64,000 nucleotides of DNA from Fidelibacterota bacterium (lineage in GTDB: Bacteria; Fidelibacterota; UBA8477; JABMPR01), in NCBI GenBank assembly GCA_016784025.1, contig JADHVL010000005.1:1-64000 (forward strand), read 5' to 3'. A model generated the notes under the pieces. The model worked only from the letters and a program-made list of their open reading frames with translations. It had not been told where the DNA came from and did no database searches. The stretch's first letter is position 1, and every line of letters starts with the position of its first letter. Position numbers and translations under genes: made by a program. Positions 1 through 64,000 of the stretch are shown in pieces.

Positions 1-148
1 GGGAACAGAGATGGTTATGCCTGGTGATAATGTGAGTTTAACGATCGAATTGATCCAGCCCATCGCCATGGAAACAGAGCTCCGCTTCGCTATTCGCGAA
101 GGTGGTCATACTGTTGGTGCCGGTGTTGTTACTGAGATCGTAGAATAA
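1..148 (+). CDS. tuf: Elongation factor Tu, C-terminal end (partial)
   Basis: Reading frame 2 runs from the window edge to TAA at 146-148 and gives the last 48 residues of EF-Tu, including the domain III signature [12 protein letters not shown] and the ending VTEIVE. EF-Tu carries aminoacyl-tRNA to the ribosomal A site as a GTP-bound complex. The rest of the gene lies upstream of the window. Its place 40 bases before rpsJ is the usual junction of the str and S10 operons, so transcripts may run through. Confidence 0.95.
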
Positions 149-188
149 TTAAAATTAACGTATTTAAAGCTATTAAGAGGAATCCAGA

Positions 189-497
189 ATGCCGTCACAG
201 ACAATAAGAATCAGTCTCAAGGCATATGATCATAATCTGCTGGATAAATCCACGGCAAGAATCGTACAAACCGCTAAGTCCACTGGGGCTGTTATTGCGG
301 GGCCGATTCCGCTGCCCACGAAGCGTTCTATCGTGACGGTATTGCGGTCCCCCCACGTGAATAAAAAATCACGTGAACAGTTTCAAACGAAGATTCATAA
401 GCGTTTGGTCGATATACACAACTCGTCTGCAAAGACAGTTGATGCCTTGATGAAGTTGGATTTACCCGCTGGTGTTGACATTGAGATTAAGGTGTAA
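189..497 (+). CDS. rpsJ: 30S ribosomal protein S10
   Basis: 102 residues, the normal S10 length. S10 sits in the head of the small subunit, and in many bacteria also binds NusB in antitermination. The N-terminal [16 protein letters not shown] and the central GPIPLPTKR are family signatures. AAGAGGA at 175-181 is a good ribosome-binding site for the ATG. It is the first gene of the S10 block; rplC begins one base after its stop. No S10-type leader hairpin is evident in the 40 bases upstream. Confidence 0.97.
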
Positions 498-498
498 C

Positions 499-1122
499 AT
501 GAGAGGTTTAATTGGACAGAAATTGGGAATGACTCAGTTCTGGCGTGAGGACGGTCAGGTTATACCTGTCACCGTCATTCAGGGTGGACCATGTGTCATT
601 ACTCAGATCAAGACCAAGGAGCGAGATGGATATTCATCCGTTCAGCTTGGGTATAAAGATAAAAAAGAGTCTCGTGAGACTCAGCCACAGATTGGTCACT
701 TCAAAAAAGCCAATACTTCACCAAAATACTTTGTTCACGAATTCCGCGATCTGGAAGTTGGAGACAAAAAAGAAGGTGATGCTGTTGATGTAGACATGTT
801 TGAAGTGGGTGATCAGGTTACCGTTTCAGGGACAAGCAAGGGACGTGGTTTTGCCGGTGTGATGAAACGCCATAATTTTCATGGTGGTCATGCATCTCAC
901 GGAAAATCAGATCAGCTGCGTGCTGGAGGTTCTATTGGTGCCAGTTCTGACCCAAGTCGCGTGTGGAAGGGTAAAAAGATGGCCGGACATTACGGCGCTA
1001 AAAGAGCCAGTATTCGTAATCTGGAAGTAGTTGCTGTAGATGTTGATAATCACATCGTTATGATTAAGGGCGCTGTACCTGGTCCTAATAACGGTTTTGT
1101 TGAATTGCTGGATCGGGGTTGA
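499..1122 (+). CDS. rplC: 50S ribosomal protein L3
   Basis: 207 residues from the ATG at 499, which gives the standard N-terminus MRGLIGQKLGMTQ. An in-frame start at 472 would overlap rpsJ and add a non-homologous leader. L3 binds 23S rRNA early in assembly and reaches toward the peptidyl transferase centre. The segment GHASHGKSDQLRAGGSIG followed by GKKMAGHYGA is the conserved loop region. The rplD ATG follows one base after the stop, so translation is probably coupled. Confidence 0.97.
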   Translation: MRGLIGQKLGMTQFWREDGQVIPVTVIQGGPCVITQIKTKERDGYSSVQLGYKDKKESRETQPQIGHFKKANTSPKYFVHEFRDLEVGDKKEGDAVDVDMFEVGDQVTVSGTSKGRGFAGVMKRHNFHGGHASHGKSDQLRAGGSIGASSDPSRVWKGKKMAGHYGAKRASIRNLEVVAVDVDNHIVMIKGAVPGPNNGFVELLDRG

Positions 1123-1123
1123 T

Positions 1124-1753
1124 ATGAAATTAAAAGTGTATTCTCCCGAAGGAAAAGCAACTCAAAAAAAAGTTGATGGTCTGGATTCTGTTTTCGGAAT
1201 CGAACCCAACGAACATGTTGTTTATCTTGCTGTTAAAGCAGAATTGAATAATCTCCGTCAGGGATCTGTCAAGACCAAGAGTCGTGCAGAAGTCTCTGGT
1301 GGTGGTAAAAAGCCTTGGAAGCAAAAGGGCGGTGGTCGCGCTCGCGCTGGATCAACTCGTTCTCCAATCTTTGTTGGTGGTGGGCACACTTTCGCTCTCT
1401 CTCCAAAGACCTACAATATGTCTTTGCCTAAAAAGGTGAAGCGTCTTGCCCGTAGGAGTGTGCTTTCAGATAAGGCTAAATCGGATTCACTCTTTGTAGT
1501 GGATGCTTTCAATTTTGATAAGCCAAAAACAAAAGATGTCATCGCACTTCTGGAAACTATGAAGATTGCTGACAAAAAGCTGCTTATTCTTACTTCAACC
1601 TTCGATGAAGGTTTGATGCTGAGTGGACGTAACTTGAAGAATGTCGCTATTATCGAGACAGCTTTTGTTTCTGCCTATGATTTAATTGACAATGAAGCGA
1701 TTCTCATGGATAAAGCATCCATCGAGATTCTCAACGCCCAGCTGGCAGACTAG
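1124..1753 (+). CDS. rplD: 50S ribosomal protein L4
   Basis: 209 residues from ATG 1124 (MKLKVYSPEG). An upstream in-frame ATG at 1097 lies inside rplC and is rejected. L4 lines the peptide exit tunnel; the tunnel loop is recognisable as KPWKQKGGGRARAGSTRSP. In Enterobacteria L4 also represses its own operon, but no leader target was seen here. It is 5 bases from the first rplW ATG. Confidence 0.97.
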   Translation: MKLKVYSPEGKATQKKVDGLDSVFGIEPNEHVVYLAVKAELNNLRQGSVKTKSRAEVSGGGKKPWKQKGGGRARAGSTRSPIFVGGGHTFALSPKTYNMSLPKKVKRLARRSVLSDKAKSDSLFVVDAFNFDKPKTKDVIALLETMKIADKKLLILTSTFDEGLMLSGRNLKNVAIIETAFVSAYDLIDNEAILMDKASIEILNAQLAD

Positions 1754-1764
1754 GAGAGATGAAT

Positions 1765-2079
1765 ATGAGTCAAGGTATCATTATTGAACCCATTCTCTCC
1801 GAGAAGAGCGCAGCCTTGCAGGAAAGTCAACGCAAGTATGCCTTTAAGGTTTTAAAGTCAGCTAACAAAATTGACATCAAAAAAGTCGTCGAAAGTCGCT
1901 TTGGTGTCAAAGTTGAAAAAGTTGCTACTATGAATATGAATGGAAAAGTCAAACGCTCAACCATGCGTAGTGGTGGTCGTGTCATTCGTACAGAAGGCCC
2001 TCGTGCCTCCTGGAAGAAGGCCGTGGTTACCCTTAAAGATGGTGAAGCCATTGATTTCTTCCGCGATGAGCAGGCGTAA
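1765..2079 (+). CDS. rplW: 50S ribosomal protein L23
   Basis: 104 residues with the typical opening [12 protein letters not shown]23 sits at the exit of the peptide tunnel and docks trigger factor and SRP. Two ATGs are possible, 1759 and 1765. AGGAGA at 1752-1757 has proper spacing only to the second, so 1765 is chosen; the alternative adds two residues. The gene lies between L4 and L2, its conserved place. Confidence 0.95.
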
Positions 2080-2090
2080 GGTGGTTCAGA

Positions 2091-2921
2091 ATGGCAGTTA
2101 AGACATATAAGCCAATTACCCCGGGACTACGTTTTAAAACAACGTCATCTTTTGAGGAAATTACAAGAACAGATCCTGAAAAAAGTCTGCTTGCTCCTTT
2201 AAAGAAATCCGGAGGACGTAATAACAATGGTCGCATCACATCAAGACATCGTGGTGGTGGTCATCGTAGACATTACCGTATTATAGATTTTAAAAGAAAT
2301 AAATTTGACATTCCAGCTCGTGTAGATTCAATTGAATATGACCCGAATCGTTCAGCTAATATCGCTTTGTTGATATATGCTGATGGTGAGAAGCGTTATA
2401 TCCTCGCTCCACATAAGCTGGTTGTTGGTACACAGATCATCTCAAGTGAATCTGCTCCCATTAAGGTTGGGAATAGTCTCTCGCTTGAAAACATACCAGC
2501 TGGTTCCATTGTTCATAACATTGAAATGAAGCCTGGTAAGGGTGGTCAAATATCAAGATCTGCCGGTGCTGGCGCGCAGATAATGGCTAAAGAGGGTGAT
2601 TATGTTACCCTGAAGCTACCTAGTGGCGAAATGCGCATGATCCACAAGCGTTGTCATGCTACCCTGGGCGAAGTCGGAAACAAGGAGCATGAAAATATCT
2701 CCATTGGTAAGGCTGGTCGTTCAAGGTGGATGGGTCGTCGTCCCAAAGTTCGTGGTGTTGCAATGAATCCTGTTGATCACCCAATGGGTGGTGGCGAAGG
2801 CCGCTCCTCTGGTGGTCGTCATCCTACCACACCTTGGGGAAAACCCACTAAGGGATATAAGACGCGTAAGAAGAACAAGGCGTCTAACAAATACATTGTC
2901 GCTCGTCGGAAGAAGAAATAA
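2091..2921 (+). CDS. rplB: 50S ribosomal protein L2
   Basis: 276 residues, full length. L2 is needed for subunit association and peptidyl transferase activity. Signatures are [19 protein letters not shown] near the N-terminus and [20 protein letters not shown] near the C-terminus, the latter holding the conserved His close to the catalytic centre. The C-terminus is a basic [17 protein letters not shown] tail. It is 13 bases from rpsS. Confidence 0.98.
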
Positions 2922-2934
2922 GGTCTGATATATT

Positions 2935-3207
2935 ATGCCAAGATCTATTAAAAAAGGACCCTACATTGAGCCAAAGCTCATGGCAAAAGCAGAGGCTGCT
3001 CAGGATAGTAAAAAGCGTGTCGTTATCAAAACATGGTCACGTCGCTCTATGATCGTTCCTGAATTCGTGGGTTTGACATTTGCCGTACATAACGGGAAAA
3101 AATTTATCCCCGTATATGTTTCAGAAAATATGGTTGGACACAAGCTGGGTGAGTTCTCACCAACCCGAACCTATCGCGGTCATGGCGATAAAGCGAGAAG
3201 AGGTTAA
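2935..3207 (+). CDS. rpsS: 30S ribosomal protein S19
   Basis: 90 residues, standard length. S19 is in the head of the 30S subunit near the A-site finger and pairs with S13. Signatures RSIKKGPYI at the start and [16 protein letters not shown] near the end are both present. Three bases separate its stop from the rplV start. Confidence 0.97.
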
Positions 3208-3210
3208 GAT

Positions 3211-3552
3211 ATGGATGCTGTAGCCAAAGCCAGACATATCCACCAATCTGCTCGCAAAGTTCGCCAGGTGTTAGACGAAGTACGTGGAAAACAGGTCGAG
3301 AATGCGATTAACAAATTGCATTTCACACCCAAAAAAGCTGCTAAGATTATTGAAAAGACACTTCGCAGCGCAGTTGCCAATGCCATCAACCGTGAAGGTT
3401 CTGAAGTGGATGCTGATAAGCTATTCGTTAAAGAAGCTTTTTGTGATGAAGGCCCCACGATGCGTCGTTTTAGACCTCGTGCCATGGGAAGGGCAACTAT
3501 TATCAGAAAACGTACAAGTCACCTGACCATTGTGGTCGCAGAGAAAGAGTAG
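3211..3552 (+). CDS. rplV: 50S ribosomal protein L22
   Basis: 113 residues. L22 spans the large subunit and its beta hairpin lines the exit tunnel beside L4. The N-terminal ARHIHQSARKVRQVLDEVRG and the hairpin region GPTMRRFRPRAMGRATIIRKR match the family. Its stop is 10 bases before the TTG start proposed for rpsC. Confidence 0.97.
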   Translation: MDAVAKARHIHQSARKVRQVLDEVRGKQVENAINKLHFTPKKAAKIIEKTLRSAVANAINREGSEVDADKLFVKEAFCDEGPTMRRFRPRAMGRATIIRKRTSHLTIVVAEKE

Positions 3553-3562
3553 AGGAGACGTT

Positions 3563-4198
3563 TTGGGTCAAAAAACACATCCTGTCGGTTTTCGTCTAGG
3601 TTTTAATAAAACCTGGAGTTCAAACTGGTTTGACGAGAAGAATTTCGCAGATAAGCTGAATGAAGATATTCTTCTACGAAAATATATTTATAAGCGTCTT
3701 GCTCACGCTGCGGTTGATAAAATTGATATTCATCGCACCAGTAAAAAGATCACCATTTCTATCTCAACTGCCCGTCCCGGTATTGTGATTGGTAGAAAGG
3801 GAGAAGAGGTTGATCGTCTCCGCGAAGAGATTCGCAGACTTACTGGTCGTGAGATTCAGATTAATGTAAACGAAATCAAGCGTCCTGAATTAAGTGCTCG
3901 CCTGGTTGGTAGAAATATTGCTGACCAATTGGTAAAAAAGATTGCTTTCCGCCGTGCGGCTAAAAAAGCTATCCAGTCTACCATGCGTATGGGTGCTGAA
4001 GGAATTAAGGTGACCGTCTCCGGTCGTCTTGGTGGCGCTGAAATGTCACGTACCGAGACCTTCCATGAAGGCCGTGTACCGCTGCATACCCTGCGTTCTG
4101 ACATCGATTATGCTCTCGTTGAAGCTCACACAACCTATGGCGTCATTGGCGTGAAGGTGTGGATCTGTAACGGGGAAGCTGTCGGAATCGCCGGTTAA
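3563..4198 (+). CDS. rpsC: 30S ribosomal protein S3 (TTG start)
   Basis: 211 residues when started at TTG 3563, giving the usual N-terminus MGQKTHPVGFRLG. GAGGAGA at 3552-3558 sits at the right distance. The longer in-frame ATG at 3530 lies within rplV and adds a non-homologous peptide. S3 forms part of the mRNA entry channel. The KH domain shows PGIVIGRKGEEVD and the C-terminal domain shows TYGVIGVKVWI. Confidence 0.96.
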   Translation: MGQKTHPVGFRLGFNKTWSSNWFDEKNFADKLNEDILLRKYIYKRLAHAAVDKIDIHRTSKKITISISTARPGIVIGRKGEEVDRLREEIRRLTGREIQINVNEIKRPELSARLVGRNIADQLVKKIAFRRAAKKAIQSTMRMGAEGIKVTVSGRLGGAEMSRTETFHEGRVPLHTLRSDIDYALVEAHTTYGVIGVKVWICNGEAVGIAG

Positions 4199-4211
4199 GG
4201 GAGATTAGATC

Positions 4212-4634
4212 ATGTTAATGCCAAGAAAGGTTAAATACCGTCGGCATCATCGCGGAAGAAAACATGGTAATGCGGCTCGAGGTAATGAGGTTTCCTTCGG
4301 AACCTTTGGGCTCAAAGCTCTTGAAGCTGGCTGGATCACCAGTCGTCAGATAGAAGCTACTCGTGTTGCTATTGTTCGAAAAGTTCGTAAAACTGGTCGT
4401 ATGTGGATTCGTATTTTTCCACAAAAACCAGTGACTATCAAACCTGCAGAAACTCGTATGGGTAAGGGTAAGGGTTCACCTGAGTATTGGGTGGCCGTTG
4501 TCAAACCTGGTCGGGTAATGTTTGAGGTTGATGGTGTGGATTTGGCGACTGCTCAAGAAGCATTCCGTTTGGCCGGTCATAAATTGCCTATTAAAACTAA
4601 AACTGTCGCCCGTCGCGACATTCATGAGGCTTAA
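4212..4634 (+). CDS. rplP: 50S ribosomal protein L16
   Basis: 140 residues. L16 organises the A-site tRNA binding region of the large subunit. The start [16 protein letters not shown] matches the common MLMP form of the family, and AAGGGAGA at 4197-4204 fits ATG 4212 better than ATG 4218. [20 protein letters not shown] is the second family signature. rpmC begins two bases after its stop. Confidence 0.97.
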
Positions 4635-4636
4635 TT

Positions 4637-4855
4637 ATGAAGACTTCAGATATTAAAGATTTTACAGTTGAAGCCTTACAGAATAAGCTTGCTGATAACG
4701 AAACTGAGATGGCAAACCTCCGTTTTCAGAAAGCACTGCAACAGTTGGAAAAACCAACTCGAGTACGTGAACTGAGACGTGAGATTGCACAGATCAAGAC
4801 AGTTCTCAAGGAAATGGATTTAGGTATCCGTGAGAAAAAGGGGTTAGAGAAATGA
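4637..4855 (+). CDS. rpmC: 50S ribosomal protein L29
   Basis: 72 residues, predicted as two helices. L29 binds near the exit tunnel next to L23. The signature [15 protein letters not shown] is clear. The ATGA overlap with rpsQ (4852-4855) suggests translational coupling. Confidence 0.95.
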
Positions 4856-5115
4856 GTGAACGTGGAAACCGCAAGGTAATCCAGGGTATTGTCACAAGCA
4901 ATTCCATGGATAAGACCATTGTCGTTAAAGTGAGTCGCCGTCTGCGTCATCCCCTTTATGGCAAGTTCATCAAAAAAAGCAAGAATTTCAAAGCTCATGA
5001 TGAGACGAATTCATGTAATGTTGGTGATGAGGTAAGAATTATTGAGAGTCGTCCCATCTCTAAAGATAAGCGTTGGAGACTCCTTGAAACCGTTAAGCAG
5101 GCTCTAGAAGCCTAA
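4852..5115 (+). CDS. rpsQ: 30S ribosomal protein S17
   Basis: 87 residues with the S17 OB fold. S17 is a primary binder of 16S rRNA. The opening [19 protein letters not shown] and [19 protein letters not shown] match the family. It overlaps rpmC by four bases and is followed after 17 bases by rplN. Confidence 0.96.
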
Positions 5116-5132
5116 GTAAGGGTGATAGAACA

Positions 5133-5501
5133 ATGATACAACAAGAAACACGACTCGCAGTCGCTGATAATACAGGTGCTAAGGAAGTCCTCTGTTTCAA
5201 GGTTCTTGGTGGAAGTCGACGCAGATACGCCTCCGTAGGTGATCTGATTGTAGTGACTGTTAAACATGCCATCCCCAACAGTTCGGTTAAAAAAGGTGAA
5301 GTATCTACCGCCGTTGTTGTGAGAACTAAGAAAGAGATCCGTCGCAAAGACGGCAGCTATATTCGTTTTGATGAAAATGCTGCTGTATTGCTGAACGCAC
5401 AGGGTGAACCTCGCGGTACACGTATCTTCGGACCTGTTGCCCGCGAATTGCGCGAGAAAAAACACATGCGCATCGTTTCCATGGCGCCAGAAGTGCTTTA
5501 G
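5133..5501 (+). CDS. rplN: 50S ribosomal protein L14
   Basis: 122 residues, exactly the usual length. L14 lies at the subunit interface and is the docking site of the silencing factor RsfS. The start [19 protein letters not shown] and the end [17 protein letters not shown] are near-invariant in the family. Confidence 0.98.
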
Positions 5502-5513
5502 GAGGCTATGAAA

Positions 5514-5822
5514 ATGAAAATTAAGAAAAACGATCAGATTGTGGTCCTGTCAGGTGCTGATAAGGGTAAAACTGGAAAAGTTTTAGCTGTATTCCCAAAA
5601 ACTCAGCGTGTGCTGGTTGAGGGTATTAACTTTATCAAGAAACATCAACGTCAGACCTCAGCAAATGCACCTTCTGGAATCATCGAAAAAGAAGCAGCTC
5701 TCAACGTTTCAAACGTTGCGCTTCTTGTGGATGGCAAGCCAGCAAAGGTAGGTTTTAAATATTTAGATGACGGTCGCAAAGTCAGATTTCTCAAGACTTC
5801 CGGCGAAGTCATTGATAGATAA
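5514..5822 (+). CDS. rplX: 50S ribosomal protein L24
   Basis: 102 residues from ATG 5514 ([14 protein letters not shown]). GGAGG at 5501-5505 is 8 bases from this ATG and only 2 from the ATG at 5508, so the downstream start is preferred. L24 starts large-subunit assembly. The KOW motif is visible as [20 protein letters not shown]. Confidence 0.95.
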
Positions 5823-5835
5823 GGTGTGAGTGAAT

Positions 5836-6396
5836 ATGAGTGATTATACACCTCGTTTAAAAGCAAAATATACAGCAGAAGTTGTGCCTGTGCTTATGAA
5901 GAAATTCGAGTACAAAAGCACCATGCAAGTTCCTGCTTTAAAGAAAATTACCCTGAATATGGGGCTTGGAAAAGCTAAAGAAGAACCACGTCGTCTTGAG
6001 GCAGCAGTCAATGAATTGACAATTATCTCTGGTCAGAAAGCGGTGATTACTAAAGCTAAAAAAGCTATTTCAAACTTTAAGTTGCGTGCTGGTGACCCAG
6101 TGGGTGCCCGCGTAACACTGCATGGCAAAAACATGTGGGAGTTTCTGGATCGCTTTGTTTCTATCGCATTGCCTCGCGTTCGTGACTTTAATGGTGTCCC
6201 CAATAGATCATTTGATGGTCGTGGTAACTACAGTCTAGGTATTAAAGAACAAATTATCTTTCCTGAAATCGATTATGATAAGATCGAAGGTGTCAATGGA
6301 ATGGATATCAGTATTACGACCTCTGCTACGACAGATGAGGAAGCCTATGAGCTGTTGACTGCTCTGGGAATCCCCTTCAGACGTAAGCAGGAATAG
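5836..6396 (+). CDS. rplE: 50S ribosomal protein L5
   Basis: 186 residues from ATG 5836; a GTG two codons upstream is possible, but AAGGTG at 5821-5826 spaces better to the ATG. L5 binds 5S rRNA and contacts P-site tRNA. Signatures are [13 protein letters not shown] and [18 protein letters not shown]. The N-terminus [11 protein letters not shown] is also typical. Confidence 0.97.
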
Positions 6397-6410
6397 GAGC
6401 GAGCAGAATT

Positions 6411-6596
6411 ATGGCAAAAAAATCCCTTATCGCCAAAGCGAAAAGAAAACCAAAGTTTCAGGTAAGAGGCTACAATCGCTGTCGCGTATGTGGTCGTCCT
6501 CACGGTTACCTCCGGAAGTTTGGTCTGTGTAGAATATGTTTTCGCGAATTGGCCCTAAAAGGCGAAATACCTGGCATTGTTAAGGCCAGTTGGTAG
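6411..6596 (+). CDS. rpsN: 30S ribosomal protein S14, zinc-binding type
   Basis: 61 residues, the short type Z form. Cys pairs CRVC and CRIC, 12 residues apart, form the zinc ribbon. S14 is assembled late in the head of the 30S subunit. The long, zinc-free form would be about 100 residues, so this is the C+ paralogue type. The RBS is AGGAGCG at 6395-6401. Confidence 0.97.
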
Positions 6597-6609
6597 GAGA
6601 CCATTCAAT

Positions 6610-7008
6610 ATGTCTATGAGTGATCCAGTCGCAGATTTCCTAACCCGCATTCGTAATGCCCAGCAAGCTGGTCATCGTTGGACTGATATTCCAAGTTCCA
6701 ACCTGAAGCTTCGTATGGCCTTACTTCTTAAGCTGGAAGGATTTATTAAAGATTTTGTTATCGTTGAAGATGATATGCAAAATGTATTACGTGTTTATTT
6801 AAAATATACAGCCAAAGGCTCACCGGTTATCGCTGGTTTGACCCGTATCAGTCGTCCTGGTCGTCGTCATTATGTACCTGCCGATAATTTGCCTCGCGTC
6901 CGCAATGGTTTGGGTATCGCTATCCTCACCACCAGTCGTGGTGTTATTACTGACAAGCAAGCTAAGAGAGAGCGTGTCGGTGGTGAAGTCTTGTGCCATG
7001 TTTGGTAA
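6610..7008 (+). CDS. rpsH: 30S ribosomal protein S8
   Basis: 132 residues from ATG 6610 (MSMSDPVADFLTRIRNAQ). AGGAG at 6595-6599 is 10 bases away. The earlier in-frame ATG at 6577 is inside rpsN. S8 binds the central domain of 16S rRNA, and in E. coli represses the spc operon. The C-terminal GVITDKQAKRERVGGEVLC is diagnostic. Confidence 0.97.
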   Translation: MSMSDPVADFLTRIRNAQQAGHRWTDIPSSNLKLRMALLLKLEGFIKDFVIVEDDMQNVLRVYLKYTAKGSPVIAGLTRISRPGRRHYVPADNLPRVRNGLGIAILTTSRGVITDKQAKRERVGGEVLCHVW

Positions 7009-7024
7009 GCTTTAGGGGTCTATA

Positions 7025-7567
7025 GTGTCTAGAATTGGAAAAATGCCTATTGCCATCCCAGCCGGGGTTGAGGTTAAAATTCACGCTGATATGGTTGAGG
7101 CCAAAGGCCCCAAAGGCGTGGACTTTGTTGAAACTCTTTCATTGGTGAAGGTCGAGCAGAAAGATAACGAGATCATCGTTAATCGAAATTCTGATGAAAA
7201 AAATGCCCGTGCTGCCCATGGTTTAACACGCGCATTAATTAATAATTTACTTACAGGGGTATCAACAGGTTTCAAACGTGAACTTGAAATCATCGGTACT
7301 GGTTATACTGTAGTGGCTCAAAAGGGTGGACTGCTAATAAATGTTGGTTTCTCACATCCCGTATTTATCGGTGCCGTGGATGGAATTGACTATGCAGTTG
7401 AAAAGGGGAATACCTCTTTTTCCGTGAGTGGCTTTAACAAATATATGGTCGGTGAGGTTTCAGCAAAGATTCGCTCCGTACGTCCTCCTGAACCCTTTAA
7501 GGGCAAAGGTATTCGCTATAAAGGTGAGTATGTCAGACGTAAAGCCGGTAAGACCGTAGGAAAATAA
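7025..7567 (+). CDS. rplF: 50S ribosomal protein L6 (GTG start)
   Basis: 180 residues starting at GTG 7025, with AGGGG at 7014-7018 as ribosome-binding site. L6 lies near the GTPase-associated centre. The N-terminal SRIGKMPIAIPAGV and the C-terminal PFKGKGIRYKGEYVRRKAGK are strong family markers. It is 12 bases from rplR. Confidence 0.97.
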   Translation: MSRIGKMPIAIPAGVEVKIHADMVEAKGPKGVDFVETLSLVKVEQKDNEIIVNRNSDEKNARAAHGLTRALINNLLTGVSTGFKRELEIIGTGYTVVAQKGGLLINVGFSHPVFIGAVDGIDYAVEKGNTSFSVSGFNKYMVGEVSAKIRSVRPPEPFKGKGIRYKGEYVRRKAGKTVGK

Positions 7568-7579
7568 AGGATTTAAGCT

Positions 7580-7954
7580 GTGAAGTATCCTAAATCAGCC
7601 AAAGACTTAAAAAGGCTGAAAAAGAAAAAAGCTCTGCGCGCCCAATTAGAGGGAACGGCAGAGGTACCACGTTTGGTTGTATTCCGCAGCAATCGACATG
7701 TCTATGCTCAAGTGGTTAATGATCATGAACATCGCGTCCTCTTTGGTAGTGGTGATCTTCAGGAAGCAGTAGCCAAACAATTGAAAAAAGACAGCACCAA
7801 GACTGATGCTAGTGTCGCTCTGGGAAAAACCATTGCTGAAATGGCTAAGGCTAAAGGTATCAAGAAGGTCGTTTTTGACCGGAATGGATTTAAATATCAT
7901 GGCCGCGTCAAAGCATTGGCCGATTCGGTTCGTGCCGAAGGATTGGAGTGTTAA
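7580..7954 (+). CDS. rplR: 50S ribosomal protein L18 (GTG start)
   Basis: 124 residues from GTG 7580 preceded by AAAGGA at 7566-7571. L18 brings 5S rRNA to the large subunit with L5. [18 protein letters not shown] and [20 protein letters not shown] are the conserved blocks. The stop TAA shares its last base with the ATG of rpsE (TAATG), so coupling is likely. Confidence 0.97.
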
Positions 7955-8460
7955 TGAAACGATCAATTAATCCCAGCGAAATCGAATTTAAAGAAGAAAA
8001 AGTCGTCAAGATCAACCGTGTTGCAAAGGTTGTGAAGGGTGGACGTCGATTTAGCTTCAATGCCATAGTTGTAGTGGGTGATGGAAATGGTCATGTCGGT
8101 GTTGGTTTGGGAAAAGCCAACGAAGTCATGAATTCCGTTAACAAGGGCAAAGAAAACGCCAAAAAGAGCGTGGTCCATGTTCCTATCGTTAACGGTACTC
8201 TTCCTCATGCAATCATTGGGAAATATGGTGCCGGTCGTGTCATGTTAAAACCAGCTTCCCCAGGTACAGGAATCATTGCTGGTGGTGCTATTCGTGCCAT
8301 CATGGAACAGGTTGGTATCACTGATGTTCTGGCAAAAATTTTAGGGACACGTAATCCACATAACGTCATTAAGGCGACTATGAATGGGTTAGAAAATCTT
8401 GAAGATGCAACCGAGATTGCCCGCAGACGTGGAATTTCCATTCAGGAGTTATTTAACTAA
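7954..8460 (+). CDS. rpsE: 30S ribosomal protein S5
   Basis: 168 residues from ATG 7954. S5 shapes the mRNA entry site and influences decoding accuracy. The double-stranded RNA-binding N-terminal domain shows [20 protein letters not shown]; the C-terminal domain shows [19 protein letters not shown] and [14 protein letters not shown]. An alternative GTG at 7948 would lie further inside rplR. Confidence 0.97.
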
Positions 8461-8461
8461 A

Positions 8462-8659
8462 ATGAATGCTAAGAAAAAAGTCGAGCAGATCAAAGTTACC
8501 CAGATTAAAGGGTTGATTGGTCAAAAAGAAAAATTGAAAAGAACTGTTGAAGCGCTTGGTTTAAAGCGCATTGACCATAGTGTAGTTCACGAAGATAATG
8601 ATGTCATCCGTGGCATGGTTTTCAAGGTGAAGCACTTGGTGACTGTGGAGAAAGTTTAA
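8462..8659 (+). CDS. rpmD: 50S ribosomal protein L30
   Basis: 65 residues from ATG 8462, one base after the rpsE stop. A longer in-frame start at 8399 overlaps rpsE and adds a peptide unlike L30. The motif LGLKRIDHSVVHEDN and the preceding VTQIKGLIGQ identify the family. rplO begins directly after its stop. Confidence 0.95.
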   Translation: MNAKKKVEQIKVTQIKGLIGQKEKLKRTVEALGLKRIDHSVVHEDNDVIRGMVFKVKHLVTVEKV

Positions 8660-9097
8660 ATGAAATTAGGTGATTTAAAACCAGCTGCCGGTTCTACTAA
8701 AAGAAGAAAACGTATCGGTCGTGGCAACGCCTCAGGGTGGGGTCGCAATGCCGGTCGCGGCGAAAAAGGTTATGGCTCCAGAACAGGTTCGAAAAGTGCC
8801 GGTTTGTTTGAAGGTGGCCAGATGCCTTTGCATAGAAGACTTCCTAAAAGAGGTTTTACAAATCATTTCCGTAAAGAATACGAAATCCTCAACCTTCGCG
8901 ATCTTAGTCGCGTTGAAGCAGAGGTTATCGATGCAGCAGCACTCCTGGAAGCAGGGCTCATCAGCAAAGTTGATAGTCTGATTAAAGTTTTAGGGGATGG
9001 TGAAATTGATCGTGCAGTGGAAATCACTGTAGACGCCTTTAGCAAATCTGCTGAAGAGAAGATCACTGCTGCTGGGGGAAAGGTAGCTCGTAGATGA
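8660..9097 (+). CDS. rplO: 50S ribosomal protein L15
   Basis: 145 residues. The glycine- and arginine-rich N-terminal extension (KRRKRIGRGNASGWGRNAGR) threads into 23S rRNA. GGQMPLHRRLPKRGFTN is the family signature. Its ATG abuts the rpmD stop and its own stop overlaps the secY start by four bases. Confidence 0.97.
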   Translation: MKLGDLKPAAGSTKRRKRIGRGNASGWGRNAGRGEKGYGSRTGSKSAGLFEGGQMPLHRRLPKRGFTNHFRKEYEILNLRDLSRVEAEVIDAAALLEAGLISKVDSLIKVLGDGEIDRAVEITVDAFSKSAEEKITAAGGKVARR

Positions 9098-10440
9098 TTG
9101 AAAAAATCAAAACAGTTTTCCGGATTCCTGAATTAAGACAGAGGATTCTCTTTACGTTCGGAATCATTGCTGTATTCCGTTTAGGTAGTCATGTACCGCT
9201 GCCTGGTGTTGATGTAGAAGTCCTCAGCGCTGCTATAGATAACTTGCAGCAGGGTATGCAGGGGTTTCTGGGGCTTTTTGATCTTTTTGCAGGTGGTAAC
9301 TTTAAGAAAGCTACCGTATTTGCTATTGGTATCATGCCCTATATATCTGCGTCTATTATCCTGCAGTTATTGGGATCTGTCATTCCTTACTTTCAGAAAC
9401 TTCAGAAAGAGGGTGAAGAGGGTCGTAAGAAAATTACACAGCTCACCCGCTATGCAACCGTTCTCATCGCTACGATGCAGGCCTGGGGCATTGGAATATT
9501 CCTGAGTTCTATGGAAGCATCTATTGGCGGAGGAACAGCTCAGGTTGTTCCTGATGGTGGGGTTGGCTTTATGGCACTCACTGTTATTACCCTGGTCACA
9601 GGTACGGTCTTTTTGATGTGGCTTGGTGAGCAGATTACGGAACGCGGAATTGGTAACGGTATATCTCTGATCATCATGATTGGTATCCTTGTACAATTAC
9701 CTCAGGTCATCTTCAAAGAGATTCACTATGTACAGAATGATGTACACACCATTTTTACTGAGATTCTGCTGATTGGAATTTTGATTGCTGTGGTTGCAGG
9801 TGTTATCCTTTTAACTCAGGGTACCAGAAAAATTCCTGTGCAATATGCAAAACGTGTTGTAGGTCGTAAAGTCTATGGCGGCCAATCCACTCACATCCCA
9901 TTGAGAATTAATACAGCCGGTGTTATGCCAATTATCTTTGCTCAGGCAATTCTTATGCTGCCTGGTATGGTTGGCACCTATTTCTCAGAAAGTCCCTGGG
10001 TCGGTACTATGCTGAGATTATTCGATTATAATCATCCGGTCTATCTGACCATCTTTGGTCTATTTATCGTATTTTTTACATATTTTTATACAGCTATTGC
10101 TTTCAACCCCATTGATGTAGCAGATAACATGAAGAAGCAGGGTGGTTTTATTCCAGGAATTAGACCTGGGAAAAGAACTGCTGAATACATTGATAACATT
10201 CTTACGAGGGTGACACTGCCAGGTGCTATTGCATTGGCTTTGATTGCAGTGTTCCCATCCATCATTGTCAAATTTTTAAATGTTGATTATGATGTTGCCA
10301 GCTTTTTTGGTGGAACCAGCCTCTTGATTATGGTTGGTGTTGCATTAGATACATTGCAACAAGTTGAATCACATCTTCTTATGCGTCATTATGACGGGTT
10401 CATGAAGTCTGGTAAGATTCGTGGCCGCAGGCGGATGTAA
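9094..10440 (+). CDS. secY: Preprotein translocase channel subunit SecY
   Basis: 448 residues with about ten hydrophobic segments. SecY forms the inner-membrane protein-conducting channel with SecE and SecG. Family markers are FRLGSHVPLPGVD near the N-terminus, the GIMPYISASIILQLL segment of TM2, TERGIGNGISLIIM, and the cytoplasmic loop RKVYGGQSTHIPLRINTAGV. The C-terminal YDGFMKSGKIRGRRRM is basic and cytosolic. It overlaps rplO by four bases, as usual in the spc operon. No adk gene follows. Confidence 0.98.
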   Translation: MIEKIKTVFRIPELRQRILFTFGIIAVFRLGSHVPLPGVDVEVLSAAIDNLQQGMQGFLGLFDLFAGGNFKKATVFAIGIMPYISASIILQLLGSVIPYFQKLQKEGEEGRKKITQLTRYATVLIATMQAWGIGIFLSSMEASIGGGTAQVVPDGGVGFMALTVITLVTGTVFLMWLGEQITERGIGNGISLIIMIGILVQLPQVIFKEIHYVQNDVHTIFTEILLIGILIAVVAGVILLTQGTRKIPVQYAKRVVGRKVYGGQSTHIPLRINTAGVMPIIFAQAILMLPGMVGTYFSESPWVGTMLRLFDYNHPVYLTIFGLFIVFFTYFYTAIAFNPIDVADNMKKQGGFIPGIRPGKRTAEYIDNILTRVTLPGAIALALIAVFPSIIVKFLNVDYDVASFFGGTSLLIMVGVALDTLQQVESHLLMRHYDGFMKSGKIRGRRRM

Positions 10441-10465
10441 TTTTTCTTAAGTTGCGTTTTTTGAT

Positions 10466-11230
10466 ATGATTCGGTACAAAACAACGGATGAAATCCGTAC
10501 GATTCGGCGTGCTGCTAAGATCGTACATGATGCCCTTCTCAAGGTTGAGGAACATGTTCAACCCGGGGTCTCATTGAAGGAATTGGATACAATTGCTGAG
10601 GATTACATTTTGAGTCAGGATGCCATACCAGGCTTTAAGGGTCTGTATGATTTTCCTGCAACACTTTGTTTATCACCCAACGATATGGTTGTGCACGGCA
10701 TTCCAGATGACACTGTGCTCAAAGAGGGTGATATTATTGGAGTAGATTGTGGTGCCATTGTGGATGGATATTACGGAGATCATGCAAAAACATTTGCAGT
10801 TGGTACGATCTCAGAGGAAACTCAAAAGCTTCTCGACGTAACGAGGGAATCGCTGTACCGCGGCATTGGACAGTGTATCCCGGGAAACCACCTCAATGAC
10901 ATTGGACACGCTATACAGTCATTCTGTGAATCACACGGTTATGGCGTTGTTCGTGAGTTAGTTGGCCACGGTATTGGACAGAAATTGCATGAGGATCCCC
11001 AAGTCCCTAATTATGGGATTGCAGGAACTGGAGTGGAATTGAAGGAAGGTATGTGTTTGGCCATTGAACCGATGATAAATGCAGGTGTAAAAGAAATTTT
11101 CACCGGCAAAGATGGTTGGGCGATTAAGACCCGTGATGGGGAATATTCGGCTCACTTTGAACACACCATAGCAATTACTGCAAATGGTCCAGTTGTGCTT
11201 AGCACGGCTGAAGAAACGGTATTTGATTAG
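10466..11230 (+). CDS. map: Type I methionine aminopeptidase
   Basis: 254 residues. The enzyme removes the initiator methionine from nascent proteins using two metal ions. Visible ligands and motifs include VHGIPDD (first His), [19 protein letters not shown] (two Asp), [18 protein letters not shown] (His), CLAIEPMI (Glu) and EHTIAIT (final region). There is no N-terminal zinc-finger extension. It sits 25 bases after secY, in the common secY-map-infA order. Confidence 0.97.
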
Positions 11231-11241
11231 GTAAGGGGAAT

Positions 11242-11460
11242 ATGGCAAAAGAGAAAATGATCGTGGCGGATGGCAATATTTTGGAAAATCTTCCAAATGC
11301 CTCATTTCGCGTGAAGCTCGAAAATGGTCATGAGGTCCTTGCTCACATATCTGGTAAAATGCGAATGCATTATATCAAGATACTTCCAGGAGATAAGGTG
11401 ACGGTTGAATTGTCACCATATGATTTATCTCGTGGTCGCATCACATACCGATACAAATAA
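11242..11460 (+). CDS. infA: Translation initiation factor IF-1
   Basis: 72 residues, a single S1/OB domain. IF-1 occupies the 30S A site during initiation. The family marks are [20 protein letters not shown] and the C-terminal [23 protein letters not shown] at 11233-11240 provides the ribosome-binding site. Confidence 0.97.
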
Positions 11461-11479
11461 CTAAATAGGACGTAGATTA

Positions 11480-11593
11480 ATGAAAGTTAGAGCATCAGTA
11501 AAACCAATTTGTGATAAGTGCAAAGTGGTCCGCCGCAAAGGCAAGGTGTTAGTTATTTGCGAAAATCCTAAACATAAGCAAAGACAAGGTTAA
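11480..11593 (+). CDS. rpmJ: 50S ribosomal protein L36, zinc-binding type
   Basis: 37 residues, too short for usual ORF cut-offs: ATG at 11480, TAA at 11591-11593. The sequence [20 protein letters not shown] continues to the C-terminal HKQRQG. Cys11, Cys14, Cys27 and His32 match the CxxC-x12-C-x4-H zinc ribbon of C+ L36. It lies between infA and rpsM, its conserved place. L36 is a late assembly protein of the large subunit. Confidence 0.96.
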
Positions 11594-11604
11594 GGAGTAC
11601 TCAC

Positions 11605-11976
11605 TTGGCACGTATAGCAGGTGTTGACTTACCCAGAAACAAGCAGCTTCAATATGGTCTGACATACATTTTTGGTATTGGCGATTATTTTGCCAGCCAA
11701 ATTTGTGAGAAGGCAGGCGTAGATCCAGAGATGAGGGTTCAGGACCTAAACGAAAATCAGGTTAGAGATATTCGTGAGGTTATTACCAAGGAATACCGAG
11801 TTGAGGGTGTACTGAGAAATGAAACTCAGATGAATATCAAACGCCTTATGGATATTGGATGTTATCGCGGATTAAGACATCGTCGTGGATTACCTGTACG
11901 GGGACAAAATACGAAGAACAATGCTCGTACCCGTAAAGGCCGCAAACGTAATGTCGGAATCAAGAAAAAGGGTTAG
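11605..11976 (+). CDS. rpsM: 30S ribosomal protein S13 (TTG start)
   Basis: 123 residues starting at TTG 11605, with AAGGAG at 11592-11597. S13 lies in the head and contacts P-site tRNA and L5. [12 protein letters not shown] and [20 protein letters not shown] are the family signatures, and the C-terminus is the expected basic tail [12 protein letters not shown]. Confidence 0.97.
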
Positions 11977-11986
11977 GAGATAGTAA

Positions 11987-12379
11987 GTGGCTAAAGCTCA
12001 AGCTAAATCCAGAAAAAAGAAAAAGCTTAAAGTTGAGCCGGAAGGCATTGTACATGTCAAGGCCAGCTTTAATAATACAATAATCAGTATTACTGATCGC
12101 AACGGTAATGTGATTGCATGGGCCTCCGCTGGTGTTGCCGGCTTTAAAGGTTCACGTAAAAACACACCATTTGCTGCATCACTTGCAGCAGAAAAAGTAG
12201 CAAAAGAAGCCATGGACGCCGGATTACAGCGCGCTGAAATCCGTGTAAAAGGTCCAGGTGGTGGTCGCGAGTCCGCTATTCGTTCAATTGCTGCTTTAGG
12301 TTTGGAAATTACAGCAATCAAGGACATCACACCCATTCCACACAATGGTTGTCGTCCATCTAAAAAACGTCGCGTTTAA
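11987..12379 (+). CDS. rpsK: 30S ribosomal protein S11 (GTG start)
   Basis: 130 residues from GTG 11987 preceded by TTAGGAGA. S11 forms the platform of the 30S subunit near the E site. [28 protein letters not shown] and [13 protein letters not shown] are diagnostic. The N-terminus is a lysine-rich extension ([14 protein letters not shown]). Confidence 0.97.
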
Positions 12380-12392
12380 GGAACTATAGACT

Positions 12393-13004
12393 ATGGCACT
12401 TTTTAATGGACCACGCGGTAAGATTTGTCGCCGCCTCGGATTTCAGGCTTTCGAGTCTCCCAAATTCGCAGCTCCGACTAAGAATTACCCACCGGGCCAA
12501 CATGGTCCGACTTATCGCCGTAGACCCTCTGAGTATGGTTTACAGCTAAAAGAAAAACAAAAGATGAAATACCTTTATGGTGTTCTTGAAAAGCAGTTCA
12601 GAACATATTTCAAGAAATCAAACCTGAAACAAGGTATCACTGGTCACAATCTCGTGGTTATGCTGGAAAGCCGTTTAGACAATACTGTGTATCGTCTTGG
12701 CTTTGCCAGAACCCGTCGTCAGGCTCGTCAGCTTGTCAATCATGGACACTTTCTTGTGAATAACAAGAAAGTCAATATCCCCAGTTATCAAATGAAACCG
12801 GGTGATATAATCAAGGTCCGTGAGAAGAGCAAAAAGCTTGATCTTATCCATGATTCAATGCGTCGCGTTCAGGGTGAAGGTTCTCATCCCTGGTTGAGAC
12901 TAGACAAAGCGAATATGGAGGGGATCTATGTTGAAGCCCCGGCTCGTGATCAGGTTCATGATGAATACAATGAGCAGCTCGTTATTGAGTTGTACTCCAA
13001 GTAA
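12393..13004 (+). CDS. rpsD: 30S ribosomal protein S4
   Basis: 203 residues. S4 nucleates 16S rRNA folding. The S4 RNA-binding domain is seen as LESRLDNTVYRLGFARTRRQ followed by ARQLVNHGHFLVNNKKVNIP. The N-terminal region carries a single Cys (GKICRRLG) rather than a full four-Cys zinc knuckle, so this looks like the zinc-free form. It lies between rpsK and rpoA in the alpha operon order. Confidence 0.97.
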   Translation: MALFNGPRGKICRRLGFQAFESPKFAAPTKNYPPGQHGPTYRRRPSEYGLQLKEKQKMKYLYGVLEKQFRTYFKKSNLKQGITGHNLVVMLESRLDNTVYRLGFARTRRQARQLVNHGHFLVNNKKVNIPSYQMKPGDIIKVREKSKKLDLIHDSMRRVQGEGSHPWLRLDKANMEGIYVEAPARDQVHDEYNEQLVIELYSK

Positions 13005-13024
13005 TAAAGTGAAGAAAGGATAAT

Positions 13025-13996
13025 ATGCCTAACTTTCACATACCTACATCGTTTAAGATTAAAGAAGGCGGCAGTGACAATCAACAGAGTTTTATAGTTG
13101 GTCCACTGGAGAGGGGATACGGCGTTACCATAGGTAATGGCCTGCGTCGAGTTTTACTCTCTTCGATGCCTGGAGCTGCAATTACGAGCGTTCGCATGGA
13201 CAATGTGCTCCATGAGTTTGCAACTATCAAAGGGGTTAAGGAAGATGTCACTGACATGATTCTTAATCTGAAGGGTGTTCGGTTCAAGCTTCTTGAATCA
13301 AACCCGGATAAAGTTCAGTTGACTCTCAAGGGACCTCATATGTTCACTGCTGGTGATATCAATAATAGTGGGGATCAGTTTGAAATACTGAATCCAGACC
13401 ATCATATCGCTACGCTTAATGATGAAGCTGAGATAAACATTGAATTAAGAATTCAAAGAGGCCGTGGATACGTTCCTTCAGATGAGAATAAACTACCGGA
13501 TTATCCAATCGGTACCATTTTCATCGATAGTATTTTCTCCCCTGTCGTAAGAGCTACCTATGAAGTTATTCAACTTCAGGGAGCCGAGGATGAAGATCTT
13601 GAGATGCTGGAATTGATGATCGAGACAGATGGAAGTCTTGCTCCTCAGGAAGCTGCTAATTATGCTGCCAAGATGTTGATTGACCATGTACGCATTTTCG
13701 TTACTGAAGATATCAAGCTCATCACTGAGCCTGAGTCAGAAATCGACGAAGAAGTTCTGCGTATTCGCAATGAGCTCAAACGTAGTATTGATGAACTCGA
13801 ATTATCTGTACGTTCCTATAATTGTCTTCAAGCTGCTGAGATCAAGAATATTTCTGATCTTGTCAGTAAGGAAGAACAGGAGATGCTCCGCTATAAGAAT
13901 TTTGGTCGGAAATCTCTCACAGAGCTCAACGAGAAACTTGCTGAGCTTGGTTTGCATTTTGGAATGGACATTGATAAATACATGTCTGAAGAATAG
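13025..13996 (+). CDS. rpoA: DNA-directed RNA polymerase subunit alpha
   Basis: 323 residues. The N-terminal domain (about 1-230) dimerises and binds beta and beta'; GPLERGYGVTIGNGLRRVLL is its signature. The C-terminal domain (about 250-315) contacts UP elements and activators, with LELSVRSYNCLQAAEIKNI and the RYKNFGRKSLTELNEKL helices. AAGGA at 13016-13020 precedes the ATG. It is 20 bases from rpsD and 13 from rplQ. Confidence 0.98.
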   Translation: MPNFHIPTSFKIKEGGSDNQQSFIVGPLERGYGVTIGNGLRRVLLSSMPGAAITSVRMDNVLHEFATIKGVKEDVTDMILNLKGVRFKLLESNPDKVQLTLKGPHMFTAGDINNSGDQFEILNPDHHIATLNDEAEINIELRIQRGRGYVPSDENKLPDYPIGTIFIDSIFSPVVRATYEVIQLQGAEDEDLEMLELMIETDGSLAPQEAANYAAKMLIDHVRIFVTEDIKLITEPESEIDEEVLRIRNELKRSIDELELSVRSYNCLQAAEIKNISDLVSKEEQEMLRYKNFGRKSLTELNEKLAELGLHFGMDIDKYMSEE

Positions 13997-14009
13997 GCTG
14001 GTTTAATAA

Positions 14010-14630
14010 ATGCGACATAGAAAAGATGGTAGAAAACTAGGCCGGACGGCCAGCCACCGTAAAGCCATGTTGGCTAACATGGCGGCGAACCTATTCCTGC
14101 ACAAACAGATTCGGACTACTCACCCAAAAGCCCTAGAAACTCGTCGTTTCGCTGAAACGCTGATCACAAAGGCCAAAAAAGGTGATCTCCATTCTCGCAG
14201 GATGGTTTTAAAGGTGATTCCTCATAAGGATGTTGTGAAAATTCTTTTTGATGAAATTGCTCCACAATATGCTGATCGTAATGGTGGCTATACGAGAATC
14301 ATTAAGCTTGGACAACGCAAGAATGATGCAGCACATGTATCCATTCTAGCGCTTGTGGATTTTGACCCTTCTGGTGAAGTAGCTAAAACAACAGCCAAAG
14401 CTAAAGTTAAAAAAGCTCCAGTTGTCGCTGATGAAGTGACTCCCGAAGTTGAAGCTGCTGCTGAAGTAGCTCCAGAAGAAGCTGTTGAAGCTGTGACTGA
14501 AGAAGTTGCAGAAGAAACACCTCAAGCAGCTCCAGAAGAAGTTGTTGAAGCTGTGACTGAAGAAGTTGAAGCTCCCGAGTCCACTGCTGAAGAAGCAGAT
14601 GAACCGGAAGCTGAATCGAAAACATCCTGA
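14010..14630 (+). CDS. rplQ: 50S ribosomal protein L17 with long acidic C-terminal extension
   Basis: 206 residues, whereas L17 is usually about 115-130. The first 120 residues are ordinary L17: MRHRKDGRKLGRTASHRKAM and the later GGYTRIIKLGQRKNDAA. L17 sits near the tunnel exit on the solvent side. From about residue 130 the protein becomes low-complexity and acidic, rich in Glu, Ala and Val, with two copies of an APEE-x-VEAVTEEV unit. At the DNA level the two copies are 40 bases long with one mismatch and a 60-base period (14469-14508 and 14529-14568). The tail is probably disordered and solvent exposed; its function is unknown. Confidence 0.95.
   Translation: MRHRKDGRKLGRTASHRKAMLANMAANLFLHKQIRTTHPKALETRRFAETLITKAKKGDLHSRRMVLKVIPHKDVVKILFDEIAPQYADRNGGYTRIIKLGQRKNDAAHVSILALVDFDPSGEVAKTTAKAKVKKAPVVADEVTPEVEAAAEVAPEEAVEAVTEEVAEETPQAAPEEVVEAVTEEVEAPESTAEEADEPEAESKTS
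14469..14568 (+). repeat. 60-bp-period tandem duplication in the rplQ tail
   Basis: The 40-base block at 14469-14508 recurs at 14529-14568 with one C-to-T difference, an exact 60-base offset. Each copy keeps the reading frame and encodes APEE-x-VEAVTEEV. It looks like a recent in-frame duplication extending the acidic L17 tail. Confidence 0.85.
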
Positions 14631-14655
14631 TCATTGACTCTTCATTGAGAATTTG

Positions 14656-15816
14656 ATGATTTTGAGATATTTAAAGGCAGGGATTCTCCCTGCCTTTTTA
14701 GTTTTAATTACCCTGCCTGCCATGCTGTCAGCAAAACCAGTTCAGGGAATCTGGGTAGTACGCCACTCCATAACCTCACCACAGAAGGTTCGCAAACTGG
14801 TTGAGTTTGCCGCATCAAACGGGTATACCGACTTGTTTATTCAGGTTCGAGGTCGTGCTGACGCCTATTACAATAGCCAAATTGTTCCTCGATCTACACT
14901 TTTACCCCGTGGTGATTATGATCCTCTCCGTGATATCATTCCGCTGGCTCACTCCTATGGCATTAAAATTCATGCCTGGGTGAACATGTATCTCTCATGG
15001 TCTGCTCGTAAAATGCCATCCAATCCTAACCATATTGTGAATAGATATCCCCAATGGGTTGAAGTCAACGGTCGTGGTAAGGCTGATTTGGAATTTATTG
15101 CACAGAATGGACGAAATGGGCGAGAAGGTGTATATTTATCACCGCTGAATGATGATGTGAACAACCACTTGCTCACAGTTATCAATGAGTTGGTTCAAAA
15201 CTATGAACTAGATGGTATCCATTTGGACTATGTTCGTTTTCAAGATCGTGACTATGGCTACAATCGAGCTGGCCGCAAAAAATTTCTCATGCAATACAAT
15301 GTCGATCCCATCACCCTCGGTAATGGGAAAGGTTCTTACTGGTATCGTCTCAATCCTGAGGACAAAGAAAAGTATTGGCTCCATTGGAATAATTTTCGCC
15401 GCGATGAACTAACTTCATTCATTGGAAATATCAACAGCAGTATTAAGAGTATTCGTCCAGGTATCAAGTTTTCTGCAGCTGTTAAGCCAAACCCAGATGT
15501 TGCCCGAAATCGCTTTTTCCAGGATTGGCCTTCCTGGCTAAATAATGGTAGCATGGATTTCGTGATTCCCATGAATTATGCCAAATCAGAAATCGATTTT
15601 AAACGAAGCATGACCATGATGAAAAAGGAGAGAATAAATCCTGATCAAATCTTCATGGGAATAGCAACCTACAATCAAAATAGTTTTACTTCTTCAGCAA
15701 AAATTGCACATTCCAGGGATGCCGGATTTAGTAATCTTATCATATTTTCCTATGATACATATGAAAAGGATCCGCGTTACTTCGACCAGATTCATCGCAG
15801 CTTCAAAAAAAAATAG
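14656..15816 (+). CDS. Exported GHL10-type (DUF187) glycoside hydrolase-like protein
   Basis: 386 residues from ATG 14656 (a TTG one codon earlier is possible). Residues 1-25 form a signal peptide ending near MLSA-KP. The rest resembles the GHL10/DUF187 TIM-barrel family: [20 protein letters not shown], then [41 protein letters not shown] and FVIPMNYAK. Members are linked to glycan or peptidoglycan-derived substrates, but the reaction is poorly defined and the substrate here is unknown. It lies between the ribosomal operon and hutU; hutU starts 8 bases after its stop, so the two may be co-transcribed. Confidence 0.8.
14673..14702 (+). terminator. Intrinsic terminator after rplQ, inside the next gene's start
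   Basis: An 11-bp perfect stem (AAAGGCAGGGA / TCCCTGCCTTT) encloses the loop TTC and is followed by TTAGTTTT. It is the expected end of the ribosomal operon. It lies within codons 6-16 of the exported glycosidase-like gene starting at 14656, so one sequence serves as both terminator and signal-peptide coding region. Confidence 0.75.
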
Positions 15817-15824
15817 GAGGCAGT

Positions 15825-17477
15825 ATGGGGCGTATTATCACACCGCCAACAGGCAATAAATTGCATTGTAAGGGTTGGCACCAGGAAGCTGCTTACCGCA
15901 TGATACAACACAACCTGAGTCCTGATGTTGCTGAAAATCCAGATGAATTGATCGTTTATGGTGGATATGGGAAAGCTGCCCGTAACTGGGAATCCTTTGA
16001 TGCCATATTAAAAAGTCTGGAAACCCTGGAAAATGATGAAACCCTCATGATTCAATCCGGGAAACCTGTCGCTGTTTTTAAAACCCACACCCAAGCTCCC
16101 CGTGTTCTCATCAGCAATTCCATGTTAGTCCCCAAATGGGCTACCTGGGAACATTTCAACGAGCTCGATAAAAAGGGTTTGATGATGTACGGCCAAATGA
16201 CAGCTGGAAGCTGGATATACATCGGTTCACAGGGAATTCTACAGGGAACCTACGAAACATTAGCCTCTTTAGCCAAACAACATTATCATTCGGATCTCAC
16301 TGGCAAAGTAGTTGTGACTGCAGGTCTTGGTGGAATGGGTGGAGCCCAACCCCTGGCTGTAACCATGAACAATGGTATAGCTCTTGTCGTTGAAATTGAT
16401 CCCTCGCGAATTCAAAAACGTCTGGATACCCGCTATTTAGATAAATCCACCAAAGATTTAGCTGAAGCATTGACCTGGATCAATGAGGCTAAAAAGAACA
16501 AGCAAGCAGTGAGTATCGGTCTCGAAGCCAATGCAGCTGACATTCTACCGGAGCTGATTTCACGGGGTTTTATCCCTGATGTTGTCACAGATCAAACTTC
16601 TGCCCATGATGAATTACGTGGGTATTATCCGCATGGGATTAGCTTCTCCGAGGCCAATCTCCTTCGTGAATCTGACCCCGAAAAGTATATATCAATGAGT
16701 TACAAGTCCATGGCCAGACACGTTGAGGCCATGCTTTCATTTAAAAAGGCTGGATCCATTGTTTTTGATTATGGCAATAATATCCGCGCCCAGGCTGAAC
16801 AGGCCGGGGTGGAAAATGCCTTCGATTTCCCCGGTTTTGTTCCTGCTTATATAAGACCCCTGTTCTGTGAGGGTAAAGGACCTTTCCGCTGGGTAGCTCT
16901 TTCAGGAGATCCCCAGGATATTTATCGAACTGATCAACTCGTGAAAGAAATGTTTCCTGAAGATGAAGCACTGATTCGCTGGATCGATATGGCTCAGGAG
17001 CAAATTGAATTCCAGGGATTACCCAGCCGAATCTGTTGGTTGGGCTACGGTGAACGCGCCAAACTTGGTTTAGCTATGAACGAACTGGTTCGTAATGGTG
17101 AAATCTCAGCTCCACTGGTTATCGGTCGCGATCATCTTGACTCAGGCTCAGTTGCCTCTCCCAACAGAGAGACTGAATCCATGTTGGATGGTTCTGATGC
17201 AGTTGCAGATTGGCCCATACTCAATGCATTGGTCAATGCAGTTGGTGGTGCCAGTTGGATTTCAGTCCATCATGGGGGTGGTGTTGGGATGGGCTACGCC
17301 ATACACGCTGGTATGGTCATCCTTGCAGATGGATCAGAAGAAATGGATGAACGCCTTCAACGCGTACTGACCACAGACCCGGGAATGGGTGTGGCTCGAC
17401 ATGCAGATGCCGGCTACGAGCGTGCCATTGATGTAGCCAATGAGCGTGGTGTCAAACTACCTATGATAAATGGATAA
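15825..17477 (+). CDS. hutU: Urocanate hydratase
   Basis: 550 residues, the usual urocanase length. The enzyme converts urocanate to imidazolonepropionate in histidine degradation, using tightly bound NAD+. NAD-binding [18 protein letters not shown], the [16 protein letters not shown] block, [18 protein letters not shown] and the catalytic region [11 protein letters not shown] with Cys404 are all present. AGGAGG lies 5 bases before the ATG. The next pathway gene, hutI, is about 6 kb downstream; hutH and a formiminoglutamate-processing gene are not in the window. Confidence 0.97.
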
Positions 17478-17623
17478 TTCTGCCTAGACCCAAAATCTCT
17501 GCAATACAAGATTTTAAGATATTTCTAGGGTGTCAAGAATTACTGTAGCCACCTAACTGCGTTACCCATAGGATGATTTTAACCTAAAAAAAATAATAAC
17601 TAAGCAGCTATACGAGTTTATGA

Positions 17624-17653
17624 TTTGATTTATAATCTATTTTTATATATTTA
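17624..17653 (+). promoter_or_regulatory. Possible Bacteroidota-type promoter for the 17743 lipoprotein gene
   Basis: TTTG at 17624-17627 is followed after 18 bases by TATATTTA at 17646-17653. This is one base off the TAnnTTTG -7 box and one base short of the usual spacer known for Bacteroidota primary sigma promoters. It lies in the AT-rich gap after hutU (17478-17742), which otherwise holds nothing recognisable. The base composition raises the chance of a random match. Confidence 0.35.
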
Positions 17654-17742
17654 ACCCAAATTTAAAAGTGATAGCATCCGGTAAAAGCTAAAGCTTAACT
17701 GTCATCGCAACTATGCTCCATCACTTTGAGAGGTATTTTGCC

Positions 17743-19326
17743 ATGCTAAAGACTCTAACAATTCTTTCTTTTTCCTTTTTGTTAATTGCCTGCCCCAACC
17801 CACCAGACCCCAAAGAAGAACGTGATACCCACATATATCTTGAATCGATCAACACTTCGACAACGTCAATAGAATTGAAAATCAGCGTGGCGGATACGAC
17901 CCAATCTTGGGGGGTCACTTTGAGTAGGAACGATTCCATTGTACTTCAAGCACAAGTCATGGGTCACGATACAACAATTGTAGATACAAATTTAACACCT
18001 GATACTGAATATATCTACACTGCTTATTTTACGATAAATGAAGAAATTCAAGACTCCTCCCTTGCGCTGACAATAGTCACTGATAAAGAGCCGCGTGATA
18101 CTAGCATCACTTTAGAGCATAGAAGTACCTGGACCTGTTCAGTTACACTGAATGTCAGTGTGGGAGATGCACGTGAGCCCTGGAACTTCGCATTAAATCG
18201 AGATGGATTGACCATTCTGGAAGCTGAGGTCATTGCACCTGATACAACACTGATTGATGATGGGTTGGAGTTAAATACTAATTACTCCTATCAAGCTTAC
18301 TTAACAGAGTCTGGTGAAAGTCTTGAATCATCGCTTGTTCTGGATGTCACCACTCTTGACATAAGCAGTCATGATTTTAGCTGGACTCTGGAAAAGCTGG
18401 GTAACTATGGCAGTCGTTTATATGATGTTGCAATCGTAAACGAAAACAATATCTGGGTGGTGGGCAATATTGAAACTGATACTGTGGAATACAATGCAGC
18501 TCACTGGGATGGGACCGAGTGGGAATTAATGCGTATTATCAGCTCAGCAGATTTGCATAGCGTGTTCTATTTTACAGAAGACGATATATGGGTAACAAGT
18601 TTTGGCCTACCCATTCACTGGGATGGAGCTGAATGGACACTTTACCACATTCAAAATATGGGTTTAGATGTAAGTGCAGGATTTGACTCTTGGGGCACAT
18701 CTACAGATAATATGTACTTCGTTGGTCATGAAGGGGGAATTGTTCATTACGATGGCACTGAGTTTAGCAAAATGGAGAGTGGTGTTGGCACTGATCTATA
18801 CCGGGTCTCAGGTTCTGAGGATGGTAGTTATGTTTTTGCAACAGGATTTCGAAATCTGGACGGTAACCATGAAAGTGTAACATTGATATATCATGCAGGC
18901 ACCTGGGAAACATTGTACTATGCACCAGACTATCTAGGAGATTTCACAGAAGGTGATTATGGTAGAATGACGGCTGTGGATGTTTACGGTGACACTTGTT
19001 ATGTGGTTTCTAGAGAGGGTCTCATAAAATACAATTATTCTAGTAATACTACTGATCTACTATTATCCAGAGAAGCGAATATTCATTACGAAGACTTTAA
19101 TGCACTTTCTGGTCAATCACCTACTGATGTAATGATATTCAGTGAAGTTGGAGATGTCAGTCATTTCAATGGAGCAATCTGGACTCTGGATACACGGATT
19201 GACATTCAAAGTGGCAATTGGTATGTGAATGGCCAGCTTGTGAATAATCAGGCTGTAATGGTTGGTGTGAACTTTGATTTTGATACAGAAAGAGCCGGAG
19301 CCTTGATTGCCAGGGGGACAAGATAA
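17743..19326 (+). CDS. Lipoprotein with two FN3-like domains and propeller-type repeats
   Basis: 527 residues from ATG 17743, chosen because GAGAGG at 17728-17733 fits it; an in-frame ATG at 17713 also exists. Residues 1-17 are a lipoprotein signal with lipobox LIAC, followed by a proline-rich linker. Two FN3-like repeats follow (about 25-115 and 115-205), each ending with a TNLTPDTEYIYTAYF-like strand. The C-terminal 300 residues repeat an 'IWV...HWDG-x-EW' pattern, suggesting a beta propeller. It is probably surface attached. The ligand is unknown and no enzyme motif is seen. Confidence 0.75.
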   Translation: MLKTLTILSFSFLLIACPNPPDPKEERDTHIYLESINTSTTSIELKISVADTTQSWGVTLSRNDSIVLQAQVMGHDTTIVDTNLTPDTEYIYTAYFTINEEIQDSSLALTIVTDKEPRDTSITLEHRSTWTCSVTLNVSVGDAREPWNFALNRDGLTILEAEVIAPDTTLIDDGLELNTNYSYQAYLTESGESLESSLVLDVTTLDISSHDFSWTLEKLGNYGSRLYDVAIVNENNIWVVGNIETDTVEYNAAHWDGTEWELMRIISSADLHSVFYFTEDDIWVTSFGLPIHWDGAEWTLYHIQNMGLDVSAGFDSWGTSTDNMYFVGHEGGIVHYDGTEFSKMESGVGTDLYRVSGSEDGSYVFATGFRNLDGNHESVTLIYHAGTWETLYYAPDYLGDFTEGDYGRMTAVDVYGDTCYVVSREGLIKYNYSSNTTDLLLSREANIHYEDFNALSGQSPTDVMIFSEVGDVSHFNGAIWTLDTRIDIQSGNWYVNGQLVNNQAVMVGVNFDFDTERAGALIARGTR

Positions 19327-19389
19327 AACAATTCAGAGAATCATTCTGTAATAAGAATTAATAGTTATCAAACAGAAGGGATAATTGAA

Positions 19390-21951
19390 ATGGAAAAAAC
19401 TCGCATCACCATTATTTGCATTGTTTTAAGTTTACTGTTAGCCATTCCAACTGCTATCGCGGGTCCTGAAAGGTGTGGAGTTAAGGATGCTACTCTTGAA
19501 GAATTATTAATTATTCAGCAGAATAATGAACTGCTTAGGGGAGGTCAGGAAATATTTGAGATGCCAAATGAGATCAATATTCCGATAGCATTTCATGTGG
19601 TAACCAACGAAGATGGTACCGAAGGGAATCTAAGTGAGACTGATATTAATAATCAGATTGTTGTATTAAACAATGCATACTCCCAGTATGGTATCAATTT
19701 CTGGTTGCATTCAGCTGATACTATTAACGATGATAATTTCTATTATCATGTTTTAGAACTTTTTTATGAAAGTCAGTTAAAAGCCCAATACGCTGCAGAT
19801 CCTGAACATACGCTTAATATTTACACTGTCGGTGTTTTGCAGGAGCCGGGAGAAACATTTGAATATTTTGGAATTAGCACCTTCCCCTGGGATTATAATC
19901 AATCGCATCACATGAATGGGGTAATGCTTAAGTATACAACCTTGCCTGGAGGAACTGAAACTGGTTATAATGAAGGTGATACAGGTACTCATGAGGTGGG
20001 TCATTATTTAGGTTTGTGGCATACATTTCAACTTGGGTGCGCTTCGCCTGGAGATGAAGTAGGGGATACACCCAAACAGGCTGATGGACCTAATAAATGG
20101 GATTGTACCGATTCCTTGAATACTTGTGTTGACTTTCCAGTCGACTTTACCGATCCCGTTCATAATTTTATGAATTATACCGATGATGCCTGTATCAATG
20201 AATTTACACAAGGCCAAAAGGATAGGATGTTCGATCAGATTGAAATCCATAAATCGGGCTTGTATCACATTGATATAACTTTAACAAATAGTGAAATAGG
20301 TGTGTCTGGTAGTAATCTTGGTGGTCAATTGAGCCTGGATCAGTTAGATGGTGATGAAGATTATCCTGGTGAACAATCTGGAAACGAAGTCGCAGTTATT
20401 GTAGGCTATGACTACACAGCTTGGACTCATAATAAAACTTTGATAGGTAGTCAAGGTGCGGTAGAGCATTATGACTGGTTCCCGATCTCAAATATCAAGA
20501 CCATAAACGAAAATATGGAGATTGAAACAGGACAATCAAGCATACGTGCACTATTTAAAGATGTCGCTGAAATCCAAATCTCATCAGTTGTTCCTGAGGC
20601 GCTTGAGTTCCATGATCCCTGGTATATCCAGCATATTGAGGATGATCCAGGAATTTGGGATCAACCCGATGAACTTCGTCCATTACCTGAATTGACAGTC
20701 AATGGCGATTATGAAGTATTTCTAAATCAAAATCCAAATTTTAATCCGGGGGACGACATATATTCGCTGAATGCCCCACAGAGCTATGTGGATCTAAATG
20801 GGATCTATGAATTTGTCAACTGGACTGGAGTAGATATTGCTTTCAATATAGCCGGTGACAATTCCACAAGTAACAACGAGACACCCATCGTTTTTTTGAC
20901 CAACAACGCATCAGTAACGGCCAACTATGAAATCCTCAATCTCATTCCCAATAATCAGATAAATGTTGAGGTTGGAGAACAATTAATAATCCCCGCGGGA
21001 GCTAATATCCCCTTTGCTGAGGGTGTGCAGATTGAAATGCACGGAGGAGACTTAATTGTGCAAGGGACTTATGAGGATCCCATTCGTTTGTACCCTGAAA
21101 CAAATAGCTGGAATGGTATTGTTGAGACATTAGCAAATTCATCTGTAATTATAGATCATGCTACCCTGGAAGGAGCAAATGATCAGATACAAGGAGGCTC
21201 GTCTTTATATTTCTATAGCTCGTCATTAATGATTAGTAATTCCACTTTCCTAAACTGTGGAGCGATAACCACTTTTGATGATATTGATTTGAGCCGAAAT
21301 GTTTTTATTAGTGATGGAGTGACAGAATCCCCAGCACTCGATATTAGGAATGTTAGCCGGGCTACTATTACAAACAACACCTTTATTAATCATAAAAACA
21401 GCATTAAGGGTGGCCAAGCTCAGATCTACAATGATGAGTTTCAAATGTTTAACAATATTTTTTACTTTAACAGCACACTTCACAATAATGCAAATACAGC
21501 ACCCTTTGTTCAAGATCCTTCTTTCCCTTCGCCTGTAAATGAACCAATGTATATTGATTATAATTTATTCTATGGGTACGAACAAAACGGTCTTTACCCA
21601 ATCCCCTATTTATACTGGATGAATAGTCAATTTGGCAATCCTGAGTTTGCTGACGAAACGAATGACAATTTCTATTTAACCCCCTTTTCTAACTCCGTGA
21701 TCGATTTAGGTCGTCCTGAACCACAATATAATGATCCTGATGGCAGTCGGGGTGATTTGGGAGCCTATCCACTAAGTCTATTGGGAGGGATTCAGGCTAC
21801 TGATATAACAATGCAGGGATCTGCTTGGATAACAGCGGATTACACAGTTGCCTCAGGTGCAAATTTATCAATCCTGCCAGGAACCGAGCTTTTCTTTGCT
21901 GAAAATAAAAAAATTACAATCGAAGGAAGTCTAACAGCCTTGGGGGTCTAG
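19390..21951 (+). CDS. Secreted M43 (pappalysin-like) metalloprotease, N-terminal part; reading frame broken downstream
   Basis: 853 residues ending at TAG 21949-21951. A signal peptide (1-24) precedes an M43-type zinc protease domain with HEVGHYLGLWH at residues 201-211 and a Met-turn-like NFMNYTDDAC. Cysteines around the active site fit the disulfides of this family. From about residue 530 the protein becomes right-handed beta-helix-like, with INVEVGEQLIIPAGANIPF-type strands. The ORF stops inside a second such strand. Removing one G from the run at 21942-21946 joins it without interruption to the frame of 22013-23548, giving one protein of about 1,385 residues. It is either a pseudogene or an assembly error. 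Confidence 0.8.
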   Translation: MEKTRITIICIVLSLLLAIPTAIAGPERCGVKDATLEELLIIQQNNELLRGGQEIFEMPNEINIPIAFHVVTNEDGTEGNLSETDINNQIVVLNNAYSQYGINFWLHSADTINDDNFYYHVLELFYESQLKAQYAADPEHTLNIYTVGVLQEPGETFEYFGISTFPWDYNQSHHMNGVMLKYTTLPGGTETGYNEGDTGTHEVGHYLGLWHTFQLGCASPGDEVGDTPKQADGPNKWDCTDSLNTCVDFPVDFTDPVHNFMNYTDDACINEFTQGQKDRMFDQIEIHKSGLYHIDITLTNSEIGVSGSNLGGQLSLDQLDGDEDYPGEQSGNEVAVIVGYDYTAWTHNKTLIGSQGAVEHYDWFPISNIKTINENMEIETGQSSIRALFKDVAEIQISSVVPEALEFHDPWYIQHIEDDPGIWDQPDELRPLPELTVNGDYEVFLNQNPNFNPGDDIYSLNAPQSYVDLNGIYEFVNWTGVDIAFNIAGDNSTSNNETPIVFLTNNASVTANYEILNLIPNNQINVEVGEQLIIPAGANIPFAEGVQIEMHGGDLIVQGTYEDPIRLYPETNSWNGIVETLANSSVIIDHATLEGANDQIQGGSSLYFYSSSLMISNSTFLNCGAITTFDDIDLSRNVFISDGVTESPALDIRNVSRATITNNTFINHKNSIKGGQAQIYNDEFQMFNNIFYFNSTLHNNANTAPFVQDPSFPSPVNEPMYIDYNLFYGYEQNGLYPIPYLYWMNSQFGNPEFADETNDNFYLTPFSNSVIDLGRPEPQYNDPDGSRGDLGAYPLSLLGGIQATDITMQGSAWITADYTVASGANLSILPGTELFFAENKKITIEGSLTALGV
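21942..21951 (+). other. Probable single-base frameshift in a G5 run
   Basis: The upstream frame reads LTALGV-stop through five Gs at 21942-21946. With four Gs it would read LTALGSSEEPVLFNPAATTT and continue into the downstream frame. That join is a typical beta-helix repeat step (short 'A-x-G-x-x-E-x-PV-x-F' motif). No start codon with a ribosome-binding site is seen for the second part. Confidence 0.8.
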
Positions 21952-22012
21952 TGAGGAACCGGTTTTATTTAACCCAGCTGCAACCACTACAGATAAACAA
22001 TATTGGGGTGGA

Positions 22013-23548
22013 GTGGTCGTGAATGAAGGAACTGTGAATCTAACTAATGTAGAAATTAGAAATGGTAAATTTGGGCTTTATCTGTATAGATCAGGGGGAA
22101 CGATTTCTGGCCTTACTCTTGATAATAATTACTATGGAATAAATTATTACCAATCTACTCTACCATCCCTGACAAACAGTACCGTCTCAAACAGCTACTA
22201 CTATGGTCTATATGTGAACGGTGTAGCACCAGACTTTGACATAATTGGAAATAACTTTACCGATAATCGATACGGAATGTACTTATATAATTTTGCAGGA
22301 TTAATCAGAAACAATACGGTCATGGGAAATATCTACGATGGGATAAGATTCTATAGCCAGAGCAGTGCTAATATGACTACGGTCCGAATCCCGGGAGATA
22401 CACCCTATGCGGTGAATAATCATATTTCAAATACAACTAGTGGCGAGGGAATCGAAATATATTCCGGATCATTCCCCATCCTTGGGGATTTTGACGAGAC
22501 TCCGATCAAGGTCTATGGTGGTTTTAATGAGTTTTTTGCCAATTCGGGTAGGATAAGTGTCCGGAATAATAATGGATCAGTAGTTGAAGCGCAACTTAAC
22601 TGGTGGTCAGGAAATTGGGATCCAGCAAAATTCAATTGGAATCTAACTGTTGATTCATATAATCCTGATGCCGGAATGAAGAAAAGTGCAAATTTTGACA
22701 TAGATTCGTTGAGTGCAATCTTGAGAGAGGCTGACCATCTATTGGTCGACAGTTCCTATACTGAAGCAATAGATATTTACTATGATGTTATAGGTACAGT
22801 ACCTGAGGACTCACTTTCAGTACGTGCCTTGATTGGGATGACAGCTTGTTATAATGCAATCGGCGATAATGATGCATTACTGATTCAACTACAGCAAATC
22901 ACAACAGAGTTCGAGGGGTTGCTTGTGGCTGCTAGTGCCTTGGATTATTACGTTGCTGTACTAGTAAGAGAGAACAATCTGGAAAGTGCCCTCTTTTACA
23001 ATGAAGCTGTTATTGCTGAATATGAGTCAATGGATGATGTGGATGAGGCACTGGCAAGTACCTGGTTTGAGCAAAGTATGATATATGAGGACATGGCTAT
23101 GCAAGCTGAGGTTTTGGGCAAATCTTCAACTGCTACAATTAATTTGAGTGTAGCAAAGAACGCTCAAAATCATGTACTTGAGCAGTACAACCATACAGAA
23201 ATTGCCAATCTAATCCGCGTGCTTAATGAAGAAGATGAGATAGAAATAACAAAACCAGTTGAAGCTCCTGTAGTATTCACTATGCTACCAGTCTATCCAA
23301 ATCCCTTTAACCCAAGCACCACAATCCAATATGCATTGCCAAAAACATCAGATGTACAAATCACAATCTATGATCTACTGGGTCGGAATATCTGGAGCCA
23401 TGAAGAAGTTGCCCAATCGGCAGGAACCTATTCCTTGCAGTGGAATGGATTAAACAAAAACGGGACCCAGGCAGCCAGCGGCATTTACTTGGTTTCCTTT
23501 TCAACATCTGGTCTCCGAGCTGTACAGAAGGCAGCCCTGATTAGGTAA
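22013..23548 (+). CDS. C-terminal part of the M43 protease: beta helix, helical repeats and T9SS-type sorting domain
   Basis: 511 residues from the first GTG, but the frame is open from about 21947, and the true protein is probably the continuation of the ORF starting at 19390. Residues 1-200 are right-handed beta-helix repeats (YGLYVNGVAP, YGMYLYNFAG). Residues 225-400 are alpha-helical and TPR-like. The last 85 residues are a C-terminal sorting domain opening with YPNPFNPSTTIQYALP and containing ITIYDLLGRNIW, as found on type IX-secreted or surface proteins of FCB bacteria. Confidence 0.75.
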   Translation: MVVNEGTVNLTNVEIRNGKFGLYLYRSGGTISGLTLDNNYYGINYYQSTLPSLTNSTVSNSYYYGLYVNGVAPDFDIIGNNFTDNRYGMYLYNFAGLIRNNTVMGNIYDGIRFYSQSSANMTTVRIPGDTPYAVNNHISNTTSGEGIEIYSGSFPILGDFDETPIKVYGGFNEFFANSGRISVRNNNGSVVEAQLNWWSGNWDPAKFNWNLTVDSYNPDAGMKKSANFDIDSLSAILREADHLLVDSSYTEAIDIYYDVIGTVPEDSLSVRALIGMTACYNAIGDNDALLIQLQQITTEFEGLLVAASALDYYVAVLVRENNLESALFYNEAVIAEYESMDDVDEALASTWFEQSMIYEDMAMQAEVLGKSSTATINLSVAKNAQNHVLEQYNHTEIANLIRVLNEEDEIEITKPVEAPVVFTMLPVYPNPFNPSTTIQYALPKTSDVQITIYDLLGRNIWSHEEVAQSAGTYSLQWNGLNKNGTQAASGIYLVSFSTSGLRAVQKAALIR

Positions 23549-23715
23549 GAAAAGTGCAAGGTAATAGGGACAGATTAATTTAAAATATCGTTATATAACA
23601 TAGGCACTCGATAATCAAAATGGATCGATTTATCTTTAGTTAGCTCAATGATTAGAAAGGACATATTTCGAAAACTCAATCTAAAGTAAAAGGCATCACC
23701 AATCTTGGTCAATGG

Positions 23716-24882
23716 GTGTCCTGGAATCCTGAGAAGCAAATCATGGAAGTGGGAAATGGTGGTACCTGGCTCATGGAGAATGGCCGCTTTTCAGAGTATA
23801 GTCCAAAATCTTTCACGGATCAGGGATTTCTGAATGCACATGGCCAACTCATGACTCCGGGGCTCATTGATTCTCATACACATCCAGCCTTTGCAACCAC
23901 ACGCGAGCTGGAATTCGAAATGCGATCTCAGGGTAAAACCTACCAGGAAATTGCTGAAGCCGGAGGAGGCATTCGAAACTCCGTTAGAAAACTGCGTGAA
24001 ATATCTGAATCCGAACTGGCTGATCTGGTCGAAACACGGCTGAACCTCATGCTCAAACATGGTACTACCACGGCAGAATGCAAAAGTGGATATGGCTTAT
24101 CAACAGAAACAGAGCTAAAATCTCTTCGCGCCATCAAAACTGCATCAGAAAGAACACCCCTACAAACATTCTCCACGCTTCTCGGGGCACATGAAGTTCC
24201 AGATGAGTATCGCAATGATCGTGAAACTTATATTGATCTGATAATCAATGACATGATTCCAAAAGTTTCTCAACAAAAATTAGCTGAGTATTGTGACGTT
24301 TTCTGTGAAGAGGGTGTCTACACTATCGCTGAGACAGAGAAGATCCTTCTATCAGCTCGAGAACATGGAATGCAGTTAAAATTTCATGCCGATGAGTTTG
24401 TTTCAAGCGGTGGAGCTGAACTTGCTGCAAAAATGGGAGCATTATCAGCTGATCATCTCATGGCCATTTCAAATACTGGAATTACTGCTCTAGCGGAATC
24501 GGATACTGTGGCCACCCTGTTGCCTGGGACCACCTTCTTTCTGGGGAGTAATACCTGGGCGCCAGCGAGAAAACTGCTCAATGCAGGGGTAACCATTGCG
24601 TTGGCAACTGATTTCAATCCAGGTAGCAATATGAGTCTCTCTATGCCGTTTATTCTGACGTTGGCAGTGATTTACCTGCATATGACCCCGCTGGAAGCGC
24701 TTCAAGCAGCTACTTCAGGTGCTGCCAAATCCATGGGAATAGAGAAAAATACAGGTTCAATATCTCCTGGATTTATGGCAGATGCTGTCTTGTGGCAGGC
24801 TAATAATTATCGTCAATTGCCATATTTCTACGGCAGCAATCAGGTTCATCAAATTGTAGTTGGTGGTCAGCCAATTCTTTGA
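23716..24882 (+). CDS. hutI: Imidazolonepropionase (start probably upstream of the GTG)
   Basis: 388 residues from GTG 23716. The enzyme hydrolyses imidazolonepropionate to formiminoglutamate. The amidohydrolase metal site LMTPGLIDSHTHPAF, then TTAECKSGYGLSTETE, LLGAHEVP, KFHADEF and ADHLMAIS match HutI. From the GTG only 48 residues precede the PGLID motif, shorter than usual. The same frame is open back to a stop at 23653-23655, and the extra codons encode KGITNLGQWV, which resembles the normal HutI N-terminal strand. The only upstream initiators are ATT 23665 or ATC 23695. AAAGGA lies at 23656-23661, rather close to ATT. Confidence 0.93.
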   Translation: MSWNPEKQIMEVGNGGTWLMENGRFSEYSPKSFTDQGFLNAHGQLMTPGLIDSHTHPAFATTRELEFEMRSQGKTYQEIAEAGGGIRNSVRKLREISESELADLVETRLNLMLKHGTTTAECKSGYGLSTETELKSLRAIKTASERTPLQTFSTLLGAHEVPDEYRNDRETYIDLIINDMIPKVSQQKLAEYCDVFCEEGVYTIAETEKILLSAREHGMQLKFHADEFVSSGGAELAAKMGALSADHLMAISNTGITALAESDTVATLLPGTTFFLGSNTWAPARKLLNAGVTIALATDFNPGSNMSLSMPFILTLAVIYLHMTPLEALQAATSGAAKSMGIEKNTGSISPGFMADAVLWQANNYRQLPYFYGSNQVHQIVVGGQPIL

Positions 24883-24980
24883 AACTCTGAAATTGCAAAG
24901 TTGCCATCCCATATCGCTTGATTCAGACCAAGCAAAACGTATATTGCTCAATCGTAAATTTTGATTGGTGGAGGAAAACC

Positions 24981-25409
24981 GTGAAATTCAAAAAACTGAC
25001 TATAATTGTTCTAAATCTATTACTCCTTGCTTCATTTGGCATGGCCCAATCCAGTTCGGTTATGTACAGAGAAGCGTTAAAAATATTTAAGAGCTATCGC
25101 TACGAAGTAGACTATGCTGATTTTCAGATGAAAACCTATGAAGAAGATGGCAAAACTGTGCTTCAGTTACTGGTTATTGTAAAATCTGGTAGAAACCGGT
25201 TTGATGAAGCCCTTCTGGTTGCCTACGCCGCCAGTGGATCTGCAATTGACAAAACCAACGCTGCAATTGACAGAGTCAGTGTGGTGGTGAAGGTCCAGTA
25301 TAAAGAAGAAGTCTCCATTGCTGCTACGGCTGATGCAAGTGATGTGGTAAAGCTGTACAAGGAAGAGATGGATGTTTCAACATTCATGGGACGATTGACC
25401 TGGCACTAG
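24981..25409 (+). CDS. Small exported protein of unknown function
   Basis: 142 residues from GTG 24981, chosen because GGAGGAAAA at 24970-24978 precedes it; an in-frame start at 24918 lacks such a site and would bury the signal peptide. Residues 1-22 are a signal peptide ending SFGMA-Q. The mature part has alternating charged strands (YEVDYADFQMKTYEEDGK, LLVIVKSGRNRFDEALLVAY) and could be a small alpha/beta domain. I do not recognise the family. A strong terminator follows at 25436. Confidence 0.7.
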   Translation: MKFKKLTIIVLNLLLLASFGMAQSSSVMYREALKIFKSYRYEVDYADFQMKTYEEDGKTVLQLLVIVKSGRNRFDEALLVAYAASGSAIDKTNAAIDRVSVVVKVQYKEEVSIAATADASDVVKLYKEEMDVSTFMGRLTWH

Positions 25410-25435
25410 TCAACCTTCCACATGTTTAAAGTTTT

Positions 25436-25463
25436 AAAAGCGAGGATTTTATGCCTCGCTTTT
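25436..25463 (+). terminator. Intrinsic terminator
   Basis: A 10-bp perfect stem AAAAGCGAGG / CCTCGCTTTT with an 8-base loop, ending in T4 then GTTT. It closes the transcript of the exported-protein gene ending at 25409 and separates it from the lipoprotein gene at 25488. Confidence 0.85.
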
Positions 25464-25487
25464 GTTTAGGATTAGAATTGAGGTATT

Positions 25488-26204
25488 ATGATGTTTTCCA
25501 CAAACACAGCTAAACGAGTAGCCCTATTTATTTTGAGTTTGTTATTGATGAGTTGTGCAGCTCTTATGGGACCTGATATCAAACCAGGCATGGTTCTTTT
25601 TGAAGCAGGTAAGTATGGGGCTTCTCTGGACCACTATGAGACCATTATTAAAGATGGGAAGGCCAATGCAAAAGTATATCGATTAGCCTATGAAAGTGCC
25701 TTCAAAGCTGGAAAGCGCATCACCGCTGGGAAGTATTATAAGGAAGCGATTAAAGCAGGATTCGATGCAGATTCACTCGTTACCCTAGCTACAAATCTCT
25801 GGTACGACAGAGCTTTAACAACCATGGGTAGCAACAATTGGGTTGAAGCGCGAAAAGCTGCATCCCAGATCGCCGATCTGGTAGATGGTTCAAACCAGGA
25901 CAAGTTCTGCACCCTGGTTCTTGCAGGGAAGAAAAAATTTGACCGAGGTGCTCACAAAGGTTTGTGGGATGCCATTAGTGACTATAGTAAAGCTGCCAAT
26001 TATGATAAAAGTTCAGGTCTGCCTTATTTCCTCATGGGCCAGGCTAGATACAAAAATAATCGCACAGATTATGATGCTGCTCTTGAGGATTATTACGAAG
26101 CAATTCGAATTGAACCCAGTGGTGCCTTCATCAAGCAGGCCAAAGCAGACATTAAAAAGATTGAAACAGTTAAGAAAAAGATGAACGCTTTCTGGGGGAA
26201 GTAA
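25488..26204 (+). CDS. TPR-like lipoprotein
   Basis: 238 residues starting with two Met codons (25488, 25491). A signal peptide ends in the lipobox LLMSC at about residue 23. The mature protein is helical, with TPR-like units: GMVLFEAGKYGASLDHYETI, YESAFKAGKRITAGKYYKEA and YDAALEDYYEAIRIEPSG. It is probably anchored to the envelope and used for protein contacts. No partner is evident. It is preceded by a terminator and followed by a 200-base gap (26205-26406) with only short AAGAAGT repeats. Confidence 0.7.
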   Translation: MMFSTNTAKRVALFILSLLLMSCAALMGPDIKPGMVLFEAGKYGASLDHYETIIKDGKANAKVYRLAYESAFKAGKRITAGKYYKEAIKAGFDADSLVTLATNLWYDRALTTMGSNNWVEARKAASQIADLVDGSNQDKFCTLVLAGKKKFDRGAHKGLWDAISDYSKAANYDKSSGLPYFLMGQARYKNNRTDYDAALEDYYEAIRIEPSGAFIKQAKADIKKIETVKKKMNAFWGK

Positions 26205-26406
26205 GGTATAAGAAGTAAGAAGTAGGCAGCCTGATATCCAACCTTAAGGATTCACTATCTGATTCCAGATACACAATATCAAATGATAAGGGATGACTCT
26301 TCTGCACCTCTGACCATTTGTTGAAAAAAATAGTGCTCTATTCGTTTCCTTCGTCAATTTCGTTGTAAAATAAGAAAACCACGCCAATACTTATATCCCT
26401 ATACCT

Positions 26407-27069
26407 TTATTCCTCAGACTTCTTCTTAAAGAGCCGGGCTTTCTCAAAACGGTTTTCTGTGCCTTCCAACATCCGCTTGATATTACTGCGATGCGTGAAA
26501 ATCACAAAAAGAGGTATCAACAGTGAAAATACCCTCAATGTCAAAGACACCTGGACATCTGGATTAATGCCTTCAATGATGTAAAGAGTAATGGGAAGTG
26601 CACTGGCAGCCAGCATGCTACCCAGTGAAACAATTCCTGTGGAAATGAGGGTAACGATGAAGACTAATAAGCATATGGGTAAGGCAATGGGGAAGAGTGC
26701 GATGAGCATACCCGCCAGCGTGCCAACGCCTTTGCCACCCTTGAATCCTGCAAACACAGTATAGGTATGCCCCAGGACTGCAGCAAAACCTGCAATGATC
26801 ATCAAGGCATCTGGATTTGAAGCAAATAGAATTGAGTCAGAATTGAGATGACCAGCCACGTAGCATGGCACCCATCCTTTAAAAACATCGATGATGGTCA
26901 CAAATAAGGCTGGTTTCCAACCAAAAGTACGAAACACATTGGTAGCACCGGCATTTCCAGAACCATGTTCACGAATATCGGTTTTATACTTTAGTTTGGA
27001 GACGATGATACTTGTAGGCGTTGATCCTACCACGTATGCAATCAATATAAGTATAAGTAGTTCAACCAT
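26407..27069 (-). CDS. plsY: Acyl-phosphate:glycerol-3-phosphate acyltransferase PlsY
   Basis: 220 residues, a multi-pass inner-membrane protein. PlsY makes lysophosphatidic acid from acyl-phosphate, the first step of phospholipid synthesis. Motif 1 is seen as GSTPTSIIVSKL, then IREHGSGNAGATNVFRTFG and FAGFKGGKGVGTLAGML, which hold the conserved substrate-binding residues. It is a single gene facing hut and lipoprotein genes convergently. The next minus-strand gene upstream is the fatty-acid-kinase-like DAK2-DegV fusion, which fits a shared theme of acyl-phosphate metabolism. Confidence 0.95.
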   Translation of the reverse strand: MVELLILILIAYVVGSTPTSIIVSKLKYKTDIREHGSGNAGATNVFRTFGWKPALFVTIIDVFKGWVPCYVAGHLNSDSILFASNPDALMIIAGFAAVLGHTYTVFAGFKGGKGVGTLAGMLIALFPIALPICLLVFIVTLISTGIVSLGSMLAASALPITLYIIEGINPDVQVSLTLRVFSLLIPLFVIFTHRSNIKRMLEGTENRFEKARLFKKKSEE

Positions 27070-27145
27070 TTTCTAATCCTTTATTTACTTTGACGAAATA
27101 TAATCAACTACCAAAAGGGTAAGTCCATAAAATATCTACTTCAGC

Positions 27146-28933
27146 CTATTTATATTGAAGTGCAATGCCAATAGCTCCTACGCCGGCATGGACACCTAGG
27201 GCTGGACAGAAATCAGATACAAACACCTGCGCATCTGGATAGGCTGACTCGAAAACATCTTTTATTGCATCGGCTGTTTCCGGATTTACGCCATGGACAA
27301 TTCCAATCCGCTTGATTGATTTTTCTCTCGCCTTTTTTAGGACAAACTTTTCAAACTTTTTAAAGATATTTTTACGTCCAAAGGTGACCCCACATGGTTT
27401 TAGAAATCCATCTTTTGTAATACTGAGGACTAGATTCAAACCAAGAAAGTCGATGATACGCTTCTTGCCAACACTTAGCCGTCCACCTTTTTGAACGGCG
27501 TCCAGGGTCTTTAAGGCAATAAAGATTTCTGTTTTGTCAATGGTTTCATCAGCGAGTTGCGTCAATTCAGGAAAGCTCATATCCTGATCAATTGCCTCTG
27601 CAATTTCCAAAGCAATAACCCCGGTCCCCGCAGAAACAGATAATGAATCAAGGATGGTTTGATGCTTTTTAAATTTCACTTTATCTAATGCCGCACTGGC
27701 GTTTTGATAGGTGCCACTCAACACCTGGGGGAGGTGCAGTGAAATTACTGATTCATAGTGAGAGGATAGAAATTGATACATCCTCCTAAAATCAGCAGGC
27801 GGAGGTTGTGAGGTCTGGGGGTGGTGCGCAGAATCAGCAAGCTTTGAATAGAACTCTTCATTGGAGATGGTCACGCGATCAATGTATTGTTCCTTGCCAA
27901 AATTTAATCTGACTGGAACAACATGAATATGGTGCTTTTCGAGGATATCCACTGGTAGATCACAAGTAGAGTCTACTACGAGAGCAACCTTTTGCTGAGA
28001 GCGCATGCTTTTGTTTTGTTCCCGCATGTCATCAGCCTTTTGCTGTTGAACCTCTCCATAGGTCGCCAGAGTTTTAAACAGGCTAGCTGGGTCATCAGTA
28101 TGAATATGTACTTTTGCCCGATGCTTGGATCCTGCAATGACAATGCTATCACCAAGTGATTTAATTGATTGACTAAGTTTTTCACGGGGTATGTTTTCCC
28201 CCACAATGATGCATTCAGTACAGAATGGGAAAGAGAGACTGTCCACATCGACCTCACTCATCTCAAGTACAACTGCTGAAAAACTCGAATCAATCTTTGG
28301 TAGTTTACGAATGTCCCCAGTGTTCATGAAATTCATGACGCCTTCAAGAATACTCACAAATCCACTCCCTGCTGCATCAACTACACCGGCGTCTTTAAGT
28401 ACTTTAAGTTGCTCAGGAGTATACTCCAGGGCTTTCTGAGCTGCTTCAAGGGAAATATTCCAAACCTTTTGAAAGTCAGGGCTGGTTTTTGAAGCCTCAA
28501 TAAGGCTCTCACTCCAGGCTCTAATTACTGATAATATGGTTCCTTCTACGGGATTCATTAACGCAGTATATGATTCATCAACTGCAATTTTTGTCGCCTC
28601 GGCAAATTGACTGGTATTTACTTCAGCAAAGGGTTTTAAACCCATGCTGAGACCCTGAAAAAACTGAGCCAGGATGACGCCAGAGTTTCCGCGGGCATTG
28701 TCCAATGCTGCTTCGGCAACCACATCACTTAATTCATTTAAATCCAACCTGCTGTGGGGTTGAATGTGTTCAATTATCCCCATGAGGGTGAAGGCCATAT
28801 TCGTCCCTGTATCTCCATCTGGAACTGGAAATACATTGATTTTGTTCAGATAATCCTGCTCATCTAATAGACTTTGGATTCCAGCATACAAAACGCGATA
28901 CAATCTGATTCCGTCTAGATAGGCAATTTTCAT
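27146..28933 (-). CDS. DAK2-DegV fusion protein (fatty acid kinase-like)
   Basis: 595 residues from ATG 28933, chosen because GAGGG lies just upstream; a longer start at 28969 is possible. Residues about 8-205 are a DAK2 nucleotide-binding domain (NVFPVPDGDTGTNMAFTL, ALDNARGNSGVILAQFFQGL). Residues about 230-315 match the FakA middle domain (CTECIIVGEN, KVHIHTDDPASLF). Residues about 320-595 are a DegV/FakB lipid-binding domain (VALVVDSTCDLP, TSQPPPADF, SGTYQNA). FakA phosphorylates fatty acids bound to FakB, so one chain could carry both roles. The product acyl-phosphate is the substrate of PlsY, encoded next door on the same strand. Confidence 0.88.
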   Translation of the reverse strand: MKIAYLDGIRLYRVLYAGIQSLLDEQDYLNKINVFPVPDGDTGTNMAFTLMGIIEHIQPHSRLDLNELSDVVAEAALDNARGNSGVILAQFFQGLSMGLKPFAEVNTSQFAEATKIAVDESYTALMNPVEGTILSVIRAWSESLIEASKTSPDFQKVWNISLEAAQKALEYTPEQLKVLKDAGVVDAAGSGFVSILEGVMNFMNTGDIRKLPKIDSSFSAVVLEMSEVDVDSLSFPFCTECIIVGENIPREKLSQSIKSLGDSIVIAGSKHRAKVHIHTDDPASLFKTLATYGEVQQQKADDMREQNKSMRSQQKVALVVDSTCDLPVDILEKHHIHVVPVRLNFGKEQYIDRVTISNEEFYSKLADSAHHPQTSQPPPADFRRMYQFLSSHYESVISLHLPQVLSGTYQNASAALDKVKFKKHQTILDSLSVSAGTGVIALEIAEAIDQDMSFPELTQLADETIDKTEIFIALKTLDAVQKGGRLSVGKKRIIDFLGLNLVLSITKDGFLKPCGVTFGRKNIFKKFEKFVLKKAREKSIKRIGIVHGVNPETADAIKDVFESAYPDAQVFVSDFCPALGVHAGVGAIGIALQYK

Positions 28934-29487
<554 letters not shown>

Positions 29488-29523
29488 TTATCTTCGCCCT
29501 GGTTTAGCAACACGTTATTGAAT

Positions 29524-29553
29524 AAAAAGGTCTCCCGGTCGGGGGACCTTTTT
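29524..29553 (+). terminator. Intrinsic terminator after the ferredoxin gene
   Basis: A 13-bp stem, AAAAAGGTCTCCC pairing with GGGGGACCTTTTT (one G-T pair), closes a GGTC loop and ends in a T run. Confidence 0.88.
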
Positions 29554-29719
29554 ATATTGAGATTAAAATGAGAATCCAGGGAGAATCTCGCTATTTCCCT
29601 CACATAATTAAACCCTCAGCAACAAGTCATTTTTCCTACTCAGATGTATCATTTTTCCTGCATCTGCTAAAATGAAAACTATATTAGCGGGCTATGAAAG
29701 TTACAGGAATATAAATACT

Positions 29720-30757
29720 ATGAGTGAAGATAAACTTAAATCCCTTTTAGAGCAGGTTAAGTACCCTGGTTTTAATAAGGATGTTGTTGCTTTTGGACTT
29801 ATTCAAAATGTAAAAGAGAGTGGTAAAAGTGTGGAACTTGGTGTCAAATTTTCGTCTGAAAAAGAAGAAGTACGCCAGGAAATCCTTTCAAATATAGAAA
29901 AAGCTTTACGTGGTGGTGGCTACGAAGAGGTCAGCATCGAAATTGTACAGGCTAGTGCTCAACCAGCTCCTGGTACGGAAACACCAGAAGCTCCGCCTTC
30001 AATCCCAGGTGTGAAATATACCATCGCCGTAGCCAGTGGCAAAGGCGGTGTTGGTAAATCTACTGTTGCAGCCAATCTCGCTGCTGCACTCCGCAAGCAG
30101 GGACACAGCGTTGGAATACTTGATCTAGATGTTTTCGGACCAAGTTTACCAATTACCATGGGTGTGCATGAAGTCCCTAAAGTGCTTGAAGGGAACAAGC
30201 TTGAGCCAGTGAGAAAATTTGATATGTCGCTCATGTCGCTTGGCTTTTTGCTTACAGATAGTTCGCCTGTAATCTGGCGCGGGGCCATGGTCAGTAAAAT
30301 GGTCACCCAATTTCTCTTTGATGTAAACTGGGGAAATTTGGACTATCTCATCCTGGATTTACCACCTGGTACAGGAGATGTTCAACTTACGCTTGTACAA
30401 CGTGTGGCTTTGACTGGTGCTGTAATAGTCACAACACCTCAGGATCTTGCCTTGAAGGATGTAGAGCGTGGTGCCAACATGTTTGAGAAAGTTGATACGC
30501 CCGTTCTCGGTATAATCGAAAACATGTCCTATCATGTCTGTACAAATTGTGGCCATGTGTCACAAATATTTTCAACTGGAGGTGGGGACAAAGAGAGTAC
30601 GCGCTTAAATGTTCCACTTCTGGCTAAAATCCCTCTAAATGAGGAGATTATGAAAGCCGGGGAAAATGGCGAGCCACTGGTTATCCATCTTCCAGAATCG
30701 GAAGCAGCCCAGATGTTTAGAGATGTTGCTGATAAATTACATGAATTGGTAAGCTGA
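29720..30757 (+). CDS. Mrp/ApbC-type iron-sulfur carrier ATPase
   Basis: 345 residues from ATG 29720 (MSEDKLKSLLEQV). An upstream ATG at 29672 adds 16 residues unlike the family. An N-terminal MIP18-like domain (1-80) and a proline-rich linker precede the P-loop GKGGVGKST at 107-115. Switch regions LDLDVFGPSLPITMG and DYLILDLPPGTGDVQLT follow. The Cys274-x-x-Cys277 pair is the bridging cluster site. Mrp proteins load Fe-S clusters onto apo-proteins. The next gene encodes a stand-alone MIP18 protein, which supports a role in Fe-S maturation. Confidence 0.93.
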   Translation: MSEDKLKSLLEQVKYPGFNKDVVAFGLIQNVKESGKSVELGVKFSSEKEEVRQEILSNIEKALRGGGYEEVSIEIVQASAQPAPGTETPEAPPSIPGVKYTIAVASGKGGVGKSTVAANLAAALRKQGHSVGILDLDVFGPSLPITMGVHEVPKVLEGNKLEPVRKFDMSLMSLGFLLTDSSPVIWRGAMVSKMVTQFLFDVNWGNLDYLILDLPPGTGDVQLTLVQRVALTGAVIVTTPQDLALKDVERGANMFEKVDTPVLGIIENMSYHVCTNCGHVSQIFSTGGGDKESTRLNVPLLAKIPLNEEIMKAGENGEPLVIHLPESEAAQMFRDVADKLHELVS

Positions 30758-30768
30758 ATCTTTCCATC

Positions 30769-31068
30769 TTGATCAACGAAAATACCATACTAGAGGCATT
30801 GCGTAAGGTTTACGATCCAGAGATTCCAGTTAATCTGGTTGATCTTGGGTTGATCTATAGCACCAGCATCGAGAATGGAAGTGTAAATATTAAGATGACC
30901 CTTACTGCCACGGCCTGTCCTATGCATACTGTCATTTCTCAGAACGTGAAGTTGGCGGTAGAGGCTTTAGAGGGTGTGAGTGAGGCAGTTGTGGATATCG
31001 TCTGGGAACCCCGCTGGAATCCGGAAATGATCAGTCCAGAAGGTCGAATCGCATTGGGTATGGAATAA
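30769..31068 (+). CDS. MIP18-family (DUF59/SufT-like) protein
   Basis: 99 residues starting at TTG 30769, 11 bases after the Mrp stop. The family signature is EALRKVYDPEIPVNLVDLGL, then MTLTATACPMH with the conserved Cys, and VDIVWEPRWNPEMISPEGR. Relatives act in Fe-S cluster assembly (SufT) or phenylacetate oxidation (PaaD). The Mrp neighbour favours the Fe-S role. No ribosome-binding site is obvious, and translation may be coupled to the Mrp gene. Confidence 0.88.
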   Translation: MINENTILEALRKVYDPEIPVNLVDLGLIYSTSIENGSVNIKMTLTATACPMHTVISQNVKLAVEALEGVSEAVVDIVWEPRWNPEMISPEGRIALGME

Positions 31069-31076
31069 TCAAAGCT

Positions 31077-31838
31077 ATGTCAGCCGAGTTTGAGCAATTA
31101 AAAGCTGAAGTACTTGCCCACGGGAATCTCCCAAAACATGTTGCTATCATCATGGATGGGAATGGACGCTGGGCAAAATCTAAATCTAAACCAAGAATCT
31201 TTGGCCACAGAGCAGGTGTAAAATCGGTTCGTCGAATCACTGAGCTGGCCGGTGAGTTGGGTTTAGATACCTTGACTTTATACACATTTTCCAGTGAAAA
31301 CTGGAAAAGACCCAAAGTCGAAGTTTCAGCACTTATGAACCTGTTGCTGGACACCATCACCAAAGAAGTTGATGATCTTCATCGAAATAATGTTCGCCTT
31401 ACCGTAATCGGTGATCTGGATTCAATGCCCAAGGGTCCCAGATCTGGGATGTTGGCCGGAATTGAAAGAACAGCAAAGAATACGGGATTAAATTTGAACC
31501 TGGCGCTGAATTATGGAAGTCGTCAGGAAATTCTCACCGCTGTTCAATCCATTGGAACAGATGTGGCGAATGGGACACTACAAGTTTCAGAAATTAATGA
31601 CAATACCATTTCCAACTATCTCTATACCTCCAATATCCAAGATCCGGATCTTTTAATCCGAACAAGTGGAGAATTCAGGCTGAGTAATTTTTTATTGTGG
31701 CAACTGGCCTACACTGAAATTTTTGTCACACCTGTCTATTGGCCAGCTTTTGAGGGGAAGGATTTTTTGGATGCCATACGCGATTATCAAAAAAGGGAGC
31801 GTAGATATGGACAAGTTAGTGAACAAATACAGCACTAA
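31077..31838 (+). CDS. uppS: Undecaprenyl diphosphate synthase (isoprenyl transferase)
   Basis: 253 residues. The cytoplasmic enzyme builds the C55 lipid carrier for peptidoglycan and O-antigen. The catalytic Asp27 lies in IIMDGNGRWA. TLYTFSSENWKRP, LNYGSRQEIL and PDLLIRTSGEFRLSNFLLWQ are family blocks. It starts 8 bases after the MIP18 gene and 15 bases before bamA, so it opens the envelope-biogenesis cluster. Confidence 0.96.
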   Translation: MSAEFEQLKAEVLAHGNLPKHVAIIMDGNGRWAKSKSKPRIFGHRAGVKSVRRITELAGELGLDTLTLYTFSSENWKRPKVEVSALMNLLLDTITKEVDDLHRNNVRLTVIGDLDSMPKGPRSGMLAGIERTAKNTGLNLNLALNYGSRQEILTAVQSIGTDVANGTLQVSEINDNTISNYLYTSNIQDPDLLIRTSGEFRLSNFLLWQLAYTEIFVTPVYWPAFEGKDFLDAIRDYQKRERRYGQVSEQIQH

Positions 31839-31853
31839 CACGTTCGTCTAAGT

Positions 31854-34205
31854 ATGAAAAATTTTATTTTACACATCGCAAGCTTGATTCTGTTAGTATC
31901 CTTTACTTGGGGACAGCAGCAAGCCGTCAAAATCAAAATCGCAAGTATTGATGTAATTGGAACAAAAACGGCCACCCCTGCTGTGGTTATTGCTGCCTCA
32001 GGTTTAAGTGCAGGTATGGAAGCCACCCAGGAAGACTTTTCAGAGGGTGTCAAACAGCTGTGGAGTCTGGGTCTCTTTTCCGATGTCAAAATTCTTTCAG
32101 ATCGCGAATCCCCAGAAGGACTTTTCTTAATTATTTCTGTGGAAGAGTATCCCCGTCTGTCTAAGGTTGTTTTAGAGGGCAATAAAAAGCTGAAAACTGA
32201 CGAGATAGATGAAGCCTTGAATTTGCATCCTGGTCAGGCACTTACACCCTTCATTGTGTATGAGAGCCAACGTATCATTCAGGACTTGTATTATGACGAT
32301 GGTTATCTCCTGGCAGAAATTGAACCCAGTACATTCGAAGGCGAAAAAGAGAATTCTCGCGGGGTGAAATTTTCCATTGTTGAAAACAAAAAGGTTTCCG
32401 TCGGCGAAATTCGTTTCACTGGAAATACTCAGCTATCTGATCGTAAGCTCAAAAAGAAGATGGACATGATCAAAGAGGAACGCTGGTGGAAATTTTGGGC
32501 CGATGCTGAATTCTCTATTGATAATCTCCGGGCTGATGAGCGACTGATTGAAGAGTACATGCATTCCATTGGTTATCGTGATGCCGAAATTCTAGGTGAC
32601 AGTCTCTACTACTCTGAAGATTTGAAAAAAATGTACTTCGATATTATTCTCTATGAAGGGGAGAAGTATAAATATGGAGAAGTGAAAGTTACTGGGAATA
32701 CCATCTTCGAGAGTGAAGATATTCTATCCGCTCTGGGCATATCACGGGGCGATCAGTATAATTCTGAAAAGCTTATGGAAGCCATTGAGCTGGGTGTAAG
32801 AAGTCCATATATGGATAAAGGTTACCTTTATTGTCAGATCAACCCTATTGAATTACCTGTGGCAGCTGATACCGTATCTCTGACCCTTGAAATTGCAGAG
32901 ATGAATCCTGTTCATATTCGGCATATCAACATTGTGGGTAACGATAAGACAAAAGAAAGCGTCATTCGCAGAGAGCTTAGAATTTTCCCTGGTGATCTTT
33001 TTAGTCGAACCGCGCTCATGCGCTCCCAACGAGAAGTTATGATTCTCAATTACTTTGGTAACGTAGTACCAGACGTCATCCCTTATGATGATGATGAAAT
33101 CGATCTTGTCTTTGAAGTAGAAGAGAAGAATACCGGTACAGCTACAGCGAGTGCTGGTTATAGTGAACGTGATGGTTTTATTGGAACTGTAGGTCTACAA
33201 TTCCCCAATTTTAGGGGAAATGGACAACAACTTTCTTTTAGCTTTCAGCGCGCCTACAGCTATGAAGCCCTTTCTATCAGTTTTGTGGAGCCCTGGTTAT
33301 TCAATACACCAAACTTATTGGGTGTCAGTATTTTTGACCAGGATCGCAGCCAGGGAAACAGCTCTAGTTTTTCGGGCTACTCTTCGAGCTACTCAACACC
33401 CTATGATGTTCATACGACGGGTGGATCAATTACATTTGGTCGTCGTTTCCAATGGCCAGATAACTATTTCAGAGGCCGCTGGACATTCAGAGGCGCTGTG
33501 GATAGATACGGCGAAGTCTATTATCAAAGTGTTTATGACCGTGTCAATCCTGCAGACCTGGAGCAAACTTCAGGTATCAGTTTGAATCAGTCTATCACAA
33601 GAGATTCTAGAAATGCGCCGGAATTTCCTACAAGTGGCTCTGTGTTGACGCTTAACTCAGTATACAGCGGAAAGTTTCTTGGAGGAAATGAGAGTTTCTT
33701 CAAGCAGAAAGCCAGCCTGGAGTGGTACACACCTATCTGGAAAGATAAGTTGACCATGCGGAGTTATTTTGAAGGGGGTATTCTCGAACAATTAGAGGAT
33801 GATTCAACTCACATCATCCCATACGATGAGTACTTTTTCATGGGAGGTGCTGGTCTAATCTATGGAAGTGCCTTACGTGGTTATGCTGAACGATCTGTTG
33901 GAACTTTAGAGGGTAATGCTTATTTTGGCGGAATGGCATCTTTCAAGTACACGCTTGAGATGCGCTTCCTTCTCTCCCCGAGTCCCATGATGTATTTGAT
34001 AGGATTTGCAGAGGCAGGTAATGTTTGGGATAATTTTGATTCGAGTAGCCTCTTTGATCTGAAACGATCAGCGGGGATTGGTGGAAGAGTAATCATGCCA
34101 CCGCTTGGCATGTTGGGTATTGATATCGGATGGGGGTTTGACAACGATCCGGTACCCACCTGGAGGACACCGGAATATCATTTTATTTTCGGTCAGCAAT
34201 TTTAA
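31854..34205 (+). CDS. bamA: Outer membrane protein assembly factor BamA
   Basis: 783 residues. A signal peptide of about 20 residues is followed by five POTRA domains (about 25-420; for example VVLEGNKKLKTDEIDEAL, EIRFTGNTQLSDRKLKKKM, GEVKVTGNTIFESEDIL) and an Omp85 beta barrel. The barrel ends in the C-terminal Phe (YHFIFGQQF). BamA inserts barrel proteins into the outer membrane. skp follows after 26 bases and lipid A genes continue, the common Gram-negative arrangement. Confidence 0.97.
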   Translation: MKNFILHIASLILLVSFTWGQQQAVKIKIASIDVIGTKTATPAVVIAASGLSAGMEATQEDFSEGVKQLWSLGLFSDVKILSDRESPEGLFLIISVEEYPRLSKVVLEGNKKLKTDEIDEALNLHPGQALTPFIVYESQRIIQDLYYDDGYLLAEIEPSTFEGEKENSRGVKFSIVENKKVSVGEIRFTGNTQLSDRKLKKKMDMIKEERWWKFWADAEFSIDNLRADERLIEEYMHSIGYRDAEILGDSLYYSEDLKKMYFDIILYEGEKYKYGEVKVTGNTIFESEDILSALGISRGDQYNSEKLMEAIELGVRSPYMDKGYLYCQINPIELPVAADTVSLTLEIAEMNPVHIRHINIVGNDKTKESVIRRELRIFPGDLFSRTALMRSQREVMILNYFGNVVPDVIPYDDDEIDLVFEVEEKNTGTATASAGYSERDGFIGTVGLQFPNFRGNGQQLSFSFQRAYSYEALSISFVEPWLFNTPNLLGVSIFDQDRSQGNSSSFSGYSSSYSTPYDVHTTGGSITFGRRFQWPDNYFRGRWTFRGAVDRYGEVYYQSVYDRVNPADLEQTSGISLNQSITRDSRNAPEFPTSGSVLTLNSVYSGKFLGGNESFFKQKASLEWYTPIWKDKLTMRSYFEGGILEQLEDDSTHIIPYDEYFFMGGAGLIYGSALRGYAERSVGTLEGNAYFGGMASFKYTLEMRFLLSPSPMMYLIGFAEAGNVWDNFDSSSLFDLKRSAGIGGRVIMPPLGMLGIDIGWGFDNDPVPTWRTPEYHFIFGQQF

Positions 34206-34231
34206 GACATATTGGTTAAGGAGATACCATT

Positions 34232-34738
34232 TTGAACAAGAGCATGATCCGCGTAATTCTATTATTAGTCCTGTCCATGGCAGCTTTTGGACAGAAATTT
34301 GGATACATTAATTCTGAATATATTCTGTCCCAGTTTGAAGAATATCGTGAAGCACAAAGCAAGCTGGAAGTCGAAGGTCGTAAACTAGAAAAACAGTATT
34401 ATGATATGGCCGCATCACTGGACAGTATGCAGCAGGAATATGAACGTCAGAAATTTTTAATGACCGAAAATAATCGCGCTGCCAAAGAAAATGACATGCG
34501 TCGACTTGCTGAAGAAATTCAACAATTCCAGGTGCAAAAACTTGGACCACAGGGTGAATTCTATCAGAAACAGCAAGCTCTGGCAGACCCAGTTTTGCAA
34601 AAAATCAATACGGCTATTAAAAAGGTCGGTGAAGATGGAGCCTATGATTTCATCTTCGATGTTGTCGCTGGCAACATCCTCTACGCCCAGGAAAAATTTG
34701 ATCTCACTGAAAAGGTTTTAAAGGAGCTCCAGAAATAG
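34232..34738 (+). CDS. skp: Periplasmic chaperone Skp/OmpH family (TTG start)
   Basis: 168 residues from TTG 34232, supported by AAGGAGAT at 34218-34225; an internal ATG at 34244 is weaker. A signal peptide ends AAFGQ. FGYINSEYILSQFEEYREAQ opens the conserved body domain, followed by coiled-coil arms rich in Glu, Lys and Gln (about 40-115) and the C-terminal strand. Skp holds unfolded outer-membrane proteins for BamA, the gene just upstream. Confidence 0.93.
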   Translation: MNKSMIRVILLLVLSMAAFGQKFGYINSEYILSQFEEYREAQSKLEVEGRKLEKQYYDMAASLDSMQQEYERQKFLMTENNRAAKENDMRRLAEEIQQFQVQKLGPQGEFYQKQQALADPVLQKINTAIKKVGEDGAYDFIFDVVAGNILYAQEKFDLTEKVLKELQK

Positions 34739-34753
34739 GGGCTTGTCATTTCT

Positions 34754-35770
34754 TTGACTTTAAAACTAGGTGAATTGGCACAAGCTCTTGGGGCCAGGTT
34801 AGAGGGAGATGGGAGCTTGGAAATCTCAAAACTAAATGAGATCCAGGTTGCCACATCTGATGAAATCTCCTTCATCTCAAATCCAAAATATCTGAAATAT
34901 GCTGAAACAACCAGGGCAGCCGCTCTGATTGTCCCTGAAGATTTGGAAATTGATTTTAAAAATCTTTTAAGGACTCCCAACCCCAAACAAGCCATGCTAA
35001 AGGCACTGCAATTACTGAATCACAAAGAACGCCCGGTGCGTCCAGGTGTTCATGCAACTGCTGTTGTCCATCCATCTGTTGTGATTCCTGATTCTGTTGA
35101 AATTGGATCAGGCGTTTTTGTTGATACAGATGTCAAACTTGGCGAAAATATTATCATCGAGGCAAATGCTGTGATTGGGAGTGGCTGTGTATTGGGTAAA
35201 GGGACACGTCTATATCCAAATGTGGTCCTCTATGAGGATTCTGTTCTGGGACAAAATTGCGTTATCCACAGCTGTACAGTTATTGGCAGCGATGGCTTTG
35301 GTTTTGCTGTCGAAGCCGGTAAAATTGAAAAAATCCCACAGACTGGAAACGTCATTCTGGGAGACGATGTAGAGATTGGTGCGAATTGTGCCATTGATCG
35401 CGGTTCAATTGGTCCAACCAGCATAGGAGATGGCACCAAACTGGATAATCAGGTGCACATCGCCCACAATGTTCGTATAGGAAAAAATTGTTTTCTCACT
35501 GCCCAAGTTGCCATTGCCGGCAGTACTGACCTGGGTGATCGAGTTCAAATGGGTGGTCAAAGTGGTGTGATTGGTCATCTGAAAGTGGGCAATGATGTAT
35601 CCATCGCCACCCGCGGTGGGGTTACCCATGACATCCCCGATGGGACGATGGTCAGTGGATTTCCAGCCCGTCCGCATAGAGATGAGTTAAGAATTGAAGC
35701 CATATTGAAAAAATTACCAGAGTTGTATAAGACCGTTAAAATGCTTGAAAAACAAGTAAATAAAGACTAA
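34754..35770 (+). CDS. lpxD: UDP-3-O-acylglucosamine N-acyltransferase LpxD (TTG start)
   Basis: 338 residues from TTG 34754. LpxD adds the N-linked acyl chain in the third step of lipid A synthesis. The N-terminal uridine-binding domain (1-95) includes [16 protein letters not shown]. The left-handed beta helix of hexapeptide repeats spans about 100-300 and contains the catalytic-type [10 protein letters not shown] helical C-terminus follows. The neighbours are skp and lpxC-fabZ. Confidence 0.96.
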
Positions 35771-35805
35771 GTGAACGCTGACTGGTAATGAAGGAATTGA
35801 AATAG

Positions 35806-37212
35806 ATGCAGGATAGGCGAGAAAATCAGAGAAGTATAAAAAAGGCCGTATCAATTGCCGGTATAGGATTGCATACGGGTGTTCAAACTCGCATGACTTT
35901 CAAACCTGCCGCTCAGAATACAGGTATTCGTTTTTTAAGAACAGATGTTCCAAATGCGAAACCCATTCCGGCAGATATTGATCACGTCGTTGACATATCC
36001 AGAGGAACCACTCTGGAGCACAATGGATCACGTATCCATACAACAGAACATGTGTTAGCGGCCATCAGTGGCCTTGAAATTGACAATATCCTTATTGAAT
36101 TGGATAATAAAGAACCACCAGTGATGGACGGTTCTGCTATTCCCTTTGTAGACATTCTGCTTGACGCTGGATTTGAAGAACAGGAAGCAGCCAGAGAATA
36201 TCTGGTACTCGATAAAACCATTACATATTCAGATCCAGACAAAGGTGTTGATATACACGCCCTACCCTCAAATCAATTCCGCGTCACCTTTCTCATTGAC
36301 TATAAATTGCAGTCTTTGGGAACTCAGTACATGTCCTTCTATTCTCTGGAACAAGATTTCGTAGAACAGATCGCCCCAGCCCGTACCTTTTGTTTTCTTC
36401 ACGAAGTTGAAGAACTTAAAGCACAGGGACTGATCAAAGGTGGTTCAGCTGATACCGCTTTGGTCATGATTGATAGAAAAATTGAAGAGTCAGAACTCTC
36501 CCGTCTACAAAAACTATTCAACATTGATGAAAAGTTGATCCAGAGTGAAAACGGCATTCTGAATGGCAAAAAATTGCGTTCCAAAACCGAACCAGTTCGG
36601 CATAAAATACTTGATTTGATTGGTGATCTCGCCCTGCTGGGAATGCCTATCCAGGGTCATATTACTGCAGCTAGAAGTGGTCACGCCAGTAATGTTGAGC
36701 TGGTGCGTCTTCTTAAGAAAGAGTATGAGAAACAAATTCTCGCCAAACGTTTTCAGAGACGTCCCCGAGAACGTCAAATTGTCTTTGACACCGAAGCAAT
36801 CATGCGGATTCTGCCACACCGATATCCCTTCTTACTCATTGATCGCATCATAGACTTCACACCTGGTGAAAAAATTACCGCTCTTAAGAATGTCACCATG
36901 AACGAACCTTTCTTTCAAGGACATTTTCCTGGAAAACCGGTGATGCCTGGAGTGTTAACGCTGGAAGCCATGGCTCAGGCAGGAGGAGCGTTGCTCCTGA
37001 ACGCAGGCGAGGATCCCGAAAACAAGCTGGTCTTCTTTTCAGCTATAGATAATGTCAAGTTTCGCAAGCTCATTGAACCTGGTGATCAGATTATATTTGA
37101 ATTAGAATTGGTAAAATTTCGACTCCGCTCAGCCAAGCTGCGGGGTATGGGATTTGTTGATGGCAAGCTGGTAGTTGAGGCAGATCTTATGGCCTCCATC
37201 GTAGACAGGTAA
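35806..37212 (+). CDS. lpxC-fabZ: Bifunctional LpxC deacetylase / FabZ dehydratase
   Basis: 468 residues. Residues 1-300 are LpxC, the zinc-dependent committed step of lipid A synthesis: GIGLHTGVQT, HTTEHVLAAISGLEID, KEPPVMDGSA and HKILDLIGDLALLG. Residues about 325-468 are FabZ, the 3-hydroxyacyl-ACP dehydratase, with catalytic His in LPHRYPFLLIDR and Glu in PGVLTLEAMAQAGG. The same fusion is known in Bacteroidota and related FCB lineages. It may balance 3-hydroxyacyl-ACP use between lipid A and phospholipid. Confidence 0.97.
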   Translation: MQDRRENQRSIKKAVSIAGIGLHTGVQTRMTFKPAAQNTGIRFLRTDVPNAKPIPADIDHVVDISRGTTLEHNGSRIHTTEHVLAAISGLEIDNILIELDNKEPPVMDGSAIPFVDILLDAGFEEQEAAREYLVLDKTITYSDPDKGVDIHALPSNQFRVTFLIDYKLQSLGTQYMSFYSLEQDFVEQIAPARTFCFLHEVEELKAQGLIKGGSADTALVMIDRKIEESELSRLQKLFNIDEKLIQSENGILNGKKLRSKTEPVRHKILDLIGDLALLGMPIQGHITAARSGHASNVELVRLLKKEYEKQILAKRFQRRPRERQIVFDTEAIMRILPHRYPFLLIDRIIDFTPGEKITALKNVTMNEPFFQGHFPGKPVMPGVLTLEAMAQAGGALLLNAGEDPENKLVFFSAIDNVKFRKLIEPGDQIIFELELVKFRLRSAKLRGMGFVDGKLVVEADLMASIVDR

Positions 37213-37215
37213 ATT

Positions 37216-37998
37216 ATGGAATCTCGCATACATCCAACGGCATTAATTAGTCCCGATAATGTAAAAATCGGGAAAAATGTGACCATTGGACCCTATGCGA
37301 TTATTGAAGAAAACGTCACCATTGGCGATGGCTGCATCATAAAAGCCCATGCTCTTGTAGGTGCTCGCACTACTCTGGGTAAAAATTGTCGCTTATTTAA
37401 TGGCGCTGTTGTGGGTGAAATACCCCAGGACATGAAATATGCTGACGAAGAAACCGAGACCATATTAGGCGACAACGTCGTTGTTCGTGAATACTGCACC
37501 ATTCATCGTGGAACCACAGATCGTTGGAAAACCAACATTGGCAACAATGTCCTTATTATGGCCTACTGTCATATTGGTCATGATTGTGAAATTGGCAATA
37601 ATGTTATTATTGCTAATTCCTGTAATATGGGTGGTCATGTCGAAGTCGGTGATTTTGTGATCATCGGTGGGGCGGTTCCCATTCATCAGTTTGTGAAAAT
37701 TGGGAAACACGCCTTTATTGCAGGTGGATTCAGAATTACCAAAGACGTACCTCCATATATACGAGCATCTAATACGCCATTGACCTACAATGGATTAAAT
37801 TCGGTTGGTCTTCATCGCCGTGGCTTCCCCAGTGAAGTCATCAATCAGATAAAGCATGCCTACACTAAGATCTATCGAAGCCACATGAATGTTTCTCATG
37901 CAGTAAAAGAGATCAAGGAAAACAACGAAATCTCACCTGAAGTTCAGGATATTCTTGATTTTATTGATGAGAGCACACGAGGGATTATTCGAGGCTAG
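37216..37998 (+). CDS. lpxA: UDP-N-acetylglucosamine acyltransferase LpxA
   Basis: 260 residues. LpxA transfers a 3-hydroxyacyl chain to UDP-GlcNAc, the first step of lipid A. The hexapeptide-repeat helix contains TIHRGTTDRW and the catalytic region MAYCHIGHDCEIGN; the C-terminal helical domain is complete (NGLNSVGLHRRGFPSEVI). It begins 3 bases after lpxC-fabZ. A terminator-like hairpin follows at 38005. Confidence 0.97.
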   Translation: MESRIHPTALISPDNVKIGKNVTIGPYAIIEENVTIGDGCIIKAHALVGARTTLGKNCRLFNGAVVGEIPQDMKYADEETETILGDNVVVREYCTIHRGTTDRWKTNIGNNVLIMAYCHIGHDCEIGNNVIIANSCNMGGHVEVGDFVIIGGAVPIHQFVKIGKHAFIAGGFRITKDVPPYIRASNTPLTYNGLNSVGLHRRGFPSEVINQIKHAYTKIYRSHMNVSHAVKEIKENNEISPEVQDILDFIDESTRGIIRG

Positions 37999-38004
37999 TT
38001 GGCC

Positions 38005-38026
38005 TGAAGGATATCCTTCATTTTTT
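38005..38026 (+). terminator. Palindromic terminator-like hairpin after lpxA
   Basis: TGAAGG-ATAT-CCTTCA (a perfect 16-base palindrome) followed by T6 at 38021-38026. The stem is short and GC-poor, so it may be a partial terminator. It lies 14 bases before the next ATG. Confidence 0.5.
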
Positions 38027-38040
38027 GTAATACTCGACTT

Positions 38041-38730
38041 ATGTCACTTTCATCCATCAAGCATCTCATATTTATCACCCTCATTCTGTTACTCAGTTCT
38101 CAGCTGAGTGCTGGAGATGGTTTCCCTGCTTGGGATCGTACCAATTTATTTAAACAGGATTTGAGACGCGCCACACTGGTCACCAATATGCCAAACATCA
38201 CTGAATCTGATCACTTTATAGGTGTGCAATTCACGGGATCCCAAATATTTTCAAATTCTGGATCATATCAACGCATGCCAGCTGCTCGCTTGAGTATGTA
38301 CCCGAATCCTGGCTATAATCTTTGGGTGCAGTTCGCCCGTTGGCCTGGATCAAATCCAAATTTCTCAGTGGGGACAGGGCTTCAAGTTGAATTTAAGGGG
38401 GAAGACCTCCAGCGTCGACAGGCCATAGGAATATCATGGAATTCTATTTTTGATGATGGTTATATGCAGAGAGATATCTCCATTCATGGACTGTATGCAT
38501 ATGCATTTAAAAAACTAAATTTAGGCGTCATGGCAATAATTGATCTACACCATCTGGTGGTTGAGGATGGTAACGGAATCCCTGATTATGATGAAACCAT
38601 TTTGCGGGCAGTACCATATGTTGGCTGGCTGGTTCAGGAAACGTTTAGAGTATCGATTATGGTACCATATAATTCAACTGGACCAGGTCTGGTTCTTGGA
38701 AGTGAATGGTTGATTGGCAAGCGCAAGTAA
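38041..38730 (+). CDS. Exported protein of unknown function, possibly a small outer-membrane barrel
   Basis: 229 residues. A signal peptide of about 24 residues ends SQLSA-GD. The mature part has many short amphipathic strands with aromatic ends (YNLWVQFARWPGSNPNF, FSVGTGLQVEF, GISWNSIFDDGYM), a pattern of a small beta barrel. No family is recognised. It lies between lpxA and dxr, with dxr starting on the base after its stop, so it is embedded in the envelope cluster. No clear ribosome-binding site precedes ATG 38041. Confidence 0.65.
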   Translation: MSLSSIKHLIFITLILLLSSQLSAGDGFPAWDRTNLFKQDLRRATLVTNMPNITESDHFIGVQFTGSQIFSNSGSYQRMPAARLSMYPNPGYNLWVQFARWPGSNPNFSVGTGLQVEFKGEDLQRRQAIGISWNSIFDDGYMQRDISIHGLYAYAFKKLNLGVMAIIDLHHLVVEDGNGIPDYDETILRAVPYVGWLVQETFRVSIMVPYNSTGPGLVLGSEWLIGKRK

Positions 38731-39879
38731 ATGAGCAGCAACACGAAAATCTTATCTGTATTGGGAGCAACCGGTAGTATCGGTGTCAATGCCCTCAATG
38801 TAGTCCGCAGCTACCCCGATCTTTATCGCATCAAGTATCTCTCTGCCCACTCGCAGGCGGATCTTTTGATCGAGCAAGCTTTGGAATTCTCACCAAGCGC
38901 TGTCTCAATTGGAGATCCCGACCAATACGGCAAAGTCAAGCAGGCCTTACCCGGTGTAGAGGTTCTACAGGGCAGATCGGGTCTACTTGAACTCGCAGGT
39001 CGAGATGATGTGGATACCATGTTAAACGCGCTGGTAGGCAGCGCCGGTATGGAACCTACCATTAAGAGTATTCAGGCAAGTGTTGATATTGCACTCTCCA
39101 ACAAGGAAAGCCTTGTAATGGCTGGTGATTTTATCAATGGATTGCTTGAGAAACACAATGTCAATCTGTTTCCCGTTGATAGTGAACACTCTGCGATCTG
39201 GCAGTGTTTGGTAGGAGAAGCACCAGAAGATATAAAGCGCCTGGTTGTCACCGGGTCTGGCGGTCCGTTTCGCACTTTACCTATTGAGTCATTTGCTGAT
39301 ATTACTATCGCTCAGGCTCTGAAACATCCCAATTGGGCCATGGGTCGCAAAATTACCATCGATTCTGCTACTATGATGAATAAGGGCCTGGAAGTTATCG
39401 AAGCACGCTGGCTTTTTCATCTCCCAGCAGATAAGATCGACATCGTTGTACATCCACAGAGCATTATCCATTCCATGGTTGAATTCCTGGATGGATCAGT
39501 CAAAGCACAACTGGGCATACCTGATATGAAAATTCCTATTCAGTACGCCCTGAGCTACCCTCGTCACTTGAAACAGGATTGGGAGCAACTTGATCTTGCA
39601 AAAGTAGGCACCCTCACCTTTGAAGAACCTGATCTGGAGAAATTCAAATGCATTCAGTTAGCCTTTGATGCTCTGGAACAGGGAGGCAGTGTACCTGTCG
39701 TTTTGAATGTGGCAAACGAGGAAGCAGTTTACAGATTTCTGGACGGAGAAATTCCGTTTAATTCAATACCAGAACTTATAACAAAAGCAATTGATGCCCA
39801 CGAATTCATTGAACACCCAAATCTGGATGATATCTTAGCTTTGGAACGTTGGACGCAGGCATTTATAAAAAGGAGTTAA
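38731..39879 (+). CDS. dxr: 1-deoxy-D-xylulose 5-phosphate reductoisomerase
   Basis: 382 residues. The enzyme makes MEP from DXP with NADPH, the second step of isoprenoid synthesis that feeds UppS. The NADPH-binding LGATGSIGVNALNV, then SNKESLVMAG, PVDSEHSAIWQ (metal and substrate), TGSGGPFRTL and HPNWAMGRKITIDSATMMNK are all present. rseP follows after 9 bases, the common dxr-rseP pairing. Confidence 0.97.
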   Translation: MSSNTKILSVLGATGSIGVNALNVVRSYPDLYRIKYLSAHSQADLLIEQALEFSPSAVSIGDPDQYGKVKQALPGVEVLQGRSGLLELAGRDDVDTMLNALVGSAGMEPTIKSIQASVDIALSNKESLVMAGDFINGLLEKHNVNLFPVDSEHSAIWQCLVGEAPEDIKRLVVTGSGGPFRTLPIESFADITIAQALKHPNWAMGRKITIDSATMMNKGLEVIEARWLFHLPADKIDIVVHPQSIIHSMVEFLDGSVKAQLGIPDMKIPIQYALSYPRHLKQDWEQLDLAKVGTLTFEEPDLEKFKCIQLAFDALEQGGSVPVVLNVANEEAVYRFLDGEIPFNSIPELITKAIDAHEFIEHPNLDDILALERWTQAFIKRS

Positions 39880-39888
39880 AGAGGCTAA

Positions 39889-41088
39889 ATGGGTTTCTTT
39901 TCAATTGATACATTAATAACCATCGCCGCAGCTATTTTTACGCTGGGCATTCTCATTTTAATTCATGAACTAGGTCACTTCATGGTGGCAAGAATGGTCG
40001 GCATTCGAGTGGAACGTTTTTCCATTGGTATGCCTCCACGGTTCCTGAGCATTCAGAACAAAGTGGATGGTCTCTGGATCAAACTTTTCATTCCCTGGTT
40101 TATCCAACGTATTGCCAATGCGACCACGATTGAATTTCGCATTCCCAGGAAGAATCCAAAGGCAGGTGATACAGAATATGCCCTGAGCTGGACTCCTTTT
40201 GGCGGATATGTAAAAATGTCCGGGATGATCGATGAATCCATGGACGGTGAAATAACCGGAAAACCTTGGGAGTTTACCAGCAAGAAGAGATGGCAGCAGT
40301 TATTGACTATCTCAGGGGGTGTCATCATGAACGCCCTCCTGGCTTTTTTCATTTTCACTGCCATCATTTATTCATCTGGAATGGATGAACCAGTAGAAGG
40401 AACTTTTGTAGGTTCGCTGGTGAGCACTGAGGAAAGAGAAGTCTTCCCCGCTGAAGAAGCTGGTATCATGGAGAATGACCAGATCGTCATGATCAACGGT
40501 CAATCTGTGACAGAGTGGGAAGAGCTGACAGGCATTGTACATGACCAACCTGGAAAAATTATCTCTGTGGAATGGTTAAGAAACGGAATCCGATACAGTG
40601 ATTCAATCACTGTAGTCAAAGAGACTGTGCCTACTGCTGAAGGAGTAGTAGATATTGGTATGATTGGTATTGGTCGTGTGACAGAACATACTGATCTGGG
40701 TTTTGTAGAAGCGGTTTCATTTGGTGCCCGGAGTACCTACATGTTTGGAACGCTAATGGCTCGTGGGTTCTGGTCCATGGTCACTGGCGCTACTTCCATG
40801 GATCAGGTAGGCGGACCCATCATGATCGCCAAGATGGCCGGGGATATGGCCCGTCGCGGTTGGCTTGATGTGTTTTACTTCATGGCCATTATCAGTGTGA
40901 ATCTGGCCTTTGTTAATATTTTACCAATCCCTGGACTGGATGGTGGTCATTTCATCATCATCAGCATTGAAGGTATTATCCGTCGACCCTTGCCCTTAAA
41001 TGTGAAGTTGATCATTCAACAGGTTGGGATGTTGTTCTTATTGGGTATGGTGCTGTTTATCACTATTCAGGATATATCTCGACTATAG
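39889..41088 (+). CDS. rseP: RIP zinc metalloprotease RseP
   Basis: 399 residues. An intramembrane site-2 protease with HELGH at residues 26-30 in the first transmembrane segment and the second metal motif NILPIPGLDGGHF near 345. One PDZ domain (about 165-250) lies between. RseP cleaves anti-sigma factors and signal-peptide remnants. It sits between dxr and lpxL. Confidence 0.95.
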   Translation: MGFFSIDTLITIAAAIFTLGILILIHELGHFMVARMVGIRVERFSIGMPPRFLSIQNKVDGLWIKLFIPWFIQRIANATTIEFRIPRKNPKAGDTEYALSWTPFGGYVKMSGMIDESMDGEITGKPWEFTSKKRWQQLLTISGGVIMNALLAFFIFTAIIYSSGMDEPVEGTFVGSLVSTEEREVFPAEEAGIMENDQIVMINGQSVTEWEELTGIVHDQPGKIISVEWLRNGIRYSDSITVVKETVPTAEGVVDIGMIGIGRVTEHTDLGFVEAVSFGARSTYMFGTLMARGFWSMVTGATSMDQVGGPIMIAKMAGDMARRGWLDVFYFMAIISVNLAFVNILPIPGLDGGHFIIISIEGIIRRPLPLNVKLIIQQVGMLFLLGMVLFITIQDISRL

Positions 41089-41103
41089 AGATTTCAGCTG
41101 AGT

Positions 41104-42048
41104 ATGGCAGCTCCCAAAAATAAACCGGTATTTTCCCTGGTATACATTAGGTATGCGCTTGAATTCCTGATGATGATGGTGTTCAATCTGATGCTATTTA
41201 TCCTGCCCTGGACGCTTTCATGGCGGCTTGGTCGAGGTTTTGGCTGGATTGCCTATCAACTGCTCACTAAACGTAAATCCACTGTAGCTCGTAATATTCG
41301 CAGAGCTTTTCCTGATATTGGGGAGGCTGACGTTGAATCTCTTATCAAGGGTTGTTACTTGCATTGGGGAGAAGGATTTATTTCTACCCTGAAGCTGTGG
41401 ATGATCACTCAACGCAAAGCACGTTCTATTGTAGATGCACCTGGTCTGGATGAGTATGTCCTCGGGTCCATTGAGCGACAGGAACCTATTCTATACTTTA
41501 CAGGACATTTTGGTTCCTGGGAAATGGCTGGTCGCTATGTAGGCGGACTTGGTGATGGCGCTGCTTCCATCTATCGAATTCAAAAAAATCCCCTTGTTGA
41601 TTGGTTCCTAACCAAGATTCGTGAATATCATCAATTGGAGTTGGTAAACTCCTGGTCAGGTATGTCAGCTTTTGAAGAAGCCCTGAGACGGACCTATGGA
41701 TTGGCTGTGGTGGGTGATCAGTTTAAGGGCAAACAGGGGGTTCAAGTTGATTTCTTTGGCGTTCCCTCATCCACACCACGGGGAGCCGCTGTACTCACAT
41801 ATCGTGTAAAACCCAAATTAGTTGTCCTGGCTTGTACCCAGCACCGTGGGCGTTACAAGATTAAGATTGAAGAGATAAATTATGATCTCCCAGATAGGAT
41901 GACCGAGGAGTGGGTGCATGACATTACTCAAACCCTAACATCCAAGTTAGAACAGGAAATTCGCAAACATCCAGAGCAATATTTCTGGTTTCACCGTCGT
42001 TGGAGAGATCTCGATCGACAGGAAAGAAAAGCAAGTTCTGCTTCATGA
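41104..42048 (+). CDS. Lipid A secondary acyltransferase, LpxL/HtrB family
   Basis: 314 residues with one N-terminal transmembrane helix. The catalytic HX4D/E motif appears as GHFGSWEMAGRY, followed by KNPLVDWFL, VVGDQFKGKQGVQVDFFG and HPEQYFWFHRRWRD. Members add the acyloxyacyl chains of lipid A at the inner membrane. Its stop overlaps the ATG of the TsaC-family gene. Chain specificity cannot be read. Confidence 0.92.
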   Translation: MAAPKNKPVFSLVYIRYALEFLMMMVFNLMLFILPWTLSWRLGRGFGWIAYQLLTKRKSTVARNIRRAFPDIGEADVESLIKGCYLHWGEGFISTLKLWMITQRKARSIVDAPGLDEYVLGSIERQEPILYFTGHFGSWEMAGRYVGGLGDGAASIYRIQKNPLVDWFLTKIREYHQLELVNSWSGMSAFEEALRRTYGLAVVGDQFKGKQGVQVDFFGVPSSTPRGAAVLTYRVKPKLVVLACTQHRGRYKIKIEEINYDLPDRMTEEWVHDITQTLTSKLEQEIRKHPEQYFWFHRRWRDLDRQERKASSAS

Positions 42049-42677
42049 AAATCATCAACCCATCCGGTGAAGCTCAGCCATTTTCTGCGAAAGATAGTAC
42101 TGAAATCAGCAACTCTCTACGAGAGGGGCAGGTTATTGTCTACCCCACAGACACCCTCTATGGGTTAGGAGTAGATGCCACTTCAACTGAAGCCGTGGAC
42201 ACACTCTATTCACTGAAATCCCGTGAAAATTCACCGGTTTCAGTACTCCTGTCATCTAATCACCAACTATTCGAGTTAGCCACAGACCTGAGTAGCAAAG
42301 CCATGGAACTGATTACGGCATTTCTGCCCGGGGCTCTAACAATTATATGCAGGAGTGACTATGGATTCGCTCCACAATTGATTTCTCAAATGGGCACCGT
42401 AGGGTTTCGGGTCCCTGGAGATAAAATCTCCTGCAAAATTCCTGAATTGTTTGGCAAGCCTATCACCACATCAAGCGTCAATCCTGCAGGGATGATACCA
42501 GCTTCATCACGATCTGAAGTAGAAGCGTACTATGCAAATCAGATTAATCTGATGATTGATATTGGACCTATAAACCCTTCCAGAGGAAGCACAGTAATCG
42601 ATGTTTCTAGCTCACCGTTCAAAATTCTTAGGGAAGGTGAAATCTCTCGCCAAGCACTACAGGATTTCCTAAACTAG
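42045..42677 (+). CDS. L-threonylcarbamoyladenylate synthase, TsaC/Sua5/YrdC family
   Basis: 210 residues from ATG 42045, overlapping the LpxL stop (ATGA); an in-frame ATG at 42000 lies inside that gene. The YrdC fold supplies threonylcarbamoyl-AMP for tRNA t6A. YPTDTLYGLGVDA, LSSNHQLFELA, LPGALTIICRS and VGFRVPGDK are the family blocks. The C-terminus GSTVIDVSSSPFKILREGEI is typical. No Sua5 extension domain is present. Confidence 0.92.
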   Translation: MKIINPSGEAQPFSAKDSTEISNSLREGQVIVYPTDTLYGLGVDATSTEAVDTLYSLKSRENSPVSVLLSSNHQLFELATDLSSKAMELITAFLPGALTIICRSDYGFAPQLISQMGTVGFRVPGDKISCKIPELFGKPITTSSVNPAGMIPASSRSEVEAYYANQINLMIDIGPINPSRGSTVIDVSSSPFKILREGEISRQALQDFLN

Positions 42678-42684
42678 CAGCCTT

Positions 42685-44514
42685 ATGTATTTACGCATAT
42701 TAAAACTGATCAAACCGTATTGGGCGCAATTGAGCGTGGGTGTGGGCTTTTCAATCATAAATGTGCTTTTTCATTCTCTGACGTTGTGGCTATCCGCTTC
42801 ATTTATCACAACTATCTTTGCGAACCCTGATGAACAGATTGCTACGCCAGCAGAATCCCTGACAGGAAATATAAATCTCAATGAAAAATTAAAGCAATTA
42901 ACCAGTGAATACTTCTTTTCCGGCACCCCCGTTGATGCTCTGGCAACTCTGGCCCTGGTTATACTGTTTAGTTATTTTATTAAATCCATTGCCTATTATG
43001 GCAATAAGCTATTCACTGGTTACGTCCAGGCGAAAGTAGTTCAAGATTTGCGGTTACGACTGTATCAACATTTCTTATCGCAACCTCTGAGCTTTTTTCA
43101 AACCCGTAGGAGTGGTGATCTCATTTCTCTGGCCATGAACGATGTATTAAAGGTAAACCAGGCACTGGCCACCACCTTTCATCCTTTGGTTATTGAACCC
43201 CTCTACATCGTCGCTTATCTGAGTATCCTGTTTATCATTAACTGGCAACTCACCTTGATTTCAATCCTTATTATTCCAATCACCACTTTATTTATTGCAA
43301 TCATCAGCAAAAGCATTCGACGCAAAGTGGTACGGGTCCAGGCTCAGTTGGGAGAAATTACATCTCGATTCACAGAGTTGATCTCAGGTATTAGAATTAT
43401 CAAAGCTTTTGTGAATGAAGACAACGAGAACAAGCGTTTTGGGAGCGAAGCCCAGAAATTATTTCGCCTCATGTTCAGGCAGATTAGCCTGCAGAGTCTA
43501 TCCCTGCCAGTTACTGAGATGTTAGGCGTCAGCATGGCTGTGGTGCTACTATGGCTTGGTGGAGTCCAGGTGCTTGAATATGGAACCATCAGCAGTTCTG
43601 ACTTTTTGAGATTCATCGTCATCCTTTTCGCCATCTATCAACCAATTAGAAATCTGGCTAAGGTCAATATCAGTATTCAGACTGGTGTGGCCGCCGGTGG
43701 TCGGGTCTTTAAAGTTCTTGATATTGAACCGGCCATTCGTGACGAGAGCGGCAGCCAGGATTTGGCTCCCTTTCAGAAAGAAATTCGTTTTGAGTCAGTC
43801 GCTTTTGTTTATGACAACTCAGAGATGCAGGCCATCAAAAATCTGGATACATCCATCAAAAAAGGTGAGGTTGTGGCGCTGGTCGGACCATCAGGCGCAG
43901 GTAAAACGACAGTCGTTGACCTGATTCCTCGTTTCCATGATATCAATTCAGGTAGTATCAGTATTGATGGTAAGGACATCCGCAAACTTACCCGATCCAG
44001 TATTCGCAGACAGATTGGTATCGTCTCTCAGGAAACCATCCTTTTTAATGACACTGTGTACAATAATATTGCCTATGGAATGGAGAGCAGTGCCTCGGAG
44101 GTTGAAGCAGCCGCTCAAAAAGCCAATGCCCATGAATTTATTCTTAATCTGGAAGAGGGTTATGAAACGATGTTGGGCGAGCATGGCGCTCGACTCTCAG
44201 GTGGTCAAAAACAGCGCATCGCCATTGCCAGAGCCTTGTTGAAGGATCCCTCAATTCTTATCCTGGACGAAGCAACATCTGCACTGGACACAGAATCTGA
44301 AAAAGCGGTTCAATCGGCAATTGAGACCCTGATGAAGGGTCGAACTGTGATTGTCATTGCCCATCGTCTCTCAACCATTCTAAGTGCTGATAAGATATTG
44401 GTCATGGATCATGGTGAAATTGTAGAACAGGGGAATCATGCCAGTTTGAGCAAAGCGGGTGGATTATATGAAAAATTGTATCGCCTGCAATTTGCCAAGG
44501 GTGATACGGTCTAA
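42685..44514 (+). CDS. ABC exporter, MsbA-like
   Basis: 609 residues, a half-transporter. Six transmembrane segments (about 1-330) are followed by a nucleotide-binding domain with Walker A GPSGAGKTT, signature LSGGQKQRIAIARALL and Walker B ILILDEATSALD, then the H-loop IVIAHRLST. The N-terminus has a periplasmic insertion (residues about 45-85). The location after lipid A genes suggests flipping of lipid A core like MsbA, but multidrug export cannot be excluded. It ends 4 bases from the convergent GtrA gene. Confidence 0.88.
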   Translation: MYLRILKLIKPYWAQLSVGVGFSIINVLFHSLTLWLSASFITTIFANPDEQIATPAESLTGNINLNEKLKQLTSEYFFSGTPVDALATLALVILFSYFIKSIAYYGNKLFTGYVQAKVVQDLRLRLYQHFLSQPLSFFQTRRSGDLISLAMNDVLKVNQALATTFHPLVIEPLYIVAYLSILFIINWQLTLISILIIPITTLFIAIISKSIRRKVVRVQAQLGEITSRFTELISGIRIIKAFVNEDNENKRFGSEAQKLFRLMFRQISLQSLSLPVTEMLGVSMAVVLLWLGGVQVLEYGTISSSDFLRFIVILFAIYQPIRNLAKVNISIQTGVAAGGRVFKVLDIEPAIRDESGSQDLAPFQKEIRFESVAFVYDNSEMQAIKNLDTSIKKGEVVALVGPSGAGKTTVVDLIPRFHDINSGSISIDGKDIRKLTRSSIRRQIGIVSQETILFNDTVYNNIAYGMESSASEVEAAAQKANAHEFILNLEEGYETMLGEHGARLSGGQKQRIAIARALLKDPSILILDEATSALDTESEKAVQSAIETLMKGRTVIVIAHRLSTILSADKILVMDHGEIVEQGNHASLSKAGGLYEKLYRLQFAKGDTV

Positions 44515-44518
44515 AGGA

Positions 44519-44944
44519 TCAGGATGCTAATTTCTCGTTACTTCCCGGGTGACGAAACGTCCACAGATCATTCAAAAAATAATTTAAGATGGATGCTATG
44601 AAGATGGCGATGAGATTCGCCAGGATATAGTGGATTCCTACATAGTGGTGGAGTAGGAGCAGGATAATCCAATTGAGCCCCCCGGCAATCCAACTGACAA
44701 GCGTAAATCTGATCAAACCAGTTCGAATGGCCTGAAATCCCTTCATCTCACGATCTGTCCAGGTGAATCGGTGATTCCAGAAAAAATTATTGAATATGGC
44801 AAGTTGAATGGCAATGAGAGAAGCGATGGGAATTGGAACATACAGATATTCCTTGGCGTAAAACAGAATCGCACTATTGACGACAATACCGGAAATACCG
44901 ACAAAGGTGAAGGAAATAAAACGCTTGGGAAGCTTCATTTGCAT
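44519..44944 (-). CDS. GtrA-family membrane protein
   Basis: 141 residues from ATG 44944 (MQMKLPKRFISFTFVG). Upstream in-frame starts (45004, 45139) are possible but the longest overlaps the divergent gene at 45031. Four transmembrane helices are visible. FTFVGISGIVVNSAILFYA and NNFFWNHRFTWTDREM are GtrA signatures. GtrA proteins help move lipid-linked sugars across the inner membrane. It is convergent with the MsbA-like gene. Confidence 0.85.
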   Translation of the reverse strand: MQMKLPKRFISFTFVGISGIVVNSAILFYAKEYLYVPIPIASLIAIQLAIFNNFFWNHRFTWTDREMKGFQAIRTGLIRFTLVSWIAGGLNWIILLLLHHYVGIHYILANLIAIFIASILNYFLNDLWTFRHPGSNEKLAS

Positions 44945-45030
44945 GGATGAATTTAATTGTATCGTTAGGAATGGATAGACAAAAAGCTTGAGGAATGCAA
45001 GCATCCCGTCTAGCTTCTGAATCTGTGTAT

Positions 45031-45705
45031 ATGATGAACAAAATATTGCTCTTTGTCCTACTTCTGTTTGCAACAGGGGCTTCTGCTCAGACCTATTCAT
45101 ATAAGGTGAAATATGGATTGGTCCATGCTGGTATGGCAACGCTGATCCACACTGTGGAAGATGATGTTCTGAATAGCTTCTTTGTGATTGAGTCCTCCCC
45201 TTGGCTTTCTACGCTATGGACACTTTCTGATTCTGTGATGACCGAATATCTGATTGATGTGGGTCGTCTTGTCAAACACACAAAAGCCATTCATGAAGGC
45301 GCTTACCATCGCAATTATGAAGTAACTTTTAGTGACAGCAATCTCGCCACAGTGAACGGTATGGTTAAGGAAATTGAAATCAAGGGATTGAGGGATATCC
45401 CCAGTCTTCTATATGATTTGTCCCTTACCAAATTTCACCATGGCGATACACTTCAGTACCGCATGTGGGATGGTCGAGGGTCAGGAAAGCTGACACTTCT
45501 GGTTGAGAAAGTTGGCAAACCCTCACTCTTCAAACCCTTTGAAAAGCCAGGCTGGCGATTGACACCACTCAACAGTACTCGGAAGTCCAGAGCGAACCAG
45601 ATTCAACTCTCAATGTTCTATTCAAAATCCTACCCCCATACGCCCTTAAAGATTGAGATTGATACCAAGTATGGCAGTGTACAAATGCGCATAGAAGACC
45701 CCTGA
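45031..45705 (+). CDS. Exported DUF3108-like protein
   Basis: 224 residues from ATG 45031 (MMNKILLFVLLLFATGASA). An in-frame ATG at 44995 precedes the signal peptide. The mature part opens with YSYKVKYGLVHAGMATLIHT, then TEYLIDVGRLVKHTKAIHEG and PLKIEIDTKYGSVQMRIEDP, the pattern of DUF3108 proteins. These are exported proteins of unknown function. It is divergent from GtrA. Confidence 0.75.
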   Translation: MMNKILLFVLLLFATGASAQTYSYKVKYGLVHAGMATLIHTVEDDVLNSFFVIESSPWLSTLWTLSDSVMTEYLIDVGRLVKHTKAIHEGAYHRNYEVTFSDSNLATVNGMVKEIEIKGLRDIPSLLYDLSLTKFHHGDTLQYRMWDGRGSGKLTLLVEKVGKPSLFKPFEKPGWRLTPLNSTRKSRANQIQLSMFYSKSYPHTPLKIEIDTKYGSVQMRIEDP

Positions 45706-45784
45706 TATTTCCGAAAACGTTACCGACCTTAGATATAAAAGGTTATCTTTGCCAACAATTTTTATGCTCTAGAAATCAAAAATA

Positions 45785-47134
45785 ATGGGATCAGCTATGC
45801 GACGTATATTCCTGCTTTTGTTAATGCCCATCCTCATTTTTCCTCAGGTTTATATCCTTGAGGTAAAGGGAACTATTGATATGGGATTGGCATACTTCTT
45901 TGAACGCCAGATTCCTGCGCTGAATGAAGCTGGCGGTGATGCCATCATTCTGGATATGGATACCTTTGGGGGAAGAGTGGATGCAGCCACAATGATGAAG
46001 AACGCTTTGCTCAATTCAAAAATAGAGACTTATGCCTTCGTCAACACCAAAGCCATCTCTGCAGGCTCTCTAATAACCCTGGCATGTGATACCATCATTA
46101 TGCGATCTGGAGCGACTATGGGGGCAACTACGGTCGTTGATGGGCAAAGCCAGAAAGCTGGTGAGAAAGCCCAGTCCTATATGCGTGAGGAAATGGCCTC
46201 AACTGCTGAATCTAAAGGACGTAACCCGGATATTGCCATGGCCATGGTAGATGAATCCCTGGATATTGATACATTGGTAACTGCTGAGGGTGATACCATC
46301 TTCCTGGACGATATTGAAGGTGCACATGGGGGCAAGCTACTGACTCTGAGGACATCCACTGCCATGAAATATGGGATGGCTGATTATCAGATGGATTCAA
46401 TGGGCGAAGTGCTTGACCATTTTGGGTTTTCCGATTCAGAAATTGTCTATGTGGTGCCAACGTGGTCAGAAGCCATCGTTCGCTTTCTCACCGATCCTAT
46501 CGTCAGCTCGCTGCTCATGACCCTTGGTTTTTTAGGACTCATCTTTGAAATTCAGAGTCCAGGCTGGGGTATACCTGGAACAGTTGGATTGCTGGCCCTT
46601 TTCTTATTTTTCTCCACATCATTCATTGCCAATCTCGCCAGTATGATGGAATTGTTATTCTTGATTGGAGGTATTGTACTCCTCGGGATCGAAGCTTTTG
46701 TAATTCCCGGGTTCGGAGTGGTAGGCATTCTGGGTATCATTGTGATGATTTATGCCATGTTCACCATGCTCCTACCCATGGCGCCTACATCTGGTGATAT
46801 CAATGCAGCCCTATGGGGATTGGTTATTGCCATCATTGGCGGCCTGTTCGGCTTGGGTCTCATGATTAAACGAATGCTGAAAACAAAGGCCTGGCAGCGA
46901 ATTAGCCTACAAGAGGCAGAATCCCGTGCTGATGGATATAGCGGAAGCCTGGGGCTAGAAGAAATGGTGGGGAAGAGTGGTGTTGCCGTAACATCCCTGC
47001 GACCCGCCGGGACCGCACTGATCGAAGGACAGCGGGTTGATGTTGTTACCCCAGGTACCTTTATTGATAAAGACGCAGAAATTACAATCATTCGGATTGA
47101 CGGAAATCGAGTGGTTGTGGATAAAAAAGTTTAA
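45785..47134 (+). CDS. NfeD-type membrane serine protease (ClpP-class domain plus NfeD domain)
   Basis: 449 residues; ATG 45785 is used, though ATG 45797 ([10 protein letters not shown]) is equally plausible. After a signal peptide, residues about 20-215 form a ClpP-like protease domain: [30 protein letters not shown] with the likely nucleophile Ser, and [15 protein letters not shown] with the likely Lys. Four or five transmembrane segments follow (about 230-365), then an OB-fold NfeD domain ending [15 protein letters not shown]. NfeD proteins pair with SPFH proteins; floA follows after 20 bases. Confidence 0.92.
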
Positions 47135-47154
47135 TAATTAACACAGGAGGAATT

Positions 47155-48129
47155 GTGGAAGCTATACCATTGATGTTCATACTGATTGGCCTTGTCGCCT
47201 TTCTAGTTCTATTTACCTATTTCATTCCAATTGGATTGTGGATAAGTGCAGCAGCTGCACAAGTCTATGTTGGTCTGTTAACGCTCATCGGAATGAGACT
47301 CCGACGGATTCCACCACCACTGATCATAAATTCTTTGGTGAGTGCAAGAAAAGCCGGTCTGGATCTTGATACCATGGTCCTGGAAGCCCATTATTTGGCT
47401 GGTGGAGACATAAACAAAGTTGTTCTGGCCCTCATTGCAGCAGATAAAGCCAATATTGATCTAGAATTTCAACGGGCTGCAGCTATTGATTTGGCTGGTC
47501 GCGATGTATTGGATGCGGTGAAAATGAGCGTAAATCCCCGGGTGATTGAAACGCCCCGAGTCTCAGCCATTGCCAAGGATGGAATTCAGCTCTTTTCAGT
47601 GGCTAAAGTGACGGTCCGTGCCAATATCGATCGTCTGATTGGTGGCGCAGGAGAGGAAACCGTCCTTGCACGTGTCGGTGAAGGAATTGTTAGCTCTATT
47701 GGTTCCTCCCAATCACATAAGCAGGTACTGGAAAATCCCGATATCATTTCCAAAAATGTTCTCGCTAAAGGTCTCGATGCAGGAACTGCTTTTGAGATAC
47801 TTTCCATCGATATTGCTGATGTAGATGTCGGTAAGAATATCGGTGCCACACTACAAATGGATCAAGCTGATGCTGATAAGAATATTGCTCAGGCTGTTGC
47901 AGAGAAACGTCGTGCCATGGCTGTTGCAGAGGAACAGGAAATGAAAGCCAAAACCCAGGAGATGCGGGCTAAGGTTGTGGAAGCAGAATCAGAAGTTCCA
48001 CGTGCTATGGCTGAAGCCTTCCGCCAGGGAAATCTGGGTATTCTGGACTACTATCGTATGGAAAACATCCAGGCTGATTCATCCATGAGACAGAATCTGG
48101 CTGGTCCAGACAAAACTGAGAAGAAGTAA
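47155..48129 (+). CDS. floA: Flotillin-like protein FloA
   Basis: 324 residues from GTG 47155 with ACAGGAGGA upstream. FloA (UPF0365/YqfA) is a SPFH-type protein that forms membrane microdomains. An N-terminal membrane hairpin (1-45) is followed by SPFH sequence [20 protein letters not shown] and [15 protein letters not shown]-like blocks, then a coiled coil rich in Ala, Glu and Lys (about 230-290). The NfeD gene upstream is the usual partner. Confidence 0.95.
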
Positions 48130-48141
48130 GGTCTAAGCCTT

Positions 48142-48645
48142 ATGGATTTGGACAATCTAGGTCCAATAGTTCTATTTATCGTTTATATGGCTATCACTGC
48201 CTGGTCAAAGCAAAAAAAAGCCAGGCAGAGAGCCAAACCAGCGCAGAAACCTGGAACTCAATCAGCTAGTCCCATTTCGAAACCTCTTCAAGAGGTGGGT
48301 GGGATTCTTGATCAACTCAAGAAAGAGTTGTTTGAGATAGATGAGGAACCTCTGACTTTCCAGCAGGTCATGCCTGAGCATGAACCTGAAGATGAAGTGG
48401 AGGAACAGGATATCCCGGTTTCAGAGATTGACACATCTCCACGGTTTGCGGAGGGGTCGCCAGAGCACACTCACGGTCATCCCCCGACACAGGTAGCTGA
48501 ATTGGTTACGATCAGTGATTCCGGTCAAACTCTGGAAGAGGTTTTAGAACCCTATTCAAGGATTGAACAGGGTATCATCCTCCATGAGATTCTGGGGAAA
48601 CCTCGGGCTCGTCAAAAAAACGAAGAATGGTTTCATAGGAGCTAG
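48142..48645 (+). CDS. Acidic membrane-anchored protein of unknown function
   Basis: 167 residues. One N-terminal hydrophobic helix (about 6-20), then a lysine-rich patch and a long acidic, proline-rich region likely to be disordered. The C-terminus SRIEQGIILHEILGKPRAR looks like a short conserved motif that I recall at the end of similar membrane-anchored proteins in FCB genomes, without a named function. It starts 12 bases after floA and ends the transcript at the terminator at 48661, so it may work with NfeD-FloA. Confidence 0.65.
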   Translation: MDLDNLGPIVLFIVYMAITAWSKQKKARQRAKPAQKPGTQSASPISKPLQEVGGILDQLKKELFEIDEEPLTFQQVMPEHEPEDEVEEQDIPVSEIDTSPRFAEGSPEHTHGHPPTQVAELVTISDSGQTLEEVLEPYSRIEQGIILHEILGKPRARQKNEEWFHRS

Positions 48646-48660
48646 ATAAAAAATGCAATA

Positions 48661-48690
48661 AAAAAGGCTGGGTGATACCCAGCCTTTTTT
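48661..48690. terminator. Bidirectional intrinsic terminator
   Basis: A 13-bp perfect stem AAAAAGGCTGGGT / ACCCAGCCTTTTT around GAT. It has T runs on both strands and lies between the convergent genes ending at 48645 (plus) and 48711 (minus). Confidence 0.9.
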
Positions 48691-48710
48691 ATTTGTAATA
48701 GATGAGAGAC

Positions 48711-49976
48711 TTATTCGGTCTCAGACTCGTCAGTTTTAGTTTCCTCTGCATTCTCTGGAGTATCTACCTGGGCCTCATCATCGGCTTCAGCGGCTTCAGC
48801 CTCTGCACGTTCATCAGCATCTTTACGTTTGATCAAATCTTGATCATCCTTGTGCTTGGTCAGTACGATAAATGAGGTGGCGAATCCAGTTGCCATTGTG
48901 GCCAACGCATAGGCTGGAACAGCCAGGTGAGCGAGAAGGGTGAGTATACCGACCACAACACCCGTGATGGTCTGAGTGATAGTTGCAGACACAACGGCAG
49001 GCGCTGCAGATGCGCATCCACCACAACCTCCACCACCACAACCTGCGGCGACAGGCTCATATATACTGCTTAAACAATTTGGCATTAATAGACAGGTTGA
49101 ATCACAACAATAACCGGCAAATAGATTTGAGGGTAGGAAGCTATAATTCCCAAATAGATCCATGCCAACCTGCTTAATAGCGACATAAGCATTACCCATG
49201 ATCATCTCATGTCCAAACACCATTTCAATAAATTTGAAGGCAGATAGAATAAATACATAAAATACCTGATACCCAATCATGGCAGCTACAAGCGTCATCA
49301 ATGTGTAGGTGATGAGACGAACTGGTTGATTCCAAAGTAGGGTATAGGATCCAAACATGGAACCCATGGTGTCTTCTTCAGCACAGGCCACAATGCTGGG
49401 TGACATAAATACTCCCACACCAAAAGCTAATGCGGAAAATGCCAGGAAGAGTGCTGTAGGTAGAAAAATGACAAAGAGAAAACCATAAAAAATGATATCT
49501 AATACTGGCCACTGAGCCAACCACCCAAAGAGAGCAGCTAATACCACAAAAAATCCAACGACAATCCCAATGGAAATAGGCCCAAAAAATACTGGGAACC
49601 AATTCTTCATAGCCCATTTCCAACCATCTCTGGAGGAATAAAACAAATCACCCTTGTACTCTTTGATGGTAATCTTAGCGACTGAGGTGACTCCCAGCCA
49701 GATGATCACTACAGCAATTACATAGGAAAGTGAAATGAGAATTCGGGCGAACAAGCCCATGGAGGCAGTGACACAACAGGATGGCAAGAGGTGATATTTA
49801 TTCCAGATGCTCCCAAATGAGTTGCCATCAACCAATAGCGCAAGATAGGTGAACACAACATAGGCCATATAGGAAATGAAAAGCGCTTCCAGCATAACCA
49901 ACATTCTTCGGCCAAGTGCCAGGCGAGGCGCACGAAACATATCCTTGAAATTGAAATACAATTGAGTTTCAAGCAT
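48711..49976 (-). CDS. Multi-pass membrane protein with a Cys/Gly-rich loop
   Basis: 421 residues with about seven hydrophobic segments. The middle of the protein resembles a membrane-permease-like fold with many Phe and Gly. A stretch near residues 285-330 is unusually rich in cysteine: FAGYCCDSTCLLMPNC then, after 10 residues, GCGGGGCGGCAS. The C-terminus is a long acidic Ala/Glu/Asp tail. I do not recognise the family. The Cys residues could bind a metal or be a disulfide-linked periplasmic loop. The gene is 39 bases from the SPOR lipoprotein gene upstream on the same strand. Confidence 0.65.
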   Translation of the reverse strand: MLETQLYFNFKDMFRAPRLALGRRMLVMLEALFISYMAYVVFTYLALLVDGNSFGSIWNKYHLLPSCCVTASMGLFARILISLSYVIAVVIIWLGVTSVAKITIKEYKGDLFYSSRDGWKWAMKNWFPVFFGPISIGIVVGFFVVLAALFGWLAQWPVLDIIFYGFLFVIFLPTALFLAFSALAFGVGVFMSPSIVACAEEDTMGSMFGSYTLLWNQPVRLITYTLMTLVAAMIGYQVFYVFILSAFKFIEMVFGHEMIMGNAYVAIKQVGMDLFGNYSFLPSNLFAGYCCDSTCLLMPNCLSSIYEPVAAGCGGGGCGGCASAAPAVVSATITQTITGVVVGILTLLAHLAVPAYALATMATGFATSFIVLTKHKDDQDLIKRKDADERAEAEAAEADDEAQVDTPENAEETKTDESETE

Positions 49977-50015
49977 GGGCGATTCTCCGTATTGAAGTTT
50001 TAATATCTATTTGGA

Positions 50016-50855
50016 TTACATTTCCTGTCGAACAAAGTCAACCCAGACAGGGAGGCTGGTCATATCCTGGATTTCTTTAGCGTAAGCTTCTGCATCTTTC
50101 GATTCCTGGAAGTTCCCTACACGCAGACGATAATAGATTTCGTCCTTATCCTTAAAAAATGCTCTCTGGATATAACTGTCAATACCATATTTTTGTTGGA
50201 GCTCATGTGAAGCAGATTGAGCATCATCAAGAGAAGGCCATGATGAAACTTGTATTGTATAGGTTCTTGCTGCCAGTGGAATGAGATTTCCTCGGCTGGT
50301 CACAGCAGGTTTTGATTTTGTGGCTTTTTTTCTCTTTGCAATACTTTTACGTGGTTTCTTAGTTTCACCAGGAGATTTCATTTTGGAAAGATAACGTCGT
50401 TGGACACCCTCATCTGTAAGACTCACAGAAGGTGTATCAGCAACAGTGGTATCGTTGGTTTCTAATGCTTCAATGATATGGTCCGGAATTTCACCGTCAA
50501 CCAGGGTATTGTCTGCGCCCATAATAGCTTCATAAAAATAGCTGGTCTCTTCTATTTCACCATCCACGGTGAGTTCAAGAACCACATCATATTTTCCAGC
50601 GAAATCCGGTTTAAAAGAAACTAAGTCAAGCGTATCAGCAGGCAGAAACCCCAGCAATTTGCTGCTATCCGGTAATTGGGCGAAGATCCAGTTTATTTTC
50701 TGTCCTTCGACAGGTTCCTTAACCTGGAGAGTGATATATTCACCCAGATTGACCTCTTCGCGACCAAATCGGCTATTCCACATGTCGCAGTTGACCATAA
50801 TGCTTAGAACTATCAGAATCAGTAAAACGTACTTAAGTAGAACATTATTAGTCAT
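50016..50855 (-). CDS. SPOR-domain lipoprotein
   Basis: 279 residues. A lipoprotein signal with lipobox IMVNC is followed by an Ig-like domain (residues about 35-130) and a basic Lys/Arg linker. A SPOR domain fills about 195-279: TYTIQVSSWPSLDDAQSASH and YYRLRVGNFQESKDAEAYAK. SPOR domains bind denuded septal peptidoglycan, so the protein may act at division sites. Confidence 0.85.
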   Translation of the reverse strand: MTNNVLLKYVLLILIVLSIMVNCDMWNSRFGREEVNLGEYITLQVKEPVEGQKINWIFAQLPDSSKLLGFLPADTLDLVSFKPDFAGKYDVVLELTVDGEIEETSYFYEAIMGADNTLVDGEIPDHIIEALETNDTTVADTPSVSLTDEGVQRRYLSKMKSPGETKKPRKSIAKRKKATKSKPAVTSRGNLIPLAARTYTIQVSSWPSLDDAQSASHELQQKYGIDSYIQRAFFKDKDEIYYRLRVGNFQESKDAEAYAKEIQDMTSLPVWVDFVRQEM

Positions 50856-50881
50856 TTCTGCCTCCTGATACAGGCTAATAA

Positions 50882-51310
50882 TTAGAGATTAGAGGCGATA
50901 ATTTCAGCCCCACTAAAGAAAAATGCAATCTCTTTCTCAGCATTCTCATCTGAGTCGGAGCCGTGCACTGCATTTCGACCCTTATTCTCTGCATACATTT
51001 TTCGGATTGTGCCATCTGCAGCTTCAGCTGGATCTGTGGCGCCAATTGTATCTCTCCAGGCTTGAACAGCGTTGTCCTTTTCAAGTGCCATCACGAATGT
51101 TGGACCAGAAGACATGAAGTCAACTAACTCACCATAGAAGGGACGTTCTCGGTGAACAGCGTAGAATTCTTCAGCCTGAGCACGTGTAATCAGAGTCAGA
51201 CGACCCCCTTTAATTGAAAAACCAGCTTGTAACGTGGCGTCGATGACTTTTCCAAGCTTGCCAGATGCCACTGCATCAGGTTTGATCATTGCGAATGTTT
51301 TGTTACCCAA
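50882..51310 (-). CDS. ndk: Nucleoside diphosphate kinase (TTG start)
   Basis: 142 residues from TTG 51310 with AGGAG 11 bases upstream. The enzyme equilibrates nucleoside di- and triphosphates. The active-site His116 lies in GRNAVHGSDSDENAEKEI. KTFAMIKPDAV and RERPFYGELVDFM are family blocks. It follows sucC-sucD after a 100-base gap holding a palindromic repeat. Confidence 0.97.
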   Translation of the reverse strand: MGNKTFAMIKPDAVASGKLGKVIDATLQAGFSIKGGRLTLITRAQAEEFYAVHRERPFYGELVDFMSSGPTFVMALEKDNAVQAWRDTIGATDPAEAADGTIRKMYAENKGRNAVHGSDSDENAEKEIAFFFSGAEIIASNL

Positions 51311-51335
51311 AATCTTTACTCCTATTAATTACATG

Positions 51336-51408
51336 TGTCTTGCTGAGCTGGTCGAAGTATGACACATAATACTTCTATTTTGCATCCTTCGACGAACTCA
51401 GGATGACA
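51336..51408. repeat. Imperfect inverted repeat, REP-like intergenic element
   Basis: CTGAGCTGGTCGAAG at 51343-51357 pairs with CTTCGACGAACTCAG at 51387-51401 (13 of 15 bases), and the flanks TGTC and GACA extend the arms. The arm reads like CATCCTTCGACGAACTCAGG, a form I recall as a dispersed repeat in many FCB genomes. It lies between sucD and ndk, where it could fold in the RNA. Confidence 0.6.
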
Positions 51409-51412
51409 TTGC

Positions 51413-52285
51413 CTATTTCTTTAAAATCTCTTCCATGAGTTCACCAATTCCTGCAGGGCTTTCAGAGACTGCAATGCCAGCAGCCTTAAGAGCTGCAATT
51501 TTATCTGATGCAGTTCCCTTACCGCCTGAAATGATTGCACCTGCGTGGCCCATACGACGTCCTGGAGGAGCTGTCGTGCCAGCAATAAATGCGACAATGG
51601 GCTTGGTGAAATGCTTCTGTGCCCACTCAGCAGCTTCTTCTTCTGCTGTTCCACCAATCTCACCGATCATAACCACAGCATCCGTACCGTCATCCTGATT
51701 GAACAGGTTGAGCAGATCAATAAAATTGGAACCGATTATTGGATCACCACCAATACCAATACAGGTGGATTGACCAATACCCCGAGAGCTTAATTGATGT
51801 ACCGCCTCGTAGGTGAGAGTTCCACTTCTTGAAATGACACCAACTTTGCCTTCCTGATGAATAAATCCTGGCATGATACCAATTTTTCCAGCCCCGGGTG
51901 AAATCACACCAGGACAGTTAGGACCAACCATACGGGTCTTTTTATCAGCCATATATGCATGAACCTTGACCATATCAGCTGTAGGAATGCCTTCTGTAAT
52001 ACAGATTACCAGATCCAATTCAGCATCCACAGCCTCCATAATAGCATCTGCAGCAAATGGTGGTGGAACGAAAATGACAGAGGTGTTGGCTTGAGCTTTG
52101 TCCCTCGCTTCTTGAACGGTGTTGAAAATGGGTACACCAGTTTCTGTCGTTTGACCACCTTTTCCAGGTGTAACTCCAGCAACTACTTTGGTTCCATATT
52201 CAAGCATTTGTTCTGTATGAAAGGAGCCTTCACTTCCAGTAATGCCCTGGACAACCAGCTTTGTATCATTATTAACTAGAATCAT
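51413..52285 (-). CDS. sucD: Succinyl-CoA synthetase subunit alpha
   Basis: 290 residues. With SucC it makes succinate, CoA and a nucleoside triphosphate from succinyl-CoA. The CoA-binding domain shows [17 protein letters not shown]. The phosphorylated His247 lies in [20 protein letters not shown]. It starts 4 bases after the sucC stop, within one operon. Confidence 0.97.
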
Positions 52286-52289
52286 GCGA

Positions 52290-53453
52290 TTACTCCTTGA
52301 TGGCTGCAGTTACTTTTTCCGCAGCTTCAGCCAGACTTGTGGCAACAATAAAATCAATATCCGAATTAGCCAGAAGCCGAGCACCCTCTTCTGCATTTGT
52401 TCCTGCCAGTCTCACAACAATGGGCACACTCACTTTCACCTTTTCAAGAGCTAAAATAATACCCATTGCCACACGATCACATCTGACGATTCCACCAAAA
52501 ATGTTAATCAAGACAGCTTTGACATTGGAGTCACTCATAATGATGCGGAATCCATTGGACACTGTATCAGGATTAGCAACGCCACCCACATCGAGGAAAT
52601 TGGCAGGTTCACCACCATATAATTTGATAATATCCATGGTACCCATGGCCAGACCGGCGCCATTGACCATACAGCCCACATTTCCATCTAATTTGATGTA
52701 GTTTAGATTGTAGCTGGATGCTTCAACCTCTGAGGGTTCTTCTTCACTGAGATCCCGATACTTAAAGATTTCTGCTTGTCTGTAAAGTGCATTGTCGTCA
52801 AAATTCATTTTGGCATCCAATGCCATGACGTGTCCACTGCCTGTTACAACGAGAGGGTTGATCTCCACCAGAGATGCATCTGATGCATTAAAAGCATTCC
52901 AGAGTGCAAACATAAATTTGACAGCTTCTCTGACCTGGACACCTTGAAGCCCCAGCGCATAGGCTAATTTCCGAGCTTGGAAAGCCTGGAGACCCATACC
53001 TGGTTCAATCCATTCTTTGATGATCTTTTCCGGGGTTTCTGAGGCAACTTTTTCAATTTCCATACCACCTTCAATGGAAACCATAAAAACAAACTGTCCA
53101 GTTTGCCGATCCAGAACGATGCCCATATATAGTTCCCTGGCAATGTCGATACCTTCCTCTACCAGCAGGCGACCAACAGTTTTTCCAGCAAGTCCAGTCT
53201 GGTGAGTTATCAGTGTTTTTCCTAATATTTCGTTGGCGTACAGAGTGACTTCGTCAAGGTTTTTAGCAATTTTCACACCGCCAGCCTTACCGCGTCCCCC
53301 TGCATGAATTTGGGCTTTGACTACAAAGATGTTTGAGTCAAGAGATTTGGCTACATTTAAAGCCTCTTCAGCAGAATAAGCAACGCCACCGTTAGGAACA
53401 GGGACATTGTATTTACGAAAGATCTCTTTCGCCTGATACTCATGAATATTCAT
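52290..53453 (-). CDS. sucC: Succinyl-CoA synthetase subunit beta
   Basis: 387 residues. An ATP-grasp domain occupies the N-terminal two thirds: [20 protein letters not shown] and [20 protein letters not shown]. The C-terminal half gives [15 protein letters not shown] and [17 protein letters not shown]. It is the first gene of the sucC-sucD pair. The gap to the next upstream gene is about 60 bases. Confidence 0.97.
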
Positions 53454-53512
53454 GTATTACTTCCTCTTTTTTTCAGTGATCTCAATCATGAATGAGATTT
53501 TCTATATAAAAA

Positions 53513-54451
53513 TCAATGCGTTATAATGGTTCCGTTTTGTCCTGAAGAATCTTTTTGAATGCCCTCAATGCTGGTGATTATGACCTGCTTACCACCGCCT
53601 TCAAGAAAATTGATGCTGGCTTCAATCTTGGGTCCCATATTGCCAGGAGGGAAATGCCCATCAGCCAGATATTGTTTTGCCTCAGCCAAAGTGAGGTTTG
53701 CTAGAAGTTGCTCATTCTCCTTGCCAAAATTTAAGGCTACCCGTTCCACATTGGTAAAGATGTAGAGCAGCTCAGCACCAATCTGGGTACCCAGCAGGGC
53801 AGAAGCCTTATCTTTATCAATGACTGCATCAAGACCTTCAAGGTTTCCATCAATATCTCTAAAAGCCGGGACACCTCCACCACCAACGGCGATCACAATA
53901 TGTCCCGCCTCAATGAGTTCACTAATGACCTGAGAATTGATGATATCAATAGGCTCTGGTGAGGGTACCACCCGTCTCCAATTGCCATTGTCCAGCTTCT
54001 TGATACTCCACCCGAATTGAGCAGCTTTATTTTGGGCTTCCTCCTCAGGTAATTCAGTCCCTATATACTTGGTGGGATTATGTATGGAGGGATCATTTTC
54101 ATCGACCAATACTTGAGAGATCAGGGTAACGACCTGTCGGTGAATGTCATCTGATCTGAGACGATTGATCAGGGATTGTTCGATCATATATCCCATGCCG
54201 CCTTCAGTATCAGCAACATTGATTCCCAGGGGTAAATAGGGGATGGATCCCGCCAGTTCTTCTGTACGTAGGGCAGCATTGCCTACCTGTGGACCATTGC
54301 CATGAGTAATGACAGGAATGATGTCCTGCTTTAACAGGTCAATAATAGATCCCAGGCTGGCACGAGTATGCTTGAACTGGTTCCGTATTGAATCAACTTC
54401 TCCAGGTGGTGAGATAGCATTTCCACCCAAAGCTACAACTGCTTTTCGCAA
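53513..54451 (-). CDS. arcC: Carbamate kinase
   Basis: 312 residues from TTG 54451, which follows AAGGAG and gives MRKAVVALGGNAI; the first in-frame start (54478) precedes that site. The enzyme makes ATP and carbamate from carbamoyl phosphate. VITHGNGPQVGNAALR, VIAVGGGGVPAF, DKDKASALLGTQIGAELL and GPKIEASINFLEGGGKQVIIT are family blocks. No arginine deiminase or ornithine transcarbamylase gene lies in the window, so its pathway is not shown. Confidence 0.95.
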   Translation of the reverse strand: MRKAVVALGGNAISPPGEVDSIRNQFKHTRASLGSIIDLLKQDIIPVITHGNGPQVGNAALRTEELAGSIPYLPLGINVADTEGGMGYMIEQSLINRLRSDDIHRQVVTLISQVLVDENDPSIHNPTKYIGTELPEEEAQNKAAQFGWSIKKLDNGNWRRVVPSPEPIDIINSQVISELIEAGHIVIAVGGGGVPAFRDIDGNLEGLDAVIDKDKASALLGTQIGAELLYIFTNVERVALNFGKENEQLLANLTLAEAKQYLADGHFPPGNMGPKIEASINFLEGGGKQVIITSIEGIQKDSSGQNGTIITH

Positions 54452-54581
54452 TAGTTTCTCCTTCAAGATTAAAAGCAAAGTAATGTATTTGCTGTGATAT
54501 GAAACTCAACCCAAATCCAGAGATTTCGGTCAAATTATTGGATAAAATGTTAGCTAAAAAACAAGGGTAGAAAAAGGAGAT

Positions 54582-55307
54582 TTAGTCCTGAATGGCGTCT
54601 TCAGTTTCATCCTCAAACTTGTAGTCAGGAATACCTCGATTGACTTTATAATTTTTAAATTCAATAGTGATAGAGCCGTTTAGCCACTCATCTGTCATAC
54701 TTGCATCAAAATCCCGCATGTCAGTTGGTTTTTTTCCAAGACGTTGAAGGTTTTTGAAGTCAGGGGGGAAGGTCATTTTAATCGAGGTAGATGTGGGCAA
54801 ATAGATTCCATCAACCTGCTCATATTCAGATGTAAGCCTGAAAAATTCTTGACCCTCATGAACCACCCAGGCTTCAGCAATATTTCCCGTCTTTTGATTT
54901 ACAAAAAAGTTTATAGTCCCGAGTTCGTTCATAAATGTGTCTTCAAGGCTAACTTCAAATAAGGACTCTCCATTTATCAGGGAGTCATTTATTATTTGGA
55001 GGGAAACCGAATCCCTTAAGAAAGTAAAGAAGGGTTGAATGCCCTGTTTTGGGACGATGGCGAATCCTTTCACCTCGACTTTACTCTTATCAGGAAACTT
55101 ATACATGTAGTGAATTTTCCGAGAAGGCATACGAAAACCTGGAATGTCCAGGGCCAGCTTAATATCTACTTCATAATCTTCAATGCGCTCCCAGTTTCCA
55201 AGCATGAGATCCTGTAACTCTTGCTGGCTAGGGTAGTTCTGGGCCACTGAGCCCACAGACAGGCCTAGCATGATAATAATCAGCATACTTTTATGTATAT
55301 GACTCAT
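54582..55307 (-). CDS. LolA/LppX-like exported protein
   Basis: 241 residues. A signal peptide ends SVGSVA-Q. The rest looks like the outer-membrane lipoprotein-sorting fold: IEDYEVDIKLALDIPGFRMP, YKFPDKSKVEVKGFAIVPK and EVSLEDTFMNELGTINFFV. It starts inside the last codons of the ABC permease gene (four-base overlap), so it belongs to that transporter's operon. This arrangement suggests a carrier for a lipid or lipoprotein substrate, but no substrate is shown. Confidence 0.7.
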   Translation of the reverse strand: MSHIHKSMLIIIMLGLSVGSVAQNYPSQQELQDLMLGNWERIEDYEVDIKLALDIPGFRMPSRKIHYMYKFPDKSKVEVKGFAIVPKQGIQPFFTFLRDSVSLQIINDSLINGESLFEVSLEDTFMNELGTINFFVNQKTGNIAEAWVVHEGQEFFRLTSEYEQVDGIYLPTSTSIKMTFPPDFKNLQRLGKKPTDMRDFDASMTDEWLNGSITIEFKNYKVNRGIPDYKFEDETEDAIQD

Positions 55308-56146
55308 GAAAGGATATCCTTTCTACGGAATATGATAAGTGCAATACCAAGAAACATAACGATGTTGGAGGCAACGAGCCCAAGACCCCTGAATAGATCA
55401 CCCCATGGGATTGGATCAAAAAATGCTTGCTCCCAGTTGGAAAAATAGGTGGCAAAGAGATAGGGTTGAATACCCTTGAACACCTCAAGGGGGAGAGATG
55501 AGACCATAAGAATAAAAATGATCAACGCCATGGTTCCAATCACTGGACCTACGGCATTTCTCACCATGGTTGAGAAGAAAATGGCGATGGAACTCACCAG
55601 GACCATATTCATAAATGAGAAGAAGTAGGCTATAAAAAATCTCACAAGCGCATCACTGGACTCCAGAATGAGTACGCCATTGTGAAACACAAGCATATCA
55701 CCACCACCATGCCAGATCAAACCCAGCCCCAGTGTGAGTAGCCCAAAGTAAAAGACAAAGATGAAGGTATAGATCATCGTTGCAAGAACTTTGGATGTGA
55801 AAATACTAACCCGCGAGATAGGTCTGGTTGCATAGACACGGAATGTCCCATTAGCATGTTCACCAGCAAAGATATCACCACCAACCAGTGCCAACAAAAA
55901 CGGGATATGTATCCAGAAGAAATTCATAATAAAATATGCTGCAGTAAAACCGTTGGTGGGCGAGCCCTCAATAAAGAACATATCTGAGACGGAACTCTCG
56001 ATCTGACCTTCAATATGGGAGGTACCCATACCATAACCCCAGAGAATGAGGGGCACGATACCAGTAAATAAGATGATACCTATATAGGAGCGAACCAGTG
56101 AGAAAATTTTGTATAGTTCGTTCTGTATGAGCTTAAGGAGTATCAT
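55304..56146 (-). CDS. ABC-2 type transporter permease
   Basis: 280 residues with six hydrophobic segments. The N-terminal ELYKIFSLVRSYIGIILF, the GGDIFAGEHANGTFRVYATRP block with the following ISRVSIFTSKVLATMIYTF, and the FFSTMVRNAVGPVIGT segment are typical of ABC-2 permeases. It overlaps the ATPase gene upstream and the LolA-like gene downstream by four bases each, so the three are translationally coupled. Confidence 0.88.
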   Translation of the reverse strand: MILLKLIQNELYKIFSLVRSYIGIILFTGIVPLILWGYGMGTSHIEGQIESSVSDMFFIEGSPTNGFTAAYFIMNFFWIHIPFLLALVGGDIFAGEHANGTFRVYATRPISRVSIFTSKVLATMIYTFIFVFYFGLLTLGLGLIWHGGGDMLVFHNGVLILESSDALVRFFIAYFFSFMNMVLVSSIAIFFSTMVRNAVGPVIGTMALIIFILMVSSLPLEVFKGIQPYLFATYFSNWEQAFFDPIPWGDLFRGLGLVASNIVMFLGIALIIFRRKDILS

Positions 56147-57105
56147 TTTCCCTCCATAAGTGAGAGAAAGTAATTCTCCAGGCGATTCCGCTGAGAAACT
56201 GAGAAGATATTGATCTTAGCAGCAGACATGAGCCGTATGAGCTCTGGAATTTTGTTGTAGTGAATCTCAATACTGATGGCATTGGCCAGGGGAGTAATCT
56301 GAGTAACCAGATCGGTCTTCTCCAGAAAGGCCAAAGTGGTTTTCGAATCCTCGACTTCTAGCTCAATCGTCACATTATCAATTTCACGAAAAATGTCCCG
56401 CATGGATCCCTGGGCAGCCAGTTTACCATTAAAAATGAGGGCAATATCAGAGCAAATCAGCTCAACCTCATGCAGGAGGTGGGAGGACAGAAATATCGTC
56501 ACATTCTGTTCAGCAGCAATTTTTAGAATAAAATCTCGTATCTCATGCATACCCTGTGGGTCAAGACCAGTGGTTGGCTCATCCAGAACCAGAAGTTTGG
56601 GGTCTGGGAGAAGTGATTGGGCCAAACCCAGGCGCTGTTTCATGCCCTGGGAAAAAGTTTTAACCTTATCCTTGCGACGCTCATATAAACCCAGTAGATC
56701 CAATAGTCGGTTGATGTGCTCATCACTATCATGTCCTGTGATCCTTCCCAGGATCTTCATATTCTGATAGGCGCTGAGGTTCTTATAAAAATCTGCTCTG
56801 TCCACCAGGGCACTCATGTCATTGCGGACCCTGTGTCCCTTGAGACTGGAGCTACCCAGGATATCAAAGTGCCCCTTGTCAGCTGCAATAAGACCGGCGA
56901 ACACTCTGATCAAGGTAGATTTTCCGGCTCCATTTGGTCCAAGGAATCCAAATATTGATCCCCGGGGAACGCTAATACTCACATCATCCAGTGCCTGGAT
57001 GGATTTAAAGCGTTTGGATATCCCATAACAGGCCAGGGCTGGAGTGACCTCATCGCTTGTAAGAGGGCTCGGAGATTGGGGGGTGGTTAACTCAGTTTCA
57101 CTCAT
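56143..57105 (-). CDS. ABC transporter ATP-binding protein
   Basis: 320 residues. Walker A GPNGAGKST, signature FSQGMKQRLGLAQSLL, Walker B LLVLDEPTTGLDP and the H-loop SSHLLHEVEL are present. The C-terminal 90 residues form an extra domain typical of CcmA/NatA-like exporters. It is the first gene of the three-gene operon. Confidence 0.92.
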   Translation of the reverse strand: MSETELTTPQSPSPLTSDEVTPALACYGISKRFKSIQALDDVSISVPRGSIFGFLGPNGAGKSTLIRVFAGLIAADKGHFDILGSSSLKGHRVRNDMSALVDRADFYKNLSAYQNMKILGRITGHDSDEHINRLLDLLGLYERRKDKVKTFSQGMKQRLGLAQSLLPDPKLLVLDEPTTGLDPQGMHEIRDFILKIAAEQNVTIFLSSHLLHEVELICSDIALIFNGKLAAQGSMRDIFREIDNVTIELEVEDSKTTLAFLEKTDLVTQITPLANAISIEIHYNKIPELIRLMSAAKINIFSVSQRNRLENYFLSLMEGK

Positions 57106-57176
57106 TTCGCTGTCAATTGTTTTTGAGGATTTATAGACATCTAAAAATCTACCTATCGCGGGAGGTATTGGTACAA

Positions 57177-57203
57177 AAAAAGCTCTGAATCACAGAGCTT
57201 TTT
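57177..57203 (-). terminator. Intrinsic terminator after rpmB
   Basis: An 11-bp stem, AAAAAGCTCTG against CAGAGCTTTTT in plus-strand reading, with a 5-base loop. The minus strand carries a run of seven Ts after it. It separates rpmB from the ABC operon. Confidence 0.85.
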
Positions 57204-57229
57204 AAATTTTTTCTAGATATTGGAAAAAA

Positions 57230-57421
57230 TCAGGCAGCTTTTACAACTTTTCCTGACTTGATACAGCTGGTGCAAACTTTTTTATGTGTGTTTTGTCCAT
57301 CGACAGAAACACGAACGCGTTGCAGGTTAGGTAACCATCTGCGACGAGATTTTTTGTGTGAGTGACTCACATTGTTGCCCGTAACTGGACCTTTTCCGCA
57401 TATATCACATCGTTTTGCCAT
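57230..57421 (-). CDS. rpmB: 50S ribosomal protein L28, zinc-binding type
   Basis: 63 residues from ATG 57421 (MAKRCDICGKGP). A second ATG two codons upstream is too close to GGGAG. The Cys pairs CDIC and CTSC form a zinc ribbon. SHSHKKSRRRWLPNLQRV is the family block. It is monocistronic, with its own Bacteroidota-type promoter at 57447-57477. Confidence 0.95.
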   Translation of the reverse strand: MAKRCDICGKGPVTGNNVSHSHKKSRRRWLPNLQRVRVSVDGQNTHKKVCTSCIKSGKVVKAA

Positions 57422-57446
57422 TTTCATACTCCCATTCTAAAGCGCG

Positions 57447-57477
57447 CAAATATAGACGGACATGTCCCTGTGTCAAA
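57447..57477 (-). promoter_or_regulatory. Bacteroidota-type sigma-A promoter of rpmB
   Basis: On the minus strand TTTG (57477-57474) is followed after exactly 19 bases by TATATTTG (57454-57447). This matches the TTTG-N19-21-TAnnTTTG promoter known for Bacteroidota. It lies 25 bases upstream of the rpmB start codon and gives a short leader with GGGAG. Confidence 0.7.
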
Positions 57478-57616
57478 GAATATTTCATCCTAGCTTGCGA
57501 AGTGACTGATTTTGCAGATTATGAGTCGATTAGTAGAAAAACTTACGCCAGCTCACATGCATACATAAGCTGAACAAGAGCTTTCTCGGAAAATTGTCTG
57601 CTTCAGGCTACATTGA

Positions 57617-58777
57617 ATGAAAGTAAACAGGAGATACATCAAGTTGCTCATCAACAAAACTCAGGATTTAGTCAAATTCATTCAAGATTTGGGAACGCCT
57701 CCCTATGTGTCGCTGGATACAGAATTTCTTTCTGAAAAAACCTATTACCCACAACTCTGCTTAATTCAAATTGCTCATGGTTCCCATGCCGCAGTTATTG
57801 ATGTCCTGGCAGATATTGATCTTGAACCTCTGATGCAATATCTCAAGAATCCTAAAATGGTAAAAGTCTTCCACGCTGCTGAACAGGACCTGGTTATTCT
57901 ATGGAATGATTTCAACTTGTCACTGACCCCAGTATTCGACACACAGATTGCAGCCATGGTTTGCGGCTTTGGAGATCAAGCCTCTTATGCTCAATTGGTC
58001 AAAACTTTTACGAAAGCCAGAATAGATAAAAGTTCACAAATTGTTGACTGGACAAAAAGACCCCTCCGAGATCGTGATATTGAATATGCCCAGGCCGATG
58101 TGACTCATCTTTGTTCTGTATATGAGCAGCTGCAATACAAAATTGAAAAACGAGGGCGAGCGAGTTGGGTGGCAGAGGAAATGTTGGAGTTATCAGACAA
58201 AAAACGCTTCGATTTCAACCCAGAAAATCAGACAAGGAAATTAAAATTAAGACACATGACCCCACGACGCATGGCGATGCTCCATGAATTGGTAGCCTGG
58301 CGCGAAGAACGGGCGAAAACGCAAAACATACCTCGAGGATGGGTCATAAAGGATCTTGCCCTACGTGACCTGGTTTCCAACCCTCCAGAGAGTCTGAAGG
58401 ATTTGGGACGGGCAAGGGGGATTGGTGGTAATGCCCAGGGAAGGACTGGAGAGGAAATTCTTAAAAGAATTCATAAAGTCAGGGAATTACCCATCTCAGA
58501 ATGTCCACCAGTTCATGATACTTCGTTGGACGAGGACATAAATGGTGATGCAATCGTGCTATTACGTGCCCTGCTCACCCAGATTTGTGAGAAAAATAAT
58601 GTGGCCCCAAAATTGGTAGCATCGAAATCCGATCTGGAACAATTGACCCTGGGTGTGGAGACAAGATTGTCCAGGGGCTGGCGCAAAGAGCTGTTCGGTG
58701 GACTCGCGGAGCAACTTCTGCAGGGACAAATATCATTGACCTTGTTACAGGGAAAAATTAGCATTTTAAAAAGGTAA
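57617..58777 (+). CDS. rnd: Ribonuclease D
   Basis: 386 residues. A DEDD 3'-5' exonuclease domain shows SLDTEFLSE (Asp34, Glu36), KVFHAAEQDLVIL, FDTQIAAMVCGFGDQ and DYAQADV-like IEYAQADVTHL. An HRDC domain follows (about 215-295). RNase D trims tRNA and other stable RNA 3' ends. The methyltransferase gene follows after 21 bases. Confidence 0.93.
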   Translation: MKVNRRYIKLLINKTQDLVKFIQDLGTPPYVSLDTEFLSEKTYYPQLCLIQIAHGSHAAVIDVLADIDLEPLMQYLKNPKMVKVFHAAEQDLVILWNDFNLSLTPVFDTQIAAMVCGFGDQASYAQLVKTFTKARIDKSSQIVDWTKRPLRDRDIEYAQADVTHLCSVYEQLQYKIEKRGRASWVAEEMLELSDKKRFDFNPENQTRKLKLRHMTPRRMAMLHELVAWREERAKTQNIPRGWVIKDLALRDLVSNPPESLKDLGRARGIGGNAQGRTGEEILKRIHKVRELPISECPPVHDTSLDEDINGDAIVLLRALLTQICEKNNVAPKLVASKSDLEQLTLGVETRLSRGWRKELFGGLAEQLLQGQISLTLLQGKISILKR

Positions 58778-58798
58778 TAGCATCCTGGAATAACCAAT

Positions 58799-59476
58799 AT
58801 GAGCAATCCAGCACCCATTAACAGAGTAACTCGGTCTAAAGCAGAAGCCAGAGCAAGTTATGATAAAATGAGTGGTTGGTATGACTTGCTCGCCGGTCTC
58901 TCAGAAAAAAAATATAAAGATATGGGTTTGCAGATCCTGGATATACAAGCAGGGGAGCAGGTTCTTGAAGTGGGTTTCGGAACGGGACAATGCCTGAAGG
59001 AAATGGCTCGGGCTGTTGGGGAAACAGGCCGAGTTTTTGGGGTAGATCTCTCTCAGGGAATGTTGGATGTCGCCCAGTCAAGGCTCCATAAGGCGGGGTT
59101 AGGTGATTTGGTTGAGTTTTGTCTCGGAGATGCAACAGAGTTACCCTATGCTGACAATTCCTTTGATGCAGTTTATTCAAGTTTCACCTTAGAGTTGTTC
59201 GACACTCCAGAAATTCCTGTGGTTCTATCAGAATGTCAGAGAGTTCTAAAGCCAGGAGGTCGACTTTGCATGGTGTCCATGTCCAAAAAGTCGAGGAGTG
59301 GATTAATGGTCAAACTTTATGAATGGACTCAGAAAAACTTCAATAAATATGTAGATTGTCGACCTATATATGTTGAACAATCAATCGGAGATAATGGTTT
59401 TATTATTTCAAGTGTGACAGAGATGTCAATGTTCGGTTTGCCAGTTGATATTGTCTTGGCAACGAAAGCCTGGTAG
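58799..59476 (+). CDS. Class I SAM-dependent methyltransferase (UbiE-like)
   Basis: 225 residues. Motif I is VLEVGFGTGQ at 55-64, then VFGVDLSQGMLDVAQSRL, FCLGDATELPYADNSFDAVY and ECQRVLKPGGRLCMVSM. The sequence is closest to the UbiE/COQ5 style, but the substrate is not evident. It is 18 bases upstream of the selenoprotein candidate and may form an operon with it. Confidence 0.85.
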   Translation: MSNPAPINRVTRSKAEARASYDKMSGWYDLLAGLSEKKYKDMGLQILDIQAGEQVLEVGFGTGQCLKEMARAVGETGRVFGVDLSQGMLDVAQSRLHKAGLGDLVEFCLGDATELPYADNSFDAVYSSFTLELFDTPEIPVVLSECQRVLKPGGRLCMVSMSKKSRSGLMVKLYEWTQKNFNKYVDCRPIYVEQSIGDNGFIISSVTEMSMFGLPVDIVLATKAW

Positions 59477-59494
59477 AGAGAAATAAGGGGAGAA

Positions 59495-60337
59495 ATGATG
59501 GTTAAAGCAAATGGTAATGTTACGGGAATGGGGGCTGTAGGAGCATTCCTGAAGGTAGGTACCTGATCAGAGACTTTGTTGAGAGTTCTCAACCAGGGAT
59601 TTGATAATAGCAAAACTTCAGAGGAAAAAGCAACTGCCCCTCTGGCCGGTGGCATCATGCAGCACGGCTATCAATGCGGAATGATATGGGGAGCGGCACT
59701 TGCAGCAGGAGCTGAAGCCTTCAGGCTCTCCGGCTCAGGATCAAAAGCTGAAACCAGAGCCGTTAAAGCATCTCAACAATTGGTTGAGACATTTCGAGCT
59801 CAAAATAAACATATAAATTGCCTTGAAATCACGGATATCGATAAAACAGCATCAACTTTAAAAATGGTGACCTTCTTTCTACTAAAAGGGGGAACTATAG
59901 GTTGTTTTCGAATGGCGGCGAAATTCGCTCCTCAAGCGTATGAGAAAATTGAGGAGACACTCTATGAAGAAGTGTCAGAATTTCCACCACAACCAGTGAG
60001 TTGTGCTTCCCTCTTAGCCAAGAAAATGGGTTTTTCAGATGAGCATCAAGTCATGGCTGCTGGTCTGGCAGGTGGTATTGGACTAAGTGGGGGTGCCTGC
60101 GGGGCACTGGGGGCTGCAATCTGGCTGAAAGGCCTGCAGAGCAATTCAGAATCTGGGGATAGACTCGATTTTAATAATCCTGCAACGCTAGCAGCCATGG
60201 AGAAATTTTTAGAAGTCAGCGATTATGAGTTTGAGTGTTCGGAAATTGTTGGTAGAAAATTTGAAAATGTGGAAGATCATGCCGACTACATTGCCTGTGG
60301 GGGCTGTTCAAAAATTCTTGATCAATTGGCACTTTAA
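59495..60337 (+). CDS. C_GCAxxG_C_C family redox protein, probable selenoprotein (in-frame TGA at 59564)
   Basis: 280 residues if TGA at 59564-59566 is read as selenocysteine (residue 24). GGGGAG at 59487-59492 precedes ATG 59495 or 59498; without Sec only TTG starts at 59576 or 59579, lacking an RBS, remain. The protein has two homologous halves. The first has U24-SETLLRVL, YQCGMIWGAAL and NCLEI. The second has SCASLLAKKM, GACGALGAAIW, ECSEIVG and CGGC. The TGA aligns with the first Cys of the second half. The hairpin directly downstream fits a SECIS element. I recall that some members of this family are annotated as selenoproteins. The biochemical role is unclear, perhaps redox. Confidence 0.75.
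59574..59598 (+). promoter_or_regulatory. Candidate bacterial SECIS hairpin
   Basis: CTTTGTTGAG (59574-59583) pairs with CTCAAC, a bulged C, and AGGG (59588-59598), giving ten pairs including two G-T. The loop AGTT has G in the second position. Seventeen bases lie between the TGA and the loop, within the 16-37 range described for bacterial SECIS elements. Confidence 0.6.
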
Positions 60338-60407
60338 ACGCAAATCCAGGTGTCATAAAATGCCACCAGGAATAATTACATTAGATCTGGTGTAGGAGTG
60401 TTAGGGA

Positions 60408-60611
60408 ATGTCAATCTACATTGAGACTCAAACTCTCATTTATATCCTCCTTGGGCTTTTAGTTTTACTGACGGTAGTCATCGCAGCTCTCCTGAGGTTT
60501 AAGAAAAAGGATAAACTTCAGGAAAACATACCCGGGGTTGAAGAAATGGCTAAGACCACCTTCTTCTGGGCCGAATATCATCGTGGAAAAATTGGGGATG
60601 ATACAAAGTAA
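60408..60611 (+). CDS. Small single-pass membrane protein
   Basis: 67 residues from ATG 60408, with AGGAG at 60394-60398. Residues about 10-30 form one transmembrane helix (LIYILLGLLVLLTVVIAALL), followed by a lysine-rich cytosolic stretch and the tail FFWAEYHRGKIGDD. I do not recognise it. It lies 70 bases downstream of the selenoprotein candidate. Confidence 0.6.
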   Translation: MSIYIETQTLIYILLGLLVLLTVVIAALLRFKKKDKLQENIPGVEEMAKTTFFWAEYHRGKIGDDTK

Positions 60612-60669
60612 TATTGTCTAAGGAATAAGAGTTAACAGTGGTTTATGTATCCTACACGAAAGGAATGAG

Positions 60670-60870
60670 ATGTTATCTGAACTGAAAAATACTCAAGTCA
60701 CCATACACTACAGCCCAGTCGAGGGATTTGCATCTCCATCAAAGGGTACCATAGTGGAGCTATCAGATAAATGGATAAAACTCAAGTCACCAGGTAAAAA
60801 ACAAAAAGTGAATTACGAATACATTCAGATAGCTCGGATTCTGAAGGTGCTTCAGTCTGATCAAAATTGA
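60670..60870 (+). CDS. Small protein, possible Sm-like beta barrel
   Basis: 66 residues, with AAAGGA at 60659-60664 before ATG 60670. The alternating hydrophobic pattern VTIHYSPVEGF, GTIVELSDKWIKLKSP and IQIARILKVLQ suggests five strands, like an SH3 or Sm fold. No homologue is recognised and no function is claimed. The coding frame is complete and has its own ribosome-binding site. Confidence 0.6.
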   Translation: MLSELKNTQVTIHYSPVEGFASPSKGTIVELSDKWIKLKSPGKKQKVNYEYIQIARILKVLQSDQN

Positions 60871-60936
60871 TGGACATAGAATATTGACGAGATTTGTAAG
60901 GACTCAATAATTTCTCAATCAAGGGGGGCACTCACC

Positions 60937-62067
60937 ATGAATGTTGAAAAACCTAGTACCAACGTATCCACGCGACTCCATTGGATGGACAATTTGAGAA
61001 CTATCACCATTTTTCTGGTGGTTCTCTATCATGTGGGTGGTGTGTATGAAGCTGCCGGACTATGGGGCTGGTTTTGGATTGTTGATGATCCAACGACCAT
61101 CACCTGGGTAGGTATCATTGGAATCATATTTGATATCATGTTGATGCCACTGATGTTTTTTATTGCGGGTTATCTGGTTCCAAATTCTATGAAAAACAAA
61201 ACCGGAGCAGCTTTCCTGAAAGGGAAACTTAAAAGATTAATGTTTCCCTGGCTGATTGCCGTGCTGACAATGATTCCACTTTACAAAGTCATTTTTCTTT
61301 ATTCACGTGGGTTGCCACAGGAGGTCTGGACAACCTACTTCCACTTCAATAACCCCAATAGCCAGAACTGGTTATGGTTTCTGCCCGTTCTCTTTCTATT
61401 CAATCTGCTCTATCTTCTTTTTTCAAACGCCCAATTCAAGTTGCCAGATATATCCGTCAAAGCATGGATATGGATCACCCTTTTTGTTGGATTTGTTTAT
61501 AGCTATAGCATTGGAGGGTGGCTTGGAATGCGGAGTTGGACACTTACTCCCCTCCTGGATTTTGAAAATGAACGGCTCCTGATTTATTTCATGGCATTTT
61601 TATTGGGAGCCAGCAGCTTTAAACAAGGTCTGTTCCTCAATAGTCCCCCCAGGAAAATGTTATATAACATTGCAAATGGTATAGCCTGGATACCGGTTAC
61701 CATACACATCTTCGCCCGATTATACCCCTTCTTTTATCCAGAGGGATTTAGTGCTACACCTCTATACAGGACCATTTGGTGGTTCAGTTTTGATCTTTCA
61801 CTCCTTGCCATGCTATACACTATGTTGGGTACCTTCTGGAGGTATTTTAATAAATCAGGAAAACTGTGGATTTACTTGAACCGAAATTCGTATGGGGTCT
61901 ATATCATCCATGTTATCATGATAGGCATTTTTGGGACTTTGCTCATGAAAACCGGATTACCAGCTCTGGTGAAATATCCATCACTCATCGTGTTGACTTA
62001 TTTCTTTAGTAATCTAACTGTCACAGGATATCACTCCGCTCGCAGATTATTTTTGGGTTCAGAATAG
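60937..62067 (+). CDS. Membrane acyltransferase, Acyltransferase_3 family (OpgC/MdoC-like)
   Basis: 376 residues with about ten transmembrane helices. RLHWMDNLRTITIFLVVLYH carries the family's conserved Arg-Asn-Leu-Arg and His. FFIAGYLVPNSM and the C-terminal YGVYIIHVIMIG are typical of the acyltransferase_3 fold. Members move acyl groups onto extracytoplasmic sugars. OpgC succinylates periplasmic glucans. The substrate here is unknown. Confidence 0.85.
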   Translation: MNVEKPSTNVSTRLHWMDNLRTITIFLVVLYHVGGVYEAAGLWGWFWIVDDPTTITWVGIIGIIFDIMLMPLMFFIAGYLVPNSMKNKTGAAFLKGKLKRLMFPWLIAVLTMIPLYKVIFLYSRGLPQEVWTTYFHFNNPNSQNWLWFLPVLFLFNLLYLLFSNAQFKLPDISVKAWIWITLFVGFVYSYSIGGWLGMRSWTLTPLLDFENERLLIYFMAFLLGASSFKQGLFLNSPPRKMLYNIANGIAWIPVTIHIFARLYPFFYPEGFSATPLYRTIWWFSFDLSLLAMLYTMLGTFWRYFNKSGKLWIYLNRNSYGVYIIHVIMIGIFGTLLMKTGLPALVKYPSLIVLTYFFSNLTVTGYHSARRLFLGSE

Positions 62068-62205
62068 CAGACATCTCTTCACAGTTTGAAAAATCATTTA
62101 TTTATGGTTCTTCACATCAGGATGCTTAGAATTGAGGCGTTAGATTGTTTATAATACTCAATTGATTAGATATCGTGGTTGAACTGATATAAAAGAAAGC
62201 ACATA

Positions 62206-63288
62206 ATGAGTCTTGAAGACTATGGTTGGGATGAAACCTGGGCTGAAAAGTTAGCACAGGCAGAGGATAATCGAGGGATCCCTGCTCGTGTCATTTCTGC
62301 GCATCGCAGCGAATATAAGGTCCATACCGGTGAAACTGATATCTCAGCAAAAGCCGCGGGAAGACTTTACCACGCTCCTTTCAGGCAAACTGAATTGCCT
62401 GCAGTCGGGGATTGGGTTGTTGTGGATGATACTGATGTAAGCGGCAAAGCCATCATCCGTGGTGTTTTGCCACGAAAATCCACTTTTTCCCGGAAGGTGG
62501 CTGGAAAAAATTCTAATGAACAGGTCATGGCCACCAATCTGGATACGGTCTGGATAGTATCAACATTTGGCACGGATCTGAATCCTGCTCGTCTGGAAAG
62601 ATATGTTGCACTTGTAGTTGAAAGTGGGGCCAGACCCGTGATCATCCTGGCCAAGGCTGATCTGGAAGAACTGACTGAACCCATCATAGAATCAATTCAG
62701 GAAAGAATCCCAAATGTGCCCATCTATGCCGTCAGCGCAAAGGCACAGACTGGTTTGAATAATCTAAGCCAATATATTGCTCCAGGCCAGACTATCGCTC
62801 TTTTAGGCTCATCTGGTGTGGGCAAATCAACGCTGATCAATCATTTTGTGGGTCATGAACTCCTTCATACAGCCAAAGTAAGGGAAAAGGACGGCAAAGG
62901 CCGACACACTACCACCCATCGCGAATTAATATTTTTACCCACAGGTGGCTTGCTGCTCGATACACCAGGGATGCGCGAACTCCAACTCTGGCAACAAGAT
63001 GATAATCTTGACAAAAGTTTCTCAGATATCGATGATATCGCCGTGGAATGCCGATTTTCAGATTGTTCCCATGAGACAGAACCTGGTTGTGCCGTGATTG
63101 CTTCAGTTGAAAGTGGCGACCTTTCAGAGGAAAGATTTAATAATTACAGGAAATTGAAAAAAGAACTCACCTATCTGGAGCGGAAGGTTGATGCTGGAGC
63201 AGAACGGGCAGAAAAGGAACGATGGAGAGCGGTAAGCAAAGAACAAAGACGCTATTCCCAGGAGCACAAAGGTAAAAAGCAAAGGTAA
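62206..63288 (+). CDS. rsgA: Ribosome small-subunit GTPase RsgA
   Basis: 360 residues. A circularly permuted GTPase: the G4-like AKADL (149-153) precedes the G1 loop LLGSSGVGKSTL (199-210). An N-terminal OB domain (about 20-105) and a C-terminal zinc motif (CRFSDC then SHETEPGC) complete the protein. RsgA checks 30S maturation. A basic lysine-rich C-terminus follows. Confidence 0.95.
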   Translation: MSLEDYGWDETWAEKLAQAEDNRGIPARVISAHRSEYKVHTGETDISAKAAGRLYHAPFRQTELPAVGDWVVVDDTDVSGKAIIRGVLPRKSTFSRKVAGKNSNEQVMATNLDTVWIVSTFGTDLNPARLERYVALVVESGARPVIILAKADLEELTEPIIESIQERIPNVPIYAVSAKAQTGLNNLSQYIAPGQTIALLGSSGVGKSTLINHFVGHELLHTAKVREKDGKGRHTTTHRELIFLPTGGLLLDTPGMRELQLWQQDDNLDKSFSDIDDIAVECRFSDCSHETEPGCAVIASVESGDLSEERFNNYRKLKKELTYLERKVDAGAERAEKERWRAVSKEQRRYSQEHKGKKQR

Positions 63289-63339
63289 GCCTTCCCCAGA
63301 CACCCAATATGACCAACTTTCTAACCATGAGTTGAATCA

Positions 63340-64000
63340 ATGAGCAGTATACAGCCAAAAATATCAATCCTTAGCAAAGAACAAATCCTAAAAGTCCATC
63401 AAGACTCCCTTAAGGTGCTGTCCCACACAGGGATACGGGTGGACTCAATACGAGCCAGAGCCGTATTCTCAGAAGTGACTGGTGGGACATTTGATAACAA
63501 TCTTGTTCGCATTCCTGGAAAAATAGTGGAGCAAGCTCTCCATTCTGTACCTGCAAATATCGATATGTACAATAGGGATAACAGCCTGGCATTCTCCTTG
63601 GGAGCGCATCAGCAATCAGGAACGATATATGGAATTGGCGTCACAAACTCCTGGTATCAGGATCCATCAAATGATTCCGTCACCCCCTTTACCAGGAGGC
63701 ATGTTGAGCTCGCCTCAGCGCTTGGCAATACACTTACCCAATTTGATCTTGTTTCAACTCCTGGGGTAATCCAAAATGACGATTCTCAGGTGGGTGAGGT
63801 GGTAGCTGCCCTTGAGATGATGGCCAATACGACCAAACCTCTCAGCATATTAATATCGGAGCCAAAACAATTTGAACTGGCAATCAGCATGTTGGAGCAC
63901 CTCCATCGTGATCTTTCAGGAAAACCATTTGTGCTCCCATATTTCAATCCCATTACACCTCTGGTGTTGAATGAGGACACCACTGACAAGATGTTTTCCA
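63340..64000 (+). CDS. MttB-family (trimethylamine methyltransferase-like) protein, N-terminal part (partial)
   Basis: An open frame from ATG 63340 to the window end gives 220 residues. ILSKEQILKVHQDSLKVLSH with TGIRV and the block LPYFNPITPLVLNED are MttB-like. Full-length members are about 480 residues. They transfer methyl groups from methylamines or betaines to corrinoid proteins. True MttB carries pyrrolysine at a TAG codon near residue 330, outside the window. Most bacterial homologues lack it (MtgB type), so the substrate is uncertain. Confidence 0.8.
   Translation, partial: MSSIQPKISILSKEQILKVHQDSLKVLSHTGIRVDSIRARAVFSEVTGGTFDNNLVRIPGKIVEQALHSVPANIDMYNRDNSLAFSLGAHQQSGTIYGIGVTNSWYQDPSNDSVTPFTRRHVELASALGNTLTQFDLVSTPGVIQNDDSQVGEVVAALEMMANTTKPLSILISEPKQFELAISMLEHLHRDLSGKPFVLPYFNPITPLVLNEDTTDKMFS

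Follow-up and report, generated by a model that had tools for sequence, protein, structure and literature searches.

A predicted two-domain C_GCAxxG_C_C selenoprotein with an in-frame TGA at the first conserved cysteine position

The window, by which we mean the whole 64-kb stretch of DNA, carries a gene (59495..60337 on the + strand, below called the window's gene) that almost certainly encodes a selenoprotein of a known family. The best overall explanation, in which we place very high confidence, is that the gene specifies a tandem-domain C_GCAxxG_C_C selenoprotein in which an in-frame UGA would be decoded as selenocysteine (Sec). An initial annotation of this DNA had proposed a probable selenoprotein, and that reading is now supported by the presence of either TGA or a Cys codon at the site in relatives, by the sel genes of the same genome, by the fit of the downstream hairpin to the bacterial SECIS (bSECIS) model, by constraint at the RNA level and by covariation. 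Sequence comparison is enough to show where recoding would occur, which hairpin follows, that the Sec machinery is present and that Cys and Sec exchange at the site. Because the C-GCAxxG-C-C family is already known to include selenoproteins and is catalogued with them, the window's gene adds a well-supported member to it and is no surprise. The coordinates of the relevant features are collected in Table 1.

Table 1 Features of the window's gene and its upstream neighbours.
Feature	Position	Strand	Basis or remark
Two-domain C_GCAxxG_C_C selenoprotein gene (predicted)	59495..60337	+	TGA read as Sec; PF09719, TIGR01909
In-frame TGA, predicted Sec codon	59564..59566	+	First conserved Cys of domain 1
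Ribosome-binding site AAGGGGAG (putative)	59485..59492	+	Sequence; congeneric sequences purine-rich at equivalent spot
bSECIS core, 6-bp stem GUUGAG/CUCAAC, loop AGUU	59578..59593	+	Fold; 17 nt after TGA
Extended hairpin, lower stems 59574-59576/59595-59597 and 59566-59571/59600-59605	59566..59605	+	MFE fold
Cys61, QCG motif, GCAxxG equivalent of domain 1	59675..59677	+	Invariant, 77 sequences
Cys109, third conserved Cys, domain 1	59819..59821	+	Invariant, 77 sequences
Cys137, fourth conserved Cys, domain 1	59903..59905	+	Invariant, 77 sequences
Second C_GCAxxG_C_C domain, about residues 158-278 (limits chosen by us)	59966..60328	+	PF09719 stretches, half-vs-half profile
Class I SAM-dependent methyltransferase, directly upstream	58799..59476	+	Pfam; possibly shared transcript
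Ribonuclease D (rnd), next upstream, neighbour only	57617..58777	+	TIGR01388 over cut-off

The reading frame and the two-domain protein

The frame runs from an ATG at 59495 or 59498 through one TGA (59564-59566) to a TAA at 60335-60337, which bears out the single read-through TGA described initially, and the product would comprise 280 aa or 279 aa, respectively. The TGA is codon 24 when counted from ATG 59495, and Sec would be residue 23 when counted from ATG 59498; residue numbers such as Sec24 and Cys61 are counted from ATG 59495 throughout. The initial annotation had let a ribosome-binding site and an ATG at 59495-59500 open the frame. Both elements are present, but the second ATG, 59498, appears more likely to be the start than 59495, since it is spaced 5 nt from AAGGGGAG (2 nt for ATG 59495) and is retained in 7/7 of the closest congeneric sequences; the equivalent of ATG 59495 is TTG in L009 and missing in L013.

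Under the standard code the longest ORF of the same frame begins at TTG 59576, and standard gene calling would lose the first 26-27 residues, the probable active-site residue included, just as had been foreseen; TGA-bearing relatives would be shortened similarly. The TTG overlaps the hairpin and has no GGAG/GAGG-like motif ahead of it. This agrees with the earlier statement that TTG codons lacking a ribosome-binding site are what is left without Sec, but they are not the only starts, as an in-frame ATG is also available at 59657 (codon 55), and initiation there would cost the protein even more of domain 1. The window contains 41 TGAs that have at least 10 open codons (ATG/GTG included) before them and at least 60 after them, and 4 of these 41 also have a SECIS-like hairpin. 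The frame downstream of TGA 59564, with 257 codons, is by far the longest, the other three SECIS-like cases having 66-83.

Judged from its predicted sequence, the protein is a member of the C_GCAxxG_C_C family, as it passes the curated cut-offs of both PF09719 (77.1 bits against 27, in two matched stretches; Pfam) and TIGR01909, "C-GCAxxG-C-C family (seleno)protein" (56.8 bits against 47.4; NCBIfam). The two halves of the protein are alike (profile alignment E 8e-5, probability 61%). In 77 aligned sequences, drawn from the best 80 of 97 relatives and with Sec written as C, positions 24, 61, 109, 137, 170, 202 and 248 are invariant and position 271 is conserved in at least 90%, and thus each half has four Cys/Sec positions, of which the TGA is the first. 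The TGA aligns with the Cys of homologues in domain 1, which is where the first conserved Cys had been expected, and the cysteines of domain 2 are Cys170, Cys202 (in ACGALG), Cys248 and Cys271. The earlier statement that related members are annotated as selenoproteins is confirmed by the "(seleno)protein" of the NCBIfam family name and by the table of a 2026 review, in which C-GCAxxG-C-C selenoproteins have two entries, form 1 and form 2, citing work from 2007 and 2008; a text search for "GCAxxG" in the 2008 reference (PMC2398784) finds nothing.

The hairpin after the TGA and the Sec machinery

In the MFE fold six pairs (59578-59583/59588-59593) enclose a loop at 59584-59587 and are followed by three pairs and by six outer pairs. 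For the 43 bases from the TGA the folding energy is -16.3 kcal/mol, compared to -7.9 ± 2.3 kcal/mol for shuffled sequences (z -3.6), and 0/200 shuffles fold as well. G is found at loop position 2 and the distance from TGA to loop is 17 nt, so the 4-base loop, its G and the spacing of the initial description all stand, but not its single ten-pair stem. For the bSECIS scan we used our own script, not bSECISearch, with the limits printed in the legend to Fig. 2 of PMC13188914, i.e. a loop of 3-9 nt with G in one of the first two positions, 16-37 nt after the TGA, a stem of at least 4 bp and an energy of at most -7.5 kcal/mol. The window's hairpin fits this published model, with a loop of 4 nt, a distance of 17 nt, a stem of 6 bp and -12.2 kcal/mol. 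Among the best 80 of 97 relatives the test was passed by 35/43 TGA loci and 7/34 Cys loci (Fisher p 1.6e-7, relatedness uncorrected), and the failure of 8/43 TGA loci in this strict test counts against the reading. Rfam scans of the window and 11 loci at gathering thresholds gave no match to the families modelled there.

The hairpins of the relatives fall into several registers, which were counted in 44 TGA sequences (43 loci and the window) and 34 Cys loci. An AGUU loop at 17 nt is found in 23/44 TGA sequences and 1/34 Cys loci, a CGUGY loop at 17 nt in 4/44 and 0/34, and a GUY loop at 21 nt in 11/44 and 0/34. A CGUGA loop at 27 nt occurs in 3/44 TGA sequences, but the 27-nt register is present in 8/34 Cys loci and is therefore not diagnostic, and no register fits the TGA sequence in 3/44 cases. 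The arms of the relatives' hairpins covary; in the AGUU/17-nt class, for example, pair 3 is U-A in 18/23 sequences and C-G in 5/23.

A match to the window's gene was found in 14/60 searched genomes, the window's own counted. Nine full-length places in 8/19 genomes of the genus are interrupted only once, by a TGA at the codon in question, G052 from the same phylum has a full-length relative with Cys at the site, and the remaining matches are partial or distant. One partial relative, L017 in G002, looks decaying or misassembled. In the congener G007 the family is represented by two TGA-bearing copies, L008 and L021, the latter being 53% identical to the window's, with a different hairpin sequence at the equivalent spot and no adjoining methyltransferase.

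In the nine genus sequences 90.7% of the cells of the core stem are paired and 3 cells are changed on both sides, and each of these values, as well as the covariation score, was reached by 1/500 shuffles. Two other measures on the same nine sequences are unremarkable, namely the number of pairs with changes in both partners (2; 48/500 shuffles did as well) and the number of further pair types (4; 437/500). L012, L013, L014 and L021 have fold z values of -1.4, -1.3, -1.3 and -0.6, respectively, and between 20 and 56 of 200 shuffles fold equally well; L012 and L013 have a weaker outer stem, and despite the weak fold z both match the window exactly in the core stem.

The seven closest congeneric sequences share an identical run of 23 nt over the hairpin core, the next longest run being 8. 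In these seven, 250 codons were examined, of which 152 have an invariant amino acid; 20 of those 152 codons are identical in all seven, and 7 of them are consecutive at codons 28-34. In 147 pairwise comparisons of codons 28-34 there is not a single difference, either synonymous or nonsynonymous, compared to 944 synonymous and 510 nonsynonymous differences in 2646 comparisons for the variable codons 35-160, which points to constraint on codons 28-34 as RNA rather than as protein.

The SelA/SelB/SelC/SelD pathway of Sec insertion is established knowledge. All four components are present over their cut-offs in the window's genome (3.5 Mb in 47 contigs, 86% complete): SelB (343.2 bits) and SelA (511.8 bits), which share a contig, SelD (370.6 bits), and a tRNA-Sec (72 bits) that ARAGORN also reports as tRNA-SeC with anticodon tca. 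Within the window and 15 loci ARAGORN found no tRNA. Each of the four components scores above its cut-off in 17/19 genomes of the genus. In G013 the TGA gene coexists with a tRNA-Sec (62.6 bits), yet SelA gave no match and even the best matches to SelB and SelD fall short of their cut-offs; this draft is 86% complete, and the missing components perhaps reflect its incompleteness. Among the best 80 of 97 relatives, SelA is over the cut-off in 35/36 genomes with TGA loci and in 18/34 genomes with Cys loci (Fisher p 1.1e-5, relatedness uncorrected). The 36 TGA genomes represent 37 loci, two of which share one genome; the six TGA loci left out sit in genus genomes already searched, with SelA in 5/6, G013 being the exception. 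G090 (L158) has no SelA match.

The sel cluster of the window's genome (L023:3214-11571, contig C23) contains, in this order, a TauE-type transporter, selA, an Nramp-like transporter, selB and a mutS-like gene, the last of which was named by eye; the Nramp-like gene, flanked by selA and selB, could serve in the transport of selenium or a metal. The selD gene (L076, contig C42:55748-56671, - strand) itself has an in-frame TGA, in the context AAG-U-AGKIGPGDL, followed by a hairpin, and is probably a second selenoprotein gene of this genome. One TGA is carried by 17/17 genus SelD matches over the cut-off. Three SAR406 cluster bacteria have been listed with orphan SelD (PMC5029168).

In the mechanism that we propose, SelA and SelD would make the Sec-tRNA and the selenium donor, and SelB would bind the hairpin with its AGUU loop 17 nt after the UGA and bring Sec-tRNA(UCA) to decode UGA codon 24 (23 from the likely start). 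Actual insertion of Sec at the UGA is what we infer from the sequences. The selenol would then replace the first of four conserved Cys in domain 1 (Sec24, Cys61, Cys109, Cys137), and domain 2 would keep its four Cys at 170, 202, 248 and 271.

Sec and Cys among the relatives, and rival readings

The genome scan across phyla yielded 97 relatives, of which the best 80 were analysed. The codon at the TGA site is readable in 77 of these (it is uncovered in L134, L156 and L182) and is TGA in 43 and TGC or TGT in 34, which places Sec or Cys at residue 24 of the homologues; no other codon was found at the site in the 77 readable loci. The TGA count consists of 41 loci by direct alignment together with L157 and L161, where an alignment gap had shifted the TGA by one codon. 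On a tree of the 77 rows, calculated after masking of the site, the Sec rows are intermingled with the Cys rows, with 11 Sec/Cys changes on the best tree and at least 4 forced by starred branches; phylogenetically independent Sec/Cys pairs are few (4 on starred branches). Among the same best 80 of 97, an in-frame ATG lies 15-26 codons upstream of the site in 39/43 TGA loci and 31/34 Cys loci, which we take to mean that the N-terminal part belongs to the protein, and a SD-like 4-mer precedes this ATG in 39/43 and 20/34, respectively. Such a large natural series of Sec and Cys forms within one uncharacterised redox family provides a test bed for the benefit of Sec. One Zixibacteria genome (G061) holds two divergent TGA-bearing members, L110 and L175, one on each of the tree's two main branches, and L135 from Cloacimonadota is probably broken or misassembled.

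Could the TGA be a true stop with an internal start at TTG 59576 or ATG 59657, or else reflect a pseudogene or a sequencing error? A standard gene caller would indeed give a shortened frame, and additional stops do occur in relatives, namely a TAA 10 codons past the TGA in L135 and a TAG besides the TGA in the partial match L017. However, the same codon is TGA in as many as 43 loci and Cys in all of the other 34 readable ones (best 80 of 97), the upstream region corresponds to one with an ATG in 31/34 Cys loci as mentioned above, and the TTG is the poorly placed start already described. Moreover, codons 3-23, which precede the TGA, are conserved, with synonymous differences (151) exceeding nonsynonymous ones (99) in 441 pairwise comparisons. 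A conserved N-terminal part is left unexplained by a true stop, and we therefore reject this idea, the whole group of explanations being extremely improbable.

An open frame across the TGA would also be seen if TGA encoded one of the usual amino acids genome-wide (e.g. Trp, under a variant code) or were suppressed non-specifically. Global reassignment was rejected because 10/47 window ORFs of at least 200 aa terminate at TGA. In addition, homologues have Cys at the site and never Trp (77 readable, best 80 of 97), the genome has SelA, SelB, tRNA-Sec and SelD, and the hairpin is constrained at the nucleotide level, which together leave reassignment or suppression with a negligible probability. 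A recoded UGA could finally give a product that is mostly Cys, either by insertion of Cys at the UGA or as a mixed population under low selenium. Cys is after all the natural alternative in 34/77 readable loci (best 80 of 97), but a mostly-Cys product has no sequence support and selA accompanies the TGA allele in 35/36 searched genomes, so that we consider it very improbable; some insertion of Cys besides Sec would be compatible with the sequences. Decoding of the UGA as Sec is the reading that we retain below.

Possible function and comparison with known systems

The structure of the protein, which is predicted with confidence (pLDDT 89.6, pTM 0.90), has 15 helices and no strand of three or more residues. 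A fold search of solved structures with this model gave only chance-level matches (best E 1.0), and a profile search of the PDB gave no significant match (best E 0.063). Pfam labels PF09719 a "putative redox-active protein", and our best guess, in agreement with this label, is a role in thiol/selenol redox chemistry or in metal binding. The selenol may provide the catalytic atom, or a ligand, at a centre for thiol redox reactions or metal binding, and this centre may work with an adjacently encoded partner, the methyltransferase here and an MDR-type oxidoreductase in some relatives.

The methyltransferase adjoins the gene in 7/9 of the genus places (L007-L013), at which rnd is also present, but not at L014 and L021, which are divergent copies. 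Among the best 80 of 97 relatives, a member of the MDR oxidoreductase BLAST cluster is encoded no more than 200 nt away in the same orientation at 16/77 loci and a member of the methyltransferase BLAST cluster at 9/77, 5 of these from the window's genus; as the clusters are single-linkage BLAST groups in two large superfamilies, counted without a background rate, the functional link that they suggest is a lead and not a result. Of the 24 members of the MDR cluster, 7 were scanned with Pfam and are all MDR-type dehydrogenases, and 5/24 were scanned with NCBIfam, where the best model was a PIG3-like quinone oxidoreductase, in each case below the cut-off. At L114, L122 and L146 a single strand carries, one after another, an MDR oxidoreductase, a C_GCAxxG_C_C protein in the Cys form and a methyltransferase (by BLAST cluster); L122 has L146 as its sister in the tree, and the oxidoreductase frame of L122 is short (165 aa) and lies 330 nt upstream.

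Speculatively, the family might represent a widespread two-domain selenoenzyme with eight thiol/selenol positions and a helical fold for which no solved relative was found, partnered with an adjacent MDR-type NAD(P)H oxidoreductase and/or SAM methyltransferase, perhaps as a redox or metal/metalloid unit, and with several Sec/Cys switches across bacterial phyla. We regard this wider picture as possible but rather doubtful.

The window's gene provides Marinimicrobia, the presumed phylum of the window's genome, with a well-documented predicted selenoprotein together with a full Sec machinery. A search of one literature library found nothing that pairs Neomarinimicrobiota with selenocysteine, and it retrieved PMC8318568 and PMC9012183 for Marinimicrobia along with selenoprotein.

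Compared with bacterial Sec insertion as generally known, the window's genome has SelA, SelB, SelC and SelD alike, and in its loop size, G position, spacing and energy the hairpin stays inside the published ranges; the family differs in that its hairpins do not have one fixed sequence (AGUU at 17 nt, CGUGY at 17 nt, GUY at 21 nt). Among protein families, residues 23-118 are weakly similar to the HUGP/GUXX-star fusion selenoprotein (NF045501, 23.7 bits), but nowhere near its cut-off of 325 bits; 19/77 relatives match this model at E 1e-5 (best 80 of 97). The same residues match the DVU_1555 family (NF045669) with 44.5 bits, which is far under the cut-off of 103 bits, and the protein is thus not a member; 77/77 aligned relatives match this model at E 1e-5 (best 80 of 97). 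With the C-GCAxxG-C-C family (TIGR01909/PF09719) the protein shares scores above the cut-offs and four Cys/Sec positions in each half, and its tandem pair of domains, with the predicted Sec in domain 1 only, may set it apart from the listed forms 1 and 2.
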